The notes under the pieces are model-generated. The model had not been told where the DNA came from, made no database searches, and saw only the letters and a program-made list of their open reading frames with translations. A stretch of 64,000 nucleotides of DNA, from assembly GCF_027921845.1 (NCBI RefSeq), contig NZ_BSEN01000015.1, positions 62,001 through 126,000 of the forward strand, read 5' to 3'. Both the position numbers and the translations under genes were made by a program. This document shows positions 1-64,000 of this stretch, piece after piece. Position 1 is the first letter of the stretch. The number at the start of each line of letters is the position of its first letter. Origin of the DNA: Leifsonia poae (lineage in GTDB: Bacteria > Actinomycetota > Actinomycetes > Actinomycetales > Microbacteriaceae).

Positions 1-749
1 AGGCCGCGGGCGTCTCGCTCCGCATCGGCGTCAACGCGGGCTCCCTCGAGCCGAGCCTCCTCCAGAAGTACGGCAAGGCGACCCCGGAGGCGCTCGTGGA
101 AAGCGCGGTCTGGGAGGCCAGCCTGTTCGAGGAGCACGACTTCCACGACTTCAAGATCTCGGTCAAGCACAACGACCCCATCGTCATGGTGAAGGCCTAC
201 CGGCTGCTCGCCGAGCGCGGCGACTGGCCCCTGCACCTCGGTGTCACCGAGGCCGGGCCCGAGTTCCAGGGCACCATCAAGTCGGCGACCGCCTTCGGCA
301 TCCTGCTCTCCGAGGGCATCGGCGACACGATCCGCGTCTCCCTGTCGGCCCCGCCGGCGCAGGAGGTCAAGGTGGGACTGCAGATCCTGCAGTCGCTCAA
401 CCTCCGTGAGCGCAAGCTCGAGATCGTCTCGTGCCCGAGCTGTGGCCGTGCCCAGGTCGACGTCTACAAGCTGGCCAACGACGTGACGAGCGGACTCGAG
501 GGCATGAGCGTTCCGCTGCGCGTCGCCGTGATGGGCTGTGTCGTCAACGGACCGGGGGAGGCCCGCGAGGCCGACCTCGGTGTGGCGTCCGGCAACGGCA
601 AGGGCCAGATCTTCGTGAAGGGCGAGGTCATCAAGACCGTTCCCGAGGCGGAGATCGTGCAGACGCTGATCGCCGAGGCGAACCGGCTCGCCGCGGAGAT
701 GCCGCCGGTCGAGTCGGGCGAGCCGGTCGTCACCGTCGGCGCGCACTGA
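1..749 (+). CDS. ispG: 4-hydroxy-3-methylbut-2-enyl diphosphate synthase (IspG/GcpE), 3' part
   Basis: The reading frame is open from base 3 to the TGA at 747-749; the N-terminal part lies outside the window, leaving 248 residues. IspG converts methylerythritol cyclodiphosphate to HMBPP in the MEP isoprenoid pathway, using a [4Fe-4S] cluster. The visible part carries the cluster-binding CPSCGR motif (around 433-450) and the [11 protein letters not shown] motif (around 529-561), which supplies the third Cys and the conserved Glu. [12 protein letters not shown] in the first codons is also typical of the family. Downstream there is only a short tandem repeat, then the convergent RNB gene. Identification is firm; the length of the missing N-terminus cannot be seen. 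Confidence 0.96.
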
Positions 750-758
750 GCCGACGCG

Positions 759-797
759 GACTGCCGGCTCGGGCTGCCGGCTCGGACTGCCGACTCC
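759..797. repeat. 13-bp tandem repeat, three copies, just after the ispG stop
   Basis: Units 759-771, 772-784 and 785-797 follow the pattern GACTGCCGGCTCG; the second differs at one base and the third at two. The array fills most of the 61-bp gap between convergent ispG and the RNB gene. It has no U-run and no clear hairpin. Confidence 0.8.
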
Positions 798-810
798 GAC
801 TCCGGGTGCG

Positions 811-2238
811 TCAGGCGGCGGCGAAGGTCACGCGACCGGTCGGGATGTCCGCGGCCGTGAGACGCACGCGCACGACGGTGCCCGGCTGCACGTCATCCGG
901 ACGCGGGGCCGAGGCGACGACCGCCGGATCGGCGAGCTGCACCGTCATGGTGTCGCCGCGGACCGCCAGGACCGTGACATCGAAGGCGTCGCCGACGCGA
1001 TCGACGAGCAGCGCGGCCTCGACGCGGTCGATGGACGCCGCGTTCAGCTGCGACCCGAGCCGCGACGACGCGCCCATGATCGACGGCAGCTCGCCGAGGG
1101 ACGCGCGCGCCCAGGGCGGGATCTCCGTTCCGGCGCAGATCGCCTCGCAGATCACGAGCACCCAGCGGTCGACGAGCCTGCGCAACGGGGCCGTGGTGTG
1201 CGCGTACGGGGCGGCGACGGCGGACTGCAGCGGGTCGCGGGGAGCCTCGCCGTCCATCACCACGTAGCCGGCGCCGCGGAACAACCCCGTCGCCGCCTGC
1301 ATGACCGCGAGCGCGCGGGGGTCGTGGTGATCCAGCCGCCGCAGGTACTCGCCGTACGGCTCGTCGTCGGGCCAGGGGAGTCCGAGCGCCGCGGTCTGCG
1401 CCCGGAAGGCCGTGATCGCGTCGTCGGTCGGCGGCGGCATCGTGCGCAGGATGCCCACGCGCGCTCCGAGCATCAGCTCGGCGGCCGCCATCCCGGTCAG
1501 AAGGGAGATCTGCGCGTTCCAGTCCTCGATCGGCAGCGGTGCGCGCCGCTCGAGGGTGTACGCCCCGTCACGGAGCACGATCTCCTCATCCGGGGCGTTG
1601 AGGCTGGCGCCGCCCCGCTCGCGCTCGCGCTCGATCCGGGCCAGACCGACCGATTCGAGGAGGGCGAGCGTCTCCGGCGCGGTCCCGTCGTCGATCGCGG
1701 CCTGCGCCTCCGGGTAGGTCCATTGCCGCCGCGACCGGATGCGCGCTCTCGTCACGGAGACCGACTGCTCGCGGCCCTCGGCGTCCAGCAGGATGTCCCA
1801 GACGAACGCGCCGCGGTCGACGCCGGCCAGGAGCGAGCCCGCGCGCTCGCCGATGGCGTCCGGGTGAAGCGGTACGCGCCCGTCGGCGGCGTAGATGGTC
1901 TGCCCCCGGCGGCGGGTCTCCGCGTCGACGGCGCCGTCCGGTCGCACGAGCGCGGGCACGTCGGCGATCGCGTACCGCACGCGGAAGCCGCCGCCATCCC
2001 GTACGATGTGCACGGCCTGGTCGAGATCGGTGGAGCCGGCGGGGTCGACCGTGAGGAACTCGATCGCGGTCAGGTCGACGGGCGGAAGCGTCAGCTCTGC
2101 GGCGGCGCGCTCGGCTTCGCGCACGGCGTCGTGCGGATAGTCCCCGGGGAGGCCGAGTTCGGAACGGAGCGCTGCGAGCGATTCGGCGAGCTCGCTCTGG
2201 GCGACGGATGCGGTGACATGCGTGCGGCGGTCCGGCAT
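811..2238 (-). CDS. RNB-domain ribonuclease (RNase II/R catalytic domain)
   Basis: The 475-residue protein consists largely of the RNB exoribonuclease domain that degrades single-stranded RNA 3'-5'. The acidic metal-binding motif DPAGSTDLDQA is at residues 65-75, followed by YAIADVPALV and, later, the basic stretch near TTAPLRRLVDRW typical of the domain. It is shorter than E. coli RNase II or R and appears to lack N-terminal cold-shock domains; a small C-terminal beta region may replace S1. This compact form is common in actinobacteria. The ATG at 2238 lies 6 nt after a TAGGCT -10 box, so the mRNA is probably leaderless. The upstream DUF1275 gene ends 9 bp away and its stop codon is part of that -10 box. 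Confidence 0.9.
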   Translation of the reverse strand: MPDRRTHVTASVAQSELAESLAALRSELGLPGDYPHDAVREAERAAAELTLPPVDLTAIEFLTVDPAGSTDLDQAVHIVRDGGGFRVRYAIADVPALVRPDGAVDAETRRRGQTIYAADGRVPLHPDAIGERAGSLLAGVDRGAFVWDILLDAEGREQSVSVTRARIRSRRQWTYPEAQAAIDDGTAPETLALLESVGLARIERERERGGASLNAPDEEIVLRDGAYTLERRAPLPIEDWNAQISLLTGMAAAELMLGARVGILRTMPPPTDDAITAFRAQTAALGLPWPDDEPYGEYLRRLDHHDPRALAVMQAATGLFRGAGYVVMDGEAPRDPLQSAVAAPYAHTTAPLRRLVDRWVLVICEAICAGTEIPPWARASLGELPSIMGASSRLGSQLNAASIDRVEAALLVDRVGDAFDVTVLAVRGDTMTVQLADPAVVASAPRPDDVQPGTVVRVRLTAADIPTGRVTFAAA

Positions 2239-2244
2239 GCCGAA

Positions 2245-2250
2245 AGCCTA
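2245..2250 (-). promoter_or_regulatory. -10 box of the RNB ribonuclease gene (leaderless type)
   Basis: TAGGCT on the minus strand, 6 nt before the ATG at 2238. Its TAG is also the stop codon of the DUF1275 gene. Confidence 0.55.
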
Positions 2251-2949
2251 ATCGGCCGCTGTCGCCTCGTCGGGGGAGAGGCGGCTCTCACGCAGGGCGT
2301 GACCGAAGAGCGCCAGCGCGAGGGCGATGGCGCCGGCGACCGTGAGGCCGAGCGCGACGCTCCCGCGCAGGAGGAGGGCGCCCACCGCCGCGCCGGCAAG
2401 GATGAGCACGACGGCCAGCACCCGTCGCGGCCACCGTGTTCCGCTGCCGCCGGCGAGCCGGGAGTCGGCGGCGAGCCCCGTGATGGTGGATGTCACGACG
2501 ACGGTGGTGACGTCGGCGACCGCGAGCCGCCGGGCGGTCGCGGCCTGGAGCCCCATCGTCGTCGCCAGGATCGTGGTGAGGGTTAAGCCCCACGCCGTCC
2601 CGTGCGTCGGGGGCACGACGATGGAGATCACGCCGAGAGCCAGGGTGACGGAGGCGGAGACGACCAGCGCGGCGGTCGTCGCGCGTCCCCATCCGGTGCG
2701 GGAGGTCGAGAGAGCGCGCCCGCCGATGGCGGCGCCGAGCAGAAAGCCGCCGAGCGCCAGCGCGGGCCCGACGATCGGGAGCCCGTCGGCGCCGGCGAGA
2801 CCCATGCCGAGGATGACGACGTTGCCGGTCATGTTGGCCGTGAAGACCTTGTCGAGACCGAGATAGCCGACGGCGTCGATGATGCCGGTCGTGAACGTGA
2901 GTCCGAGCATGATGAACAGGTGGAGGCGAGCGGGGTCTCTGCGGGGCAT
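2248..2949 (-). CDS. DUF1275 (YoaK-like) integral membrane protein
   Basis: The 233-residue protein is hydrophobic with about six predicted membrane segments, beginning RLHLFIMLGLTFTTGIIDAVGY, which is close to the DUF1275/YoaK pattern (TGIIDAVGYL, TANMTGNVVILG). The family's function is unknown; distant similarity to membrane transporters is sometimes noted. It precedes the RNB gene on the same strand with a 9-bp gap and is divergent from proS with a 34-bp gap. A CACACT hexamer 6 nt before the ATG could be a weak leaderless -10 box. The family call is firm, the function open. Confidence 0.85.
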   Translation of the reverse strand: MPRRDPARLHLFIMLGLTFTTGIIDAVGYLGLDKVFTANMTGNVVILGMGLAGADGLPIVGPALALGGFLLGAAIGGRALSTSRTGWGRATTAALVVSASVTLALGVISIVVPPTHGTAWGLTLTTILATTMGLQAATARRLAVADVTTVVVTSTITGLAADSRLAGGSGTRWPRRVLAVVLILAGAAVGALLLRGSVALGLTVAGAIALALALFGHALRESRLSPDEATAAD

Positions 2950-2971
2950 GAACCCAGTGTGCCGTGCCCTC

Positions 2972-2977
2972 TAACAT
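2972..2977 (+). promoter_or_regulatory. -10 box of proS (leaderless type)
   Basis: TAACAT, 6 nt before the GTG at 2984; no Shine-Dalgarno sequence lies in between. Confidence 0.55.
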
Positions 2978-2983
2978 GGAACG

Positions 2984-4747
2984 GTGCCTACACGCCTGAC
3001 GAACTATTTCCTGCGGACCCTTCGAGAAGACCCCTCCGACGCCGAGGTCATCAGCCACCGGCTGCTGGTCCGCGCCGGATACATCCGGCGGCAGGCGCCG
3101 GGGATCTTCGCCTGGCTGCCGCTGGGGCTGCGTGTGAAAGGCAAGATCGAGGCGATCATCCGCGACGAGATGACCGCGGCCGGCGCCCACGAGGTGCACT
3201 TCCCCGCGCTGCTGCCGCGCGAGCCGTACGAGGTCACGGGCCGCTGGGAGGAGTACGGCGACGGCCTGTTCCGTCTGAAGGACCGCAAGGGCGCCGACAT
3301 GCTGCTCGCGCCGACGCACGAGGAGGCCTTCACGCTGCTTGTGAAGGACCTGTACTCGAGCTACAAGGACCTGCCCCTGGCGATCTACCAGATCCAGGAC
3401 AAGTACCGCGACGAGGCCCGCCCGCGTGCCGGCCTGCTGCGCGGGCGCGAGTTCACGATGAAGGACGCCTACACGTTCGACTACACGGACGCTGGGCTGG
3501 ATGCGAGCTACCAGTCGCAGCGCGACGCCTACGAGCGCATCTTCACCCGTCTCGGGCTCGAGTACGTGATCGTGCAGGCGGATGCGGGCGCGATGGGCGG
3601 CTCCCGCAGCGAGGAGTTCCTGCACCCGACTCCCGTCGGCGAGGACACGTTCGTGCGCTCGGCCGGTGGCTACGCGGCCAACGTCGAGGCGTTCACGACC
3701 CTCGCGCCGCCCACCCGCTCGTACGAGCACCTCACCCCGCTCGAGGTGCTGGACACGCCGGACACGCCGACGATCCAGACGCTCGTCGAGGTGGCCAACA
3801 CGAAGCACCCGCGACCCGACGGCCGCGCCTGGACGGCGGCGGACACCCTCAAGAACGTGGTGCTCGCGCTGACGCACCTCGACGGATCCCGTGAGATCGT
3901 CGTCGTCGGCCTGCCCGGCGACCGCGAGGTCGACCTCAAGCGCGCCGAGGTGGCGTTCGCCCCGGCCGAGATCGAGCCTGCGACGGAGGCGGACTTTGCG
4001 CGCCACCCCGGGCTCGTCAGGGGCTACATCGGTCCCTGGTCTGCCGAGGGACAGGTTCTCGGCGAAGACGGAGCGACGGGCATCCGGTACGTCGTCGACC
4101 CGCGCGTCGTCGACGGTTCCGGCTGGATCACCGGCGCGAACATCCACGGCAAGCACGTGTTCGGCCTGGTCGCCGGGCGCGACTTCGGCTGGGACGGCAC
4201 GGTCGAGGTCGCCGAGGTTCTGCCGGGGGACCCCGCGCCCGACGGCTCCGGCCCCGTTGAGCTGGCCCGCGGCATGGAGATCGGGCATGTCTTCCAGCTC
4301 GGCCGCAAGTACGCGGACGCGCTCGGCCTCAAGGTGCTCGACGAGAACGGCAAGCTCGTCACGGTCACGATGGGCTCGTACGGCATCGGCGTGACGCGCA
4401 TCCTGGCGATCATCGCCGAGAACAACAACGACGACAAAGGCCTGATCTGGCCGGCGTCGGTCTCGCCGTTCGATGTTCACGTGCTCGCGGCCGGTCGCGA
4501 GCCGGTGGTGTTCGAGGTCGCGGAGGAGCTGACGGCCGCGCTCGAGGGCGCAGGGCTCGACGTGCTGCTCGACGACCGCCCCAAGGTGTCGCCGGGTGTG
4601 AAGTTCGGGGACGCGGAGCTGATCGGCGTGCCGAAGATCGTCATCGTCGGCCGCGGCGCCGCCGACGGCGTGGTCGAGCTGTGGGACCGCCGCACCGGCG
4701 AGCGCACGCAGCTCCCGGTCGCCGACGCCGTCGCCGCGCTGCGCTGA
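2984..4747 (+). CDS. proS: Prolyl-tRNA synthetase, bacterial type
   Basis: This class II aminoacyl-tRNA synthetase charges tRNA-Pro. At 587 residues it has the bacterial architecture: catalytic core with motif 2 [16 protein letters not shown] (from about residue 141), an inserted YbaK-like editing domain (roughly 225-390) that removes mischarged Ala, motif 3 GSYGIGVTR (around residue 464), then a C-terminal anticodon-binding domain. The GTG start is chosen because [17 protein letters not shown] matches the family N-terminus and a TAACAT -10 box ends 6 nt upstream. It appears monocistronic; a large palindromic repeat follows its stop. Confidence 0.97.
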
Positions 4748-4767
4748 CGCGCGCGCCCGCTCCGTTT

Positions 4768-4832
4768 CGCGCGAGAGGTGCCGAATGTCGCTCATTCACA
4801 CCGAATGACAGACATTCGGCACCTCTCGCGCG
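4768..4832. repeat. 22-bp perfect inverted repeat (REP-like palindrome), copy 1
   Basis: The arm 4768-4789 (CGCGCGAGAGGTGCCGAATG then TC) is the exact reverse complement of 4811-4832. The 21-base loop itself holds a smaller inverted repeat, TCATTC (4792-4797) with GAATGA (4803-4808). The right half recurs at 5772-5797, downstream of the next gene. There is no U-run, so it is not a standard intrinsic terminator, although it could stop transcription from proS. Confidence 0.9.
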
Positions 4833-4897
4833 ATTGGTTTTCCACAGATTCGCGCGGAGGGTCGTTCTGAGGGGAGGCGCGCGGCGAGGATGGCGGG

Positions 4898-5773
4898 ATG
4901 CGCCGCACCGTTCCACTCCCCGCAACCCTTCCGAGGGCTTTCGCGACGAGCGTCGCCTCTGAGCACGGCGTCGCACCCCGGCGGCTTCGTGCCCGGGATG
5001 TGCAGCACCCGTTCCACGGGGTGAACGCCATCGGCGACGTCAGCGCGGTCGAGGCGTATCGGCACCGGATGCTGCCAGGGCAGTTCTTCAGCCATCACAC
5101 GGCCGCGATCGTTCACGGGATTCCCCTTCCTCGGACGGGGCGCGCAGTCCACGTCGCGGTCGTGGCGCCGCGAACCCCGCCCCGCGCATCGGGCGTCGTC
5201 GGCCACCGGGTTTCGGCCGACGTCGAGGTGGTGACGTTGCCCGACGGAACCCCCGTGTGCTCAGCGGCGGACACCTGGTGTCAGCTGGCTGTTGCGCTCA
5301 GCACATCGGACCTGGTTGCGGCGGCCGACCATCTTCTCGGCGCCAGAGGCCGACCGGCGATCGCGTCGGTCGATGAACTCGACCTCGCTGCACGCCGGCA
5401 CGCCCGCGGTCGCGGCGCCCGTGCGCGTCGCGACGCGATGGCTCGGGCGCGGTGGGGGAGCGACTCACGGCCGGAGTCGTTGCTGCGCCTGCTCGTGGAA
5501 GACCTCGAGGTCGGCGATGTCCTGATCAACCATCCTCTGACGGTCGGCGGCCGCACGCTGCATCCCGATCTGCTGGTTCCGTCGAGGTCGCTGATCCTCG
5601 AGTACGAGGGCGACCATCATCGCGTGGAGCGCGACCAATGGAATCACGATCTGGCGAGATACGACGCTTTCGCTGCGGCGGGCTGGCGCGTGATGAGAGT
5701 GACCTCGCGCCAACTCTTCGACGACCCCGAAGGCCTGGCGCGACGGGTGCGAAATGTGCGTCAAACGACCTGA
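4898..5773 (+). CDS. DUF559/Vsr-like nuclease-fold protein with AbiEi-like N-terminal part
   Basis: The 291-residue protein has two parts. The N-terminal region (about 1-130) resembles the antitoxin-like region of AbiEi-type actinobacterial proteins (FFSHHTAAIVHGIPLP). The C-terminal region (about 185-285) fits the DUF559/very-short-patch-repair endonuclease fold, with candidate acidic residues E193, D224 and E235/E237 in RPESLL, LHPDLLV and ILEYEGDHH, then a late WRVMRVT strand. Function is unknown; proteins like this occur scattered as single genes in Micrococcales. Its stop codon TGA (5771-5773) adjoins a second copy of the half-palindrome found upstream at 4803-4832, so gene and repeats look like one unit. 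Possible toxin-antitoxin or repeat-associated nuclease. Confidence 0.75.
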   Translation: MRRTVPLPATLPRAFATSVASEHGVAPRRLRARDVQHPFHGVNAIGDVSAVEAYRHRMLPGQFFSHHTAAIVHGIPLPRTGRAVHVAVVAPRTPPRASGVVGHRVSADVEVVTLPDGTPVCSAADTWCQLAVALSTSDLVAAADHLLGARGRPAIASVDELDLAARRHARGRGARARRDAMARARWGSDSRPESLLRLLVEDLEVGDVLINHPLTVGGRTLHPDLLVPSRSLILEYEGDHHRVERDQWNHDLARYDAFAAAGWRVMRVTSRQLFDDPEGLARRVRNVRQTT

Positions 5774-5797
5774 ATGACCGCCATTCGGCACCTCTCG
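5772..5797. repeat. Second copy of the right half of the 4768-4832 palindrome
   Basis: GAATGACCGCCATTCGGCAC with the following CTCTCG matches 4803-4828 at 24 of 26 positions. It overlaps the stop codon of the DUF559 gene. Confidence 0.85.
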
Positions 5798-5828
5798 GCG
5801 GAGAGGCGGAGAGGCGGAGAGGCGGAGA
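5797..5828. repeat. 8-bp tandem repeat, four copies
   Basis: GGCGGAGA is repeated exactly four times directly after the half-palindrome and before the convergent DUF1206 gene. Confidence 0.95.
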
Positions 5829-5840
5829 GACCGGTGGGCG

Positions 5841-6626
5841 TCAGAGGCGGATGGCGACGGCGCGCACGCACCAGAAGACGCCGTACGCGATGAGGCCGAG
5901 GCCGATCGCGAGCAGCAGGAAGACGCCGTACGGGAGTTGCGTGAGCGACTTGAGGGCGCCGTCGAGTCCGGATGCCTTGCCCGGGTCGTACGTGACGGCG
6001 CCCGCCACGATCAGGCCGCCGACGATGCCCAGCGCGATGCCCTTGGCGATGTAGCCGACGCGACCGAGCGTGACGGTCGCCGGCGCGAGCGCGTTCGGGG
6101 GGAGCCGCATCCCGCGCTCGAAGGTCTTGCGGATGCCGCTGACCAGGAAGCCGATCCCGACCGCGACGACGATCAGACCGATCAGCGCGAGCACGAACAC
6201 GCCGCCGGGCGTGCCGAGCAGCTTCGCGCTCGCCGACTTCTCCGATGCGGACGAGTTCGATCCGCCGCCGAACGCGACCGTGATCGCGGTGATCGCCAGT
6301 ACGAGGTAGACGACGCCCTTCGCGATCTCCGAGACGCGTTTCCATGCCTTGCGCGCGACCACGGTTTGCAGGATCTGCCAGAGCGTCAGCGCGATCAGGC
6401 CGACGATCACGGCCCAGACGACGAAGAGACCGCCAGGCACCTTCACGAGCGCCTGCAGGGCGCCGGACTGGTCGGCGTTGCCGCCGCCGGTGCGCAGGGC
6501 GATCGCGATCGCGATCACGCCGATCAGGATGTGCAGCAGGCCGATCGCGGCGTTCCCCACGCGCGCGAGGGTGCGGACGATCGGATTGTTCTCGGCTCGG
6601 CGCGCGAGGACTTCGGAGTCGGGCAT
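5841..6626 (-). CDS. DUF1206 membrane protein
   Basis: The 261-residue protein contains three repeats of a two-helix unit, each with a Gly-rich YxxKG or GxxxxG pattern (VGNAAIGLLHILIG, IAKGVVYLVLAIT, VGYIAKGIALGIVGG), as in the DUF1206 family; six membrane segments are expected. The function is unknown. The ATG at 6626 is preferred over an in-frame GTG at 6635 because a TACCGT -10 box ends 7 nt before it. It is divergent from nusA and sits where rimP is often found in related genomes. Confidence 0.85.
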   Translation of the reverse strand: MPDSEVLARRAENNPIVRTLARVGNAAIGLLHILIGVIAIAIALRTGGGNADQSGALQALVKVPGGLFVVWAVIVGLIALTLWQILQTVVARKAWKRVSEIAKGVVYLVLAITAITVAFGGGSNSSASEKSASAKLLGTPGGVFVLALIGLIVVAVGIGFLVSGIRKTFERGMRLPPNALAPATVTLGRVGYIAKGIALGIVGGLIVAGAVTYDPGKASGLDGALKSLTQLPYGVFLLLAIGLGLIAYGVFWCVRAVAIRL

Positions 6627-6633
6627 GGCGCTC

Positions 6634-6639
6634 ACGGTA
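6634..6639 (-). promoter_or_regulatory. -10 box of the DUF1206 gene (leaderless type)
   Basis: TACCGT on the minus strand, 7 nt before the ATG at 6626. It overlaps the alternative GTG start at 6635 and argues against it. Confidence 0.5.
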
Positions 6640-6731
6640 CCCCGTTCCCGGGCAGGTCAGGATCGGGTACCGTAGGTAGCTGAGTCCGTCGCGCAGTTCG
6701 CGGCGGCAAGATCTGAATAGAGGAGGCCGGC

Positions 6732-7739
6732 ATGGACATCGACCTCAGCGTCTTACGTCTCATGGAGCGCGAACGGGAGATCCCGTTCGACGAACTGGTG
6801 CAGATTATCGAGCAGGCGATTCTGACCGCCTACCTGAAGCACACCAATCAGGCGGATCACCGCCACGGCCACACCGACGAGCCGCCGGCCGCCCGCGTGC
6901 ACCTCGACCGCAAGACCGGTCATGTCACGGTGTACGTCCCGGAGAAGGACGACGAAGGCAACATCATCGGCGAGGCCGAGGACAGCCCGAGCGACTTCGG
7001 CCGCATTGCCGCATTCGCGGCCAAGCAGGTCATCAACCAGCGGCTCCGCGACATCGCGGACGACGCGGTGCTCGGCGAGTTCCGGGGGCGCGAGGGCGAC
7101 ATCGTCGCCGGCATCATCCAGCAGGGTCCCAATCCCCGGATGATCCACATCGACCTCGGCAGCGTCGAAGCTATCCTCCCGCCGGAGGAGCAGGTTCCTG
7201 GCGAGGAGTACACGCACGGGTCGCGCATCCGGGTGTACGTGACGAGCGTGTCGAAGGGGCTGAAGGGCCCGTCGATCACGGTCTCGCGCACGCACCCCGC
7301 GCTGGTGCGCAAGCTGTTCGCGCTCGAGGTCCCCGAGATCGCGAGCGGCGTCGTCGAGATCGTGTCGCTGGCCCGCGAGGCCGGACACCGCACGAAGATC
7401 GCCGTTCGCGCGACCGAGCCCGGCGTCAACGCCAAGGGCGCATGCATCGGAGAGCTGGGACAGCGGGTCCGTGCGGTCACGGCCGAGCTGAACAACGAGA
7501 AGATCGACATCGTCGACTACTCGCCCGATCTGGCGACGTTCGTCTCGAGCGCGCTGTCGCCGGCGAAGGTGACGAGTGCTTTCGTGATCGACGAGTCACT
7601 CAAGGCGGTGCGCGCACTGGTGCCCGACTATCAGCTGTCGCTCGCGATCGGCAAGGAGGGCCAGAACGCCCGCCTCGCCGCGAAGCTGACGGGCGCGAAG
7701 ATCGACATCCAGCCCGACTCCATTCTCGACAGAGAGTAG
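6732..7739 (+). CDS. nusA: Transcription termination/antitermination factor NusA
   Basis: NusA binds RNA polymerase and nascent RNA and modulates pausing, termination and antitermination. The 335-residue protein has the N-terminal polymerase-binding domain (MDIDLSVLRLMEREREIPFD), an S1 domain near residues 130-200 and two KH domains in the C-terminal half (LSLAIGKEGQNARLAAKLTG), and ends at IDIQPDS without acidic AR repeats, as in actinobacteria. The ATG is preceded by AGAGGAGG at 6719-6726. The usual upstream gene rimP is absent here. Its last codons and stop form half of a 24-bp inverted repeat and are duplicated 116 bp downstream. Confidence 0.97.
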   Translation: MDIDLSVLRLMEREREIPFDELVQIIEQAILTAYLKHTNQADHRHGHTDEPPAARVHLDRKTGHVTVYVPEKDDEGNIIGEAEDSPSDFGRIAAFAAKQVINQRLRDIADDAVLGEFRGREGDIVAGIIQQGPNPRMIHIDLGSVEAILPPEEQVPGEEYTHGSRIRVYVTSVSKGLKGPSITVSRTHPALVRKLFALEVPEIASGVVEIVSLAREAGHRTKIAVRATEPGVNAKGACIGELGQRVRAVTAELNNEKIDIVDYSPDLATFVSSALSPAKVTSAFVIDESLKAVRALVPDYQLSLAIGKEGQNARLAAKLTGAKIDIQPDSILDRE

Positions 7740-7769
7740 GCCTCGGGGCTGGATGGCGATCTTCGCGCC
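7692..7769. repeat. 24-bp inverted repeat enclosing the nusA stop codon
   Basis: Arm 7692-7715 (GGCGCGAAGATCG, A, CATCCAGCCC) matches the reverse complement of 7746-7769 at 23 of 24 positions. The left arm is nusA coding sequence and the 30-base loop contains the TAG at 7737-7739. It could fold into a stable hairpin in the nusA mRNA. Confidence 0.9.
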
Positions 7770-7871
7770 GGGCCGGCGCCGCGCAGCGGTGACGACCCGG
7801 TGGCGCAGCCCGTCAGCGCAGCATCCAGCCCGACTCGATTCTCGACAGAGAGTAGGCCCAAGCGCTGGATG
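7706..7871. repeat. Direct duplication of the nusA 3' end, 116-bp period
   Basis: 7706-7742 recurs at 7822-7858 with one mismatch in 37, and the octamer GCTGGATG at 7748-7755 recurs at 7864-7871 with the same offset. The second copy also starts with CATCCAGC and ends with GCTGGATG, so it is itself a small hairpin. The copy lies 16 bp from the 3' end of the gene that interrupts the nusA-ylxR order. Confidence 0.9.
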
Positions 7872-7886
7872 CAGCTCGTCACCCGC

Positions 7887-10370
7887 TCAGCGGATGTACG
7901 CCTGCAGCGCCGCCTGGACCGCGTTGTCCACCGATCCCGTGCCGCCCACGATCACGATCGATGACGGCCGCAGTCGAGTCAACGCCTGCGCGACCGCCGA
8001 CGGGATGCCGTGCGGAGTCACCAACAGCGTCGGACCTTTCGCCGTGCCGGCGGCGGGGTCGGCCGAGAGAGCATCCGCGAAGACCGTGCCCGTCGCCACG
8101 TAGACCCTGGCTGCCGGCGTGACCACCGATCCTGAGATCTGCGCGCTGGCCGCGTATCTGTCAGCACCGCCGAGCCGCGTCACCGCCCCGGTCGTGTAGG
8201 CCTTCAGCGCAGTCGCGACGGACGCACTCACGGAGCCGGTCCCCCCGAACACGACGATCCGTGCGGGGTGCACGCGGCCGAGCTCAGCGCGGATGACCGA
8301 CGGGATGCTCGTCGGGTGAACGAGGAGGAGCGGACCCTTCGCCGAGCCGGCGGCGATCGCCCCGCCGCTCACGGCATCCGGGTAGTTCTCGCCGGACGCG
8401 ACGTAGAGCACGGGGTTGGCCACCGGAGTCGTCAGCCGCGAGACGCCGGCGCTCACCGCGTACCGGTCGGAGCCGCCGATTCGTGAGACCGCGGCGGCGC
8501 CACCGGAGACGAACGCCCCCAGCGACGTCTTCACCCCGTCGCTGACACTCCCCGCCCCGCCGAGCACGACGATCTTCGCCGGATGCAGCCGCCTGAGCTC
8601 TGTGGCGATCGTCGACGGGATGGCTTTCGGCTGCACCAGCAGCAGCGGGCCGCCGGCGCGACCGGCGGCCGGGCCGCCCGAGAGCGCGTCGGGGAACAGG
8701 GCGCCCGACGATACGTAGACCGTGCCGACGCCGGGGGAGAAGGTGGCCGCCGAGAGTGCGGCGCTCACGGCGTAGCGGTCGGCGCCGCCCACGCGCGCCA
8801 CCGGATGGGCGGCGCCCGGCAGCCCGAAGGCCCGGAGTCTCGCGGACCCGTCGGCGTAGTACAGGTGCCCGTTCACTACGATCGGGCTCTGCCAGTGCAG
8901 CCCGACCGTGCCGGAGGTGTCGCTCCAGAGCAGCCGCCCGGTCGTGGGTTCGAACGCACGCACCCCTCCGTTGGTCAGGTAGTAGCCGATGCCGTTCGCG
9001 ACGATCGGGGACGTGCCCGCCACGGCTGTCTTCCACACAGGGCTGAGCTGAGGTCGTCCGCCGGCGCCGGTCACGACCTTCAGCCCGGAGATCCCGCTGT
9101 TGTTCGCGACGAGGACCCACGGCGTCGCACTCGCCGGGTCCACCCACGCGGCCGGCTGCGTCAGCACCTGGCCGCCCTGCGGCACCGCGATGAGCTGCAG
9201 TTCGCCACCGAGGTGGCCGGGGCCGCCCTGCGAGCTGAGGTCGCTCAGATCGAGCAGGCGAAGCTTGGCGTCCTTACCGCCCTGCACGCCCAGGTTCTTG
9301 ACGGCCGAACCGGATGGCGCCGCGACGATCTCGGGCGAGGAACTGCCCAGATCCTGGTCGGAGGAGTTGAGCGCCGCCTGATTCGAGGGCGTGTAGCTGT
9401 CGACGGGACCGCCGCCGACGCCGGAGCCGTCGGGCTTCAGCGCCAGCACCGTGTCGCCCCAGTTGTGCGTGCCGTCGAAGACCGAGTTGCCCGTGGCGAA
9501 GTAGATCAGGTTCGTCGCCGGGTCGTAGTTCACGCTGGGGCGCGCCCACACCGCCGACTGCACCTGCGGGCAGTCGTTCGCGGGCGTGAAGTGGACCGTC
9601 TTGTCGCTGCAGAGCGTGTTGAACACCTTCTGGGTCCCGGTGGCGAGGTCGATCGTCGTGACGTGGCCCTGATAGTCGCCGCGATCGCCCGGATAGCCGC
9701 CGTTTGCGGCATACAGGTATGTGTGGCCGCCCGCGCTCGCCGTCGTGAGCGCGGGGGAGCTCTTCTCGTCGTACGGCTTGGCCGTCGCGAGCTCGGGCCA
9801 GCCGCCCCCGGTGGTCTCCGCTCCCGTGCCGACGGCGTATTTGTGCACGCGCCCGTCGAGCCCGTAGGAGTACACGGACGTCCCGTTCGGGTCCACCGCG
9901 GGCGAGGAGGTCGTGTAGCACGGCTGGGCGCCGTTGTTGATTCGGCAGCTGCCTGGACCGTATTGATGCTTCCACAGCGTCGAGCCGGTGGCCGCGTCGA
10001 CCGCGACGGTCCAGCCGTCCTTCGTGGTGAGGAACAGCAGGTCTTTGATGCCGCCCGGGGTGGATGCCGCGGCCAGGTAGACCGGCGGGCTGTCGGCGAT
10101 CCCGGGCAACGTCGCCGTGTACTGCTTCTGCAGGCCGCCGATGGTCGAGGGGGTGAGCACCGTCTCAGCGGCGTTCGCACCGGAGTGCGTCGGGCCATTG
10201 CCGTACTGGAGCCAGGACGTCGATGCCGCCACCGCCGCCGACGGGATGCCGGCCGCGACCAGCGCGAGCGCCGTGATGACGGCCCAGGCCGCCGTGCGCG
10301 AGGCCGTTCCCCTCCACCTCCGCTCAGCGAGTCCCTCGGTCGGTGTCGTGCCGGTCCGTGTCTCGTCCAT
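7887..10370 (-). CDS. Exported beta-propeller protein with three cell-wall-binding (CWB2) repeats
   Basis: The 827-residue protein starts at the ATG 10370, preceded by GGGAGGAC, rather than at more upstream codons. A basic stretch followed by AAWAVITALALVAAGIPSAAVAAS is a signal peptide. Residues about 40-530 form a PQQ-like beta-propeller with repeated blades (GSTLWKHQYG, TGRLLWSD). Three CWB2 repeats of about 95 residues follow, each with R-x-GG-x-DRYA, YV-x-SG and IVVxGGxGSV motifs. It is probably exported and held on the cell wall; its ligand is unknown. It lies against the direction of the nusA-ylxR-infB block it splits. Confidence 0.88.
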   Translation of the reverse strand: MDETRTGTTPTEGLAERRWRGTASRTAAWAVITALALVAAGIPSAAVAASTSWLQYGNGPTHSGANAAETVLTPSTIGGLQKQYTATLPGIADSPPVYLAAASTPGGIKDLLFLTTKDGWTVAVDAATGSTLWKHQYGPGSCRINNGAQPCYTTSSPAVDPNGTSVYSYGLDGRVHKYAVGTGAETTGGGWPELATAKPYDEKSSPALTTASAGGHTYLYAANGGYPGDRGDYQGHVTTIDLATGTQKVFNTLCSDKTVHFTPANDCPQVQSAVWARPSVNYDPATNLIYFATGNSVFDGTHNWGDTVLALKPDGSGVGGGPVDSYTPSNQAALNSSDQDLGSSSPEIVAAPSGSAVKNLGVQGGKDAKLRLLDLSDLSSQGGPGHLGGELQLIAVPQGGQVLTQPAAWVDPASATPWVLVANNSGISGLKVVTGAGGRPQLSPVWKTAVAGTSPIVANGIGYYLTNGGVRAFEPTTGRLLWSDTSGTVGLHWQSPIVVNGHLYYADGSARLRAFGLPGAAHPVARVGGADRYAVSAALSAATFSPGVGTVYVSSGALFPDALSGGPAAGRAGGPLLLVQPKAIPSTIATELRRLHPAKIVVLGGAGSVSDGVKTSLGAFVSGGAAAVSRIGGSDRYAVSAGVSRLTTPVANPVLYVASGENYPDAVSGGAIAAGSAKGPLLLVHPTSIPSVIRAELGRVHPARIVVFGGTGSVSASVATALKAYTTGAVTRLGGADRYAASAQISGSVVTPAARVYVATGTVFADALSADPAAGTAKGPTLLVTPHGIPSAVAQALTRLRPSSIVIVGGTGSVDNAVQAALQAYIR

Positions 10371-10440
10371 GAGTCCTCCCCAGGCGCAGTTTCCACCCAC
10401 CCGAAGCGGTGCGCAATCCTCGTCGGCGCTGAGCGCGGGA

Positions 10441-10446
10441 TAGCCT
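10441..10446 (+). promoter_or_regulatory. Candidate -10 box for the ylxR-infB block
   Basis: TAGCCT, 5 nt before an in-frame ATG at 10452 and about 54 nt before the usual YlxR start. It would restore transcription of ylxR-infB downstream of the inserted gene. Confidence 0.45.
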
Positions 10447-10499
10447 GGAGGATGGACTCGCGCCGCCTGGTTCGGCGGTGGCACCTCAGGAGGGGTAAG

Positions 10500-10778
10500 A
10501 TGGAACCTGTTAGAACGTGCGTCGGTTGCCGTTCTCGCGCTCCCCGATCCTCACTTCTGAGGGTCGTCGCCCAAGATTCAGAACTCGTGGTGGACTCGTC
10601 CGCCACTCTGCCCGGGCGGGGCGCGTGGCTTCATCCGACTGGCGAGTGTCTCGACAAAGCCCTGCAGAGGCGCGCCTTCGGGCGGGCATTGCGGGTCGAC
10701 GGGATGCTCGGAACCCAGGCCATCCAGGACGCACTACGAGAGAACAGGCTGAACGGCACAGTGAACTCAAATGAGTGA
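10500..10778 (+). CDS. ylxR: YlxR-family RNA-binding protein
   Basis: The 92-residue protein has the YlxR core MEPVRTCVGCRSRAPRSSLL and the GRGAWLHP motif of COG2740. YlxR is a small nucleoid- or RNA-associated protein encoded between nusA and infB in many bacteria. The ATG at 10500 with AGGAGG at 10488-10493 is preferred. An in-frame ATG at 10452 would add 16 basic residues and sits 5 nt after a TAGCCT hexamer, so a leaderless longer form is possible. Its distance from nusA (2.7 kb) is unusual because another gene is inserted. Confidence 0.93.
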   Translation: MEPVRTCVGCRSRAPRSSLLRVVAQDSELVVDSSATLPGRGAWLHPTGECLDKALQRRAFGRALRVDGMLGTQAIQDALRENRLNGTVNSNE

Positions 10779-10831
10779 CAACTAATGAGCGGCTCGAAAT
10801 GAGACCCGTCCGTAACTAACGGTCTGCCCTG

Positions 10832-10850
10832 CTAGGGGTAGGCCCCCTAG
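10832..10850 (+). promoter_or_regulatory. Small hairpin upstream of infB
   Basis: CTAGGGG (10832-10838) pairs with CCCCTAG (10844-10850) over a 5-base loop, ending 11 nt before the infB GTG and just before AGGAG. It could affect infB translation. Confidence 0.4.
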
Positions 10851-10861
10851 ACAGGAGAATT

Positions 10862-13687
10862 GTGGCTGCAAAACCACGCGTACACGAGGTCGCTAGCGAA
10901 CTCGGAGTCGACAGCAAGGTAGCCCTTGCGAAATTGAAGGAAATGGGCGAGTTCGTCAAGGGACCGTCCTCCAGCATCGAACCGCCCGTCGCGCGCAAGC
11001 TCCGTGCTGCGCTCGAGGCGGAAGGCTTCACGGCCGACAAGGCCGCAGCGTCGGCCGGTGCGAGCGAGCAGAAGGCGTCGGCTCCGGCCCCCGCCGCCGC
11101 GCGTCCGTCCACCCCCGCTGCAGCGCCCGCTGCTCCGCGCCCCGCCGGCGCACCGGTGCCCAGCGCGCCGATGTCGGTGGCAGAGCGTCAGGCTCTCGCC
11201 GAGCAGAAGGCCGCCGCTGAGGCCGCCGAGAAGAAGGCCGAGGCCGAGAAGGCCGCGTCAGAGAAGCCCGCCGAGGCCGCTCCGTCGCGCCCGGCTGCCG
11301 GTGACGCCGCTGCCAAGCCCGCGACCCCGCGTGCGGCGAGCGGTGACAACGCGGCCAGCAGCATCCCGCGCCCCGGTGCGCCGCGTCCGGGCAACAACCC
11401 GTTCGCCTCCAACCAGGGCATGGGCCAGCGCCCGACCACCCCGCGTCCGGGCAACAACCCGTTCGCCAGCTCGCAGGGCATGGGCCAGCGCCCGTCGCCC
11501 GGCAACATCCCGCGCCCGACGCCTCCGCGTCCGGGTTCGCCCCGTCCCGGCGCCCCCGGTGCCGGCGGCGGCAACCGTCCTGGTCGTCCCGGCCAGGGTG
11601 GCGGCGCGCGTCCCGGCTTCCAGCAGCGTCCCGGTAGCGGCGGCGGTGCTGGTGCAGGCGCCGGCGCAGGCGGCGGCTTCCAGCGTCCCGGTGGCGGCTT
11701 CGGCGGCCCCCGTCCCGCAGGTGGCGGCGGTCGTGGCCGTGGTCCCGGTGGTGGTACCGCCGGTGCGTTCGGTCGCGGTGGCGGCAAGAGCAAGGCCCGC
11801 AAGTCGAAGCGCGCCAAGAGGCAGGAATTCGAGCTCAGAGAAGCTCCGTCGCTGGGCGGCGTGAGCGTACCCCGCGGCGACGGCAACACGATCGTCCGCC
11901 TGCGTCGTGGAGCCTCGATCTCCGACTTCGCCGACAAGATCGACGCCAGCCCCGGAAACCTCGTCACCGTGCTGTTCCACCTCGGTGAGATGGCGACGGC
12001 GACCGAGTCCCTCGACGAGGCGACGTTCGGCATCCTGGGCGACGAGCTCGGCTACAAGGTGCAGATCGTCTCGCCGGAGGACGAGGACAAGGAGCTGCTC
12101 GAAGGCTTCGACATCGACCTGGAGCAGGAGCTCGAGGACGAGACCGACGAAGACCTCGAGATCCGTCCCCCGGTCGTCACCGTCATGGGTCACGTCGACC
12201 ACGGTAAGACGCGTCTTCTCGACGCGATCCGCAACGCGAACGTCGTTGCGGGCGAGGCCGGCGGCATCACCCAGCACATCGGTGCCTACCAGGTGTGGAC
12301 CGAGCACGAGAACATCGAGCGCGCCATCACCTTCATCGACACCCCTGGTCACGAGGCGTTCACCGCCATGCGTGCCCGCGGTGCCCAGGTCACCGACATC
12401 GCGATCCTGGTGGTCGCGGCGGACGACGGCATCATGCCGCAGACCATCGAGGCGCTGAACCACGCCCAGGCGGCCAACGTGCCGATCGTGGTCGCGGTCA
12501 ACAAGATCGACAAGCCGGATGCGAACCCCGCCAAGGTGCGTCAGCAGCTCACCGAGTTCGGCCTCGTGGCCGAGGAATACGGTGGCGACGTGATGTTCGT
12601 CGACGTGTCGGCGCGCAACGACATCGGCATCCAGGACCTCCTGGATGCGGTGCTGCTCACCGCCGACGCCGGTCTCGACCTGCGCTCCAACCCCAACAAG
12701 GATGCTCGCGGTATCGCGATCGAGGCCAAGCTCGACAAGGGCCGTGGTGCTGTCGCGACCGTGCTCATCCAGTCGGGAACGCTGCGCGTCGGAGACCCGA
12801 TCGTGGCCGGCACGGCTTACGGCCGTGTCCGTGCGATGGTCGACGAGAACGGCGACACCGTGCACGAGGCCTACCCCTCGCGTCCGGTGCAGGTCCAGGG
12901 TCTGTCGAGTGTTCCGCGAGCCGGCGACACCTTCCTCGTCACCGAGGAGGACCGCACGGCACGTCAGATCGCTGAGAAGCGTGAAGCCGCCGAGCGCAAC
13001 GCACAGCTGGCCAAGGCCCGCAAGCGCATCTCGCTCGAGGACTTCACCCGTGCTCTGGAAGAGGGCAAGGTCGAGGCGCTCAACCTCATCATCAAGGGCG
13101 ACGTGTCCGGTGCCGTGGAGGCGCTGGAGGAGTCGCTCATGAAGATCGAGGTCGACGACTCGGTCCAGCTGCGCATCCTGCACCGCGGTGTCGGCGCGAT
13201 CACCGAGTCGGACATCGACCTGGCGACCATCGACAACGCGATTGTGATCGGCTTCAACGTCCGTCCGGACGTCAAGGCCCGTGAGCGTGCGGCCCGCGAG
13301 GGTGTGGATGTGCGGTTCTACTCGGTCATCTACAACGCGATCGACGACATCGAGAGCTCGCTCAAGGGCATGCTCAAGCCGGAGTTCGAAGAGATCCAGT
13401 CGGGTGTCGCCGAGATCCGCGAGGTGTTCCGTTCCTCCAAGTTCGGAAACATCGCCGGTGTCATCGTGCGGTCGGGAACGATCACGCGAAACGCCAAGGC
13501 TCGCGTCATCCGCGACGGCGTGGTCATCGCCGATGGCCTGGCCATCGAGTCGCTGCGTCGCTTCAAGGACGACGTCACCGAGGTCCGTACCGACTTCGAA
13601 GCCGGTATCGGCCTCGGAAAGTACAACGACATCCAGATCGGCGACGAGATCGAGACGACCGAGATGCGGGAGAAGCCCCGCGTCTAG
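10862..13687 (+). CDS. infB: Translation initiation factor IF-2
   Basis: IF-2 is the GTPase that brings initiator tRNA to the ribosome. The 941-residue protein begins with an IF2_N helical domain ([15 protein letters not shown]), followed by a long low-complexity linker rich in Ala, Pro, Gly and Arg (about residues 60-320) with two near-identical RPGNNPFAS blocks. The GTPase domain shows GHVDHGKT (around residue 446), DTPGHEAF (around 494) and NKIDKPDAN (around 547), then domains II-IV. The GTG start follows AGGAG. The long Gly/Arg-rich linker is typical of actinobacteria. Confidence 0.97.
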
Positions 13688-13695
13688 GCGTGAAC

Positions 13696-13729
13696 AGGAG
13701 GTCCGGAAGCTCAGCCTTCCGGGCCTCCT
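13696..13729 (+). terminator. 14-bp hairpin between infB and rbfA
   Basis: AGGAGGTCCGGAAG (13696-13709) pairs with CTTCCGGGCCTCCT (13716-13729) over a 6-base loop, with one G-U pair. No U-run follows, so it may be an attenuator or an RNA-processing stem rather than a full terminator; rbfA follows 30 bp later. It also contains an AGGAGG. Confidence 0.5.
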
Positions 13730-13758
13730 CCCATCACGGCAGGTGAAGGAGAGACAAC

Positions 13759-14199
13759 ATGGCTGATCCGGCACGCGCGAGAAAGCTCGCCGACAGAATC
13801 AAGGTGATCATCGCCAAGCGCCTGGAGCGCGGAATGCGTGATCCCCGCCTCGGCTTCGTCACGATCACCGATGTCCAGGTGACCGGGGACCTGCAGCACG
13901 CATCGGTCTTCTACACGGTGTACGGCACCGACGAGGAGCGCACCGACACGGCCGCGGCCCTCACGGCGGCGACCGGGATGCTGCGGACCGAGGTGGGCAA
14001 GAACATCACCGCCCGCCTGACCCCGACGCTGGAGTTCATCCCCGACGCGATCCCCGAGAACGCCGCGCACATCGAAGACCTGCTCCGCGAGGCGCGGGAA
14101 CGCGACACGGAGGTGGCCGGCCTCGCCGCGAGTGCACAGTACGCGGGCGACGAGGACCCCTACGTCAAGCCGCGCGAGTTCGAGGACGACGAAGACTAG
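13759..14199 (+). CDS. rbfA: Ribosome-binding factor A
   Basis: RbfA binds the 30S subunit and helps mature 16S rRNA. The 146-residue protein starts MADPARARKLADRIKVI, has the family core DPRLGFVTITDVQVTGDLQH and LTPTLEFIPD, and ends in an acidic tail (REFEDDED). GGAGAGA precedes the ATG. It follows infB by 71 bp with a hairpin between; truB, its usual neighbour, is displaced about 5 kb downstream. Confidence 0.95.
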   Translation: MADPARARKLADRIKVIIAKRLERGMRDPRLGFVTITDVQVTGDLQHASVFYTVYGTDEERTDTAAALTAATGMLRTEVGKNITARLTPTLEFIPDAIPENAAHIEDLLREARERDTEVAGLAASAQYAGDEDPYVKPREFEDDED

Positions 14200-14225
14200 C
14201 CCGCTGCCCTCAACGAAGGGCCAGA

Positions 14226-14525
14226 ATGAGGGGCATGTACGCCGTCTCGTTCTATGACGCCGACCCGGATGCCGGGCCGGAGCACTTCCAGAAGCTGGTC
14301 GACACCTACCCCCGGCACCGCGCCTACCTCGACGAGTTCGCCGCCGGTGGTGAGGTGCTCATGATCGGCACCTTCGGCGAGCCCGCGACGCAGGGCTCGA
14401 TGGCGATCTTCCGGTCCAGGGAGGCCGCCGAGCGCTTCCGCGAGGGCGATCCGTTCTGGACGGAGGGGCTGGTGCACAGATCGCGCATCCTCGACTGGGA
14501 CCCGCTGGTGTTCGCCGAGCAGTAA
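14226..14525 (+). CDS. YciI-like protein
   Basis: The 99-residue protein matches the YciI fold: YAVSFYDADPDAGPEHFQKLVDTYPRHRAYLDEF at the start, then the AGGEVLMIGTFGEP and GSMAIFRSREAAERF segments. YciI domains are small dimeric alpha/beta proteins with a conserved His, sometimes dehydrochlorinase-like, with no known role here. The ATG at 14226 follows GAAGGG; a second ATG at 14235 is possible. It may be cotranscribed with rbfA (26-bp gap) and is convergent with mutY. Its stop lies in a 21-bp duplicated segment. Confidence 0.8.
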   Translation: MRGMYAVSFYDADPDAGPEHFQKLVDTYPRHRAYLDEFAAGGEVLMIGTFGEPATQGSMAIFRSREAAERFREGDPFWTEGLVHRSRILDWDPLVFAEQ

Positions 14526-14554
14526 TCGCCGGGCGCCGAGCAGCAGCCGCCGTG
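14513..14554. repeat. 21-bp imperfect tandem duplication across the YciI-gene stop codon
   Basis: 14513-14533 and 14534-14554 share CGCCGAGCAG at their starts and CGCCG near their ends. The first copy contains the TAA stop. Confidence 0.65.
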
Positions 14555-14573
14555 CGTGGGCCGTGCGGCCCCG

Positions 14574-15437
14574 TCAGGGGAGCACGTAGCCGCCGTCGAC
14601 CGCGATCGCCAGCCCGTCGGCGAGCAGCCCCGCCAGCGCGCGATCGCGCTGCGGCGCATCCGGCCAGAGGGCGTCGATCTCGGCCTGCGTCACCGGGATG
14701 TGCGACGCGCGCAGTTCCGCGAGGATCAGTCCGCGCACCTGCCGGTCGGATCCCTCGTACTTCTTCTGCACCGCCTTGCGCGGGCCCTCGTACACCGGAT
14801 AGCCGGCCAGCCGCCACGCGCAGGCGTCGCGGACCGGGCACTCCTCGCAGCGCGGGGTCCTGGCGACGCACACCAGAGCGCCGAGTTCCATCATCCCGGC
14901 GTTGAACGCGGCAGCGGCGGAGCGCTCGTGCGGCAGGAGGGCCTCCATCGCCGTGAGGTCGCGCTTGGCGCTCGGCGGACCCGGCTCGCCCTGGCCGTCG
15001 ACGGCGCGCGCGATCACCCGCCGGATGTTCGTGTCGACCACCGGGTGGCGCTCACCGTACGCGAACACGGCGACGGCTCGCGCCGTGTAGTCCCCGATCC
15101 CGGGGAGGGCGAGCAGCGCATCCACGTCATCCGGGACGACGCCCCCGTGCCGTTCGGTGATCGCCACCGCACAGGCGTGCAGCCAGAGGGCGCGGCGGGG
15201 GTACCCGAGCGACTGCCAGGCGCGCACGGCCTCGCCGGGAGGGACGGCCGCGAGGTCGGCCGGGGTCGGCCACCGCGTGAGCCACTCCTCGAGCCGCGGG
15301 ATGACGCGCGAGACCGGCGTCTGCTGCAGCATGAACTCGCTGACCAGGGTGCCCCAGGCCGTGAAGCCGTCGCGCCGCCAGGGGAGGTCGCGACGGTTGG
15401 CGTGGTACCAGTCGACGACGGCGGTGGCGACCGTCAC
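14574..15437 (-). CDS. mutY: A/G-specific adenine glycosylase MutY
   Basis: MutY removes adenine mispaired with 8-oxoguanine. From the GTG at 15437 it is 287 residues: HhH-GPD glycosylase with catalytic Glu34 in SEFMLQQTPV, the helix-hairpin-helix LPGIGDYTARAV, the catalytic Asp in VVDTNIRR, and the [4Fe-4S] motif C-x6-C-x2-C-x5-C (from CVARTPRCEEC). It lacks the NUDIX-like C-terminal domain of E. coli MutY and ends instead in a winged-helix-like segment, as in other actinobacteria. The GTG overlaps the stop codon of a 14-codon leader ORF (GTGA), so translation may be coupled. Confidence 0.92.
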   Translation of the reverse strand: MTVATAVVDWYHANRRDLPWRRDGFTAWGTLVSEFMLQQTPVSRVIPRLEEWLTRWPTPADLAAVPPGEAVRAWQSLGYPRRALWLHACAVAITERHGGVVPDDVDALLALPGIGDYTARAVAVFAYGERHPVVDTNIRRVIARAVDGQGEPGPPSAKRDLTAMEALLPHERSAAAAFNAGMMELGALVCVARTPRCEECPVRDACAWRLAGYPVYEGPRKAVQKKYEGSDRQVRGLILAELRASHIPVTQAEIDALWPDAPQRDRALAGLLADGLAIAVDGGYVLP

Positions 15438-15478
15438 GCGTGCGCCGCGGAGTCGCGGAAGACCGGGCCGTCGAGCAT
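15434..15478 (-). CDS. Candidate 14-residue leader peptide coupled to mutY
   Basis: ATG at 15476-15478 opens a frame MLDGPVFRDSAAHA that ends with a TGA overlapping the mutY GTG as GTGA. A TACGCT -10 box lies 6 nt upstream of this ATG, the spacing seen at other genes here, while mutY itself has no clear ribosome-binding site. This supports a leaderless mini-ORF feeding ribosomes into mutY. A frameshift or a different mutY start cannot be excluded. Confidence 0.4.
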   Translation of the reverse strand: MLDGPVFRDSAAHA

Positions 15479-15484
15479 CATCCC

Positions 15485-15490
15485 AGCGTA
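15485..15490 (-). promoter_or_regulatory. -10 box of the mutY transcript (leaderless type)
   Basis: TACGCT on the minus strand, 6 nt before the ATG of the mini-ORF at 15478 and 47 nt before the mutY GTG. Confidence 0.5.
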
Positions 15491-15548
15491 ATCGCTGCGA
15501 ACGCACGTGAGCGCTCGACGAGCGCGTGACGGCGACCGCGCCGCGGCC

Positions 15549-15554
15549 TAGGCT
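15549..15554 (+). promoter_or_regulatory. -10 box of the uridine-kinase-like gene (leaderless type)
   Basis: TAGGCT, 6 nt before the ATG at 15561. Confidence 0.55.
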
Positions 15555-15560
15555 CGTGGC

Positions 15561-16148
15561 ATGAAGCTGCCTCCCACACCGCGCGTGCTGTTCCTGCGAG
15601 AACTGGCGGGCGAGATCGCCCACAACTACGGTCATGGGCGCACCATCGTGGCCGTCGACGGCCCGTCGTACACGGCCGTTTTCGCCGACGACCTCGCCGC
15701 CGTGTTCCGGGAGGCCGGACACGACGCGTTCCGCGCGTCGATCGTCGACTTCCACCGGTCGCGCGCCGAACGCACCCGGCTCGGCGAGGAGACGGCGCAG
15801 CGCTACTACGAGGGCGCCTACGACTATGGAACACTGCGCCGCGTGCTCATCGACCCGTTCCGGATGGCCGGCAGCACCGGCTTCCAGACCGCTGCGTTCG
15901 ACGAACGACGAGACGCCCCCATCGAGAGCAGGTGGGAGACGGCGCAGGCCGACGCGATCCTGATCATCGACGGCGAGTTCCTGCTGCGCCCGGAGCTCCG
16001 CGGCAGCTGGAACTTCTCGATCGAACTGGTCGACCGCGAGGAGAACCCGATCTACGAGGCCGACGCGAGTCCCCGGCTGTGGGCGAGCGCCCTCGTGTCC
16101 GACGCCGATCCCGAGCGTCCCCGTCGGGTCTTCGCCGACAGCTGCTGA
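15561..16148 (+). CDS. Uridine-kinase-like protein lacking a Walker A lysine
   Basis: The 195-residue protein follows the actinobacterial uridine-kinase-like family over its length: IVAVDGPSYTAVFADDLA at the first strand, then FRASIVDFHRSRAERTR, YYEGAYDYGTLRRVLIDP and ILIIDGEFLLRPEL. Where family members have a P-loop (G-x4-GKT), this one has G34-P-S-Y-T-A-V, as if about four residues including the ATP-binding Lys were missing. The rest is well kept, so it may be a pseudo-kinase or bind nucleotides differently. It is a single gene with a leaderless-type promoter; its stop lies in a 16-bp tandem repeat. Confidence 0.75.
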   Translation: MKLPPTPRVLFLRELAGEIAHNYGHGRTIVAVDGPSYTAVFADDLAAVFREAGHDAFRASIVDFHRSRAERTRLGEETAQRYYEGAYDYGTLRRVLIDPFRMAGSTGFQTAAFDERRDAPIESRWETAQADAILIIDGEFLLRPELRGSWNFSIELVDREENPIYEADASPRLWASALVSDADPERPRRVFADSC

Positions 16149-16181
16149 GGCCGACAGCTGCTGAGGCCGACAGCTGCTGAG
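16134..16181. repeat. 16-bp tandem repeat, three exact copies, spanning a stop codon
   Basis: GCCGACAGCTGCTGAG occurs at 16134, 16150 and 16166. The first copy encodes the last residues and TGA of the upstream gene. Confidence 0.95.
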
Positions 16182-16198
16182 GGCGGGCCACCGGGCTG

Positions 16199-17200
16199 CT
16201 ACCTGACGGCGCGCATCCGCTCGACCACGGCATCCGTCGGCAGGAAGGCGCGGGTGCGCTCGACCTCGTGCACGAGGTCGACGATGGCGGCGTTGATCGG
16301 CGCCTCGCGGCCGAGTTCGTGCGCCTCGCCGACCACGGCTCCGTTGAGATAGTCGATCTCTGTAGCCTGGCCGCGCCGGATGCTCTGCAGGGTCGATCCC
16401 GGATTCGGCGTCGCGCCCATCCGGCGTTTCATCATGAGGGGCACGAGCTGCCCGGCCCACAGGGGAGCGATGGACACGAATCGCAGGATTCCGTTCGTCA
16501 GGCCCTGGAGGGACCCGTAGCGCACGCCGGCATCGAACCCGACCCGCACGGCCTCCCGCATGCTGGCCGTGACGATGCGGCGCAGCCGGCGGTCGCCGAG
16601 GGTGTCCTGCGCGCTCAGACCCGTGATGGCCGGCATCGCGTTGATCTGGTTCACGATGAGCTTGGTCCACTGGCTGCCGGTGAAGTTCGCGACCGCGAAG
16701 GCGGGCATGGCGGCGTCGAGGACCTTCGTGGCCGCGACAGCTGCCGCCGGCGGCTCGCCGTCGCCGGCGCCGAGGTAGGTGTTGGCCGCGGTCGTGACGC
16801 TGACCCGGCCGGGGGAGAGGAAGCTCGCTGCGTAGAGCGCGAGAGCCCCGACGCACTCGGAGTCGGGGAGGAGGAGCGCCGCCTGGCGGAGACCGTTGAG
16901 GCCGTTCTGCACCACGACCACGGTGAGACCGGCCAGCAGGTGCTGGTTCTCGCGGATCGCCGCCGCCGCATCCTGCGCCTTGGTGCAGAGGAAGACGAGC
17001 TCCGGCGCGGCCTGGAGCGTCTCGGCGGCTTCGACCTGGGCGACGTGCTCGCCCCAGGCGCCGCTCAGCCGCAGACCGTCGCGACGGATGGTCTCGAGGT
17101 GCTCGCCGCGCGCCGTGACCTCGACGAGGTGCCCGACGCGGTCGAGGAGCGCTGCGATCGTGCCGCCGACGGCTCCCGCCCCGATCACCCCGATACGCAT
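16199..17200 (-). CDS. 2-dehydropantoate 2-reductase family protein (PanE/ApbA)
   Basis: The 333-residue protein begins MRIGVIGAGAVGG, the NADPH-binding Rossmann motif, and continues with LVFLCTKAQD and VVVQNGLNG, typical of ketopantoate reductases. The helical C-terminal domain includes the conserved lysine region SQWTKLIVNQINA. The reaction would be NADPH reduction of ketopantoate to pantoate for coenzyme A, but the family includes paralogs of unknown substrate and no pan genes are nearby. A TACGCT -10 box ends 6 nt before the ATG. Confidence 0.82.
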   Translation of the reverse strand: MRIGVIGAGAVGGTIAALLDRVGHLVEVTARGEHLETIRRDGLRLSGAWGEHVAQVEAAETLQAAPELVFLCTKAQDAAAAIRENQHLLAGLTVVVVQNGLNGLRQAALLLPDSECVGALALYAASFLSPGRVSVTTAANTYLGAGDGEPPAAAVAATKVLDAAMPAFAVANFTGSQWTKLIVNQINAMPAITGLSAQDTLGDRRLRRIVTASMREAVRVGFDAGVRYGSLQGLTNGILRFVSIAPLWAGQLVPLMMKRRMGATPNPGSTLQSIRRGQATEIDYLNGAVVGEAHELGREAPINAAIVDLVHEVERTRAFLPTDAVVERMRAVR

Positions 17201-17206
17201 TGTCTC

Positions 17207-17212
17207 AGCGTA
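17207..17212 (-). promoter_or_regulatory. -10 box of the PanE-like gene (leaderless type)
   Basis: TACGCT on the minus strand, 6 nt before the ATG at 17200. Confidence 0.55.
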
Positions 17213-17249
17213 CGGGGGCGACCGGGTCAGGCCAATTCGCGGCCGGGGG

Positions 17250-18737
17250 CTAGCGGATCCGCTCGCCCTCCGCTAGAGCGACCGCTTCCGCCGATCCCTC
17301 GCCGGCTTCGGCCTGTGCGATCAGTTCGGCGGCGTCGGGGCCGGCTGCCGCGCGACGCGTCCGCCGGATGCCCGACGGGAGCGCCACCGAGATGACGGCC
17401 GCGAGGGCGAGGACGCCCGCTCCGACCCAGACGGCGGGGATGGCCGCGTCCACGTAGCCGGTGGGGGTGAGCGTTCCGCCCGCTCCCGTGAACACCGCGG
17501 TGAGCACCGCGACGCCGAGTGCGACGCCGATCTCGCGCAGCGTCGAGTTGGTGCCCGACGCCTTGGCGTGGTCCTCCGGCTTCATGTTCACGAGCACGGC
17601 GGTCGAGCTCGGAGCGAACACCAACCCCATGCCGATGCCCGCCAGCAGGAACGGGGGCCACATCGCCGAGTAGGGGAGCGTGGCCGACAGCGTGGCGGCG
17701 ATCCATCCCATGGCGACGGCGAGCATGCTGAGCCCGACGAGGATCGGGAGCCGGGTGCCGGTGCGCGGGGAGACGAGTCCCGTGAGCGGGGCGATGACCA
17801 TCGGCGCCAAGGTCCACGGCATCGTCATCACGCCCGCTTCGAGCGGAGTGTGGCCCTGCACGACCTGCAGGAACTGGATCAGGATGAAGATCGCCCCGAA
17901 GATCCCGAAGCTGAAGGTCATGCCGACGAGGTTGGCGACGGTGAAGCTGCGGTCGCGGAACAGCCGGAGCGGAAGCAGCGGTGTCGGTGTGCGCTGCTCC
18001 CAGACGATGAAGGCCCCGAGCAGCACGGCGCCGGCGACCAGCGAGCCGACCACCTCGAAGCTGTCCCATCCGGCGGGATTGCCGCGCACGATCCCGAAGA
18101 CGACGCCGAGCACGCCGAGACCGACCAGCACCAGGCCGACGACGTCGGCACGGACCCGCTTGCCGAAGCTGTTCGGGAGGGCCGCGAGCACCAGCGGGAC
18201 GGCGATGACGCCGAGCGGCACGTTGAGCCAGAAGATGGCCTGCCAGTTCCAGCCCTCGACGACCGCGCCGCCGATCAGCGGGCCGGTCGCGACGCCGAGG
18301 CCGGAGATGCCGCCCCAGATGCCGATGGCGGCCGGGCGCAGGCGTTCGCTGACGCTGCCGGCGAGCAGTGTGAGGGAGAGCGGCATCAACGCGGCGGCGC
18401 CGACGCCCTGCACGGCGCGGGCCAGGATGAGAATCCAGGGTTCGGTCGCAAGGGCGCTCGCCGCGGAGGCGAGGGTGAAGATGACGATGCCGGCGAGGAA
18501 GACCGAGCGCCGGCCGAAGCGGTCGCCGAGGGCGACGGCCATGAGCATGAACGTGGCGAAGCTCAGCGTGTAGGCGTTGACCACCCACTGCAGTTCTTCG
18601 ATGGAGGCGCCGAGGTCGCGGGAGATCACCGGGAGGGCGCTGGTGACGACGAGGTTGTCGAGGGTCGCCATGAACATCGGGAGGGATGCGGCGATGATCG
18701 CGAGCCAGACGGGCACGCGCCGGGTGCTGGAGGACAT
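17250..18737 (-). CDS. MFS transporter, DHA2 (EmrB/QacA) drug-export family
   Basis: The 495-residue protein (ATG 18737, MSSSTRRVPVWLAII) has about 14 predicted membrane segments and the DHA2 hallmarks DNLVVTSALPVISRDLG (motif near the first helix), GDRFGRRSVFLAG in the loop between helices 2 and 3, and GPLIGGAVVEGWNWQAIFWLNVP. Members export drugs or metabolites by proton antiport. It is divergent from a TetR gene across a palindromic operator, a classical repressor-exporter pair. No good ribosome-binding site is visible before the ATG; longer in-frame starts would run into the operator. Confidence 0.9.
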   Translation of the reverse strand: MSSSTRRVPVWLAIIAASLPMFMATLDNLVVTSALPVISRDLGASIEELQWVVNAYTLSFATFMLMAVALGDRFGRRSVFLAGIVIFTLASAASALATEPWILILARAVQGVGAAALMPLSLTLLAGSVSERLRPAAIGIWGGISGLGVATGPLIGGAVVEGWNWQAIFWLNVPLGVIAVPLVLAALPNSFGKRVRADVVGLVLVGLGVLGVVFGIVRGNPAGWDSFEVVGSLVAGAVLLGAFIVWEQRTPTPLLPLRLFRDRSFTVANLVGMTFSFGIFGAIFILIQFLQVVQGHTPLEAGVMTMPWTLAPMVIAPLTGLVSPRTGTRLPILVGLSMLAVAMGWIAATLSATLPYSAMWPPFLLAGIGMGLVFAPSSTAVLVNMKPEDHAKASGTNSTLREIGVALGVAVLTAVFTGAGGTLTPTGYVDAAIPAVWVGAGVLALAAVISVALPSGIRRTRRAAAGPDAAELIAQAEAGEGSAEAVALAEGERIR

Positions 18738-18793
18738 GAAAGCCGTTTCTGTCGTGGATTCGGAGAGGATCGGGTCACTTGTTGGTAATTGAA

Positions 18794-18823
18794 TGATTAC
18801 TACGAGGGCGACATTAGTAATCA
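18794..18823. promoter_or_regulatory. Probable TetR operator between the exporter and tetR
   Basis: TGATTACTA (18794-18802) is the exact reverse complement of TAGTAATCA (18815-18823), with a 12-bp spacer. It is A+T-rich against the background and sits just upstream of the tetR -10 box (18829-18834), well placed to repress both divergent genes. Confidence 0.75.
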
Positions 18824-18828
18824 ACTGA

Positions 18829-18834
18829 TAACCT
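18829..18834 (+). promoter_or_regulatory. -10 box of tetR (leaderless type)
   Basis: TAACCT, 7 nt before the GTG at 18842; the palindromic operator abuts it upstream. Confidence 0.55.
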
Positions 18835-18841
18835 GTCAAGC

Positions 18842-19456
18842 GTGACCGAGAAAATCAGCGACCGCATCCCGTCGGGAGAGCGGCGCGAACAGATCCTCGC
18901 GGCAGCGAGCCTGGTGTTCGGGGAGCGCGGCTACTTCGGCGCCACGACCGACCAGATCGCGAAGGCGGCGGGGATCAGCCAGCCCTACGTCGTGCGCATG
19001 TTCGGGAGCAAGGAGAACCTCTTCGTCGAGGTCCTCGCACGCGCCCTCGACAAGCTGCTGGTCACCTTCAACGCCACGATCGACGGCTGGAAGGCCGACG
19101 GCTCCCCGGCGGACCAGATCGGCCGGCTGCTCGGAACCGCCTACGTCAACCTGATCGAGGACCGCGGCATCCTGCTGTCGCTGATGCAGGCGTTCAGCAT
19201 GGGGCACGATCCGGTCATCGGGGCGCAGGCCCGGAAGGGCTTCATCGCCATCTACACGCTGCTGCGCGACGATGCAGGCTTCGAACCGGAGCGCGTGCGC
19301 ACCTTCCTGGCCGAGGGCATGCTGCTGAACACGCTGCTGGGGCTGCGGCTGCCGGAGGAGTACGGCCTCGACGAGGCGGCGACCGAACTGCTCGAGTGCA
19401 CCTTCCAGACCAAGCTCCAGATGGTGCTCGACGTCGTCGGCGAGAAGAGCGCATGA
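18842..19456 (+). CDS. TetR/AcrR-family transcriptional regulator
   Basis: The 204-residue protein has the TetR helix-turn-helix near residues 12-60 (RREQILAAASLVFGERGYFG, TTDQIAKAAGISQPYVVRMF) and a helical ligand-binding C-terminal domain. It probably represses itself and the divergent DHA2 exporter through the 18794-18823 palindrome. Its TGA overlaps the truB ATG (ATGA), so the housekeeping gene truB may be cotranscribed with, and translationally coupled to, this regulator. Confidence 0.92.
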   Translation: MTEKISDRIPSGERREQILAAASLVFGERGYFGATTDQIAKAAGISQPYVVRMFGSKENLFVEVLARALDKLLVTFNATIDGWKADGSPADQIGRLLGTAYVNLIEDRGILLSLMQAFSMGHDPVIGAQARKGFIAIYTLLRDDAGFEPERVRTFLAEGMLLNTLLGLRLPEEYGLDEAATELLECTFQTKLQMVLDVVGEKSA

Positions 19457-20361
19457 CCGGCAGCGGCATCCTCCTGGTCGACAAGCAGGGCGGCTGGACG
19501 AGCCACGACGTTGTCGCGCGCACGCGCCGCCTCGCGGGCACCCGCAAGGTCGGGCACGCCGGCACGCTCGACCCGATGGCGACAGGGCTGCTCATCCTCG
19601 GCCTCAACTCGTCGACCCGGCTGCTGACCTACATCGTCGGCACTGACAAGGAGTACCGGGCGACCATCCGGCTCGGGGCGACCACGACGACCGATGATGC
19701 CGAGGGCGACATCCTGGTGCAGGCACCGGCGGCTGCGGTCGGCGCGATCACTGACGACGCGGTGGCCGACGGCATCGCAGCGCTCACGGGCGAGATCGAG
19801 CAGATCCCGAGCGCCGTCAGCGCCATCAAGGTCGACGGCAAGCGCGCATACGCTCGGGTCCGCGCCGGCGAGGAGGTCGTGCTCGCCGCGCGGCCGGTGA
19901 CGATCTCGGAGTTCGAGCTGCTCGGCACGACGCGGCTCGACGGCGCCGTCGACCTCGACGTGCGGGTCGTGTGCTCGTCGGGGACGTACATCCGGTCGCT
20001 CGCGCGCGACCTGGGGGCCGGGCTCGGCGTCGGGGGACACCTCACCGCTCTGCGCCGCACGCGCGTCGGGCCGTTCTCGGTCGAGGACGCCCGCCCGATC
20101 GACGACATCGACCCCGCGGACCGGCTGATCCCGGCGGCGGAGGCGGCGAGCATCCTGTTCGAGCGGTTCGAACTGAGCGACCAGCAGGCGATCGACCTCA
20201 TGCACGGCAAGCGCATCCACGTGCCCGATAGGGAGAATGGAGGCGGCGTGCCCGTGGCGGCCGTCTCGCCGACCGGGCATCTGGTCGGCCTCATCGAATT
20301 CCGTGGAAAGGAAGCCAGGAGTCTCGTGAACTTCCCGACAGACGAGATCGCGACCGCATGA
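19453..20361 (+). CDS. truB: tRNA pseudouridine-55 synthase
   Basis: TruB makes pseudouridine 55 in the T-loop of tRNAs. The 302-residue protein starts MTGSGILLVDKQGGWTSHDVV and has catalytic Asp40 in GHAGTLDPMATGLL, then YRATIRLG, YARVRAGEEV and the CSSGTYIRSLARDLG motif. The ATG overlaps the tetR stop and its own TGA overlaps the next start, so it sits inside a coupled chain. In most relatives it follows rbfA; here mutY, the exporter and tetR intervene. Confidence 0.96.
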   Translation: MTGSGILLVDKQGGWTSHDVVARTRRLAGTRKVGHAGTLDPMATGLLILGLNSSTRLLTYIVGTDKEYRATIRLGATTTTDDAEGDILVQAPAAAVGAITDDAVADGIAALTGEIEQIPSAVSAIKVDGKRAYARVRAGEEVVLAARPVTISEFELLGTTRLDGAVDLDVRVVCSSGTYIRSLARDLGAGLGVGGHLTALRRTRVGPFSVEDARPIDDIDPADRLIPAAEAASILFERFELSDQQAIDLMHGKRIHVPDRENGGGVPVAAVSPTGHLVGLIEFRGKEARSLVNFPTDEIATA

Positions 20362-20726
20362 TCGAGTGGTACACGACGGTCCAGGTGACCGTCGCCTGCC
20401 TCGCGGGCGTGCTCTGCATCGTGCTCGGACTCGCCAAGCGGGTGCCCGGCGACGTCAGCATGGGCGCGGTCGCACTGGTCGAACTGCTCCTGGTGGTGCA
20501 GCTCGTGATCGCGATCATCGCGCCGCTGGTGGGGAACGGCCCCTCCGGCAGCCTCGCCGAGTTCTACATCTACCTGATCTCCGCCCTGATCCTGCCGCTC
20601 GCCGGCGGCTTCTGGGCCCTGATCGAGCGCAACCGCTGGAGCACGGTCATCCTGGGCGCCGTCTGCCTCGCCATCGCCGTGATGGTCTACCGGATGGGGC
20701 AGATCTGGTTCGTGCAGGGCGTCTGA
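20358..20726 (+). CDS. Four-helix membrane protein of unknown function
   Basis: The 122-residue protein has four predicted membrane segments (VTVACLAGVLCIVLGLA, LLLVVQLVIAIIAPLV, IYLISALILPLAGGFW, TVILGAVCLAIAVMVY) and no recognised catalytic motif. Its ATG overlaps the truB stop (ATGA). Similar small membrane proteins accompany truB-ribF in actinobacteria, but no role is known. Confidence 0.7.
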   Translation: MIEWYTTVQVTVACLAGVLCIVLGLAKRVPGDVSMGAVALVELLLVVQLVIAIIAPLVGNGPSGSLAEFYIYLISALILPLAGGFWALIERNRWSTVILGAVCLAIAVMVYRMGQIWFVQGV

Positions 20727-20737
20727 GCGCGCGCGAA

Positions 20738-20743
20738 TAGAAT
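20738..20743 (+). promoter_or_regulatory. Candidate internal -10 box (leaderless type)
   Basis: TAGAAT ends 8 nt before the ATG at 20752 and 5 nt before an in-frame GTG at 20749. Confidence 0.45.
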
Positions 20744-20751
20744 CGAAGGTG

Positions 20752-21249
20752 ATGTCACACCACACCATGTCCGCGCGCGAGCGAGGCACCACCGACAGCC
20801 GGAGACGCGTCACCGGGATCGGGCGGCTGCTGGTCTTCGTCTACGGCGTCCTGGCGCTCGCAGCGACCGGACGCAGCGTCTTCCAGATCATCGACCGGTT
20901 CGACGAGGCGCCCATCGCCTTCACCCTCTCGGCGGTCGCCGCCGTCGTCTACATCGTGGCGACCATCGCCCTCGTGGCGCCGGGGCGCGCCTGGTACCGC
21001 GTGGCGTGGATCACGATCTCGTTCGAGCTCGTCGGCGTGCTGGTGATCGGCTCCCTGAGCCTCTTCGCTCCCGCCGTGCTCGGACTGCACGACGTCGACC
21101 CGTTCGGCCGTGACGCGACCGTGTGGTCGGTCTACGGCATGGGCTACCTGTTCATTCCGCTCGCCCTCCCGATCCTCGGGCTCCTCTACCTGCGGGCGCA
21201 CCGGCCGCGGAGCGCCGCCGAGGCCGTGGCGGATGGAGATCGAGCGTGA
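20752..21249 (+). CDS. Four-helix membrane protein of unknown function
   Basis: The 165-residue protein has a basic N-terminus (ARERGTTDSRRRVTG) and four predicted membrane segments, including LLVFVYGVLALAATGRSV and VAAVVYIVATIALVAPG. No family with a known function is recognised. GTG 20749, ATG 20752 and ATG 20767 are possible starts; ATG 20752 is chosen because a TAGAAT -10 box lies 8 nt upstream. Its stop overlaps the ribF GTG (GTGA), so the two are translationally coupled. Confidence 0.7.
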   Translation: MSHHTMSARERGTTDSRRRVTGIGRLLVFVYGVLALAATGRSVFQIIDRFDEAPIAFTLSAVAAVVYIVATIALVAPGRAWYRVAWITISFELVGVLVIGSLSLFAPAVLGLHDVDPFGRDATVWSVYGMGYLFIPLALPILGLLYLRAHRPRSAAEAVADGDRA

Positions 21250-22187
21250 GGGTCTTCCGCGGGCTCGCCGAGGTCCCCGACGGGTTCGGGCCGAGCGCTG
21301 TCACGATCGGCAAGTTCGACGGCGTGCACTCCGGGCACCGTGCCGTGATCCAGCGGCTCTGCGAGGTGGCGGCCGAGGGCGGGCTGGTCTCCACAGTGAT
21401 CACGTTCGACCGCAATCCGCTCGAGGTGCTCGCGCCCGAGAAATGCCCGCCGTCGCTGGTGAGCATCGAGCAGAAGCTCGATCTGCTGGCCGGGACCGGT
21501 GTCGACGCCACGCTGATGATCGCGTTCGATCGCGAGCTCGCCGACCTCGCGCCGCGTGACTTCGTGCGCCAGATCCTGGTCGATCGGCTGCATGCGTCCG
21601 CTGTGCTGGTCGGCAGCGACTTCCGGTTCGGGCACCGTGGCGCCGGTGATGTGGCGATGCTGCGCGAGCTGGGTGGCGAGTACGGCTTCGTCGTGCACCT
21701 GATCGACGACGTGCGGCCGGAGCACGGCCGCCGCGTGTCGTCCACCTGGATCAGGGAGCTGCTGGCGCAGGGGGACGTCGCGCACGCCGCGACCCTGCTC
21801 GGCCACGTTCCGACCCTCCGCGGGGTCGTCGTGCACGGCGCCAAGCGCGGCCGCGAGCTCGGTTTCCCGACCGCGAATCTGTCGCCGGACTCCGAGGGGC
21901 TCATCCCGTCAGACGGCGTGTACGCCGGCTGGCTCACCGACGGGGGCGAACGCTATCCGGCCGCCATCTCGGTGGGCAACAACCCGACGTTCGAGGGTGT
22001 GCCGCAGAAGCAGGTGGAGGCGTACGTGCTCGACCGCGACCTCGACCTCTACGACCATCACGTCGAGATCGCGTTCGTCGAACGGATCAGGGGCATGGTG
22101 GCGTACGCCGGCATCGACCCGCTGATCGCGCAGATCGGCGACGACGTGGCGCAGGCCCGCCGCATCCTCGCTGTCGAGCCCGCCTGA
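21246..22187 (+). CDS. ribF: Bifunctional riboflavin kinase/FAD synthetase
   Basis: RibF makes FMN from riboflavin and FAD from FMN. The 313-residue protein has the N-terminal nucleotidyltransferase domain with GKFDGVHSGHRAVIQ and the SSTWIRELLAQGDV motif, and the C-terminal flavokinase domain with GRELGFPTANL and AISVGNNPTFEG. The GTG start overlaps the preceding stop and matches the family N-terminus (VRVFRGL). It is part of the truB-ribF chain. Confidence 0.96.
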   Translation: MRVFRGLAEVPDGFGPSAVTIGKFDGVHSGHRAVIQRLCEVAAEGGLVSTVITFDRNPLEVLAPEKCPPSLVSIEQKLDLLAGTGVDATLMIAFDRELADLAPRDFVRQILVDRLHASAVLVGSDFRFGHRGAGDVAMLRELGGEYGFVVHLIDDVRPEHGRRVSSTWIRELLAQGDVAHAATLLGHVPTLRGVVVHGAKRGRELGFPTANLSPDSEGLIPSDGVYAGWLTDGGERYPAAISVGNNPTFEGVPQKQVEAYVLDRDLDLYDHHVEIAFVERIRGMVAYAGIDPLIAQIGDDVAQARRILAVEPA

Positions 22188-23407
22188 TGACCGACGCCCC
22201 CAGCCGCCCGCTCTGGCGCGGCCGCACGATCGCGCTGCTCGGGATCCTGCTGGTCGCCTCCAACCTCCGCACCGCGGTGGCCGCGCTGTCGCCGATCTTC
22301 GCCGAGATCCGTCTCGAGTTCGATGTGTCCAGCGTCGGGGTCGGACTGCTCGGGATGCTCCCGCCGGTCTGCTTCGCGCTGTTCGGACTGATCGCTCCCG
22401 CCTTCACCCGCAAGGCGAGCCTCGAGTCGGTGCTGGTGATCGCGCTCGGCGTGATGCTCGCCGGTCATCTGGTGCGTGCGACGGCCGGATCGTTCGCGGC
22501 GCTCGCGATCGGCTCGGCGATCACCTTCGCCGCCATGGGCGTCGGGAACGTCCTGCTGCCGCCGCTGGTCAAGAGGTACTTCCCCGACCGCATCGGCCTG
22601 GTCACGTCGCTCTACGCCACGGTCATGTCGGTCAGCACGCTGCTGCCCCCGCTGCTCGCGGTGCCGGTCGCCGACGCGACGAGCTGGCACGTCTCGGTCG
22701 GGATGTGGGCCGCCGTCACTGTGCTGGCGATCCTGCCGTGGCTGGCCATCCTCATCCGGCACAAGCCGGCGCACCCCGATCACGACGTCGAGGTCGACGA
22801 GGCGCGGCCGCAAGCGCTGCGGCGGGTCTGGCACGCGCCGATCGCCTGGGCGCTGGCCGTGGTCTTCGCGGCGTCATCCCTGAACGCGTACGCCATGTTC
22901 GCCTGGCTGCCCGAGATCCTGACCGACATCGCCGGATCGACGCCGGTGCAGGCCGGCGCACTGCTGTCGCTGTACGCCGGCATGGGCATCCCGGCCGGGT
23001 TGCTGGTGCCGCTGCTCGCAGCGCGCATGAAGAACGTCGCCCTGCTCATCTACGCGGGCGTCGCAAGCTTCGTGATCGGCTACCTCGGGCTCATCCTCGT
23101 GCCGGGCACGGCCACCTGGCTGTGGGTCGCCTTCGCCGGTCTCGGCCCGCTGCTGTTCCCGCTCTGCCTGGTGCTGATCAATGTCCGCACCCGCACGCAC
23201 GAGGGCTCGGTCGCCCTGAGCGGGTTCACGCAGGGCGTCGGTTACACGCTCGGGGCCCTCGGGCCGCTCGTCGTCGGCCTGCTGCACCAGGCGACCGGCG
23301 GCTGGACGATCGCCCTGATCGTGCTCACCGCGACCGCCCTGGCGGCTGCGGCTGCCGGCACGATCGTCGCACGCCCGCGCTTCCTCGAGGACACCACCCA
23401 CCCCTGA
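22187..23407 (+). CDS. MFS transporter, CynX/NimT family
   Basis: The 406-residue protein has about 12 membrane segments and matches the CynX/NimT branch: LLVASNLRTAVAALSPI in the first helix, LLGMLPPVCFALFGLIAP, and GFTQGVGYTLGALGPLVVG near the end. The family includes cyanate and 2-nitroimidazole transporters; the substrate here is unknown. Its ATG shares one base with the ribF stop (TGATG), so it is probably in the same transcript. Confidence 0.85.
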   Translation: MTDAPSRPLWRGRTIALLGILLVASNLRTAVAALSPIFAEIRLEFDVSSVGVGLLGMLPPVCFALFGLIAPAFTRKASLESVLVIALGVMLAGHLVRATAGSFAALAIGSAITFAAMGVGNVLLPPLVKRYFPDRIGLVTSLYATVMSVSTLLPPLLAVPVADATSWHVSVGMWAAVTVLAILPWLAILIRHKPAHPDHDVEVDEARPQALRRVWHAPIAWALAVVFAASSLNAYAMFAWLPEILTDIAGSTPVQAGALLSLYAGMGIPAGLLVPLLAARMKNVALLIYAGVASFVIGYLGLILVPGTATWLWVAFAGLGPLLFPLCLVLINVRTRTHEGSVALSGFTQGVGYTLGALGPLVVGLLHQATGGWTIALIVLTATALAAAAAGTIVARPRFLEDTTHP

Positions 23408-23420
23408 CCGCCCGCACACG

Positions 23421-23481
23421 ATCGAGTCCGAAGTTGCTGCGACGACACGCCGCGATTCAGCGCAACAAGTTCGGACTCGAT
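23421..23481. repeat. 21-bp imperfect inverted repeat between convergent genes
   Basis: ATCGAGTCCGAAGTTGCTGC plus G (23421-23441) matches the reverse complement of 23461-23481 at 19 of 21 positions over a 19-base loop. It lies between the CynX-type transporter and the ROK kinase, both of which end here. It may act as a bidirectional terminator or be a REP-like element; its sequence is unrelated to the 4768-4832 palindrome. Confidence 0.8.
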
Positions 23482-23517
23482 TGCGTGGGTGCGGGTGCGG
23501 GGGCGGGGCGCGGAGCG

Positions 23518-24459
23518 CTAGGGGAGCAGGTGCGCGCGGTGCACGAGGGCGGCCGCTCCGATGAGCGGGCCCTCGGACGAGAGGGCGCTCGGCACGATGC
23601 GCACCTTGCGCACGTACGGGAAGTAGTGCGCCGCGATGACCGCGCGCATGTGGTCGAAGAGGTCGGGCGTTGCGTGCGAGAAGCCGCCGCCGATCGCCAC
23701 CAGCTCGAGGTCGAGCAGCGCGGTCGCCGACGCGATCGCCCGGCCGACGGCCTCTCCGGTGCGGCCGATCGCCGCGCGCGCGACCGGGTCGCCGGCAGCG
23801 TAGGCCGCCGCGAGGTCCTCGCCGGTCGTGCCCGTGAAGCCCTGGCGACGCGCCCACGACACGGTGTGCGGTCCGGATGCCATCGCCTCGAGCGCGCTGG
23901 GGTTGCCGAACGTGTCGTCCCCGATGATGTCGCCCACCTCGACGTGGCCGATGTGGCCGGCGTTGCCCGTCGGCCCGGTGATGACCCGGCCGCCGACGAT
24001 GAGGCCGCCGCCGATCCCGGTCGAGATGACCATGCCCATCACGTTGTCGACGCCCTGCGCGGCTCCCACCCAGTGCTCCGCCATGGTGATGGCCACGCCG
24101 TCCATCTCGAGCGTCACGGGGATGTCGAGTCCGGCATCCGCGATCACGCCCGCGATGAAGTCGCGCAGCGGGTAGTCGCGCCAGTGGGGCACGTTCAGGG
24201 GTGACACCAGGCCGAGGATGCGGTCGATCGGTCCCGCGCAGCCGATGCCGACACCGACCAGCTCCGCGCCGGCGGGAAGTGCCGCGATGGTGTCGCGCAC
24301 GACTCCGCCCACCGAGGCCTCGAGATCGGGGATCTTCGCAGTGCGTCCGGTCGGACGCCGGTGGCGCGAGCCTTCGATCAGGCGTCCGTCGGTATCGACG
24401 AGCGCGGCTTCGACCTTGGTTCCGCCGAAATCGACGGCGACTACGAGGGGAGTTGGCAC
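23518..24459 (-). CDS. ROK-family sugar kinase without the zinc-binding motif
   Basis: The 313-residue protein has the ROK/ASKHA pattern: VVAVDFGGTKVEAALVD phosphate loop, GVGIGCAGPID, STGIGGGLIVGG and GPTGNAGHIGHVEVG. The family phosphorylates glucose or related sugars. Where most ROK proteins carry a zinc-binding CxCGxxGCxE, this one reads GDDTFGNPSALEAMAS with no Cys. The GTG at 24459 is chosen because a TAGGGT -10 box ends 7 nt upstream; an in-frame TTG at 24465 is less likely. It is divergent from the deoR-deoC operon, so a pentose-related substrate is possible. Confidence 0.85.
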   Translation of the reverse strand: MPTPLVVAVDFGGTKVEAALVDTDGRLIEGSRHRRPTGRTAKIPDLEASVGGVVRDTIAALPAGAELVGVGIGCAGPIDRILGLVSPLNVPHWRDYPLRDFIAGVIADAGLDIPVTLEMDGVAITMAEHWVGAAQGVDNVMGMVISTGIGGGLIVGGRVITGPTGNAGHIGHVEVGDIIGDDTFGNPSALEAMASGPHTVSWARRQGFTGTTGEDLAAAYAAGDPVARAAIGRTGEAVGRAIASATALLDLELVAIGGGFSHATPDLFDHMRAVIAAHYFPYVRKVRIVPSALSSEGPLIGAAALVHRAHLLP

Positions 24460-24466
24460 GCTCAAT

Positions 24467-24472
24467 ACCCTA
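24467..24472 (-). promoter_or_regulatory. -10 box of the ROK kinase gene (leaderless type)
   Basis: TAGGGT on the minus strand, 7 nt before the GTG at 24459; this fixes the start. Confidence 0.5.
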
Positions 24473-24486
24473 AAGGAAAGCCGGCC

Positions 24487-24522
24487 TGCTCATATGAGCA
24501 ACAGGTGCGCACGCGTTGCTCA
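24487..24522. promoter_or_regulatory. Probable DeoR-type operator: palindrome plus extra half-site
   Basis: TGCTCATATGAGCA (24487-24500) is a perfect 14-bp palindrome, and TTGCTCA recurs at 24516-24522 in direct orientation. Relative to the inferred start at 24551 the palindrome spans about -64 to -51 and the half-site about -35 to -29. B. subtilis DeoR, of the same family, is known to use a palindrome plus a downstream half-site. Confidence 0.7.
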
Positions 24523-24538
24523 GGCGCGCGAGCCTTCC

Positions 24539-24544
24539 TAAGCT
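24539..24544 (+). promoter_or_regulatory. -10 box of the deoR-deoC operon (leaderless type)
   Basis: TAAGCT, 6 nt before the GTG at 24551. Confidence 0.55.
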
Positions 24545-24550
24545 GGAAGC

Positions 24551-25561
24551 GTGGCCCTGAATGACAACGACGAGATCCTCGCCGTCAAAGCCGCGGAGCT
24601 CTATTACGAGGCCGGCAAGACGCAAGACGAGATCGGTCTCGCACTCAGCGTGAGCAGGTGGAAGGTCGGGCGGCTCCTCGTCGCCGCACGTGAGCACGGC
24701 TTCGTGCGCATCGAGATCGTGCACCCGAGCGCCCGCCGGTTCTCGCTCGAGCGCGAGCTGTGCGGCTTCTACGACCTCACCGACGCGGTGGTGGTCCCGT
24801 CGATCGACTCCGATTCCGATGTGCAGGCCCGGGTCGCTCAGGCGGCCGCCGACTACCTCACCACGCTCCGTCCCGTACCGCGCACGCTCGGCGTCAGCTG
24901 GGGCCGCACCCTGCACGCCGTCGCCGCGCGCCTGCGCCCCGGGTGGGCGGTCGGCGTCAACCCCGTGCAGATCAACGGCAGCGTCTCGAGCACCCGTCAG
25001 GCCACCGCCGCCGCCGACACCGCCGTGGTGATCGCGCGCAAGGCGCAGGGCACCGCGACCCTGCTGCCCAGCCCGGCGATCTTCGAGCAGGCCGCCACCC
25101 GGCGCGCCATCGAGGCCGACCGCTCGGTGCAGAGCGTGCTCGAACTCGCCCGCAACGCGTCCGCGTACCTCTTCAGCGCCGGCGTCGTCGACACGAGCTC
25201 CGTGCACGTCGACAGCGGCTACCTCACCCCGGATGACGTGCGCTCCCTCGCCGAGAAGGGCGCGGTCGGCGACGTGGTCGGCCGCTTCATCACCGAAGAC
25301 GGCCAGGTCGCCGACGAGGAGCTGAACAACCGCACGCTCGGCATCTCCCTCGACGAGCTCCGCGCGGCGCGCACGAGCATCGCCGTCATCGCCGGCCAGA
25401 CCAAGCACCGGGTCGCGCACGCCGTGGTGTCGAGCGGCCTGTGCACCGCTCTCATCACCGACGAGGCGACCGCCAACCATCTTCTCGGGCGCACCGAGCA
25501 GCAGACCACGGAGCTGCCGGACCTCGAGCAGCTCAGCCGACAGAACGAAGGAGTGTCGTGA
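24551..25561 (+). CDS. deoR: SorC/DeoR-type sugar-binding transcriptional regulator
   Basis: The 336-residue protein has an N-terminal helix-turn-helix (KAAELYYEAGKTQDEIGLAL, SRWKVGRLLVAAREHG) and a SorC-type effector domain binding phosphosugars (LGVSWGRTLHAVAARL). B. subtilis DeoR of this family responds to deoxyribose-5-phosphate, which suits the downstream deoC. Its TGA overlaps the deoC GTG (GTGA). It probably controls the operon through the palindrome at 24487-24522. The symbol rests on family and context. Confidence 0.88.
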   Translation: MALNDNDEILAVKAAELYYEAGKTQDEIGLALSVSRWKVGRLLVAAREHGFVRIEIVHPSARRFSLERELCGFYDLTDAVVVPSIDSDSDVQARVAQAAADYLTTLRPVPRTLGVSWGRTLHAVAARLRPGWAVGVNPVQINGSVSSTRQATAAADTAVVIARKAQGTATLLPSPAIFEQAATRRAIEADRSVQSVLELARNASAYLFSAGVVDTSSVHVDSGYLTPDDVRSLAEKGAVGDVVGRFITEDGQVADEELNNRTLGISLDELRAARTSIAVIAGQTKHRVAHAVVSSGLCTALITDEATANHLLGRTEQQTTELPDLEQLSRQNEGVS

Positions 25562-26583
25562 CCATCGAAACGACGACCCCGCCCGTGCGAACCCTCGCAC
25601 CGGCGGCCAGAGCAGTGGATGTGCTGGGGGGCGACCTCACGGAAGCCAGCCTGCGCCGCTACCTCAACGGCATCCCCGGAGTCGACGCCGTCGGCCTGGA
25701 GCAGCGCGCGGCCGGGCTCGGCACGCGCTCGATCAAGACGACCAGCAAGGCCTGGGCGCTCGACACGATCATCAGCCTGATCGACCTGACCACCCTCGAG
25801 GGTGCGGACACCCCCGGCAAGGTGCGTTCGCTCGTGGCCAAGGCCCTCACCCCGGATGCCGGCGACCCGTCGACCCCGCGGCCGGCGGCGGTGTGCGTCT
25901 ACGGCGACATGGTGCCGTACGCGGTCGAGGCCCTCGGCGCCGCCCACGCGGCGAAGACCCCGGGCGGCATCGCCGTCGCGGCCGTCGCGACCGCGTTCCC
26001 GAGCGGGCGGGCCTCCCTCGCCGTCAAGCTGGCCGACACGGCGGACGCGGTCGCGGCCGGTGCCGACGAGATCGACATGGTGATCGACCGCGGCGCGTTC
26101 CTCTCCGGCCGGTACGGACTCGTCTTCGACGAGATCGTCGCGGTCAAGGAGGCGTGCCGCCGTGCCGACGGCTCCTACGCTCACCTCAAGGTGATCCTCG
26201 AGACCGGGGAGCTGAACACGTACGACAACGTGCGCCGGGCATCCTGGCTCTCGATCCTCGCGGGCGGCGACTTCATCAAGACGTCGACCGGCAAGGTCTC
26301 GCCGGCTGCGACGCTCCCGGTGACGCTGAGCATGCTCGAGGTCGTGCGCGACTGGCACGCCCTCACCGGCGAGTACATCGGCGTCAAGCCGGCCGGCGGC
26401 ATCCGCTCGTCGAAAGACGCCATCAAGTACCTCGTGACCGTTGCCGAGGTGGCGGGCGAGCACTGGCTGCAGCCGCACCTCTTCCGGTTCGGCGCCTCGA
26501 GCCTGCTGAACGATGTGCTGCTGCAGCGCCAGAAGCTGGCGACCGGGCACTACTCCGGCGCAGATTACGTCACGATCGACTGA
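25558..26583 (+). CDS. deoC: Deoxyribose-phosphate aldolase
   Basis: DeoC splits 2-deoxyribose-5-phosphate into glyceraldehyde-3-phosphate and acetaldehyde by a Schiff-base mechanism. The 341-residue protein has IDLTTLEGADT, VAAVATAFPSG, EIDMVIDRGAFL and the catalytic lysine region GGDFIKTSTGKVSPAAT, then GVKPAGGIR. The N-terminal extension of about 50 residues matches the longer DeoC class. It is coupled to deoR and precedes two aldehyde dehydrogenases likely to handle its acetaldehyde. Confidence 0.95.
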   Translation: MTIETTTPPVRTLAPAARAVDVLGGDLTEASLRRYLNGIPGVDAVGLEQRAAGLGTRSIKTTSKAWALDTIISLIDLTTLEGADTPGKVRSLVAKALTPDAGDPSTPRPAAVCVYGDMVPYAVEALGAAHAAKTPGGIAVAAVATAFPSGRASLAVKLADTADAVAAGADEIDMVIDRGAFLSGRYGLVFDEIVAVKEACRRADGSYAHLKVILETGELNTYDNVRRASWLSILAGGDFIKTSTGKVSPAATLPVTLSMLEVVRDWHALTGEYIGVKPAGGIRSSKDAIKYLVTVAEVAGEHWLQPHLFRFGASSLLNDVLLQRQKLATGHYSGADYVTID

Positions 26584-26597
26584 ACGAAGGCAGAATC

Positions 26598-28097
26598 ATG
26601 AGTTTCCTCGAATACGCACCAGCGCCCGAGTCCCGGTCGATCCTGAACCTGCGCGACCAGTACGGCCTCTTCATCGACGGCGAGTTCGTCGACGGCAACG
26701 GCACCCCGTTCCAGACCATCTCGCCGGCCAGCGAGGAGCGCATCGCCACGATCGCCACCGCGAGCGCCGCCGACATCGACACCGCCGTCGCGGCCGCCCG
26801 CCGGTCGTACGACCGCGTCTGGTCGCGGATGAGCGGAAGCGACCGCGGCAAGTACCTGTTCCGCATCGCCCGTCTCGTCCAGGAGCGCGCGCGGGAGCTC
26901 GCGGTGGCCGAGAGCCTCGACAACGGCAAGCCGATCAAGGAGAGCCGCGACGTCGACGTCCCCCTGGTCGCCGCCTGGTTCTTCTACTACGCCGGATGGG
27001 CCGACAAGCTCGACCACGCCGGTATGGGTCCGGCGCCTCGCGCGCTCGGCGTCGCCGCCCAGGTCATCCCGTGGAACTTCCCGCTGCTGATGCTCGCCTG
27101 GAAGATCGCCCCCGCGCTCGCGGCCGGCAACACGGTCGTGCTGAAGCCGGCCGAGACCACCCCGCTGACGGCGCTGCTCTTCGCGGAGATCGTGCAGCAG
27201 GCCGACCTCCCCGCCGGCGTCGTGAACATCGTCACCGGCGCAGGTGAGACGGGTCGCGACCTGGTGAACCACCCGGATGTCAACAAGGTCGCCTTCACGG
27301 GATCGACGGCGGTCGGCCGCGAGATCGCGCGCTCGGTCGCCGGCACCGACAAGAAGCTCACTCTCGAGCTCGGCGGCAAGGCGGCGAACATCGTGTTCGA
27401 CGACGCGCCGATCGATCAGGCGATCGAGGGCATCGTCAACGGCATCTTCTTCAACCAGGGTCACGTGTGCTGCGCCGGCAGCCGGCTGCTCGTGCAGGAG
27501 TCGATCCACGAAGAGGTCGTCGACCGCCTCAAGACGCGGCTCTCGACGCTGCGTCTCGGCGACCCGCTCGACAAGAACACCGACATCGGCGCGATCAACA
27601 GCGCCGAGCAGCTGCAGCGCATCCGCGAGCTCTCCGACATCGGCGAGGCCGAGGGCGCCGACCGCTGGAGCCCCGAGTGCGAGATCCCGGAGCGCGGCTT
27701 CTGGTTCGCGCCGACCATCTTCGACAACGTGTCGACCAGTGACCGCATCGCCCGCGAGGAGATCTTCGGCCCCGTGCTGTCGGTCCTGACCTTCCGCACC
27801 CCGGCCGAGGCCATCGCGAAGGCGAACAACACGCCCTACGGCCTTTCGGCCGGCATCTGGAGCGACAAGGGCAGCCGCATCCTCGCCGTGGCCGACAAGC
27901 TGCGGGCCGGCGTCGTGTGGGCCAACACCTTCAACCGCTTCGACCCGGCCAGCCCGTTCGGCGGGTACAAGGAGTCGGGCTACGGCCGCGAAGGCGGCGT
28001 GCACGGGCTGGCGGCGTACCTGAAGCCCGGACGCACAGCTCAGGCCTCGCTGGCCGGCGTACCCACCACCACGACCCGCAAGGGAGCAAAGAAATGA
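26598..28097 (+). CDS. Aldehyde dehydrogenase (catalytically complete)
   Basis: The 499-residue NAD(P)-dependent enzyme shows VIPWNFPLLMLAWKIAPAL, the coenzyme site FTGSTAVGRE, the general-base Glu in LELGGKAANIVF and the nucleophilic Cys in GHVCCAGSRLLVQ, and ends with the AYLKPGR region. The ATG at 26598 follows CGAAGG and comes 15 bp after the deoC stop. Position in the deo operon suggests oxidation of acetaldehyde from DeoC to acetate. Its last codons overlap the next start (ATGA). Confidence 0.93.
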   Translation: MSFLEYAPAPESRSILNLRDQYGLFIDGEFVDGNGTPFQTISPASEERIATIATASAADIDTAVAAARRSYDRVWSRMSGSDRGKYLFRIARLVQERARELAVAESLDNGKPIKESRDVDVPLVAAWFFYYAGWADKLDHAGMGPAPRALGVAAQVIPWNFPLLMLAWKIAPALAAGNTVVLKPAETTPLTALLFAEIVQQADLPAGVVNIVTGAGETGRDLVNHPDVNKVAFTGSTAVGREIARSVAGTDKKLTLELGGKAANIVFDDAPIDQAIEGIVNGIFFNQGHVCCAGSRLLVQESIHEEVVDRLKTRLSTLRLGDPLDKNTDIGAINSAEQLQRIRELSDIGEAEGADRWSPECEIPERGFWFAPTIFDNVSTSDRIAREEIFGPVLSVLTFRTPAEAIAKANNTPYGLSAGIWSDKGSRILAVADKLRAGVVWANTFNRFDPASPFGGYKESGYGREGGVHGLAAYLKPGRTAQASLAGVPTTTTRKGAKK

Positions 28098-28954
28098 GCC
28101 GCCTGACCGTGCCGAAGACCTACAAGCTGTACATCGGCGGCAAGTTCCCGCGCAGCGAGTCGGGTCGTACCTACGAGGTCGTGTCGGCGAAGGGCGCCTT
28201 CCTCGCCAACGCGGCGAAGGCCTCCCGCAAGGACGCCCGCGACGCGGTCGTCGCCGCACGGTCGGCGCTCAGCGGGTGGGCCGGAGCGACGGCGTACAAC
28301 CGCGGGCAGGTGCTCTACCGCATCGCGGAGCTGCTCGAGGGCCGCCGTGCGCAGTTCGTCGACGAGATCGTGCAGGCAGAAGGCGTCTCCGTCGCGGCGG
28401 CCGGTGCGCAGGTCGACGAGGCGATCGACCGCTGGGTCTGGTACGCCGGCTGGGCCGACAAGTTCGCCCAGGTCGCGGGCAACGCGAACCCGGTGGCCGG
28501 ACCATACTTCAACATCTCGGTGCCCGAGCCGACGGGTGTGGTGGCCGTCATCGCTCCCCAGCGCGACAGCCTCCTCGGATTCGTCAGCGCGGTGGCGCCC
28601 GCCCTGGTCGCCGGCAACACGGTCGTCGTGGTCGCCAGCGAACGGTTCCCGCTGTCGGCGGTCAGCCTGAGCGAGGTGCTCGCCACCAGCGATGTCCCCG
28701 GCGGTGTCGTCAACATCCTCACCGGCTCACCGGCGGAGATCGCGCCGTGGCTCGCCTCGCACGCCGACGTCAATGCGCTCGACCTCGTCGGCGCGGGCGA
28801 CCTCGAGTGGGTCGATCTGCAGATCGCCGCCGCGGACACGCTCAAGCGCGTGCTTCAGCCCGAGAACGGCCCGGATGCGGCGGCGCCGTCGCTCGACCGG
28901 ATCGCGTTCTTCACCGAGACCAAGACGGTCTGGCACACCAAGTCGCTGATCTAG
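28094..28954 (+). CDS. Short aldehyde-dehydrogenase-like protein lacking the catalytic half
   Basis: The 286-residue protein aligns with the coenzyme-binding part of aldehyde dehydrogenases (YIGGKFPRSESGRTYEVVSA, VIAPQRDSLLGFVSAVAPAL, GGVVNILTGSPAEI). It stops before the region that would carry the catalytic Cys and the bridging domain, and FTGS is replaced by LVGAGDLEW. The frame is clean, with no trace of the missing half downstream, so it looks like an established short form. Start and stop overlap (ATGA) with the complete enzyme suggest a partner or regulatory subunit. Confidence 0.82.
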   Translation: MSRLTVPKTYKLYIGGKFPRSESGRTYEVVSAKGAFLANAAKASRKDARDAVVAARSALSGWAGATAYNRGQVLYRIAELLEGRRAQFVDEIVQAEGVSVAAAGAQVDEAIDRWVWYAGWADKFAQVAGNANPVAGPYFNISVPEPTGVVAVIAPQRDSLLGFVSAVAPALVAGNTVVVVASERFPLSAVSLSEVLATSDVPGGVVNILTGSPAEIAPWLASHADVNALDLVGAGDLEWVDLQIAAADTLKRVLQPENGPDAAAPSLDRIAFFTETKTVWHTKSLI

Positions 28955-29508
28955 CGGGTCGCCGCGTCCATCGCGGCCAGGAACGCGCGGTAGGTGCCGT
29001 CGACATCGCCGTCCGCGGCGTCGATGCGCACCGTGCCGGGCCGCTGGTCCACCACCCCGAGCATCCGCTCGTAGTACTCGCGGATGCTCGGGGTGCCGGG
29101 CGTGCTCTGCAGCGCGCTCGCATCGCGGTGCCGGTCGTCGGTGGGCGCGGCCGAGCGGCGTTCGAACCGGCGCTCGGCCTCGTCGGGGCCGGTCAGCAGC
29201 ACGACCTCGACGAACGGGCAGCCCACCTCGAGGCTGAGCGCCTCCAGTCGTTCGATGAAGTCGATTCGGGCGAGAAGCTGGGGGACCACCACGTCGTGCC
29301 CGGCGAGCAGGTGCGTGCGCGCCATCCCGATCGCGAGATCGCGGGCGTGCAGCCCGGCCTCGGTGGGGGAGCCGCGCCAGTGCCCGAGCAGTCCGCGCAC
29401 CACGTCGATGTCGAGCACCAGCGCGAGCGGATGCTCCTCGGCGTACCGTTCGGCGATGGTCGACTTGCCTGCCGACGGAGCGCCGTTGATCAGAGCGAGT
29501 GTTGCCAT
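28951..29508 (-). CDS. Small P-loop kinase/ATPase (chloramphenicol-phosphotransferase-like)
   Basis: The 185-residue protein begins MATLALINGAPSAGKSTIAE, a clear Walker A (GAPSAGKST, residues 9-17), with VLDIDVVRGLLGHW, a lid-like segment rich in Arg (ERRFERRSAA) and a C-terminal REYYERMLGVVDQRPG. It resembles the AAA_33/CPT-like small kinase group; the substrate is unknown and no toxin or resistance context is visible. A TAGACT -10 box ends 6 nt before the ATG. Its stop codon overlaps that of the convergent aldehyde-dehydrogenase-like gene (CTAG). Confidence 0.82.
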   Translation of the reverse strand: MATLALINGAPSAGKSTIAERYAEEHPLALVLDIDVVRGLLGHWRGSPTEAGLHARDLAIGMARTHLLAGHDVVVPQLLARIDFIERLEALSLEVGCPFVEVVLLTGPDEAERRFERRSAAPTDDRHRDASALQSTPGTPSIREYYERMLGVVDQRPGTVRIDAADGDVDGTYRAFLAAMDAATR

Positions 29509-29514
29509 TCCCGC

Positions 29515-29520
29515 AGTCTA
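29515..29520 (-). promoter_or_regulatory. -10 box of the small kinase gene (leaderless type)
   Basis: TAGACT on the minus strand, 6 nt before the ATG at 29508. Confidence 0.55.
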
Positions 29521-29599
29521 GAAGTGCACGGCAGCTGGGAACGACTGGCGCGTCCCCTTCTCGCGGGGGAGGATGGGGGGACAGACGAATGGAGGTGCG

Positions 29600-30178
29600 A
29601 TGTCGGATCATGGACCGACGGCCCTCGTCGGGGACAGTCTCATTCAAGGCGGGGACTGGCAGGCGTGGCTACCGGATGAGATCATCTACAACTTCGGAGT
29701 CGGGGGCGACACCACCGATGACGTGATCGCGCGGCTGTGGGATGTGATCAACGCGCGTCCGACGCTCGTGGCGCTGTTGATCGGAACGAACGACCTCGCC
29801 TGGCGGCGGTCGGTCGAGCACGTCGTGCGCAACATCGAGACCATCCTGGTGACGCTGCGCCGGGAGCTGCCGGAGGCGCACATCCTGGTGCAGTCGGTGC
29901 TGCCGCGCGGGCACGAGTTCGCCGACCAGATCCGCGACATCAACCGCCACCTCTGGCAGTTCGCGCCGACCGTGCACGCGCAGTGGCTCGACCTCTGGCC
30001 GGCGCTCGCGCTCGACGACGGCGAACTCAACCCGCGCTTCAGCGACGATCGCCTGCACCTCAACGTCGACGGCTACAAGGCGTGGCTCGATGAGCTGATC
30101 CCCGGACTGGAACGCGCCAGGGAGCTGCCGCCGAGCAGCCGTGCGATCCAGCTCCCCGACCTCGGGGGCACCTACTAG
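29600..30178 (+). CDS. SGNH/GDSL-type hydrolase
   Basis: The 192-residue protein has the SGNH blocks: LVGDSLIQGG (nucleophile Ser), FGVGGDTTDDV (Gly), LLIGTNDLAWR (Asn) and FSDDRLHLNVDGY (Asp-x-x-His). It is an esterase, lipase or acetylhydrolase of unknown substrate; no signal peptide is seen, so it is probably cytoplasmic. The ATG at 29600 follows GGAGG at 29591-29595. It stands alone between a divergent kinase gene and a convergent peptidase gene. Confidence 0.88.
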   Translation: MSDHGPTALVGDSLIQGGDWQAWLPDEIIYNFGVGGDTTDDVIARLWDVINARPTLVALLIGTNDLAWRRSVEHVVRNIETILVTLRRELPEAHILVQSVLPRGHEFADQIRDINRHLWQFAPTVHAQWLDLWPALALDDGELNPRFSDDRLHLNVDGYKAWLDELIPGLERARELPPSSRAIQLPDLGGTY

Positions 30179-30206
30179 TCGGAGCGCGACTGCGGAGAGC
30201 CCGCGC

Positions 30207-31574
30207 CTATCGCTGACGCAGCAGGGCGGCGTAGAAGCCGATCCCGCGCAGCCAGGTGCGCACGTGCATCCGCTCGTTGCGGGCGTGCAGCGTTCCCCGC
30301 TCGTCCCCGCTCATCTCGAACGGAGTGAAGCGGTAGACCGCGTCGCAGATCGCGGTGAAGTGCCGGCTGTCGCTGGCGCCGAGCATCACGTACGGCGTGA
30401 CAACGGCATCCGGATGCGCGGAGCCGATGCCCGCGGCCACCGCCGACCACTCCGGTCCGGTCGTGGGTGACACGGGCGACGGTTCGCTCGGGTCGATCGC
30501 CTCGATCGACACCAGGGGATCGCGTACGGCGCGGCGGATGTGCCGGATCGTCTCGGCCACGGAGGAGCCGACCGCGATGCGCACGTTGACGATCGCCTCC
30601 GCGCGCTCGGGGAGCGCGTTCGCCGCGAGGCTGCCGCTGAGCTGGGTCACGGCGGTGGTCGTGCGCACGATCGCGCGCGTCTCGTCGCTGACCCGGCCCA
30701 GCACCGCGACGAGTGCCGGCTTCAGCCGGCGGGCGCGGGTGAACACCGCGCGCAGGGGGCCGGTCGCGTGCGCGCCGAGCGTTTCGACCATCTGCAGGTT
30801 GGTCTCGCTGAGACGGGCGGGGAACGGCCGGGCGTTGAGCCGGGTGATCGCGCGGGCCAGCCGCACGGTGGCTGTGAGCTTCGGCGGCGTCGAGGCGTGG
30901 CCGCCGTTCTGCTCGACGCTCATCCGGATGCTCGTGATGCCCTTCTCGCTGACACCGACGACGGCGATCGGCTTCGCAACACCGGGGAAGATGCCCTCGA
31001 CCACCGCGCCGCCCTCGTCGACGACCAGGGCGGGTCGCACGCCGCGCTCGCGCAGCGCGGCGACGATGGCCTGCGCGCCGGAGCCGACCGTCTCCTCGTC
31101 GTGGCCGAAGCTCAGGTACACGTCGTGCTCCGGAGTGAATCCCTCGGCGACCAGGCCGTCGACCGCCTCCAGCACGGCCGCGAGGGCTCCCTTGTCGTCG
31201 AGCGTGCCGCGTCCCCAGAGAACCCGGCCGTCGACGCCGTCGTGGAGGTCACCGGTGAGGTCGGCCGCGAACGGGGGATGCTCCCAGCCGTCATCGGTCG
31301 CGGGGACGACGTCGTAGTGCGCCATGAGCACCGTCGGTGCGCCCGGGGTGCGGCCGGCCCAACGGTAGAGCATCGAACGGCCATGCAACTCGCGTTCGAG
31401 CGTGGCGTGCAACGCGGGGTAGAGCACGGGCAGGAGCGCGATGAAGCGGTCGAAGCTCTCCCAGTCGGTGGAGTCGACATCGTTGCGCGACATGGTCGGC
31501 ACGCGCAGCAGCGCGCGGAAGCGTTCGAGGGCCGCGTCGTCGTCGATCGCGGCGGAGGAGGGAGGGATCGGCAC
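30207..31574 (-). CDS. M20-family metallopeptidase/deacylase
   Basis: The 455-residue protein has the M20 zinc-site pattern: VLMAHYDVVPATDDGWEHPP, LWGRGTLDDKGALAAVLEAV and FGHDEETVGSGAQAIV, then a dimerisation domain (NGGHASTPPK). It is closest in style to the PM20D1/CPS-like carboxypeptidase branch, which hydrolyses peptides or N-acyl amino acids. No signal peptide is seen. The GTG start lies 4 bp beyond the end of the macrodomain gene, and both follow csoR, so it belongs to that operon. Confidence 0.87.
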   Translation of the reverse strand: MPIPPSSAAIDDDAALERFRALLRVPTMSRNDVDSTDWESFDRFIALLPVLYPALHATLERELHGRSMLYRWAGRTPGAPTVLMAHYDVVPATDDGWEHPPFAADLTGDLHDGVDGRVLWGRGTLDDKGALAAVLEAVDGLVAEGFTPEHDVYLSFGHDEETVGSGAQAIVAALRERGVRPALVVDEGGAVVEGIFPGVAKPIAVVGVSEKGITSIRMSVEQNGGHASTPPKLTATVRLARAITRLNARPFPARLSETNLQMVETLGAHATGPLRAVFTRARRLKPALVAVLGRVSDETRAIVRTTTAVTQLSGSLAANALPERAEAIVNVRIAVGSSVAETIRHIRRAVRDPLVSIEAIDPSEPSPVSPTTGPEWSAVAAGIGSAHPDAVVTPYVMLGASDSRHFTAICDAVYRFTPFEMSGDERGTLHARNERMHVRTWLRGIGFYAALLRQR

Positions 31575-31578
31575 CCGG

Positions 31579-32109
31579 CTATTCTCCGGCAGCCGAACGG
31601 AACGCCGCGTACGCCTCGTCGGAGAACAGGACGAATCGCACGGTCTCGACGGGACCGATCGATGCCGCGAGCACGGCGCGCACGGTGCTGACCGCCACGC
31701 GAGCGGCGTCGTCCATCGGCCACCCGTAGACGCCGGCGGAGATCGCGGGGAACGCCACGGTCGTGACGCCGAGCTCGCGGGCGACCCGCAGCGACGAGCG
31801 GTAGGCGTTCTGGAGAAGCTCGGTGCGGTCCTCGGTCGACGACCAGACGGGGCCGACGGTGTGGATGACCCATTCGGCCGGCAGGTCGCCCGCGGTGGTC
31901 GCGACGGCCTGTCCCGTCGGCAGACCGTCGGGCAGGGTCGTCGCTCTCAGTTCGCGGCACGCGTCGAGGATGGCAGGTCCGCCGCGGCGGTGGATGGCGC
32001 CGTCGACGCCGCCACCGCCCAGCAGGGAGCTGTTGGCCGCGTTGACGATCGCGTCGACGTGCTGCTCGGTGATGTCGCCGCGGACGATCTCGATGGGGTC
32101 GCTCATCAT
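31579..32109 (-). CDS. Macrodomain (ADP-ribose-binding) protein
   Basis: The 176-residue protein is a single macrodomain: IVRGDITEQHVDAIVNAANS, the ADP-ribose-binding NAANSSLLGGGGVDGAIH and PAISAGVYGWP. Such proteins deacetylate O-acetyl-ADP-ribose or remove ADP-ribose from macromolecules. The first of two ATGs (32109) overlaps the csoR stop by one base (TGATG), and the M20 gene follows 4 bp after its stop. Why it is tied to a copper-type regulator is not known. Confidence 0.92.
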   Translation of the reverse strand: MMSDPIEIVRGDITEQHVDAIVNAANSSLLGGGGVDGAIHRRGGPAILDACRELRATTLPDGLPTGQAVATTAGDLPAEWVIHTVGPVWSSTEDRTELLQNAYRSSLRVARELGVTTVAFPAISAGVYGWPMDDAARVAVSTVRAVLAASIGPVETVRFVLFSDEAYAAFRSAAGE

Positions 32110-32387
32110 CAGCCCCGGTTGTTCGAGAGCTCGTACACCTTGAGCAGTTCGAGGATCGCGTCGTCGCGCTGGCTGCCGCCCTCCTCGAACATCTCCGACA
32201 CGTGCGTCTTGAGATGGTTCTCGACGAGCAGCTTGTTGAGCGAGCCGAGGGACTTCTGGATGGCGAGGGACTGCGTGATGATGTCGACGCAGTAGTCCTC
32301 GTTCTCGATCATCTTCTCGAGGCCTCTCAGCTGGCCTTCGAGGATGCGCGTGCGGTGCATGGCGCGTTTCTTGATGTCTGCGATCAC
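32109..32387 (-). CDS. csoR: CsoR-family metal-sensing repressor
   Basis: The 92-residue all-helical protein matches the CsoR/RcnR/FrmR family (HRTRILEGQLRGLEKMIENE). Candidate metal ligands are Cys33, His58 and His62 (YCVDI, ENHLKTHV): the third position is His, where classical copper CsoR has Cys. GTG 32387 is chosen because a TATCCT -10 box ends 6 nt upstream; an ATG at 32414 would run into the operator. It is divergent from copZ-copA across a TACCCC-TAT-GGGGTA palindrome, so it most likely represses copper genes. Confidence 0.9.
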   Translation of the reverse strand: MIADIKKRAMHRTRILEGQLRGLEKMIENEDYCVDIITQSLAIQKSLGSLNKLLVENHLKTHVSEMFEEGGSQRDDAILELLKVYELSNNRG

Positions 32388-32393
32388 CCCTCC

Positions 32394-32399
32394 AGGATA
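32394..32399 (-). promoter_or_regulatory. -10 box of csoR (leaderless type)
   Basis: TATCCT on the minus strand, 6 nt before the GTG at 32387. The intervening GGAGGG abuts the start codon and is too close to serve as a normal ribosome-binding site. Confidence 0.5.
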
Positions 32400-32415
32400 A
32401 CCCGCCGATCCCATA

Positions 32416-32430
32416 TACCCCTATGGGGTA
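32416..32430. promoter_or_regulatory. CsoR operator between csoR and copZ
   Basis: TACCCCTATGGGGTA is a 6-3-6 palindrome of the kind bound by copper CsoR proteins. It lies in the -35/-10 spacer of the copZ promoter (-10 at 32436-32441) and upstream of the csoR -10, so binding would block both. Confidence 0.85.
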
Positions 32431-32435
32431 CGTGA

Positions 32436-32441
32436 TACGGT
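32436..32441 (+). promoter_or_regulatory. -10 box of copZ-copA (leaderless type)
   Basis: TACGGT, 7 nt before the ATG at 32449. It overlaps an in-frame GTG at 32440 and so argues against that start. Confidence 0.5.
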
Positions 32442-32448
32442 GGACGAT

Positions 32449-32673
32449 ATGGAAACCAGCTACGACATCCAGGGCATGACCTGCGCTCACTGCGCACGTT
32501 CCGTCAGCGAGGAGCTCTCCGCGATCGACGGCGTCACCTCGGTGGCGGTCGACGTCGCTGCCGGCACCGCGACCGTGGCCAGCGCGTCCATCCTCGACGA
32601 GAACGCCGTGCGTGCGGCGATCGAGGAGGCGGGCTACGTGCTCGCCCGTCCCGGACTGCTCCCTCTCCTGTGA
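32449..32673 (+). CDS. copZ: Copper chaperone (heavy-metal-associated domain protein)
   Basis: The 74-residue protein is one HMA ferredoxin-like domain with the metal-binding GMTCAHCARSV and the typical IDGVTSVAVDVAAGTATV and IEEAGYV segments. CopZ carries Cu(I) to the CopA ATPase. The start is set at ATG 32449 because the -10 box TACGGT ends 7 nt before it. Its TGA overlaps the copA GTG (GTGA). Confidence 0.92.
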   Translation: METSYDIQGMTCAHCARSVSEELSAIDGVTSVAVDVAAGTATVASASILDENAVRAAIEEAGYVLARPGLLPLL

Positions 32674-34892
32674 CCGTCGCGGAGCTCGACCTCGCGATCG
32701 AGGGGATGACGTGCGCGAGCTGCGTCGCCAGGGTCGAGAAGAAGCTGGGCCGCCTCGACGGCGTCACCGCGAGCGTCAACCTCGCGACGGAGCGGGCACG
32801 GGTCTCGTATCCGGCCGACCTTGACCCTGCTGCCCTGATCGCCGCGGTCGAGACGGCGGGCTACGGCGCCACGCTGATCGAGCCGGACGCGCCGGCGCCG
32901 GCCGTCTCACGCGGCGGCGGGTTGCGCATCCGGCTGCTGGTGAGCGCCGCCCTGACCGTGCCCATCGTGCTGCTTGCGATGGTGCCCGCCTGGCAGTTCT
33001 GGGGCTGGCAGTGGGTGTCGCTCGTGCTGGCGACCCCCGTCGTGCTCTGGGGCGGCTGGCCGTTCCACCGCTCGACGCTGGTGAATCTGCGGCACGGCGC
33101 CGCGACGATGGACACCCTCGTCACCCTGGGCACCGCGGCCGCCTCCCTCTGGTCCGTCGGCGCGCTGGTGTTCGGGACGGCCGGCGAGCTCGGGATGCGG
33201 CACGCGTTCACGCTGGTCGCCGAGCCGGGCGCGGCATCCGGCGCCGTCTATTTCGAGGTGGCTGCCGGAGTGACGACGTTCCTCCTGCTGGGACGGTTCA
33301 TCGAGGAGCGGTCGAAGCGCCGGGCGGGCGCCGCCCTGCGCGATCTCCTCGAGGCGGCGGCGAAGCACGTGACGAGGCTCGAACCCGATGGGGCCGAGAC
33401 CCTGGTGCCGATCGAGGCGCTGGCGGTCGGGGACCTGTTCGTGGTGCGACCGGGGGAGAAGATCGCGACGGACGGAACCGTCGTCGACGGGACGGCGGCC
33501 GTCGACGCGAGCGCGATGACGGGAGAGTCGGTGCCGGTCGAGGTGGCGCAGGGTGACGCGGTGGCCGGCGGGACGATCGCGCTCGGCGGCTCCCTCGTCG
33601 TGCGCGCAACCCGGGTCGGCCGCGACACGCAGCTGGCCAGGATGGGCGCCATCGTCGAGCAGGCCCAGCTCGGCAAGGCCGGCATCCAACGGCTCGCCGA
33701 CCGCATCTCGAGCATCTTCGTGCCGATCGTCATCGGACTCGCGGTTGCGACGTTCGCGATCTGGATGCTCGCGGGCGGCGGCACCTCGGCGGCGCTGAGC
33801 GCGTCGATCGCGGTGCTCATCGTCGCCTGCCCGTGCGCGCTGGGGCTGGCGACCCCGACGGCGCTGCTCGTCGGCACAGGTCGCGCGTCGCAGCTCGGCA
33901 TCCTGATCACGGGCCCCGAGGTGCTGGAGCGGGTCGGACGCATCGATACGGTCGTCTTCGACAAGACGGGCACGCTCACGACGGGCCGGATGAGCGTGGA
34001 CTCGGTGGCGACCGCGGCCGGTGCCGACGCGGTCGAGATCGTGCGGCTCGCGGCGGCGGTCGAGCGCGGCTCCGAGCATCCGATCGGCCGGGCGGTCGCC
34101 CGTGCCGCGTCGGACAACGCGTCAGATGGACTCGGAAGCGCCCCGGCCGTGACGGGCTTCCGCGCCATCGCCGGGTTCGGCGTCACCGGCACGGTCGAAG
34201 GGCGCGCGGTCGTCGTCGGCCGCCCCGACGACGTGCTCCGGATGCTCGGCACGGCGCTCGACGCGGACCTCGCGACCGCCATTGAAGGGATCCGCGCCTC
34301 CGGTGCGACCGTGGTGCTGGTCGGTGTCGACGGCCGCGTGCTCGCTGCGCTCAGCGTCTCCGACCCGCTGCGGCCGGATGCGGTGCTCGCCGTCTCGCGC
34401 ATCCGGTCACTGGGCCTCGAGCCGATGGTGCTCAGTGGCGACCATGCTGCCACGGTGCGAGCGGTGCTCGCCCCGCTGGGGATCCGGAACGCGATCGGCG
34501 GGGCGACACCGGCCGGCAAGGCGGAGGAGGTCGTGCGGCTTCAGGGAGAGGGTCGGATCGTCGCGATGGTGGGAGACGGAGTGAACGACGCCGCGGCTCT
34601 CGCGCAGGCCGATCTCGGGATCGCGATCGGCTCCGGCTCGGACATCGCGATCGAGGCGGGCGATCTCACCCTGCTGCGCTCCGACCCGGTTCTCGTCGCC
34701 GATGCGATCCGCCTCTCGCGCGCGACCGTGCGGGTGATCCGCGGCAACCTGTTCTGGGCGTTCGCATACAACGTGGCCGCCCTCCCGATCGCTGCTCTGG
34801 GGCTGCTCAACCCGATGATCGCGGGGGCGGCGATGGCGTTCTCCAGCGTCTTCGTCGTGCTCAACAGCCTGCGTCTGCGTCGCGCGGTCTGA
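32670..34892 (+). CDS. copA: Copper-exporting P1B-type ATPase
   Basis: The 740-residue membrane pump has one N-terminal HMA domain (GMTCASCVARVEKKLG), eight predicted membrane helices, the TGES actuator motif (MTGESVPVEV), the transport-site CPC (Cys387 and Cys389 in ACPCALGLATP), phosphorylated Asp431 in DKTGTLTTG, the HP motif (GSEHPIGRAV) and GDGVNDAAAL. CPC indicates Cu(I)/Ag(I) specificity. It is coupled to copZ and controlled by the adjacent CsoR operator. An 11-bp repeat begins at its stop. Confidence 0.95.
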   Translation: MTVAELDLAIEGMTCASCVARVEKKLGRLDGVTASVNLATERARVSYPADLDPAALIAAVETAGYGATLIEPDAPAPAVSRGGGLRIRLLVSAALTVPIVLLAMVPAWQFWGWQWVSLVLATPVVLWGGWPFHRSTLVNLRHGAATMDTLVTLGTAAASLWSVGALVFGTAGELGMRHAFTLVAEPGAASGAVYFEVAAGVTTFLLLGRFIEERSKRRAGAALRDLLEAAAKHVTRLEPDGAETLVPIEALAVGDLFVVRPGEKIATDGTVVDGTAAVDASAMTGESVPVEVAQGDAVAGGTIALGGSLVVRATRVGRDTQLARMGAIVEQAQLGKAGIQRLADRISSIFVPIVIGLAVATFAIWMLAGGGTSAALSASIAVLIVACPCALGLATPTALLVGTGRASQLGILITGPEVLERVGRIDTVVFDKTGTLTTGRMSVDSVATAAGADAVEIVRLAAAVERGSEHPIGRAVARAASDNASDGLGSAPAVTGFRAIAGFGVTGTVEGRAVVVGRPDDVLRMLGTALDADLATAIEGIRASGATVVLVGVDGRVLAALSVSDPLRPDAVLAVSRIRSLGLEPMVLSGDHAATVRAVLAPLGIRNAIGGATPAGKAEEVVRLQGEGRIVAMVGDGVNDAAALAQADLGIAIGSGSDIAIEAGDLTLLRSDPVLVADAIRLSRATVRVIRGNLFWAFAYNVAALPIAALGLLNPMIAGAAMAFSSVFVVLNSLRLRRAV

Positions 34893-34912
34893 TCGGGCTC
34901 CGATCGGGCTCC
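34891..34912. repeat. 11-bp tandem duplication at the copA stop
   Basis: GATCGGGCTCC occurs at 34891-34901 and 34902-34912, overlapping the TGA (34890-34892). CTCCGATCGGGC recurs near 34932. Confidence 0.75.
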
Positions 34913-35148
34913 GGCCGCCGCCCGAAGTGGGCTCCGATCGGGCGGCTGCCGGGGCTGGGTGGCCGTCACGGGACGACATATACGCGCGCGGGGATACAGC
35001 GCATAGCAGTCCGGGATGCCAGTGGACGCGCGGATTCCCGGCGCGCCGCGCGGATTACCCCACAACGGGGGGTGGGGGAGGACATACCGGTGGGTCTATC
35101 CTCCACATAGGGGTTGAGAAATATTCGTTTTACAGGAAAGGCCCGACT
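34913..35148. other. 236-bp non-coding stretch between copA and the RbsD/FucU-like gene
   Basis: No credible gene was found. The first part is GC-rich with repeats of the copA tail; TACCCCACAACGGGGGGT (35057-35074) resembles a degenerate palindrome. The last 50 bases are markedly AT-richer (GAGAAATATTCGTTTTACAG) and lead into the atypical next gene. A promoter is likely here but cannot be placed. Confidence 0.5.
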
Positions 35149-35574
35149 TTGCTGAAGAACCTCAGCCCGCTGCTTTCTGGTGCGCTTTTAAGTGCGCTGG
35201 ATGCCATGCACGATGGCGACATGCTTACCCTTGTCGGCAGCGGCTATCCAGAAGAAGAAATTGTTTCACCCGTCATACATCTCGGAGAGGTGACCACAGA
35301 GGCCGCGGCGGACGCGATCCTCAGTGTGCTGCCCCTCGACAACGAGATCCCGGCACCGATCATGTTCCTCGATTGCACCGGGTCCCTCGACGATGTACCG
35401 GACGTGGCGTTCGCGGTGAATGGCATTGCATCTGATGCCGAACTTCGTCGCGTCGCGATGACACGTCTCGAGTTCGACGACTTCGTCGCGCTTGCCCGCC
35501 ATTCCGTTGTGACCGTGCGTGTGGGGTCGGACGCCCCGCCGTGCGCGTTCCTGCTGCGGAAGGGCTTCTGCTGA
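35149..35574 (+). CDS. RbsD/FucU-family sugar mutarotase-like protein
   Basis: From a TTG start the protein has 141 residues, the usual size of FucU. LKNLSPLLSGALLSALDAMH followed by DGDMLTLVGSGYP matches the FucU/RbsD opening (ISPLLSPELL, GHGDEI, ADANFP), and the end HSVVTVRVGSDAPPCAFLLRKGFC matches the C-terminal strand. The family interconverts sugar anomers. The usual GHGD is changed to HDGD, so activity is uncertain. AGGAAAGG precedes the TTG. The first 40 codons use TTA, ATA, TCT and AGT, rare in this genome, suggesting transfer. No sugar genes are adjacent. Confidence 0.72.
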   Translation: MLKNLSPLLSGALLSALDAMHDGDMLTLVGSGYPEEEIVSPVIHLGEVTTEAAADAILSVLPLDNEIPAPIMFLDCTGSLDDVPDVAFAVNGIASDAELRRVAMTRLEFDDFVALARHSVVTVRVGSDAPPCAFLLRKGFC

Positions 35575-35587
35575 CCATTCCCGAATG

Positions 35588-35624
35588 CCGCCCCGCCCGA
35601 CGATCTCTCGTCCGGGCGGGGCGG
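35588..35624 (+). terminator. Strong GC hairpin after the RbsD/FucU-like gene
   Basis: CCGCCCCGCCCG (35588-35599) pairs with CGGGCGGGGCGG (35613-35624), extended by ACGA/TCGT inside. It starts 14 bp after the stop. There is no long U-run, as is common for terminators in high-GC actinobacteria. Confidence 0.75.
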
Positions 35625-35692
35625 TACAGCAGAACTGCGCCGGCCTCCCGGCTGCGCTGCGCCCGAACGCAGGAGCAGCCAGGAGCCTGACG

Positions 35693-35698
35693 TAGACT
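35693..35698 (+). promoter_or_regulatory. -10 box of the small membrane protein gene at 35707
   Basis: TAGACT, 8 nt before the GTG at 35707. Confidence 0.45.
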
Positions 35699-35706
35699 TC
35701 GGTGTC

Positions 35707-36048
35707 GTGTCACGTCCCGCCGCACAGCCGGCCTTCAATCGCACAGCGCTCGCGCCCGGAATCCTTGGCGCCATCGTGCTCGTCGCCGGTCTCGCTCTGA
35801 TCGGCAGCGACTGGTACCTCTACGTGCGCTACGTCGTCAGCATCCTCGCGCTGATCCTCTGCGTGTTCGCCGGACAGGCCAAGGCGTGGTGGTGGTTCGC
35901 CGGCCTCATCCCGGTCGCCGTCGTCTGGAATCCGGTGTGGCCGATCGCGATGCCCGACGACCTGCTGCGAGTGCTCCACCTCGCGGGCGCCGTGCTGTTC
36001 GTGGCCGTCGCCGTCAACGTCAAGGTGCCGACCGACCAGCGTCGCTAG
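35707..36048 (+). CDS. Small membrane protein (DUF6804-like)
   Basis: The 113-residue protein has about three to four membrane segments (GILGAIVLVAGLALIG, VRYVVSILALILCVFAGQ, WWWFAGLIPVAVVWNP, LLRVLHLAGAVLFVAVAV) and resembles the DUF6804 group by size and the Trp-rich WWWFAGLIP centre; this is from memory and not certain. No function is known. The GTG start agrees with a TAGACT -10 box 8 nt upstream. Confidence 0.65.
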   Translation: MSRPAAQPAFNRTALAPGILGAIVLVAGLALIGSDWYLYVRYVVSILALILCVFAGQAKAWWWFAGLIPVAVVWNPVWPIAMPDDLLRVLHLAGAVLFVAVAVNVKVPTDQRR

Positions 36049-36090
36049 CGGCGCCCTGTGTTGATCGTGGCCCGCGCGCTCATCCTCGCG

Positions 36091-36231
36091 TAAACTGGTG
36101 GTGCGTCACCTCAGAAGTGGCGCGCACGTCGGCGTTCCGCATCCGGATTCTGTGTCCGGTCGCCGCGTCCGATTTCTCACGCCACACGGCGTCCCGCCCG
36201 TCGAGGCGCGCGACGCACCCACTGGAGGACC
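36091..36231 (+). promoter_or_regulatory. Promoter and 130-nt leader of the SNF2 helicase gene
   Basis: TAAACT at 36091-36096 is a good -10 box. The leader begins with a possible hairpin, GTGCG (36101-36105) with CGCAC (36123-36127), and ends with GGAGGACC before the ATG at 36232. It is the longest 5' leader in the window, where most genes appear leaderless. Confidence 0.5.
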
Positions 36232-38391
36232 ATGTCTCGTTCCGGTCAGCGCACCGCCTCGTCGCGCCCGCAGCAGCAGCGTCGCGCCCGGCACGCGAAC
36301 AACGACGGGCTCATCCCCGTGCTCGCGCGCAAGGTGCGCGAGGTGGAGGCTAAGGCCGTCGACGGCAAGAAGCTCGGACCCACCAACCGCACCAAGTTCC
36401 AGGTGATCGCCTTCCTGATGCGCGAGGAGCGCGCCCGGGCGAAGACCGACACCGAACTGAGCGATGCGGCGCGCGCTGAGCAGCTCAAACGGCTCGACGG
36501 GATCGCGACGATCCTGGCGAAGACGGCCGCCAGGGACACGTCGCTGATCTCCCTGCTCGAGAGCGAGGCGCCGCCCACCGCCACCGCGCAGAAGATGCGT
36601 CGCGACTGGCTGCTGGAGTCGGGCACGGAGCTGAGCCCCGACGACCTCATCATCACCACCGAGCGCATCGCGCCGAAGCAGGAGAGCGTCATCCCGCCCG
36701 AGCTGGCGGAGAAGCAGGTCATCCCGCAGTCGGTGCGGGCGCGCCAGCTCTCCAACCCGTTCCTCGCGCCGGACTTCTCGCGCGGCGCGGCGACGGCACC
36801 GACGCCACGCCGCCGGCTCGACTCCTGGGAACTGCTCGGCCCGCTGTTCAAGTCGTTCGAGTACGGCTCGGGCGGCCAGGCGGCGAGCATGGACCTTCCG
36901 CCGGCGCCCGCCATCGACCGCTACTCGCCTCCCGGACTCGAGCTGATGCACCACCAGGCGCGGTTCGTCGAGAGCGTGCGCCTCGGCCACCGGTCGTTCC
37001 TGCTCGCCGACGAGCCCGGCCTCGGCAAGACGGCGCAGTCCGTGCTCGCCGCCTCCGTCGCCGGCGCCTACCCGCTGCTGGCCGTCGTGCCGAACGTCGT
37101 CAAGATGAACTGGGCGCGTGAGGTGGAGCGCTGGACGCCGCACCGCCGCGCGACCGTCATCCACGGCGACGGCGAGGGCCTGGACGCCTTCGCCGACGTG
37201 GTCATCGTCAACTACGAGGTACTCGACCGCCACCTCGCCTGGCTGAGCACGCTCGGCTTCAAGGGGATGGTCGTCGACGAGGCGCACTTCATCAAGAACC
37301 TGCACTCGCAGCGCTCCAAGTACGTTCTCGGACTCGCGGAGGCGATCCGCGCCACCGGCGACCCGCTGATGATGGCGCTCACCGGTACGCCGCTGATCAA
37401 CGACATCGACGACTTCAAGGCGATCTGGCAGCTGCTCGGCTGGATCGACGGCAACAAACCGACGCCGGCGTTGATGGAGAGGCTCGAGGAGACCGAGCTC
37501 ACCCCGGCGGACTTCGGCTTCTACGCCGCCGCTCGCGAAGCGGTCATCGACATGGGCATCGTGCGCCGCCGCAAGATCGACGTCGCGGCCGACCTGCCGA
37601 GCCGGCGGGTCGTCGACCTGCCCGTCGAGCTCGACGACGACCTCGGCCGCTCCATCCGCCAGGCGGAGAAGGAACTCGCCGCGCGGCTGGTGGCCAAGTA
37701 CGAGCGTGCGTCCGCCGCCGGCCGCCCGGATTCGTTCGACGGCGACGACGAAGCGCACCGCAGGCACCTCATCCGGCTGGTCGCCCAGTCGGAGCTCGAG
37801 GAGTCGAAGTCGGCGAAGTCGGGCGAGAACGTGTTCACCATGGTGCGCAAGATCGGTCAGGCCAAGGCCAACCTCGCCTCGGACTACGCCGCCCAGCTCG
37901 CCCGGTCCGTCGGCAAGGTCGTGTTCTTCGCCAAGCACATCGACGTGATGGATGCGGCCGAAGAGGCCTTCGCCGCCCGCGACCTGCGCACGATCTCGAT
38001 CCGCGGCGACCAGTCGGCGCTGGCGCGTCAGAAAGAGATCGACGCGTTCAACAACGATCCGGATGTCGCAGTGGCCGTGTGCTCGCTCACCGCTGCCGGC
38101 GTCGGCCTCAACCTGCAGGCGGCGTCGAACGTCGTGCTCGCCGAGCTGTCGTGGACGGCCGCCGAGCAGACCCAGGCGATCGACCGCGTGCACCGCATCG
38201 GCCAGGAGGAGCCCGTCACGGCGTGGCGGATCATCGCGGCGCAGACCATCGACGCCAAGATCGCCGAACTGATCGACTCCAAGGCGGGCCTGGCCTCCCG
38301 CGCGCTCGACGGTTCGGATGTCGAGCTCGGGTCGGAGGACTCGGTGCAGCTCGCAGCACTGATCCACGTGCTCGAAGAGGCGCTGGGCTAG
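36232..38391 (+). CDS. SNF2-type DEAH helicase-like ATPase
   Basis: The 719-residue protein has a family-specific N-terminal region of about 230 residues, then a SNF2 ATPase: Walker A DEPGLGKTAQSVLAA (from residue 260), DEAH in MVVDEAHFIKN, motif III ALTGTPLIND, and in the second lobe KVVFFAKHIDVMD, LTAAGVGLNLQAA and QTQAIDRVHRIGQ. It resembles SMARCAL1-like annealing/translocating enzymes, but no nuclease or HARP domain is seen. Probably a DNA translocase with unknown role. GGAGG precedes the ATG after a 130-nt leader. Confidence 0.88.
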   Translation: MSRSGQRTASSRPQQQRRARHANNDGLIPVLARKVREVEAKAVDGKKLGPTNRTKFQVIAFLMREERARAKTDTELSDAARAEQLKRLDGIATILAKTAARDTSLISLLESEAPPTATAQKMRRDWLLESGTELSPDDLIITTERIAPKQESVIPPELAEKQVIPQSVRARQLSNPFLAPDFSRGAATAPTPRRRLDSWELLGPLFKSFEYGSGGQAASMDLPPAPAIDRYSPPGLELMHHQARFVESVRLGHRSFLLADEPGLGKTAQSVLAASVAGAYPLLAVVPNVVKMNWAREVERWTPHRRATVIHGDGEGLDAFADVVIVNYEVLDRHLAWLSTLGFKGMVVDEAHFIKNLHSQRSKYVLGLAEAIRATGDPLMMALTGTPLINDIDDFKAIWQLLGWIDGNKPTPALMERLEETELTPADFGFYAAAREAVIDMGIVRRRKIDVAADLPSRRVVDLPVELDDDLGRSIRQAEKELAARLVAKYERASAAGRPDSFDGDDEAHRRHLIRLVAQSELEESKSAKSGENVFTMVRKIGQAKANLASDYAAQLARSVGKVVFFAKHIDVMDAAEEAFAARDLRTISIRGDQSALARQKEIDAFNNDPDVAVAVCSLTAAGVGLNLQAASNVVLAELSWTAAEQTQAIDRVHRIGQEEPVTAWRIIAAQTIDAKIAELIDSKAGLASRALDGSDVELGSEDSVQLAALIHVLEEALG

Positions 38392-38400
38392 CGGGGCGCG

Positions 38401-38604
38401 TCAGGCGATCTCGGCGTCGTCGGGATCCAGGGGGACCCGGCGCTCGTCGTCCGGCACGACCTCGTCGTCCGATTCGTCGTCGACGATCGGAAGGTCGTCT
38501 TCGTCGAAGATGCGCGGCGCCGGTTCGTAGTCGCCGTCCTGCGACTCGATGAATTCGTCAGGCTCGTCGCTGTCACCGTCGCGGCGAGGGTCGCTCTCGC
38601 TCAT
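38401..38604 (-). CDS. Small acidic protein of unknown function
   Basis: The 67-residue protein is extremely acidic (repeated Asp/Glu, for example DEDDLPIVDDESDDE) and likely disordered. No family is recognised. The ATG at 38604 is supported by a TACCCT -10 box 7 nt upstream, and the frame shows Asp/Glu-biased but normal codon use. It is convergent with the SNF2 helicase gene, 9 bp from its stop. A DNA-mimic or chaperone-like role can only be guessed. Confidence 0.65.
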   Translation of the reverse strand: MSESDPRRDGDSDEPDEFIESQDGDYEPAPRIFDEDDLPIVDDESDDEVVPDDERRVPLDPDDAEIA

Positions 38605-38611
38605 GCAGCCC

Positions 38612-38617
38612 AGGGTA
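38612..38617 (-). promoter_or_regulatory. -10 box of the small acidic protein gene (leaderless type)
   Basis: TACCCT on the minus strand, 7 nt before the ATG at 38604. Confidence 0.5.
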
Positions 38618-38676
38618 CGCCTGACGGCAGCCACGGTCGAGAGACGGTGGCGAGCCGCTCGGGCATCGGCTGGGCG

Positions 38677-39069
38677 TCACCCGATGGTGAAGACGAAGTA
38701 CGGCCCGTTCTCATCGTGCAGGATGCTGGCGGTGCCGGCGAACGCGGCGAAGTCGCCGGTCCCCGTCCCCGGCACGATGTAGCCGAACGCCGAATCGTCG
38801 CCGGGGTGCTGGAGCGCGCCGTGATGCACGGTGAACGACCCCCGCCGTCCGTCCGGCAGCTCGCCGGTGATGCGCTCCGCCGCCAGGTAGCCGCGGCTCA
38901 CCTCGGTGCCCGACGACACGAAGTGCGCCACGGACTCGCCGACCAGTGCATCGGTGTAGGTCTTGCGCATGGTCACCGCACCGGCCCAGTCCCCGTCGAT
39001 GCCGGGGAGTGCGGCAGGGTCCCATCCGGTCACGTCGAAGCGGGCGTTGATGATCTCGTGCTCGGTCAT
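38677..39069 (-). CDS. DUF3224 (allene-oxide-cyclase-like barrel) protein
   Basis: The 130-residue protein matches DUF3224: ARFDVTGWDPAALPGIDGDW, a KTYTDALVGESVAHF strand, GYLAAERITGELPDGRRGSF and the end PGTGTGDFAAFAGTASI. The fold is a small lipocalin-like barrel and the function unknown. A TAGGGT -10 box ends 6 nt before the ATG. It is divergent from the CYTH gene. Confidence 0.85.
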   Translation of the reverse strand: MTEHEIINARFDVTGWDPAALPGIDGDWAGAVTMRKTYTDALVGESVAHFVSSGTEVSRGYLAAERITGELPDGRRGSFTVHHGALQHPGDDSAFGYIVPGTGTGDFAAFAGTASILHDENGPYFVFTIG

Positions 39070-39075
39070 CTGCCC

Positions 39076-39081
39076 ACCCTA
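39076..39081 (-). promoter_or_regulatory. -10 box of the DUF3224 gene (leaderless type)
   Basis: TAGGGT on the minus strand, 6 nt before the ATG at 39069. Confidence 0.5.
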
Positions 39082-39132
39082 GGAGCGCCGGGAGCGCCCG
39101 TCTTGTAATTTCGCGACAGCGGCGATCTGGGC

Positions 39133-39138
39133 TAGACA
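39133..39138 (+). promoter_or_regulatory. Candidate -10 box of the CYTH gene
   Basis: TAGACA, 6 nt before the ATG at 39145. The intervening AGGAGG would then lie upstream of the mRNA start and not act as a ribosome-binding site. Confidence 0.35.
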
Positions 39139-39144
39139 AGGAGG

Positions 39145-39765
39145 ATGCCGAACCACTCCCAGATCGAAATCGAGCGGAAGTACGACGTCGACGACTCGGC
39201 CGTGCCTCCGCGTCTGGTGGGCGCAGGCGCCGTCGCCATCGAGAGCGACCCGGCGACGGCGGAGCTCGTCGCGGTCTACATCGACACCGCCGACCTCGCT
39301 CTCGCGCGCGATCGCATCGCCGTGCGGGTGCGTCATGGAGGCGGCGACGAGGGCTGGCACGTCAAGCTCCCCGGCGACGAGGGCCGCACCGAACTGCACT
39401 GGCCGCTCGGCGCCGGTGACAGCGACGATCCGCCGGCGGAACTGCTGGCCACGCTCCGCGACAGGATCGGGGATGCACGCCTTCAGCCGATCGCCCGCGT
39501 CACCAATCTGCGCACCACCGTGATTCTGCAGGATGCCGCCGGCTTCGCCGTCGCAGAACTCTGCGACGACCACGTAGCCAGCGAGAATCTAAGTACGGGC
39601 GGGGTGCGGCAGTGGAGAGAGTGGGAGGTCGAGCTGCTCGGAGGGGCGCCGGACACCCGCGAGGGCAGGACGGTTCTTCTCGACGAGATCGAGCAGCGTC
39701 TCCTCGACGCCGGCGCGGTCGTCTCGGCCAGCTCGTCGAAGCTCGCCCGGGCGCTCGGGCTCTGA
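39145..39765 (+). CDS. CYTH-domain protein (triphosphate tunnel metalloenzyme family)
   Basis: The 206-residue protein opens with the CYTH signature E-x-E-x-K (QIEIERKYDVDD), then VYIDTADLALARDRIAVRVR with the basic strand residues, WHVKLPG, and EWEVELLGG near the end. The fold is an eight-stranded tunnel that binds triphosphates with Mg or Mn; members are triphosphatases or adenylate cyclases. A CHAD domain, often fused, is absent. It is a single gene upstream of pfkA. Confidence 0.88.
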   Translation: MPNHSQIEIERKYDVDDSAVPPRLVGAGAVAIESDPATAELVAVYIDTADLALARDRIAVRVRHGGGDEGWHVKLPGDEGRTELHWPLGAGDSDDPPAELLATLRDRIGDARLQPIARVTNLRTTVILQDAAGFAVAELCDDHVASENLSTGGVRQWREWEVELLGGAPDTREGRTVLLDEIEQRLLDAGAVVSASSSKLARALGL

Positions 39766-39842
39766 CGCCATCCGGCGCTTTTGTGCTGGGGGCGAGGCGT
39801 CGGGCATGATTCACACGTAGGAATAACACCCCAGGGAGCAGC

Positions 39843-40871
39843 ATGAAGATCGGCATCCTCACCAGCGGCGGCGATTGCCCCGGACTGAACGCGGTCATCC
39901 GCGGAGCGGTCCTCAAGGGCGACCGCGTGTTCGACTCGGAGTTCGCCGGTTTCCGTTACGGCTGGCGCGGTGTCGTCGACGGCGACATCATGACGCTCGA
40001 CCGTCACAGCGTGCGCGGGCTCTCGCGGCAGGGCGGGACCATCCTCGGGTCGAGTCGCACGAACCCCTTCGAGGGCGAGAACGGCGGGCCGGAGAACATC
40101 CAGCGCATGATGGACCAGCACGGTATCGACGCCATCATCGCCATCGGCGGCGAGGGGACCCTCACCGCCGCGCGTCGGCTGACCGACGCCGGTCTCAAGA
40201 TCGTCGGCGTGCCGAAGACCATCGACAACGACCTGGCGGCCACCGACTACTCGTTCGGCTTCGACACGGCGGTCGAGATCGCGACCGAGGCGATCGACCG
40301 GCTGCGCACCACCGCGGAATCGCACCAGCGCTGCATGGTGGTCGAGGTCATGGGACGCCACGTCGGCTGGATCGCGCTGCACTCCGGCATGGCCGGCGGC
40401 GCCCACGCCATCCTGATCCCGGAGCAGCCGCAGTCGATCGAGCAGATCGTCGAGTGGGTCGAATCGGTGCGCGACCGCGGGCGTGCTCCGGTGATCGTCG
40501 TCTCCGAGGGCTTCCACCTCGACACGATGGAGGAGGCGCACTCGCACAAGGGCCTCGACGCCTTCAACCGGCCGCGCCTGGGCGGCATCGGCGAGATGCT
40601 CGCTCCGATGATCGAGGAGCGCACCGGCATCGAGTCGCGGGCGACCGTGCTCGGTCACATGCAGCGCGGCGGAGTGCCGAGCGCCTACGACCGGGTGCTC
40701 GCGACGCGTCTCGGCATGGCCGCGATCGACGCCGTGTACGAGGGCCGCTGGGGTTCGATGGTGTCGTTGCGTGGCACGGACGTGGTCAACGTCTCGATCG
40801 CCGACGCGACCGGCGGCCTGAAGACCGTTCCGCAGGCGCGGTACGACGAGGCTGCACTGCTCTTCGGCTGA
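39843..40871 (+). CDS. pfkA: 6-phosphofructokinase
   Basis: The 342-residue enzyme phosphorylates fructose-6-phosphate in glycolysis. It has ILTSGGDCPGLNAVIRG, IIAIGGEGTLTAA, the catalytic PKTIDNDLAATDYSFG, VVEVMGRHVGWIAL and RATVLGHMQRGG. The Gly in GGEG together with Lys in PKTIDND is the combination described for ATP-dependent actinobacterial group III enzymes; PPi-dependent ones have Asp at the first position. GGGAGCAGC precedes the ATG. Confidence 0.95.
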   Translation: MKIGILTSGGDCPGLNAVIRGAVLKGDRVFDSEFAGFRYGWRGVVDGDIMTLDRHSVRGLSRQGGTILGSSRTNPFEGENGGPENIQRMMDQHGIDAIIAIGGEGTLTAARRLTDAGLKIVGVPKTIDNDLAATDYSFGFDTAVEIATEAIDRLRTTAESHQRCMVVEVMGRHVGWIALHSGMAGGAHAILIPEQPQSIEQIVEWVESVRDRGRAPVIVVSEGFHLDTMEEAHSHKGLDAFNRPRLGGIGEMLAPMIEERTGIESRATVLGHMQRGGVPSAYDRVLATRLGMAAIDAVYEGRWGSMVSLRGTDVVNVSIADATGGLKTVPQARYDEAALLFG

Positions 40872-40882
40872 TCGCAGGGGAC

Positions 40883-40888
40883 TAGGCT
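40883..40888 (+). promoter_or_regulatory. -10 box of the oxidoreductase gene at 40915
   Basis: TAGGCT, 26 nt before the GTG at 40915, giving a short leader that contains GAGGAG. Confidence 0.45.
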
Positions 40889-40914
40889 CACCGTCACAGA
40901 CGAGAGGAGCTCCT

Positions 40915-41841
40915 GTGCCCAGAGTCGTTCAGTTCGACGAGTTCGGTTCGCGCGATGCCCTGAAGGTGGTCGACCGGCCGCGACAGTGGCCGGGGCCCGG
41001 CCAGATCCTGGTGAGGGTCATGGCGGCGGGTCTCAATCCGATGGACACGAAGGCGTATCGGGATGAACGCGCGGCCGGGCGCATGGGTGTCACGGTGCCG
41101 AGCGGCATGGGTCAGGACTTCGCCGGCTTCGTCGAGGAGCTCGGCGACGGTGTGTCCCGCTTCACGGTGGGGCAGTCCGTGTTCGGCACGGCGCCGTTCG
41201 CCTCGATGGCCGACTTCGCGATCGTGCAGGAGGACGGTCAGGTCGTGGTGAAGCCCGATCCGGTCACGTTCGAGGTCGGCGGCTCGCTCGGCGTCGTCGC
41301 GCGTACGGCGATGGCGAGTGCGCGCTCGCTCGGACTGGGCGAGAATGACACCGTGCTGGTCAGTGCGGCGGCAGGCGGGGTCGGCATCCTGGCCGCGCAG
41401 CTGGCCGTGCGCGCCGGAGCGACCGTGATCGGAACCGCGAGCGTCGAGAACCACGAGTTCCTCGAGGGGCTCGGCATCATCCCCGTCGAGTACGGCGACG
41501 GCCTCGCCGACCGGGTGCGCGAGGTGCTCGACGACGGCGACCGGGTCACGGCGGTGCTCGACAACCACGGCCCCGACACGATCGACACGGCGATCGAGCT
41601 CGGCGTTCCCGTCGACCGCATCAACACGATCGCCGCGTTCGGGCCCGCCGCACGCGGTGCGCACACCGTCGGGGGGTCCTCCGCCACGAACGACGACATG
41701 AGCGAGATCGCCGAGCTCCTCGCCGAGAACGAACTGGTGCTCCCGATCGACTCGATCTTCCCGATCGAGCGCGTCATCGAGGCCTACAGCCGACTCGAGG
41801 CGGGCCACGTGCGCGGCAAGATCGTCGTCGTCACCGAGTAG
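40915..41841 (+). CDS. NADP-dependent quinone-oxidoreductase-like (MDR family) protein
   Basis: The 308-residue protein belongs to the zinc-free medium-chain dehydrogenase/quinone reductase group: ILVRVMAAGLNPMDTKAYRD, GMGQDFAGFVEELGDGV, the NADPH-binding VLVSAAAGGVGILAAQLAV and GHVRGKIVVV. No zinc-binding Cys cluster is present. The physiological substrate is unknown. GAGAGGAG precedes the GTG. Confidence 0.87.
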   Translation: MPRVVQFDEFGSRDALKVVDRPRQWPGPGQILVRVMAAGLNPMDTKAYRDERAAGRMGVTVPSGMGQDFAGFVEELGDGVSRFTVGQSVFGTAPFASMADFAIVQEDGQVVVKPDPVTFEVGGSLGVVARTAMASARSLGLGENDTVLVSAAAGGVGILAAQLAVRAGATVIGTASVENHEFLEGLGIIPVEYGDGLADRVREVLDDGDRVTAVLDNHGPDTIDTAIELGVPVDRINTIAAFGPAARGAHTVGGSSATNDDMSEIAELLAENELVLPIDSIFPIERVIEAYSRLEAGHVRGKIVVVTE

Positions 41842-41859
41842 CGCGTCGGAGCGCGGCGT

Positions 41860-41865
41860 TAGACT
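41860..41865 (+). promoter_or_regulatory. -10 box of the DUF1761 gene
   Basis: TAGACT, 27 nt before the ATG at 41893; the leader contains GAGGGAGC. Confidence 0.45.
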
Positions 41866-41892
41866 CCGAGCAGTCTCGAAGAGGGAGCACGA

Positions 41893-42321
41893 ATGGTACC
41901 TGCCATCAACTACTGGGCGGTCCTGATCGCCACGGCCTCCAGCATGGTGGTCGGCTCGATCTGGTACGCACGCGGCGTGTTCGGCGCCTATTGGATGCGG
42001 CTGGTCGGCCACGACGAGGAGTCGATGCGGCGCGGGGCGGCGTTCCCGCTCATCATCACCGTGGTCGTGAGCTTCATCACGGCGTGGGTGCTCGCCGGTG
42101 CGACCGACATCTCCTTCCACTTCTACGGCGGCTCGTTCTTCTGGAATGCGGTACTCACCGCCGGCGTGCTGTGGGCCGGCTTCACCGCGGCCAGGATGGT
42201 CACCCATGACGCGTTCGACCGGAGGCCGAGCAGCCTGACCGTTCTCAACCTGGCACACGAGTTGGTGACCGTCGTCGTGATGGCGATCATCATCGGCGTG
42301 TGGCCGCCCGCGGGCGCATGA
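41893..42321 (+). CDS. DUF1761 membrane protein
   Basis: The 142-residue protein has four predicted membrane segments and the DUF1761 features INYWAVLIATASSMVVGSIWY near the start and FFWNAVLTAGVLWAGFTAARM in the middle. The function is unknown. GAGGGAGC precedes the ATG, and its stop overlaps the start of the next gene (ATGA). Confidence 0.85.
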   Translation: MVPAINYWAVLIATASSMVVGSIWYARGVFGAYWMRLVGHDEESMRRGAAFPLIITVVVSFITAWVLAGATDISFHFYGGSFFWNAVLTAGVLWAGFTAARMVTHDAFDRRPSSLTVLNLAHELVTVVVMAIIIGVWPPAGA

Positions 42322-42725
42322 TCGCCGACGAGCTGGCCCGCGAGCTGCGGGCCGCCGGGCTCAGCTGGCACCCGGTCTCCGGCGACACCTTCGCGATCGA
42401 TCGCTCCGAGCTGGCGGGCGACCGCTTCACCGTCAGCGAGATGACCATCGAGCCCCACGAATTCGACACCGGCACGATCCTCGGTTTCAACGGCACGACC
42501 GAGTGGGCGCTCGACTCGCTCGCGCTGGAGGACGCACTCTGGATCCCGCGCGAGGACCAGCTGCGGGAGCTGCTGGGCGGATCGTTCCGTCATCTCGCCC
42601 GCACGTCCGACGGCTATCGGGTGACCATCCTGCTGGCCGGAGAGGATCGGTACTTCGACGAGGAGGACGCCGCGACAGCCTACGGCCGCGCGCTGCTCTC
42701 GCTGATCGGGGCCACCGTCTCCTGA
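42318..42725 (+). CDS. Conserved hypothetical protein of 135 residues
   Basis: Soluble, mildly acidic protein starting MIADELARELRAAGLSWHPV. It alternates strands and helices and ends in AATAYGRALLSLIGATVS. Similar actinobacterial proteins are sometimes labelled pilus assembly (CpaE) proteins; I see no ATPase motif to support that. The start is coupled to the DUF1761 stop (ATGA). Its last 46 bases overlap the 3' end of the convergent 2-hydroxyacid oxidase gene. Confidence 0.7.
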   Translation: MIADELARELRAAGLSWHPVSGDTFAIDRSELAGDRFTVSEMTIEPHEFDTGTILGFNGTTEWALDSLALEDALWIPREDQLRELLGGSFRHLARTSDGYRVTILLAGEDRYFDEEDAATAYGRALLSLIGATVS

Positions 42726-44023
42726 CGGGAGACGGGATGCCGGGGCGGGGCGAGGACCGCCGGCGAGAGCTCTGCGACGGCACGGCCGCCCGCGAGCCCG
42801 AGCGTGATGTCGAGCTCGGCGATCAGGTTGCGCAGCAGTTCGCGCACGCCGGCCTCGCCTGCCACCGCGAGCGCGTAGACGTAGGGGCGGCCGATCGCGA
42901 CCGCCGTGGCCCCGAGCGCGAGCGCGATGAGCACGTCGGCACCGCCGCGCACCCCGCTGTCGAACAGCACGGGGAGCCGCCCTGCGACCCGCTCGACGAT
43001 CGCGGGGAGGGCGTCGAGCGAGGCCACCTCGCCGTCGATCTGCCGTCCGCCGTGCGTCGACACCTGCACTGCATCCATCCCGGCGTCGATCGCGCGCTCC
43101 GCGTCATCCGGGTGCAGGATGCCCTTCAGCATGATCGGCAGGCGGGTGCGTTCGCGCAGGAACGCCAGGTCGCCCCAGGTGAGCGCGGGGTTCGCGAAGA
43201 CATCGAGGAAGGTCTCGACGGCGGCCAACGGTTCGGGCGAGCGCAGGTTCTGCCTGATGGTTCCGGGATGGCGGCGCAGGATGCTCGCGAACGAGCCGAT
43301 CGTCGCCGGTGTGACCGCGGTGCGCGCGCGGGTGTAGCCGGCGTCGACGCGCGCCTTCACGAGCTGCCGGAACACCGGATCGCTGGTGTACTGCGCGATG
43401 CCGCGGCCGCGGCTGAAGGGCAGGTAGCCGAGATCGAGATCGCGGGGTCGCCAGCCGAGCACGTGCGTGTCCAGGGTGACGACGATGGCCTCGCAGCCGG
43501 AGCGCTCCGCGCGTTCGACGAGGCTGGCGACCAGATCGCTCGACGAGCTCCAGTAGAGCTGGAACCAGCGGGCGGAGCCGGGGGAGACCTCGTCCATCGC
43601 GGAGGCGACCGTCTCCATGGGCGTCGAGGCCTGGTTCGACAGCACCACCGGCACGCCCAGTGAGGCGGCAGCGCGGGCGGCGGCGGCATCCGCACCGGGA
43701 TGCGCCAGGTCGAGCACGCCGATCGGCGCGAGCAGCAGCGGGGTCGCGCGGCGACGGCCGAACAGGTCGATGCTCAGGTCGCGGTCGGCCACGTCGCGGA
43801 GCACGCGGGGCACGATCCGGTGGCGCCCGAACGCGGCGGTATCGGCGCCGTCTGTGCGTTCGAGCCCGGCCGAGCCCGCCACGTAGGCGAACGCGGCGCG
43901 GGACATCCGGCGCCGTGCGAGGCGCTCGAGTTCGCGGAACCCGGTCGGGATGCGCGGGGTGCGGCCGGCGACGCCGGCGCGATAGATCTCCGATTGGGCA
44001 TCGCGTCCGGCACTGGCGGTCAT
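42680..44023 (-). CDS. FMN-dependent alpha-hydroxy-acid oxidase (lactate 2-monooxygenase-like)
   Basis: The 447-residue protein has the FMN-dehydrogenase barrel: RRMSRAAFAYVAGSAGLERT, PLLLAPIGVLDLAHPGAD, QLYWSSSSDLVASLVERAER, LPIMLKGILHPDDAERA and the active-site STHGGRQIDGEVA, with FDSGVRGGADVLIALALGA at the FMN phosphate. The long form with a PFSRGRGIAQY insertion suggests lactate monooxygenase rather than glycolate oxidase. The start is ATG 44023, with a CACAAT hexamer 6 nt upstream. Its last 15 codons overlap a convergent gene. Confidence 0.9.
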   Translation of the reverse strand: MTASAGRDAQSEIYRAGVAGRTPRIPTGFRELERLARRRMSRAAFAYVAGSAGLERTDGADTAAFGRHRIVPRVLRDVADRDLSIDLFGRRRATPLLLAPIGVLDLAHPGADAAAARAAASLGVPVVLSNQASTPMETVASAMDEVSPGSARWFQLYWSSSSDLVASLVERAERSGCEAIVVTLDTHVLGWRPRDLDLGYLPFSRGRGIAQYTSDPVFRQLVKARVDAGYTRARTAVTPATIGSFASILRRHPGTIRQNLRSPEPLAAVETFLDVFANPALTWGDLAFLRERTRLPIMLKGILHPDDAERAIDAGMDAVQVSTHGGRQIDGEVASLDALPAIVERVAGRLPVLFDSGVRGGADVLIALALGATAVAIGRPYVYALAVAGEAGVRELLRNLIAELDITLGLAGGRAVAELSPAVLAPPRHPVSRQETVAPISESSARP

Positions 44024-44029
44024 GGCACC

Positions 44030-44058
44030 ATTGTGCACCGCCGCGCATGTGTCACCAT
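44030..44058. promoter_or_regulatory. Divergent weak -10 hexamers (CANNNT type)
   Basis: CACAAT (44030-44035, minus) lies 6 nt before the ATG at 44023, and CACCAT (44053-44058, plus) lies 6 nt before the ATG at 44065. Both have the spacing of the TANNNT boxes but a weaker first dinucleotide. Confidence 0.3.
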
Positions 44059-44064
44059 GAACCC

Positions 44065-44466
44065 ATGACCGCTCAACCGTTCTTCCAGGCGATCGCCATC
44101 GGCTTCGAGATCGTCGGCGTCAGTGCGATGGTCATCGGGTTCGTCGTCGCCGTGGCCATCGCGCTGCGCGCGTGGATCCGCACCAAGGACGGGGCGATCG
44201 GCTTCCGCACCCTGCGGGAGAGCTTCGGAGGGGTCATCCTGCTCGGGCTCGAGATCCTGGTGGCCGCCGATCTCGTGCGCACCGTCACGTCGACGCCCTC
44301 GCTGACCGATGCCTTCGTGCTCGCGTTGATCGTGCTGATCAGGACCGTGCTCAGTTTCTCGCTTCAGATCGAGATCGACGGGGTGGCGCCATGGCGGCGC
44401 GCGCTCGTCACCGGCCCCGAGGTCATGGCCAGGGCTGCGAAGCGGTCGGGCGACGCGACGGCCTGA
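44065..44466 (+). CDS. DUF1622 membrane protein
   Basis: The 133-residue protein has three predicted membrane segments and the DUF1622 pattern FEIVGVSAMVIGFVVAVAIA, RESFGGVILLGLEILVAADL and IVLIRTVLSFSLQIEIDG. The function is unknown. The ATG at 44065 matches the family N-terminus. It is convergent with the DUF5997 gene; the gap between them is a 16-bp tandem array. Confidence 0.85.
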   Translation: MTAQPFFQAIAIGFEIVGVSAMVIGFVVAVAIALRAWIRTKDGAIGFRTLRESFGGVILLGLEILVAADLVRTVTSTPSLTDAFVLALIVLIRTVLSFSLQIEIDGVAPWRRALVTGPEVMARAAKRSGDATA

Positions 44467-44474
44467 ACCGATCG

Positions 44475-44538
44475 GCCGGCGCCGATGCCGGCCGGCGCCG
44501 GGCTCAGCCCGCGCCCAGGTCAGCCGGCGCCGATATCA
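44475..44538. repeat. 16-bp tandem repeat, four copies, ending in the DUF5997 stop codon
   Basis: Units start at 44475, 44491, 44507 and 44523 and follow GCCGGCGCCGNNNTCA with substitutions. The last three bases (TCA, 44536-44538) are the reverse complement of the DUF5997 stop. The array fills the gap between two convergent stop codons. Confidence 0.8.
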
Positions 44539-44931
44539 GCTCTCGGTGCGAGCCGCGCGTTCGGCGTTGCGGGCCTTCACGCGGGCGTTCTCCGCGCGTA
44601 CCGCCGCCTGCGTCGCGCGCTCCTGCACGAGCCAGGCCGGGGGAGCGGCGAGGAGGTCTTTGATCTCCGCCGTGGTCAGCGCCTGGTCGACGCCGGAGCG
44701 TGCCAGACCGCTGATCGAGATGCCCAGCTTCTGAGCGACCACCTCGCGCGGGTGCGGGCCGTCGGCGCGCAAGGTCGCGAGCCACGCGGGAGGGGCAGCC
44801 GTCAGTTCGGCGAGCTCGCTGCGGCTCACCTCGCGGTCGCGGAACTCCTCGGGGGCCGCAGGGAGGTAGATCCCGAGCTTCTTGGCCGCCGTGGCCGCCT
44901 TCATCGTCTGGGACTTCTTCTCCGCGCTCAT
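44536..44931 (-). CDS. DUF5997 protein
   Basis: The 131-residue protein has two repeats of a helical unit ending in APPAWL (RSELAELTAAPPAWLATL and AEIKDLLAAPPAWLVQE), preceded by KAATAAKKLGIYLPAAPEEF, as in DUF5997. The C-terminus is Arg/Ala-rich. The function is unknown. It is divergent from the LysR-type effector-domain gene with a 43-bp gap holding both -10 boxes, an arrangement that suggests linked roles. The ATG 44931 is 7 nt from a TACCCT box. Confidence 0.82.
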   Translation of the reverse strand: MSAEKKSQTMKAATAAKKLGIYLPAAPEEFRDREVSRSELAELTAAPPAWLATLRADGPHPREVVAQKLGISISGLARSGVDQALTTAEIKDLLAAPPAWLVQERATQAAVRAENARVKARNAERAARTES

Positions 44932-44938
44932 GACTCCA

Positions 44939-44967
44939 AGGGTATCGTCCGGCGGGGCCGGTACCCT
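44939..44967. promoter_or_regulatory. Divergent leaderless -10 boxes of the DUF5997 and LysR-domain genes
   Basis: TACCCT at 44939-44944 (minus) and TACCCT at 44962-44967 (plus) each lie 7 nt from their start codons (44931 and 44975). The identical hexamers make the intergenic region nearly symmetrical. Confidence 0.55.
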
Positions 44968-44974
44968 TACGAGC

Positions 44975-45694
44975 ATGGTGTCCACGTTCACGATCGCTTT
45001 CCCGCTCGGCGTGACGGTCGGCAAATGGACCAGGGTGTTCGAGCAGCGGCACCCCTCCGTCGAACTCAGGGTCGTGCGCATGGAGCTCGCCGATCAGCAC
45101 CGGATGCTCGTCAGCGGCGACGCCGACATGGCGTTCGTGCGCGAACCGCTCGACACCGACGGACTGCACCTCATCCCGCTGTATGCGGAGGACATCGTCG
45201 TGGCGATGAGCCATGAGCACCTCCTCACGCTCGAGAAGAAGCTGCATCGTGCCGACCTCGCCGACCAGACGGTGCTCGACGACGACCCCTCGGAGGGGCT
45301 GTTCCGCACGATCGCGGGAGGCACCGGGGTCGCCGTGCTCCCGCAGTCCGTCGCGAAGGTGTTCCGGCGTAGAGATGTCGTCGCGATGACGCTCGAGGAC
45401 GCCGAGCCGAGCAGCGTCGGGCTGGCGTGGCCGCGCGAGGGTCAGCATCCGCTCGTCGACGAGTTCATCGGGATCGTCCGCGGCCGCACGGCGCACAGCT
45501 CCCGCAATCCGGAGGTGGCGGCGACGGAGGCAGCGCAGGGCAAGAAGGGCGCGAAGAAAGCCGCGAAGGCGGCCGCGCAGCCGAAGGGCGGCAGCAAGAG
45601 CGGCGGCACGAAAGGCGCAGCAGCGCGCGGCGGAAAGAAGCCGGGCTCGCCGCGCGGTCAGGTCACGAGACGTGCACGGCGGGGCGGCGCTTGA
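44975..45694 (+). CDS. LysR-type effector-binding domain without HTH, with histone-H1-like tail
   Basis: Residues 1-175 of this 239-residue protein form a LysR substrate-binding domain ([48 protein letters not shown]), but the N-terminal DNA-binding winged helix is absent. The ATG follows a TACCCT -10 box by 7 nt, which confirms the short form. Residues 188-239 are a Lys/Ala/Gly/Arg-rich tail ([17 protein letters not shown]) like histone H1 or HU tails, possibly binding DNA or RNA non-specifically. It is divergent from DUF5997. Its 3' end overlaps the convergent permease by 32 bp. Confidence 0.82.
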
Positions 45695-47660
45695 CGTCCT
45701 TCTCCGCCTCGCGCAGCACTTCGCGGGTCACGGGCGCCACATCGCCGACACCCGTGATGAGGAAGCGGAACATGTTGGAGATCGGGTTCCCCTTCGCCCA
45801 CTCGAAGTAGATGGTCGGTACGACCCCGGTGACGTCGCGGATCTCCATCAGCACCGCCGCGATCGTGTTCGGCACATTGCCACTCTTCACCTGGAGCACG
45901 CGGTAGCCGTGCTTCACCACGCCGTGCACCTCCAGGTCTTCTTCGAAGTCGGACGAGTCGGAGGGGTAGACCTCGAGGAAGATCGTGCGCGCCCGCTGCG
46001 GGATGTGGCTGAACTTGCGCTCGTCCTTGTTCTTCTGCGCGTACTCCTTGTCGGTGTCGACGTCGGGTTCGTGGGCGATGATGCGGATCTCGCCCTCCTC
46101 GGCGTCTTCGAGGATGAAGTCGAGGGCCGTCACGTCGAAGGTGACACTGGTGGCGCGCAGCTGGAAGGAGCGACCGATGCGCGAGACGATCGAGATCACC
46201 AGGATGCCGATGATGAAGAGCGTCGCGATGCGCAGGCCGTCGGGCCGCTCGAAGATGTTGACGATGGTCGTGTAGACGAAGATCGCGGTGATGATCGCGT
46301 AGACGACCGTGCGCCTCGGCTGCTTCTTGCGATAGGCCGACAGGGCGACCGCGAGCGACGCCGACGTGATGAGCACCAGCACGCCGGTCGCGTATGCCCC
46401 GCCCTGGGCGTCCACGCTGGCCTGGAACACCAGGGTGATGATGAACGCGATGGCGGTGAACACCAGCACGAGCGGTCGCACGGCCCGCGCCCACTGGGGT
46501 GCCATCCCGTAGCGGGGCAGGTAGCGCGGCACCAGGTTGAGCAGGCCGGCCATCGCCGAGGCGCCGGCGAACCACAGGATCAGGATGGTGCTCAGGTCGT
46601 AGACCGAGCCGAAGATGTTGCCCAGGTACTCGTGGGCGAGGTACGCGAGCGCTCGGCCGTTCGCCGGGCCGCCGGGCTGGAAGTCCTTCTGCCGGATGAG
46701 CAGCGTCGTCGTGAAGCTCGACGTGATCAGGAAGACGCTCATGATCAGCGCCGAGGTGGTGAGCAGGCGGTGGGCGCCCTGGATGCGGCCGGCCGGGCGC
46801 GCAGGATCGTCGTCGGCCTTGCCCTTGATCTGAGGCATGACGGCGACGCCGGTCTCGAAGCCGGACAGGCCGAGGGCCAGTTTGGGGAAGACGAGCAGAG
46901 CGATGGCCACGATCATGATCGGGTCGCCGTGCTGTGTGAAGAGCGCCGACCACCAGTCGGTGACGGCGGTGGGGTGCTGGAACACCTGCACGATCGAGGT
47001 GGTCACGACGACGACGTTCAGTGCGAGGTAGACCGCGACGAGCACGACGGCGATGCCGATCGCCTCACGGAAGCCCTTGAGGAACACGGCGGCCAGCAGG
47101 GCGAGCAGGAACAGAGTGATGCCCACCTGATTGCCGTGGAACCATTCGGGCGTGTACGGGTTCTCGATGGCGTGCGCGGAGGCGTCCGCCGCCGACAGCG
47201 TGATCGTGATCATGAAGTCGGTCGCGGCGAACCCGAGCAGCACGAGCACGAACAGCTTGCCGGCCCACCAGGGCAGCAGGCGCTCGAGCATCGCGATCGA
47301 TCCGGAGCCCTTGAAGCTCTCGCGGGCGACGCGGCGGTACACCGGGAGGGCGCCGAGCAGCGTCAGCGCCACCAGCACCACCGTTGCGAAGGGCGAGATC
47401 AGTCCGGCTGCGAGAGCCGCGATGGCCGGCTGGTAGCCCAGCGTCGAGAAGTAGTCGACGCCGGTGAGGCACATGACCTGCCACCACGAGTGCGTGCGCT
47501 CAGGACGCCGGGCGTGCGGGCCCTGGTGCTCGCCGCGTTCGTCGATGAGGCCGGAGAGGAGCCAGTGCCGGAACACGCCGACCTTGGCCGGCCGGGCCAC
47601 ATTGTGCGCCTGGCCGGGAACGGGGACCTCGGGCCGCTGGCCCGTGGAAGTGCTGGACAT
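45663..47660 (-). CDS. APC-family amino acid/polyamine permease
   Basis: The 665-residue protein has a hydrophilic N-terminus (about 60 residues), about 12 membrane helices beginning at [20 protein letters not shown], the [17 protein letters not shown] segment, and a C-terminal cytosolic domain of about 190 residues after the last helix. Amino-acid permeases of this APC-superfamily type are common in Micrococcales; the transported substrate is unknown. AAGGATC precedes the ATG. The C-terminal domain may be regulatory. Confidence 0.87.
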
Positions 47661-47706
47661 GAGATCCTTCGTCGACCGGCCTACAACTGAGCCTCAGCGT
47701 ACCCGT

Positions 47707-49266
47707 TCACCAGGGGGAGATGCGGTAGTCCTTGAGGAAGACGCCGTAGAGGTCGTCCCCGGCCTCGCCGCGCACGACCGGGTCGTACACCCGGGCGGCG
47801 CCGTCGACCAGGTCGAGGGGCGCGTGGAACCCCTCCTCGGCCAGCCGGACCTTCGTGTAGTGCGGGCGCTCGTCGGTGATCCAGCCGGTGTCGACGCTCG
47901 TCATCAGGATGCCGTCGGTCTCGAACATCTCGCCGGCGCTCGTGCGCGTGAGCATGTTGAGGGCGGCCTTCGCCATGTTGGTGTGCGGGTGTCCCGGGCC
48001 CTTGTAACGGCGGCTGAACACGCCCTCCATCGCCGAGACGTTCACGATGTACGCGCGCCCGGCCTCGGTCGCGGCCATCGATGCTCGCAGGCGGCTGATC
48101 AGCAGGAAGGGCGCTGTGGTGTTGCAGAGCTGCACCTCGAGCATCTCGAGCGGGTCGACATCCTGAACGGCCTGCGTCCAGCTGTTGACGCGGTTGACGT
48201 CGGGCACGAGACCGCCGGCGTCGATCGCGCTGCCGTCGGCGTGACGGGCGAGGGACGACGAGCCGGGAGCCATCGCAAGGGCGGCGAGGTCGTCGGCGGT
48301 GAGTGCGGACGGCGCCGCCTGTTCCGCGATGGTGCCCGCGAGGCTCGCCACGGACAGCAGCGGATGCGACGCCACGCTGGCCTCGAGCGCCTGCGGGTGC
48401 GGGTCGTTGGTGTGACCGAAGGTCTCCATCTCGGGCAGCGGGCCGTCGGGCAGGGGCTTCGACTCCGCCTCGGCGAGCAACGAGTACGAGCCGGGGGAAC
48501 GCCGCACCGTCTGGGCGGCGTTGTTGATCAGGATGTCGAGGGGGCCCTGCGTGGCGACCGAGTCGGCGAGGGCGATCACCTGGGCGGGGTCGCGCAGGTC
48601 GATGCCGACCACGCGCAGGCGGTGCAGCCAGTCGCCCGCGTCGGGGAGCGAGGAGAACCGGCGAACGGCATCCCGCGGGAACCGGGTGGTGATGGTCAGG
48701 TGGGCACCATCGCGCAGCAGGCGCAGGGCGATGTGCATCCCGATCTTGGCGCGGCCGCCCGTGAGCAGCGCGCGCTTGCCCGTGAGGTCGGTGCGAGCGG
48801 TGCGCTTCGCGTGGCTGAGCGCTGCGCAGTCGGGGCAGAGCTGGTGATAGAACGCGTCGACGAGCGTGTAGTGCTGCTTGCAGATGTAGCAGGCGCGGGA
48901 CTTGAGCAGGGTGCCCGCCGACGATCCGCTGGCGCTCGTGGTGAGGTCGGCGCCGCGCGTCTCGTCGTCGATGCGGTCGGGAGCGCCGGTGGCGGTCGCC
49001 GCCACGACGGCCTTGTCGTTCTCGGCGACGGCCGCGCGGATCTGACGACGGCGCTCCTGCTTGACGGATTTGAACATCCGGGCGGTGGCGTGGCGCACGC
49101 TCACGAAGTCGGGGTGCTCCTCGTCGAGCAGGTGGAGGTCGGCCAGCACGCGGAGGGTCGTCGCGAGGTCATCGGGGTCGATGGACGCGGAGTTCGCCGC
49201 AGCGGTCAGCGCGTCGACGGTCAGATCGGAGGCGTCGGCGTTCGAGGAGGGGGAGTCGGGGAGCAC
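47707..49266 (-). CDS. Zinc-finger-containing short-chain dehydrogenase-like protein
   Basis: The 519-residue protein has a charged N-terminal region (1-120), a four-Cys zinc-binding knuckle (C126-x2-C129, C144-x2-C147), then an SDR Rossmann domain (LLTGGRAKIGMHIALRLL, LDILINNAAQT). SDR active sites use Ser-Tyr-x3-Lys; here VNVSAMEGVF keeps the Ser but the Lys segment reads HTNMAKAAL, with Thr where Tyr is expected. Catalysis may be altered or absent. GTG 49266 is supported by a TAGAAT -10 box 6 nt upstream. Confidence 0.83.
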   Translation of the reverse strand: MLPDSPSSNADASDLTVDALTAAANSASIDPDDLATTLRVLADLHLLDEEHPDFVSVRHATARMFKSVKQERRRQIRAAVAENDKAVVAATATGAPDRIDDETRGADLTTSASGSSAGTLLKSRACYICKQHYTLVDAFYHQLCPDCAALSHAKRTARTDLTGKRALLTGGRAKIGMHIALRLLRDGAHLTITTRFPRDAVRRFSSLPDAGDWLHRLRVVGIDLRDPAQVIALADSVATQGPLDILINNAAQTVRRSPGSYSLLAEAESKPLPDGPLPEMETFGHTNDPHPQALEASVASHPLLSVASLAGTIAEQAAPSALTADDLAALAMAPGSSSLARHADGSAIDAGGLVPDVNRVNSWTQAVQDVDPLEMLEVQLCNTTAPFLLISRLRASMAATEAGRAYIVNVSAMEGVFSRRYKGPGHPHTNMAKAALNMLTRTSAGEMFETDGILMTSVDTGWITDERPHYTKVRLAEEGFHAPLDLVDGAARVYDPVVRGEAGDDLYGVFLKDYRISPW

Positions 49267-49272
49267 CGGAGA

Positions 49273-49278
49273 ATTCTA
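49273..49278 (-). promoter_or_regulatory. -10 box of the zinc-finger SDR gene (leaderless type)
   Basis: TAGAAT on the minus strand, 6 nt before the GTG at 49266. Confidence 0.55.
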
Positions 49279-49333
49279 GGCGATCGCGGGTGGGAGCAGT
49301 CCGTGAGCGGCGATCAGGCGGCGTGGTGCCGGC

Positions 49334-49609
49334 TCACTCCACCGCGAGCTCCAGCCATTCGAGGCCGCGCAGGTCGATGCACACCCGGCCGGGCTCTTCG
49401 ACGGCCTTCGCCAGGACGTCGCCGCAGATCGAGCAGCGCAGCACGAGGCCGTGGTCGTTCGGGTACACGCGCGCCCGCGCCACCACCGCGATGTCGCCGC
49501 AGTGCGCGCACCGGCCGCGCGCGCTCGTGACGTCGACGGCGAACAGTTCCGACAGCAGCCCCGCCGCCGCGTTGCCGTCCAGATAGCCCATGTCGGTCAG
49601 GTCGCTCAT
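49334..49609 (-). CDS. Small zinc-ribbon protein (DUF6510-like)
   Basis: The 91-residue protein has two CxxC knuckles (GRCAHCGDIAVVARARVYP and LRCSICGDVLAKAVEEPG), forming a probable zinc ribbon, after a conserved helix YLDGNAAAGLLSELFAVDVT. It resembles DUF6510. No function is known. Its ATG overlaps the flavin-reductase stop (ATGA), making it the third gene of the sulfite-oxidase-like operon and therefore likely to serve that enzyme pair. Confidence 0.8.
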   Translation of the reverse strand: MSDLTDMGYLDGNAAAGLLSELFAVDVTSARGRCAHCGDIAVVARARVYPNDHGLVLRCSICGDVLAKAVEEPGRVCIDLRGLEWLELAVE

Positions 49610-50346
49610 GGCGCGCCTCCGATTCCGCCGTAGCGTTCGGTCTTGATGCGGGCGGGGTCGTGCCCGGCGGCCACGAGCCAGTCGGACACCGTCTCGACGA
49701 ACACGGTGGCCCCGCAGATGAAGAAGGTCGGCATCGTCGATGCCGGCAGGATGCTGTCGGACAGCGTCTGCTCGGTCAGGCGCCCGGCGGCGACCGGCCA
49801 GCCGGACGGCGCCTCGCGGGTGTACACGTACGAGACCCGCAACGGTGCGGACTCGTCGTGCTCGAGCATCCCGAGCTCGTCGCGGTAGTACACCGACTCC
49901 GGGGTGCGCACGGAGTACAGCAGGCGGAAGTCTGCGGAACTGGCCGCCGCCGCATGTGCGCGCGCCATCGACATCAGCGGCACGACGCCGGAGCCGCCGG
50001 CGATGAGCTGAACGGGGGTCTCGTCGCCCGGGCGCCAGACGAACCAGCCGCCGACAGGCCCGCGCACCTCGAGCTGATCGCCGACGGCCACCCCGCGCAC
50101 GAGGTAGGGCGACACCTCGCCGTCGGCGAGCTCCTCGACCGTGAGCTCGAGCTCGTCGCCGCCCAGCGCCGAGGCGATCGAGTACGACCGCACCGCCTGG
50201 TAGCCGTCGGGCGCGGTGAGGCGCACATCGACGTGCTGACCCGCGAGGTGGCCGTGCAGGCCGGGGATGCGCAGCCGCAGGGTGCGGGCGGTGGGCGTCT
50301 CGAAGTGGGCGCCCACGACATCGGCGACGTGCCAGACCGTGCTCAC
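49606..50346 (-). CDS. FNR-type flavin/NAD(P)H oxidoreductase
   Basis: The 246-residue protein has the ferredoxin-reductase fold: flavin-binding RSYSIAS, GPVGGWFVWRP, the pyridine-nucleotide site IAGGSGVVPLMSMAR and the C-terminal FFICGATVFVETV. No iron-sulfur ferredoxin domain is attached. It should pass electrons between NAD(P)H and the neighbouring molybdoenzyme. The GTG start overlaps the upstream stop (GTGA) and its own stop overlaps the next ATG. Confidence 0.9.
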   Translation of the reverse strand: MSTVWHVADVVGAHFETPTARTLRLRIPGLHGHLAGQHVDVRLTAPDGYQAVRSYSIASALGGDELELTVEELADGEVSPYLVRGVAVGDQLEVRGPVGGWFVWRPGDETPVQLIAGGSGVVPLMSMARAHAAAASSADFRLLYSVRTPESVYYRDELGMLEHDESAPLRVSYVYTREAPSGWPVAAGRLTEQTLSDSILPASTMPTFFICGATVFVETVSDWLVAAGHDPARIKTERYGGIGGAP

Positions 50347-50936
50347 CAGTAGCGCTCTTCGCGCCAGGGGTCGCCGTACATGTTGTAGCCGTTGCTCTCC
50401 CAGAAGCCGGGAGCGTCCTTCGGGAGCATTTCGAGGCCACTAACCCACTTGGCGCTCTTCCAGAAGTACAGGTGCGGCACCAGCAGCCGGGCCGGTCCTC
50501 CGTGCTCGGGAGCGAGCGCAGAGCCGTCGAAGGTGTGCGCCACCCAGGCCTTGCCGTCGAGCAGGTCGGCCAGCGGCACATTCGTCGTGTACCCGCCGTA
50601 CGAGTGCGCCATCGTGTACTCGTAGTCGGTGTCGACGCCCTCGAAGAGCGTGTCGAGCTTCACGCCGCGCCACGACGTTCCGAGCTTCGACCAGCTCGTG
50701 ACGCAGTGGATGTCGGTGCTCACGTCGTCCTGGGGGAGGGCGAGGAACTCGTCCCAGCTCCAGCGGTGCACGGTCCCCTTCTCGGTGGTGATCGTGAAGG
50801 CCCACTCGTCGTGGGAGACCCGTGGTGTCGGACCGGCGGAGAGCACGGGGAACCCGTCGGTCTTGTACTGACCCGGAGGAAGTCGCGGGTCATCGGTGCG
50901 TCGGCGGCCGGAGAAGCCGGAAGAGATGATTCCCAT
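50343..50936 (-). CDS. Cytoplasmic sulfite-oxidase-like molybdopterin enzyme
   Basis: The 197-residue protein is a bare sulfite-oxidase molybdopterin domain: [20 protein letters not shown] holds the molybdenum-ligating Cys78, followed by [34 protein letters not shown] and a Trp-rich end. It has no signal peptide, haem domain or dimerisation domain, resembling YedY-type cores but probably cytosolic. It is followed by a coupled flavin reductase and is divergent from moaA with a 46-bp gap. A TATGCT -10 box ends 6 nt before the ATG. The substrate is unknown. Confidence 0.88.
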
Positions 50937-50942
50937 GGCCGC

Positions 50943-50976
50943 AGCATATTCCTCGGCCGGCGCACCGGTCTATGGT
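50943..50976. promoter_or_regulatory. Divergent leaderless -10 boxes of the sulfite-oxidase-like operon and moaA
   Basis: TATGCT (50943-50948, minus) lies 6 nt before the ATG at 50936, and TATGGT (50971-50976, plus) lies 6 nt before the moaA ATG at 50983. Confidence 0.55.
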
Positions 50977-50982
50977 GAACAG

Positions 50983-52083
50983 ATGACCGCCGTGAATCTC
51001 GGACTGCCGCTTCGGTCCGGCGCGGCCGGCGCGGCCGGTGTGGCCGGCCCGGACAGCCCGTACGGACCGCCGGACACGGCGGGCCGACCGGAGACCGCCG
51101 AACTCGTCGACCGATTCGGCCGCGTGGCGCGCGACCTGCGGGTGTCGGTGACCGAGAAGTGCTCGCTGCGCTGCACGTACTGCATGCCGGCGGAGGGACT
51201 GCCTGCCATCCCGCGCGAGAACCTGCTGAGCGCGGCGGAGATCGCCCGCCTCGTCGGCATCGGTGCGCGCGACCTCGGGGTGCGCGAAGTGCGATTCACG
51301 GGGGGAGAGCCCCTGATGCGGGCGGACCTCGCCGAGATCATCGGCCGCTCCGCCGACGCGGCGCCCGGGGTCGACCTCTCGATCACCACCAACGGGATCG
51401 GGCTCGACCACCGCATCGGCGAGCTGGTGCAGGCGGGGCTCACGCGGGTCAACGTCTCGCTCGACACGATCGACCGCGAGCACTTCGCCGCCCTCACCCG
51501 CCGGGATCGCCTCCCGGCCGTTCTCGCCGGCATCCGTGCCGCGCACGAGGCCGGGCTCAGTCCACTCAAGATCAACGCCGTGCTGATGCGCGACACCCTG
51601 GCCGGCGCCGCCGACCTGCTCGGCTGGGCGATCGACAACGACTGCCGGCTGCGCTTCATCGAGCAGATGCCGCTCGACGCCGACCATGCTTGGGCCCGCG
51701 ACAATATGGTGCCTGCCGCAGAGCTGCTGAGCGTGCTCGGCACCCGCTTCGAACTGACGGACCCGGGGCGCGACGACCCGTCGGCGCCGGCGGAGGAGTG
51801 GCTGGTGAACGGCGGCCCGGCCACGGTCGGCATCATCGCCTCGGTGACGCGCAGCTTCTGCTCTGCGTGCGATCGCACCCGGATCACGGCCGAGGGCACG
51901 GTGCGCTCGTGCCTCTTCGGCGACGACGAGACCGACCTGCGCCACCTGCTGCGCACCGGAGCCGACGACGCCGAGATCGCCCGCTGGTGGCGTGCGGCGA
52001 TGTGGGGCAAGCAGGCCGGTCACGGGATCGACGCGGCCGGTTTCGTTCCACCGGTGCGCAGCATGGGGGCGATCGGTGGCTGA
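50983..52083 (+). CDS. moaA: GTP 3',8-cyclase MoaA
   Basis: MoaA starts molybdenum-cofactor synthesis from GTP by radical SAM chemistry, with MoaC. The 366-residue protein has a Pro/Gly/Ala-rich N-terminal extension of about 40 residues, the SAM cluster C60-x3-C64-x2-C67 (CSLRCTYC), [22 protein letters not shown] and the second cluster around [20 protein letters not shown]. The C-terminal Gly-Gly (MGAIGG) required by the family is present. Start ATG 50983 is fixed by the TATGGT -10 box; it overlaps moaD by 8 bp. Confidence 0.95.
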
Positions 52084-52324
52084 GACCGTGCTGGTGCGGT
52101 ACTTCGCCGCCGCCGAGGACGCGGCCGGGCGACCCGAGGAGCGTATCGAGCTGGCCGAGTCGACCCTCGGGGCGCTCCGCACCGAACTGGAGTCGCGGTA
52201 CGGCGCGGACATGGCACGCGTCCTGCGGTCCGGTTCGTTCCTGGTCGACCGCGTGGTGTCACGCGATCCGGCCCGCCGCATCGGAGCGACCGTCGACGTG
52301 CTCCCACCGTTCGCCGGCGGCTGA
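52076..52324 (+). CDS. moaD: MoaD-type molybdopterin synthase small subunit
   Basis: The 82-residue ubiquitin-like protein begins [20 protein letters not shown] and ends LPPFAGG, with the C-terminal Gly-Gly that is thiocarboxylated by MoeZ/MoeB. With MoaE it inserts sulfur into precursor Z. The GTG start lies 8 bp inside moa[12 protein letters not shown] and [10 protein letters not shown] match the MoaD core. Confidence 0.9.
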
Positions 52325-52354
52325 GGTCGCTGCGCCGACCACCGCGCGCCCGCC

Positions 52355-53407
52355 TCAGGCGTTGTACATCGTGACCGCCGCGGCCGGGAAGACGAGCGCG
52401 ATCCCGACGCCGGGCCCGAGTCCGAGCTCGGCGACCGCGGCCGGAGGGACCAACGCCGGCAGGCTGTCCGTGCGCACACGCACGAGGTCGCCGCGCGGCT
52501 CCAGGTCGAGCACCGTCGCCGGCACGCGGTTCACATCCGCCAGGGCGACGCCGGGGGCGTGGATGCTCTCCACCCGCACCTCGGCCGGCCGCACGACCGC
52601 CGCCACCCGCGCATCCTGCCGGACGGTCTCGACCGCGCGGGCCGCGACCGCGAGGCCGTCGTCCGTCACGAGACCGCCTGGCGTGCGCCGCCCGGTCAGC
52701 AGGGCGACGCCGGTCAGCTCTGCGGTGAACGGATGCCGTGGCCGCTCCAGCACGGAACGCGTGGCTCCCTGCTCGGCGATCGTCCCCTCGTGCAGCACGA
52801 CGACCCGGTCGGCGAGCAGGTAGGCGTCGAGCGCATCGTGGCTCACGATCACGGCCGTGCGGTCGTCGAGCACACGCGCGAGCATCTGCCGCACGGACGA
52901 GGTCACGGCGACGTCGAGCGCGGAGAGCGGCTCGTCGAGCAGCAGCAGCCGCGGTTCCGCTGCGAGCGCCCTGGCGATGGCGACGCGTTGCGCCTGGCCG
53001 CCCGAGAGCTCGGCCGGATGGCGATCGGCGAATTCGCCCGCCCCCACCTCGCCGAGCCAGTGCTCGGCACGTGCGCGCGCCTCCGGCCTGGACGCCCGCG
53101 CTGTGCGCGGCCCGAACTCGACATTGCGCCGCACCGACAGGTGCGGGAAGAGAAGCGGCTCCTGCGCGAGCAGTGCGATGCCGCGGCGATGCGGCGGCGT
53201 CCAGACTCCACCCGGTGACGCGAAGAGCGTGTCGCCGCCGAGCACGGCGCGGCCCGTGTCTGCGCGCACGAGCCCGGCGAGCACTCCGAGCACGGTCGAC
53301 TTGCCGGCGCCGTTGGGCCCGAGAATGGCGACCGTCTCTCCCTCGGCGAGCTCGAGCGCGACCTCCACGCCCCGTTCGGCGACCGTGGCCTCCAGCGTCA
53401 GGCTCAC
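52355..53407 (-). CDS. modC: Molybdate ABC transporter ATP-binding protein
   Basis: The 350-residue ATPase has Walker [10 protein letters not shown], the Q-loop [14 protein letters not shown], signature [15 protein letters not shown] and Walker [13 protein letters not shown], followed by a C-terminal TOBE (MOP) domain ([15 protein letters not shown] to the end) that binds oxyanions. It powers molybdate or tungstate uptake. The GTG start overlaps the modB stop (GTGA). Confidence 0.93.
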
Positions 53408-54201
53408 GCGAGCGCCCTCCGCCGGCGTCGCGCCGGCTCGCCGGCGCCGTGCGCGACCGCGACGACCACCACGGCCACGGCGATCAGCACCAGCGACAGC
53501 GCGACCGCCGCAGCAGGATCCGTCTCCCGCTGTAGGTAGATCTCGAGCGGGAGCGTGCGCGTGACGCCCTGCAGGCTGCCGGCGAACGTCAGCGTGGCGC
53601 CGAACTCGCCGAGAGCGCGCGCGAACGACAGGATGGCGCCCGAGACCAGGGCGGGCAGCACGAGCGGCAGCGTCACGCGGAACAGCACCGTGCTCGGACC
53701 CGCTCCGAGTGTGGCGGCGACCGCTTCGTACCTCGTTCCCGCGGTGCGGAGGGCACCCTCGAGGCTCAGCACCAGGAACGGCAGGGCGACGAAGGTCTGG
53801 GCCAGGATCACCGCGCTGGTCGAGAAGGCGACGTCGAACACGCCGCCCAGCATCCCGCGTCGTCCGAACAGGTAGAGGAGCGCGAGGCCGCCGACGACCG
53901 GCGGCAGCACCAGCGGCAGCAGCACGAGCGCCCGGATCACACGCTGTCCGGGAAAGGACCCGCGGGCCAGCACCGTCGCCATCGGCACGCCGAGCACGAT
54001 GCAGAGCAGAGTGGCGGCCACCGAGGTGCGCAGGCTCAGCAGGAGGGCGTCGACCGAGGAGGGGGAGGTGATCAGCGGGACGAAGTGCGCCCAGTCCACC
54101 CGCGCGATGAGCGCGACGAGCGGGAGCACCACGAACAGGCCGCCGACGACGGCGACGGCGATGATCCAGCGCGGCAGGCCGAGACGGGATGGGCGGGGCA
54201 T
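53404..54201 (-). CDS. modB: Molybdate ABC transporter permease
   Basis: The 265-residue protein has about six membrane helices and the ABC-permease EAA-like loop ([20 protein letters not shown]) with [28 protein letters not shown], as in ModB. It pairs with ModC and receives molybdate from ModA. The ATG follows the modA stop by 3 bp and its stop overlaps modC. Confidence 0.93.
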
Positions 54202-54204
54202 CGG

Positions 54205-55005
54205 CTACGGCGCTCCGAAGCCGGCGTCGGCCAGCACCTTCTGGCCGTCCGGCCCGGTCACGTAGTCGACGAAGGCGCTCGCGAGCTTCGGGTTCTTCGA
54301 GCCCGTCAACGCGACGATCGGATAGGTGTTCACCGCGGACGAGGCCTCGGGGAACGGCACCGAGTCCACCGCGTCACCGGCGCCCTTGACATCGGTCACG
54401 TAGACGATCCCGGCGTCGGCCTCTCCGGAGCTGACCTTGCCGAGCACATCGGTCACCGCCGACTCCTGGCTCACGGGCTTGAGCGTGACACCGGTGGAGG
54501 CCTCGACCTTCGCCGTCGCAGCGCCGCACGGCACCTGCGGAGCGCAGATCACCGTCTTGACCCCGGGCTTCGCCAGGTCGGAGAACGAGGTGATGTGAGC
54601 GGGATTGCCCGGGGGGACGGCGATCGCGAGCACGTTGGTCGCGAAGTCGACCGGTTGGCCGGCGGTGAGCGCGGCATCCGTCGCCTTCGCCATGTTCTTC
54701 TCGTCGGCGGAGGCGAACACGTCGGCCGGCGCGCCCTCGGTGATCTGGGACACCAGGTCCGAGGAGCCGGCGAAGCTGAACGTGATCGTCGTGCCGGGGT
54801 GCTTCGCTTCGAAGTCCGTGCCGAGCGCGGTGAAGGTCTTGGTCAGGGAGGCGGCGGCGAACACCGTCGCGGAACCCGAGAGCGCATCGGCGGAGGCCGA
54901 CGGGGTGCCGCCCGGCGATGAACCGGCGGACGAGCATCCGGTCGCTGTCAGCGCGATCGCGGCGAGGAATGCGGCGGTGACGGTGGCGGTGATGCGGCGG
55001 CGCAC
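54205..55005 (-). CDS. modA: Molybdate-binding lipoprotein
   Basis: The 266-residue protein begins with a lipoprotein signal peptide ending in ALTATGC (Cys24), then a type II periplasmic-binding fold: GSATVFAAASLTKTFTALG, TITFSFAGSSDLVSQITEGA and PADVFASADEKNM, the ModA pattern. In this Gram-positive it is membrane-anchored and captures molybdate or tungstate. The GTG at 55005 follows GGAAGG. It is 2 bp after the HTH-TOBE gene. Confidence 0.94.
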   Translation of the reverse strand: MRRRITATVTAAFLAAIALTATGCSSAGSSPGGTPSASADALSGSATVFAAASLTKTFTALGTDFEAKHPGTTITFSFAGSSDLVSQITEGAPADVFASADEKNMAKATDAALTAGQPVDFATNVLAIAVPPGNPAHITSFSDLAKPGVKTVICAPQVPCGAATAKVEASTGVTLKPVSQESAVTDVLGKVSSGEADAGIVYVTDVKGAGDAVDSVPFPEASSAVNTYPIVALTGSKNPKLASAFVDYVTGPDGQKVLADAGFGAP

Positions 55006-55007
55006 GG

Positions 55008-55412
55008 TCAGTCCTTCCCAGTAGGGGTCTCGACGATCACGGTGGTGGCCTTGACGACCGCGATGGCGACCGAACCGAGTTCCAGGCCCAGTTCGCGCAC
55101 CGCCTCGCTGCTCATCAGCGAGACGACACGGTGTGGGCCGCACTGCAGCTCCACCTGCGCCATGACGCGATCGGCGACGATGTCGGTCACGATGCCGACG
55201 AAGCGGTTGCGTGCCGACCGGCCGATGTCCGACGGGTCGGCGGGGAGCACCGCGTTCTGCTTGGCGAGCTGAGCGAGCTCGAAGCCGTCGATGACCGTGC
55301 GGCCGGCGTCGTCTCTTCCGCTCTCGATGACGCCGGACTCGATCCAGCGCCGAACCGTGTCGTCGCTCACCCCGAGGTACAACGCGGCCTGTTTTATCCG
55401 AATCTGCGGCAT
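55008..55412 (-). CDS. HTH-TOBE molybdate-responsive protein (probable mod regulator)
   Basis: The 134-residue protein joins an excisionase/MerR-like helix-turn-helix (RIKQAALYLGVSDDTVRRWI) to a C-terminal single TOBE (MOP) domain (NRFVGIVTDIVADRVMAQVE onward) that binds molybdate. This layout resembles the molbindin-type regulators that replace ModE in actinobacteria. It heads the mod operon, 2 bp before modA, and probably senses molybdate. The ATG at 55412 lies 7 nt after a TAGCAT -10 box. Confidence 0.87.
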   Translation of the reverse strand: MPQIRIKQAALYLGVSDDTVRRWIESGVIESGRDDAGRTVIDGFELAQLAKQNAVLPADPSDIGRSARNRFVGIVTDIVADRVMAQVELQCGPHRVVSLMSSEAVRELGLELGSVAIAVVKATTVIVETPTGKD

Positions 55413-55419
55413 GAATCAC

Positions 55420-55425
55420 ATGCTA
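55420..55425 (-). promoter_or_regulatory. -10 box of the mod operon (leaderless type)
   Basis: TAGCAT on the minus strand, 7 nt before the ATG at 55412. Confidence 0.55.
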
Positions 55426-55454
55426 GAGCCGAATTCGCGGAAATGAACCGTCTT

Positions 55455-55868
55455 CTACAGGCCGACCCATTCGGAGACGCCGTCGGAGAAGTGCTGCCGC
55501 TTCCAGATCGGCACGCGCGCCTTGATCAGCTCGATCAGTTCCGCGCACGCCGCGAAGGCTTCTGCACGATGCGGGGCCGCCACCGCCGCCACGAGCGCCA
55601 GGTCGCCGATCGTCAGGGAGCCGACGCGGTGCTCGGCCGCCACGCGCAGGCCCGTGCGACCGGCGATCTCGTCGCAGCATTCCTGCAGGAACCGCTGGGC
55701 CTCCGGATGCGCGCGGTAGTCGAGCGACACGACCCCGCGTCCCCCGTCGTGGTCGCGCACGATCCCCTGGAACGCCACCACCGCGCCGGATTCCGCGCGC
55801 CAGACGAACTCGTCGACCGCCGACGTGTCGAGCGGGTCCTCGCTGATCCGGGCGAACACGTCGCTCAT
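55455..55868 (-). CDS. moaE: Molybdopterin synthase catalytic subunit
   Basis: MoaE with MoaD converts precursor Z to molybdopterin. The 137-residue protein has AVVAFQGIVRDHDGGRGVVS, LDYRAHPEAQRFLQECCDE, the HRVGSLTIGDLALVAAVAAP strand and the conserved VPIWKRQHFSDG near the end with active-site lysines. Its ATG overlaps the stop of the MoaC-MogA fusion gene (ATGA); it is the last gene of the moeZ-moeA-moaCB-moaE operon. Confidence 0.94.
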   Translation of the reverse strand: MSDVFARISEDPLDTSAVDEFVWRAESGAVVAFQGIVRDHDGGRGVVSLDYRAHPEAQRFLQECCDEIAGRTGLRVAAEHRVGSLTIGDLALVAAVAAPHRAEAFAACAELIELIKARVPIWKRQHFSDGVSEWVGL

Positions 55869-56911
55869 GCGCCGTGCTCTGCCGCTCCGCGGACCTGGTC
55901 GACCAGGTGCGTCAGCAGGTCGCCGAGCACCTCGAGTCCATCGGCCACGCCGCCGCGGGAACCGGGCAGGTTCACGATCACGGTGTCGCCCGCGACCCCG
56001 GCCAGGCCGCGGCTGAGCGCCGCGAGCGGGGTGTGCGCGAGCCCGCGCACACGCATGGCCTCCGCGACGCCGGGCAGCTCTCGGTCGAGCACCGCCGCCG
56101 TGGCCTCGGGAGTGCGGTCGGTCGGCGAGATGCCGGTGCCGCCCGTGGTGATGATGACGGCCGGACGCGCGGCGACGGCGGCGCGCAGCGCGTGGTCGAT
56201 GTCGGCGTCGGCCACCACCCGCAGCTCGGTGCTCGGGTGCCCATGCTCGGCGAGCCAGGCCGCGATCACCGGCCCGGTCGCGTCGGGCCGCTCGCCGGAG
56301 GCGGCGCGGGTGGACGCGACGACCACGATCGCCGTCGGGCGCGGTGCGGAGGCGTGGGCGGCTTCCGGCGCATCCGGTTCGGCCGCGGGCTGATCCGCGC
56401 CCGTTCCGGCGCCGGCGGGCACCGCATCCGGCTCGCCCGCTCGGCGCCATTCGCCGCGCTTGCCGCCGCTCTTGTACGCCAGGCGCAGGTCGGTGAGCAT
56501 CGCGCCCGGATCGATGGCCTTCACCATGTCGTGCAGCGTCAGGCCGGCGACGGACAATCCCGTCAGGGCCTCCATCTCGACGCCGGTCTTGCCTGTCGTC
56601 GTGGCGGTCACCTCGATGCCGATCGTGCCGGCCTCCGCGTCGAGCGAGAACTCGACGTGCACGGCGTCGAGCGGCAGGGGGTGGCAGAGGGGGATCAGCT
56701 CCGAGGTGCGCTTCGCCCCGGCGATGCCGGCGATGCGGGCGGTGGCGAGCACATCGGCCTTGGGGAGCCCGTCTGCCCGCACCAGTCGCACGACCTCCGA
56801 GGTCGTCACCAGCCGGCCGCGGGCGATCGCGATCCGGTGCGTTGCGGCCTTGTGGCCGACGTCGACCATCCGTGCCCGTCCGTCGTTGTCGACATGCGTC
56901 AGCTCGCTCAT
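55865..56911 (-). CDS. moaCB: Bifunctional MoaC / MogA-like protein
   Basis: The 348-residue protein fuses two cofactor enzymes. Residues about 1-155 are cyclic pyranopterin monophosphate synthase MoaC (LTHVDNDGRARMVDVGHK, ELIPLCHPLPLDAVHVEF, TGKTGVEMEALTG, VKAIDPGAM). A 35-residue Ala/Pro linker follows, then a MogA/MoaB adenylyltransferase-like domain (VIITTGGTGISPTDRTPEAT, VIVNLPGSRGG). MoaC acts with MoaA; MogA adenylylates molybdopterin before MoeA inserts molybdenum. ATG 56911 is coupled to the moeA stop (ATGA); a GTG at 56920 is also possible. Confidence 0.93.
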   Translation of the reverse strand: MSELTHVDNDGRARMVDVGHKAATHRIAIARGRLVTTSEVVRLVRADGLPKADVLATARIAGIAGAKRTSELIPLCHPLPLDAVHVEFSLDAEAGTIGIEVTATTTGKTGVEMEALTGLSVAGLTLHDMVKAIDPGAMLTDLRLAYKSGGKRGEWRRAGEPDAVPAGAGTGADQPAAEPDAPEAAHASAPRPTAIVVVASTRAASGERPDATGPVIAAWLAEHGHPSTELRVVADADIDHALRAAVAARPAVIITTGGTGISPTDRTPEATAAVLDRELPGVAEAMRVRGLAHTPLAALSRGLAGVAGDTVIVNLPGSRGGVADGLEVLGDLLTHLVDQVRGAAEHGA

Positions 56912-58125
56912 AGTGTCCACACTGTCACGTCGGCGCCCGCCGCGACCTGCTCGGCGTCGGCGGGGAGATCGATCAGCACGTCGGAGCGTGCCATACCGGC
57001 GACGAGGTGCGAGCTCGGGCCGGAGGCCTGTTCGACCCGGCCGTCCGGCAACTGCCGTCCGCGCAGGAACTGCCGCTTGCCCGCCACCGACGTCAGGGCG
57101 TCGGCAAGAGGAACCTGCCTCACCGGGATGTCGGGCAGCGCCGCCGCCCGGCGCAGGATCCCGCGGAGGAAGACGGTGAACGACACCTGCGTGCTGACGG
57201 GATTGCCCGGGAAGCAGATGATCGGCACGCCGTCCACGATGGCCGTCGCCTGCGGCCCGCCCGGCTGCATCGCCACGGTGCAGACCTCCGCGCCGCGCGG
57301 TTCGAGCACCTCGCGCACGACCTCGAAGGCGCCCTTGGAGATGCCGCCGGACGTCAGGATCAGGTCGCTCGCAGCGATGGCGTCGGCGAGAACGCCCTCG
57401 AACGACGCGGGGTCGTCGTCGCTCGTGCCGCGATAGCCGACGACGGCACCGGCGTCCTCGGAGAGTGCGGCCAGGGCGATGCCGTTGGCGTCGAAGACCT
57501 GCCCGAACTGCGCGGGGCGATCGCCGCGCACCAGTTCGGAGCCGGTGGTGATGATGCCGACGCGCAGGGGCGCGAGCACCCTCACCTCGCCGACGCCGGC
57601 AGCGGCGAGGGCGGCGAGATGCCGTGGCGCGAGCCGCGTGCCCAGCGGAACGATCACGTCGCCGCGGTGCAGGTCGCTGCCGCGCTCGCGCACGTACTCG
57701 CCCGCGCGCCGCGAGCGGCGGACCTCGACGATGGACCCGGCCAGGTCGTCGTCGCGGCCGAGCACCAGCTCGGCGTCTTCCACCGGGACGATCGCGTCGG
57801 CCCCGGCCGGCACCGGCGCTCCGGTCATGATCCGGATGGCCGTACCCGGCGTCAACACGACGGGAACCGTGTGACCGGCGGGAACGTCGCCCGACACCTC
57901 CAGGGCGATCGGAACGGTCTCGATGTCGCTCGCGCGCACGGCGTAGCCGTCCATCTGCGAGTTGCGGAACAGGGGGAGGTCGACGGCGGAACGCACGTCG
58001 TCGGCGGTCGTGCGGCCGAGCGCGTCGGTGAGGGGGACGACCTCGGACGCACGGGCCATGAGCAGCGGAGCGAGCATCCGGCCGATGCGAGCGGCGTGCT
58101 CGTCGACCGATACGGAGGAGGTCAT
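56908..58125 (-). CDS. moeA: Molybdopterin molybdenumtransferase
   Basis: MoeA inserts molybdate into adenylylated molybdopterin. The 405-residue protein has the family features LPLFRNSQMDGYAVRASDI, IRIMTGAPVPAGADAIVPVED, the MogA-like domain LILTSGGISKGAFEVVREVL and ICFPGNPVSTQVSFTVF, then a C-terminal beta domain. Its start lies 4 bp after the moeZ stop and its end overlaps moaCB, so it is within a tight operon. Confidence 0.95.
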   Translation of the reverse strand: MTSSVSVDEHAARIGRMLAPLLMARASEVVPLTDALGRTTADDVRSAVDLPLFRNSQMDGYAVRASDIETVPIALEVSGDVPAGHTVPVVLTPGTAIRIMTGAPVPAGADAIVPVEDAELVLGRDDDLAGSIVEVRRSRRAGEYVRERGSDLHRGDVIVPLGTRLAPRHLAALAAAGVGEVRVLAPLRVGIITTGSELVRGDRPAQFGQVFDANGIALAALSEDAGAVVGYRGTSDDDPASFEGVLADAIAASDLILTSGGISKGAFEVVREVLEPRGAEVCTVAMQPGGPQATAIVDGVPIICFPGNPVSTQVSFTVFLRGILRRAAALPDIPVRQVPLADALTSVAGKRQFLRGRQLPDGRVEQASGPSSHLVAGMARSDVLIDLPADAEQVAAGADVTVWTL

Positions 58126-58129
58126 GACC

Positions 58130-59260
58130 TCAGTATCGCGCCAGGGACCCGTCGATGTCTCTGGCCCAGGCGTCGATCCCTCCGGCGAGCACGAGCCCGG
58201 GTGCGCCGGCGGTGTCCAGCGCCCGCCGCGCCACCTCGGCGCGCGGGCCGTGATGGCACACGATGACCAAGGGGTCGTCGCCGAGCCGGGCGGCCACGCC
58301 GGCAGGGTCGCGCTGCACCACCGCGAGAGGCACCAGCAGCGAACCGGGGATCGAGGCGAGGTCGGCCTCCCAGGGTTCGCGCACGTCGATGAGGGTGAAC
58401 GGCTCGCCCGCCTCGAGACGGGCGCTGAGCTCTCCCGGCGTCATCGTCGCACTCACTCCGCAGAACAGGTCGTAATCGATCAGCCGGGTGACCGGCTCGG
58501 CCTCGGCGTCGCGCTCGTAGGCGAGCTCGCGGAAGCCGCCGCTGAGGGCGTCGTGCACGACGACACGGCCGACGAGCGGCTCGCCGGTGCCCGTCACGAG
58601 CTTGACGGCCTCGCTCACCATCAGGCCGCCGATGACCGCGCAGACCGACGGCAGAACGCCTGCCTCGGCGCAGTTCGGAACGCTGCCCGGCTCCGGCGGA
58701 ACGGGGAAGAGGTCACGGTACTGCGGACCCTCCGCAGCCCAGCTCACGCCGACCTGGCCGCCGAACCGGTGCACGGCGCCCCAGACGACCGGCACGCCCG
58801 CGAGCACGCCCGCATCGTTGACCAGGTAGCGGGTCGGGAAGTTGTCGCTGCCGTCGAGCACCAGGTCGTAGCCGGCGATGATCTCCCGGGCGTTGGCGGA
58901 CGTCAGCATGGTGTCGTGCACCACGACGGCGGTCTCGTCGTCGAGCAGCGCGACGGCCTCGGCGGCGGAGTCGGCCTTCGATCGCCCCACGTCCGCCGGG
59001 CCGTGCACCGTCTGCCGCGGCAGGTTGCTCCATTCCACGCGGTCGCCGTCGACGATCCCGATCGTGCCGAAGCCCACCGCGGCGAGGCCGGGGAGCACCG
59101 CGCTGCCCAGGCCGCCTGCGCCGACCACGAGCACACGCGCGTTGCGCACCCGGCGCTGGGCGTCCATCCCGAAACCGGGGAGCCGGGCGGTGCGGGCGTA
59201 GCGCGCCTCGCGCTCCGGCGGGAGTTCCGGGCCGATGCCGACGAGGGGCGCGAACGTCAT
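58130..59260 (-). CDS. moeZ: MoeZ-type adenylyltransferase-rhodanese (MoeB-like)
   Basis: The 376-residue protein adenylylates and sulfurates MoaD-type small proteins. Residues about 1-260 are a ThiF/MoeB domain (RNARVLVVGAGGLGSAVLPG, GDRVEWSNLPRQTV, VLDGSDNFPTRYLVND, NCAEAGVLPSVCAV); about 275-376 are a rhodanese domain with FTLIDVREPWEADL and the active-site loop CHHGPR. The zinc-binding CxxC of E. coli MoeB is replaced (QYRDLFP), as in mycobacterial MoeZ. A TAGCCT -10 box ends 7 nt before the ATG. Confidence 0.92.
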   Translation of the reverse strand: MTFAPLVGIGPELPPEREARYARTARLPGFGMDAQRRVRNARVLVVGAGGLGSAVLPGLAAVGFGTIGIVDGDRVEWSNLPRQTVHGPADVGRSKADSAAEAVALLDDETAVVVHDTMLTSANAREIIAGYDLVLDGSDNFPTRYLVNDAGVLAGVPVVWGAVHRFGGQVGVSWAAEGPQYRDLFPVPPEPGSVPNCAEAGVLPSVCAVIGGLMVSEAVKLVTGTGEPLVGRVVVHDALSGGFRELAYERDAEAEPVTRLIDYDLFCGVSATMTPGELSARLEAGEPFTLIDVREPWEADLASIPGSLLVPLAVVQRDPAGVAARLGDDPLVIVCHHGPRAEVARRALDTAGAPGLVLAGGIDAWARDIDGSLARY

Positions 59261-59267
59261 GGTGACC

Positions 59268-59273
59268 AGGCTA
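59268..59273 (-). promoter_or_regulatory. -10 box of the moeZ-moeA-moaCB-moaE operon (leaderless type)
   Basis: TAGCCT on the minus strand, 7 nt before the ATG at 59260. Confidence 0.55.
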
Positions 59274-59291
59274 GACCGGCTCGGGGGAGCG

Positions 59292-60818
59292 CTACGAGAC
59301 CGTGACCGAGATCTGGTGCAGCCCCGTCGCCCCGTTGGGCACGACGTCGGCGACGGCGGAGGTCTGCACCCTGCCCTTCGCGTCGGTGGCGCGCACCCGG
59401 ATGGTGTGCCGGCCCTTCTCTGCGTTCCAGGCGTACTTCCACTGCCGCCAGGTGTCGACGGAGATGGCGTCGGCGATGTCCGCCTGCTCCCACGGGCCGT
59501 CGTCGATCTGCACGTGCACCGCACTCACCCCGACGTGCTGCGACCAGGCGACCCCGGCGATCGCCACGGTCCCCGCCGTCACCTGGCGCCCGGCGGCGGG
59601 CACGTCGATCCGCGACTCGAGTTTCACCGGGCCGCGCTGCGACCAGCCTCTGTCGGTCCAATACGAGGTGGCCCGATCGAATCGGGTGACCTCCAGGTCG
59701 ACCACCCACTTGGTCGCGGAGACATAGCCGTAGAGACCGGGGACGACCATCCGCACCGGGTAGCCGTGCTCGAGGGGGAGCGGCTGCCCGTTCATCCCGA
59801 CGGCGAGGATGGCGTTGCGCTCGTCGGTGAGCGCCTCGATCGGCGTGCTCGCCGTCCAGCCGTCCTGGCTCTTCGAGAGCACCATGTCGGCGTTCGATTT
59901 CGGCTTCGCGCGCGCCAGCAGGTGCCGGATGGGGTAGCCCAGCCAGGTCGCGTTGCTGATCAGGTTGCCGCCGACCTCGTTCGACACGCAGGTGAGCGTC
60001 GTGATGCTCTCCTCCAGCGGCAGCTTCAGCAGCTCCGCGAAGCTCAGTTCGATCTCGTCCTCGACGAGACCGTGGATGCGCAGCCGCCAGGTCGAGGGAT
60101 CGATCCCGGGGATCTGCAGTGCGGTGTCGATGCGGTAGAAGTCCGCGTTCGGGGTGATGATCGGCGACAGCCCGGCGATGTCGAACGAGGCGCCGGCCGG
60201 GATCGGCGGGGCGGCCACCGCCGCCTTCGGCAGGTGGAAGGCGGCACGGGCCGCGGCCGCCGCCCGGTATCCGCTCGAGACCACCTGGCCGATCGCCACG
60301 GCGATCGCTCCGCCCGCCGCCGTCGCGCCGGTCGCGACGAGGAACCGCCGACGGCTGACGGCGCCGGAGGGCGCGACCCGCGTGGGAGCGGTGCCGCGCA
60401 GCATCCGGGCCAGGGCGCCGAGCACCAGGATGGCGACGATCGCGGCGACCGCGGACGGGACCGCGTCGAGCACGCTCGCGCCCGACCTCGTGAGTGCGGC
60501 GAGAACGCCGAGAGCGCCGCCGAGGGCGATCAGGATGCGGCCCACCGGCGGCCGCAGGCTCTCCAGCCAGCCGGCCAGAGCTCCCGCGATCAGCAGCACC
60601 AGAGCGAGGCTCACGATGAGGACGGTCTTGTCCTGCGTGCCGAAGACGGAGATCACGGCCTCTTTGAGCCAGCCGGGCACCAGGTCGATCACGGCCGCGC
60701 CCACCACGAGCACCGGACTGCCGTTCTGCGCGAAGAGGGAGCTGACCAGTTCGCCGGCCCCGACTCCGGCCAGAATGCTTGCGACCCCGGTCGCCGCCGG
60801 GCGCCAGAACGACACCAT
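59292..60818 (-). CDS. Membrane-anchored sulfite-oxidase-like molybdopterin enzyme
   Basis: The 508-residue protein has four predicted membrane helices in its first 140 residues, then a twin-arginine-like segment (SRRRFLVATGATAAGG, from 155), and an extracytoplasmic molybdopterin domain with the Mo-ligating Cys277 in TTLTCVSNEVGGNLISNATW. A C-terminal Mo-co dimerisation domain follows (VAIAGVAWSQHVGVSAVHVQ, YAWNAEKGRHTIRVRATDAKG). The substrate is unknown; sulfite or oxidised protein residues are possibilities. It lies 31 bp upstream of moeZ on the same strand. A TAACCT -10 box ends 6 nt before the ATG. Confidence 0.9.
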   Translation of the reverse strand: MVSFWRPAATGVASILAGVGAGELVSSLFAQNGSPVLVVGAAVIDLVPGWLKEAVISVFGTQDKTVLIVSLALVLLIAGALAGWLESLRPPVGRILIALGGALGVLAALTRSGASVLDAVPSAVAAIVAILVLGALARMLRGTAPTRVAPSGAVSRRRFLVATGATAAGGAIAVAIGQVVSSGYRAAAAARAAFHLPKAAVAAPPIPAGASFDIAGLSPIITPNADFYRIDTALQIPGIDPSTWRLRIHGLVEDEIELSFAELLKLPLEESITTLTCVSNEVGGNLISNATWLGYPIRHLLARAKPKSNADMVLSKSQDGWTASTPIEALTDERNAILAVGMNGQPLPLEHGYPVRMVVPGLYGYVSATKWVVDLEVTRFDRATSYWTDRGWSQRGPVKLESRIDVPAAGRQVTAGTVAIAGVAWSQHVGVSAVHVQIDDGPWEQADIADAISVDTWRQWKYAWNAEKGRHTIRVRATDAKGRVQTSAVADVVPNGATGLHQISVTVS

Positions 60819-60824
60819 GACGCG

Positions 60825-60830
60825 AGGTTA
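60825..60830 (-). promoter_or_regulatory. -10 box of the membrane sulfite-oxidase-like gene (leaderless type)
   Basis: TAACCT on the minus strand, 6 nt before the ATG at 60818. Confidence 0.55.
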
Positions 60831-60882
60831 GGTCGCAAAGCTGTGACCCAGGCGAGTGCGGCCGTGGGAGGCTTGACCCACC

Positions 60883-63465
60883 ATGCCAGCACCCGATGAG
60901 TCGACTCCCGCCCGCCGCCTGCGTGTCGAGGACATCCCCGGCTACGACGGCCCGGGGACCGCCGGAGACGACGAGGTCTACGACACGTTCGTCGACTGGG
61001 TCGCCGGTCGCGGCATCACGCTCTACCCGGCGCAGGACGAAGCCGCCATCGAGATCGTCGCGGGGGCGAACCTGATCCTGAGCACACCCACAGGAACCGG
61101 TAAGTCGCTCGTCGCCGTCGGTGCCCACTTCGCCGCCCTCGCCCGCGGCGAGCGCACGTTCTACACCGCGCCGATCAAGGCCCTGGTCTCCGAGAAGTTC
61201 TTCGCGCTCGTCGAGATCTTCGGCGCCGAGAACGTCGGGATGATGACCGGCGACTCCGCGGTCAACGCCGACGCCCCGATCATCTGCTGCACCGCTGAGA
61301 TCCTCGCCAACCTCGCCCTCCGGCACGGCGCGGATACGCCGGTCGGCCAGGTCGTGATGGATGAGTTCCACTTCTACGCCGACCCCGACCGCGGCTGGGC
61401 GTGGCAGGTGCCGCTCCTCACGCTGCCGCGCGTGCAGTTCATCCTGATGTCGGCGACGCTCGGCGATGTGACCGAGCTGGCCGCCGACCTCACCAGGCGC
61501 ACCGGCCGCGAGACGGCGGTCGTGACCGGGGTCGAGCGTCCCGTGCCCCTGCACTACTTCTACGAGCTCACCCCGGTGCACGAGACCGTGGAGGACCTGC
61601 TGAACACCGCGCAGGCGCCGGTCTACATCGTGCACTTCTCGCAGCTGGCCGCGCTCGAGCGGGCCCAGGCGCTGTCGAGCGCCCGCATCGCCAGCCGGGA
61701 GCAACGGGATGCGATCGCCGAGCTGATCGGCGGCTTCCGGTTCACGACGTCGTTCGGCAAGACCCTGTCGCGACTGCTGCGACAAGGCATCGGCGTCCAC
61801 CACGCCGGAATGCTCCCGAAGTACCGGCGTCTCGTGGAGCAGCTCGCGCAACGCGGCGTGCTCCGCGTCATCTGCGGCACCGACACGCTCGGCGTCGGCA
61901 TCAACGTGCCGATCCGCACGGTGCTCTTCACGGCGCTCACGAAGTTCGACGGCACCCGGATGCGTCAGCTCAACACCCGCGAGTTCCACCAGATCGCGGG
62001 GCGCGCCGGTCGTGCCGGCTTCGACACGGCCGGAACGGTGGCCGCCCAGGCGCCCGAGCACGAGACCGAGAACCTCAAGGCGATCGAGAAGGCGGGTGAC
62101 GACCCCAAGAAGCGCCGCAAGATCGTGCGCAAGAAGGCTCCGGACGGCTTCGTGTCGTGGGGCGAGCCGTCGTTCCGCAAGCTCATCGAGGCGGAGCCGG
62201 AGACCCTGACCTCGTCGATGCAGATCACGAGCGCGATGCTGATCAACGTCGTCGCGCGCGGGGGAGACGTGTTCGAGCACGTGCGCTCGCTGGTGTTCGA
62301 CAACCACGAGCCGTGGAAGCGGCAGCTCGCGCTGGCGCGCCGCGCCCTCGGCCTCTACCGCACGCTGGTGACGGCCGGCGTCGTCGAGAACGTCGACGGG
62401 CGGATCCGCCTCACGGTCGACCTCCAGCCGAACTTCGCGCTGAACCAGCCGCTGTCGCCGTTCGCGCTCGCCGCCTTCGAGCTGTTCGACATCGAATCGC
62501 CCGAGTACGCGCTCGACATCGTCTCGGTGGTCGAGGCGACGCTCGACGATCCCCGGCCGGTGCTCTCCGCGCAGCAGTACGCCGCGCGGGGCGAGGCCGT
62601 CGCTGCCATGAAGGCGGACGGAGTGGAGTACGACGAGCGCATGGAGGCGCTCGAGACGATCGAGCATCCGAAACCGCATGCAGAGCTGCTGCAGGAGGCG
62701 TTCGTGACCTACGCGGCCAGCCAGCCGTGGGTGACCGACTTCGAGCTCAGCCCCAAGTCAGTCGTGCGCGATCTGTACGAGCGTGCGATGACGTTCGACG
62801 AGTACATCGCGTTCTACAAGCTGGCCCGCTCCGAGGGAGTGGTGTTGCGCTACCTCTCCGACGCCTACCGCGCGCTCGGTCAGACGGTGCCGTCCGACCT
62901 GCGCACCGACGACCTGAACGACCTCATCGAGTGGCTGGGGGAGCTGGTGCGCCAGGTCGACTCCAGCCTGCTCGACGAGTGGGAGGAGCTCATCCATCCG
63001 GATGCCGCGCGGCACGCCGCCGAGTCGGAGGAGATCGCGCCTCCCGCACCGCGCAATGTCACCACGAACCGCCGCGCGTTCTTCGTGCTGGTGCGCAACG
63101 AGTTGTTCCGCCGCGTGCAGCTCGCTGCGCTCGACCAGGTGGAGCAGCTCGGCGCCCTCGAGAACGAGGCGGCGGCGCTCGCCGGAGAGGCGACGCCGGC
63201 ATTCACCGCCCTCGACTGGGACGAGTCGCTCGAGGCGTACTACGACGAGCACGACGCGATCGGCACGGATGCGGCGGCGCGGTCCGCGGCGATGATCGTC
63301 GTCGACGAGTCCCCGGCGGCGGCGGAGGGTGTGTGGCGGGTGCGTCAGATCCTCGCCGACCCGGCGGGCGACCACGACTGGGGGATCAGCGCCGATGTCC
63401 TGCTCGGCGCGTCGGCGGAGCAGGGCGTCGCGGTGCTGCGTGTCACGTCTGTCAACCGCCTCTGA
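60883..63465 (+). CDS. DEAD/DEAH-box helicase with DUF3516 (Ski2-like)
   Basis: The 860-residue protein has the helicase core: LSTPTGTGKSLVAVGAH (motif I, around residue 66), DEFHFY (motif II, around 160), LMSATLGDV (III) and, in lobe 2, GIGVHHAGMLPKYRRLVEQL and QIAGRAGRAGFD (VI). The C-terminal half (about 420-860) matches DUF3516, an actinobacterial Ski2-like helicase region. A role in RNA processing or decay is inferred from Ski2/Mtr4 relatives. It is a single gene divergent from the membrane molybdoenzyme. Confidence 0.9.
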   Translation: MPAPDESTPARRLRVEDIPGYDGPGTAGDDEVYDTFVDWVAGRGITLYPAQDEAAIEIVAGANLILSTPTGTGKSLVAVGAHFAALARGERTFYTAPIKALVSEKFFALVEIFGAENVGMMTGDSAVNADAPIICCTAEILANLALRHGADTPVGQVVMDEFHFYADPDRGWAWQVPLLTLPRVQFILMSATLGDVTELAADLTRRTGRETAVVTGVERPVPLHYFYELTPVHETVEDLLNTAQAPVYIVHFSQLAALERAQALSSARIASREQRDAIAELIGGFRFTTSFGKTLSRLLRQGIGVHHAGMLPKYRRLVEQLAQRGVLRVICGTDTLGVGINVPIRTVLFTALTKFDGTRMRQLNTREFHQIAGRAGRAGFDTAGTVAAQAPEHETENLKAIEKAGDDPKKRRKIVRKKAPDGFVSWGEPSFRKLIEAEPETLTSSMQITSAMLINVVARGGDVFEHVRSLVFDNHEPWKRQLALARRALGLYRTLVTAGVVENVDGRIRLTVDLQPNFALNQPLSPFALAAFELFDIESPEYALDIVSVVEATLDDPRPVLSAQQYAARGEAVAAMKADGVEYDERMEALETIEHPKPHAELLQEAFVTYAASQPWVTDFELSPKSVVRDLYERAMTFDEYIAFYKLARSEGVVLRYLSDAYRALGQTVPSDLRTDDLNDLIEWLGELVRQVDSSLLDEWEELIHPDAARHAAESEEIAPPAPRNVTTNRRAFFVLVRNELFRRVQLAALDQVEQLGALENEAAALAGEATPAFTALDWDESLEAYYDEHDAIGTDAAARSAAMIVVDESPAAAEGVWRVRQILADPAGDHDWGISADVLLGASAEQGVAVLRVTSVNRL

Positions 63466-63614
63466 CGCCGAGTTGACCTCCACGATGAGCCGTGTGAGTA
63501 TCGTCGTGGTCGCGAAACTGCGCCAGGTCATTTGCATGAAATCCTGAAGAAATCTTGGTTCGGGATGCACTGTGTTCCGACACGAGACTGAGCCCCTCCA
63601 GGAGAAAGGCACCG
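63466..63614. other. 149-bp intergenic region upstream of the phosphate transporter
   Basis: No gene or strong palindrome was found. It is AT-richer than average (TTTGCATGAAATCCTGAAG), as expected for a promoter region, and ends with AGGAGAAAGG. No PhoP-like direct repeats could be assigned with confidence. Confidence 0.4.
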
Positions 63615-64000
63615 GTGGATCTCACCGTCATCGTCGTGCTGGTCATCGCACTGGCCCTGTTCTTCGACTTCACCAACGGTTTCCATGACACCGCGAACGC
63701 GATGGCGACCCCCATCGCCACCGGCGCCATGCGGCCGAAAGTGGCCGTCGCCCTCGCCGCGATCCTCAACCTGGTCGGCGCTTTCCTCTCGACGGAGGTC
63801 GCCAAGACCATCTCGGGCGGCATCATCAAAGAAGGCGACGGCGGTGTCCAGATCACCCCGGAGCTGATCTTCGCCGGTCTCGTCGGCGCCGTGCTCTGGA
63901 ACATGATCACCTGGCTGTTCGGGCTGCCGTCGAGCTCCAGTCACGCGCTGTTCGGCGGCCTCATCGGCGCGGCGATCGTCGGCGTCGGGTTCGGGGCCGT
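63615..64000 (+). CDS. Pit-family inorganic phosphate transporter, 5' part
   Basis: The frame runs from the GTG at 63615 off the end of the window (128 residues visible). It shows the PHO4/Pit signature: FFDFTNGFHDTANAMATPIA in the first helix, RPKVAVALAAILNLVGAFLS, and WLFGLPSSSSHALFGGLIGA. Pit proteins import phosphate, often as a metal-phosphate complex, by proton symport. AGGAGAAAGG lies 5 nt before the start. Whether a PhoU-like partner is linked cannot be seen. Confidence 0.93.
   Translation, partial: MDLTVIVVLVIALALFFDFTNGFHDTANAMATPIATGAMRPKVAVALAAILNLVGAFLSTEVAKTISGGIIKEGDGGVQITPELIFAGLVGAVLWNMITWLFGLPSSSSHALFGGLIGAAIVGVGFGA

Follow-up and report, generated by a model that had tools for sequence, protein, structure and literature searches.

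Palindromes of about 60 bases that bracket a family of nuclease genes suggest an unrecognized enzyme-repeat pairing

A single gene standing between two copies of one palindrome raises the question of whether the enzyme and the repeat belong together, and what the one might do to the other. The gene considered here (4898–5773, forward strand), which according to domain search and predicted structure encodes a 291-aa AbiEi-like/EDxHD nuclease fusion protein, lies in the window, that is, the whole stretch of 64,000 nucleotides that was analyzed (G000:C15:62001-126000), in a genome of 4.07 Mb. Its upstream neighbor (2984–4747, forward strand) is prolyl-tRNA synthetase-like (Pfam PF00587, PF04073, PF03129), and we take its exact name to be proS; the convergent downstream neighbor (5841–6635, reverse strand) encodes a DUF1206 protein (PF06724, E 7.2e-45). 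An earlier note on this DNA had likened the arrangement to a mobilized cassette or to a pair of REP element and processing nuclease, and had thought it a candidate selfish or immune-like unit. The comparisons described below suggest an unrecognized enzyme-repeat pairing, in which a gene family is bracketed by lineage-specific palindromes of about 60 bases that are dispersed in the cases checked.

The upstream palindrome (4767–4833, no strand assigned) is an intact member of what is here called family A, whose element, 59 nt long, forms a hairpin with a 5-nt loop between arms of 27 nt; its 59-nt core occupies 4771–4829 and is scored at 77 bits, on both strands, by the R1 covariance model. The 22-bp inverted repeat noticed earlier (arms 4768–4789 and 4811–4832) is real and lies inside a perfect repeat of 23 bp (arms 4767–4789 and 4811–4833); with mismatches the arms grow to 31 nt at 94% complementarity (4767–4797 and 4803–4833), and the inner TCATTC/GAATGA repeat is part of these longer arms. 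On the other side of the gene, the match of 24 of 26 positions at 5772–5797 is correct as reported, but it is not a copy of half the palindrome: it belongs to a degraded whole family A copy of 60 nt at 5738–5797 (no strand assigned; 75% identity over 60 nt), to which the R1 model gives 51.6 bits at 5740–5798 and within which the stop codon of the gene (5771–5773) is contained. The four GGCGGAGA copies described earlier are also present as perfect tandem units 3' of this downstream palindrome (5797–5828, forward strand), units that are not known to belong with the enzyme and its palindromes. Because only three hairpins of score at least 14.5 occur in the 64-kb window, the upstream palindrome being the strongest, and because family A is found at 22 places in the genome (E ≤ 1e-3, both copies beside the window gene being counted), the palindrome is beyond chance. 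Taken alone, the 11-mer GGTGCCGAATG shows no excess in the window at up to two mismatches (25 occurrences, 24.5 in shuffles), and Rfam gave sub-threshold matches only (MIR918 at 33 of the 268 bits needed, CRISPR-DR12 at 19 of 37). A strong hairpin of score 16 at 29053–29095 of the window falls outside all families described here.

In an AlphaFold model of the protein (pLDDT 96.1), structure comparison matches residues 3–185 with AbiEi (6y8q; Z 10.9, rmsd 6.1, 174 aligned) and residues 188–291 with I-Bth0305I (3r3p; Z 12.6, rmsd 2.5, 94 aligned), the latter part also matching 3hrl (Z 12.4) and Vsr (1cw0, Z 11.9). The gene can accordingly be divided into an AbiEi-antitoxin-like part (residues 1–186; 4898–5455, forward strand) and a Vsr/I-Bth0305I-type nuclease domain (residues 188–291; 5459–5770, forward strand). 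That the C-terminus is of the Vsr/DUF559 nuclease type had been claimed before; its Pfam matches (PF18741, E 6.4e-6; DUF559, E 4.9e-4) are both below the curated cut-offs, DUF559 only just, and the claim holds in that the nuclease fold is clear when the predicted model is compared with known structures. Residues E193, D224, H241 and D251 do not vary in any of the 68 homolog rows of the alignment and, judged from the alignment, are consistent with a putative EDxHD site, the motif assignment being our own. The 68 homologs match PF18741 (REase_MTES_1575) in 61 cases and PF04480 (DUF559) in 41 (E ≤ 0.01); the resemblance to these two families lies in the C-terminal nuclease domain, whereas the family descriptions make no mention of palindromes.

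The N-terminal fold likewise resembles the antitoxin of the type IV toxin-antitoxin system AbiE, but differs from it in being fused to a nuclease and in having no AbiEii toxin as a flanking gene on either side. AbiEi is part of a phage-defense toxin-antitoxin system, and PADLOC gave weak AbiEi matches (and no others) for the window protein (E 5.6e-4) and for one of the two other homologs scanned; both facts would suit a role in defense, with foreign DNA as the target of the nuclease and the palindromes serving as self-tags or as sites of storage. Such a role is nevertheless very improbable, as the gene is flanked by a proS-like gene and by DUF1206 and, among the scanned proteins, no NCBIfam or PADLOC entry extends over the full fusion. 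The immune-like unit of the earlier note as such finds no support.

Seen in its own genome alone, the family A palindrome is misleading. Eight matches to the window protein are present there at E ≤ 1e-27 and family A lies beside only one of them; the other A places are not beside homologs because different homologs carry different palindromes. A palindrome scattered without link to DUF559 genes, the outcome that was earlier held to speak against a pairing, is therefore what this genome seems to offer, but a comparison of relatives shows a strong link. Searched by plain BLAST (E ≤ 1e-6), the palindrome is present in 1 of 28 genus genomes, which suggested a species-private repeat; this was ruled out by the covariance model, which finds relatives of the palindrome in 29 of 119 genomes. 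Of the 25 genus genomes classed as having the subfamily, 23 have A-type hits, and of the three without it none does (p=0.003; the 28 genomes were classified and the p value obtained by hand, with G017 counted via a partial gene). In G010 and G011 the gene is present with other palindromes.

A match to the window protein was found in 75 of the 119 genomes searched, and the association of gene and palindrome was evaluated in 77 genes, namely the best 72 matches among the 119 genomes (to E 2.2e-39) and five lower-ranked paralogs from the own genome. A hairpin of score at least 12 lies within 300 bp of a gene end in 63 of the 77, and on both sides in 34. The density of hairpins of score at least 14.5 is 2.9/kb upstream and 3.1/kb downstream in the first 100 bp, compared with 0–0.16/kb at 500–4000 bp from the gene. 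In every one of the 34 two-sided genes the two hairpins match each other, with scores of 21–53 against a maximum of 17 for shuffled arms; in 25 of them no other palindrome outscores the partner across the gene, and in nine that of another gene does. Cross-gene pairs score at least 20 in 12% of 1122 cases, which is read as close relatives having a common palindrome type. A second copy is found opposite the first in 23 of 29 one-sided genes, bringing the two-sided genes to 57 of 77, and with the palindromes also dispersed, the idea of a REP element and its processing nuclease is supported as a pairing. Fourteen of the 77 genes have no detectable hairpin, the own paralogs L034 and L035 among them; flanks are similar in six of these 14 (L129 being the least convincing), and L035 has matching flanks whereas L034 does not. 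One locus, L118 (G004:C2:857340-858092), has an in-frame stop and no hairpin within 300 bp, and is perhaps a decayed unit.

Hairpins of this strength are not a general feature of gene ends. At 40 fetched loci, control ORFs have a hairpin of score at least 14.5 in 10 of 92 cases versus 28 of 40 for the homologs (Fisher p 2e-11). The same score is reached at 5 of 25 DUF1206 genes: in G011 by the downstream palindrome of the homolog itself, in G005, G006 and G020 by a lone A-like palindrome each, and once by an unrelated hairpin. Where the nuclease domain occurs in other ORFs of the own genome, none of three loci has a hairpin of score at least 12, the long frame of L040 being covered only in part by these control loci. 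The same counts bear on the suggestion that the gene is flanked by chance by ordinary terminators acting in both directions, or by hairpins at mRNA ends. Many copies do lie at the 3' ends of genes, but the hairpins are far fewer at other ORFs, the sequences on the two sides of a gene are similar and yet differ between paralogs, and a search of positions 4600–6000 of the window gave no terminator-like site, on which ground identity with a terminator was rejected; this explanation deserves next to no credence.

The pairing extends, with weaker association than in the 77-gene set, to other families of the order: among loci fetched for 30 of 43 matches, 17 have hairpins and nine are two-sided, all nine matching (scores 30–53). 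A further 20 loci from named genomes, obtained with a narrower alignment, have hairpins near 14 and are two-sided in five; they were kept out of the 77, several being apparent duplicates with equal palindromes and a few gene ends seemingly being overshot. A single-protein search of the named genomes gave no match. Plasmid homologs were found on three large Arthrobacter replicons, with matching flanks in two, and the palindrome of the third recurs on a sister plasmid, at a distance of 1.7 kb from that plasmid's homolog; the phages searched contained no homolog.

Gene and palindrome also diverge together. Using the alignment of 68 of the 77 genes (nine omitted) and the 56 of these that have a hairpin, palindrome similarity tracks protein identity (Mantel rho 0.34, equaled in 0 of 500 permutations): among pairs with less than 40% protein identity, 1 of 1065 reaches a palindrome score of at least 20, and among those above 70%, 17 of 17 do. 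When the palindrome types are mapped on a 28-row tree, which was made without L118 and L125 and has a poorly resolved base and long branches, nine changes are needed (the minimum being eight), compared with a mean of 18.1 in shuffles, 0 of 200 of which were as low. Such codivergence can alternatively come from shared descent at fixed loci, and the gene does appear to be mainly inherited in place, because one neighborhood is common to 22 of 26 tested subfamily loci (L108 being left aside). For the same reason the mobilized cassette is mostly unsupported. Genes in this common neighborhood nonetheless carry different palindromes. The window gene's own-genome relative at the common site, L030, has a hairpin of another kind with 13-bp arms, no second copy of which was found above shuffles.

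The window gene and its relative in G011 form a separate pair at a second site, between proS and DUF1206. The earlier note had proposed a comparison of empty and filled forms of this site in close strains, and both exist, the site being filled in the window genome and in G011 and empty in G013, where 18 bp separate the two stops; a jumping cassette is all the same disfavored. A lone palindrome stands beside DUF1206 in G005, G006 and G020, and in G007 there is a short interval without it. These empty and filled sites, for the gene and apparently also for the lone palindrome, are what could be expected if the palindromes were MITE-like, moved by another transposase, with the gene as a passenger between two copies. 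A passenger, however, is not expected to have a lineage-specific palindrome that diverges along with it, and a survey for transposases of the Y1 type found none in the own genome, so that movement of this sort is very improbable.

Dispersal is not peculiar to family A. The palindrome of the own paralog L031 is found at 12 places in the own genome (E ≤ 1e-3), and that of a gene from another genus, in G048, at 24 places there (E ≤ 1e-3), both flanks of the gene being included in each case; the G048 palindrome has one chance match in G055. A further family in the own genome, B, has the CGAATGT core in common with A and is represented by 10 aligned copies, taken from 12 places at E ≤ 1 with the two weakest omitted, just as the family A alignment comprises 20 of its 22 places. 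Compensatory changes are clear in family B (nine double-change pairs versus 5.3 in shuffles, 0 of 500 as high) and weak in family A (10 versus 7.5, 41 of 500 as high). The two families also occur in alternating arrays, A-B-A-B-A at C1:309947-310439 and B-A-A-B-A at C15:766998-767491.

A label-free scan of 864 kb of the own genome gave 64 hairpins of score at least 14, of which 14 are A, B or paralog palindromes and 42, mostly shorter, fit no family described here. The same scan yielded two families de novo, D and E, of four long palindromes each. Family D proved to flank the own paralog L035. Family E, one copy of which is the 73-nt palindrome beginning ATCGAGTCCGAA at 23415–23487 of the window (no strand assigned), resembles the palindrome beside a G011 homolog that belongs to the neighborhood cluster of the own L033 and that is the likely cognate of this family; in the same way, family B is similar to the two palindromes that accompany the G011 relative of the window gene. 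Copies of B and E are thus present in the own genome, where no cognate gene was identified for either, and we infer that both are leftovers of earlier specificities.

The positions of the palindromes bear on a further alternative, that they are operators of the AbiEi-like part, with autorepression from the upstream copy, a regulon or decoys in the scattered copies, and a nuclease that does something else. The likeness of the protein to AbiEi is in keeping with it, and so is the position of the upstream palindrome, at a median of 71 bp before the start codon and mostly within 40 bp upstream of a TCCACA/TGTGGA motif. The elements (median length 59, quartiles 56–63) overlap the stop codon, however, in 44 of 50 downstream cases, which would be an odd place for an operator. 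Divergent placement is also scarce. Among 41 dispersed copies examined (18 of 22 for A, 9 of 12 of the L031 type and 14 of 24 from G048), 18 are in convergent intervals, 17 in tandem and three in divergent ones, with one in a called ORF and two unclassed; baseline gene pairs (n=122) are convergent in 22, tandem in 55 and divergent in 45 cases. Divergent intervals hold 3 of 38 intergenic copies versus 45 of 122 in the baseline (Fisher p 4.5e-4), a rough tally, since the gene caller was crude, missing the window gene and misclassing one copy. REP elements, too, typically avoid divergent (promoter) regions. A purely regulatory role for the palindromes is accordingly regarded as unlikely.

The motif just mentioned is a regular part of the leader. 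In the window it is represented by TTTTCCACA (4838–4846, forward strand), which starts 60 nt before the start codon and which, on our own assumption, is named DnaA-box-like. TCCACA/TGTGGA occurs between -120 and 0 in 65 of 76 homologs, most often around -46 to -57 or -75, and in 129 of 2761 background windows; in the order set the figures are 15 of 30 leaders versus 14 of 433. Other ORF starts have it in 7 of 115 cases, and dispersed copies have it beside them in 1 of 18 and 0 of 14 cases in two groups. The extended form CTGTGGAnAAC, read from the opposite strand, resembles a DnaA box.

How the pairing relates to known systems can now be considered. REP-like palindromes are a common kind of repeat in bacteria; to our knowledge the RAYT family is the only enzyme tied to them. 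The layout found here is like that of RAYT and REP in having a gene between two palindrome copies and related extragenic palindromes dispersed elsewhere, in forming mosaic arrays (A-B-A-B-A) as in BIMEs, and in the mostly stable position of the gene, RAYT genes being described as staying mostly in place. It differs in that the enzyme is unrelated and lacks a Y1/HUH domain. Identity with a RAYT was ruled out by the protein's AbiEi and Vsr folds and by the lack of a Y1 domain in the own genome, where PF01797 was not found at E ≤ 10, and the earlier proposal of a RAYT-like layout with a different class of enzyme stands. Inspection by eye of the A and B copies with 20-nt flanks revealed no GTAG-type head. 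These nuclease-palindrome pairs are in Actinomycetota, their element is about 59 nt long, against 20–40 for REP according to PMC3733652, and they occupy 12–24 places, against usually over 100 for REPs according to PMC2817692.

The nuclease domain points to a different comparison. The EDxHD enzyme I-Bth0305I, according to a review (PMC3943268), dimerizes on a target of nearly 60 bp, a length close to that of the element here; the window protein also shares with it, and with Vsr, the nuclease fold and the E-D-H-D residues. By analogy with that published target, which a dimer binds, the palindrome may act as duplex DNA, as the site of a dimer, and not as a hairpin. In contrast to EDxHD homing endonucleases, the window gene is free-standing between proS and DUF1206, has an AbiEi-like DNA-binding part, and has a presumed site that is not split, a whole palindrome being present on each side; because whole sites flank it, it is not a standard homing gene.

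The reading that we consider distinctly probable is that of a family of enzyme-palindrome pairs, for which we infer that the nuclease recognizes and cuts its own palindrome and that repair spreads the copies. The protein, probably as a dimer, would recognize its own palindrome of about 59 bp as target and would nick or cut it, either in duplex DNA or as a hairpin exposed in replication; repair would then copy the palindrome into new intergenic sites and keep the copies alike, expression would be coupled to replication through the DnaA-like element, and the enzyme gene would stay mostly in place. A fuller version has about even chances of being right: here the AbiEi-EDxHD nuclease is an undescribed selfish or domesticated element of Actinomycetota that cuts its own palindrome of about 60 bp and copies it with replication, several orthogonal pairs sharing a chromosome, with switches of specificity that left B and E as orphan families. 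In the open-access literature searched, no link of DUF559/AbiEi nucleases to palindromes was recognized. If the pairing is true, a second, unrelated class of enzyme has the REP-RAYT layout, which would point to two separate origins of the arrangement, the present one being a convergent counterpart derived from an enzyme of the homing-endonuclease type. A large and unassigned nuclease family would also acquire a role, and, because genes in the same neighborhood carry different palindromes, it would provide many natural enzyme-target pairs in which to study changes of nuclease specificity.

Two further features of the palindromes deserve mention. The A-B-A-B-A array lies in locus L020 (G000:C1:308674-311735), where it is regular and BIME-like. 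In several families (L098, L101, L111) each arm contains a smaller palindrome of its own, for example ATTCG-TGC-CGAAT; over 97 elements, stems within arms have a mean of 4.42 versus 3.32 in shuffles, and this nesting recalls paired REPs.
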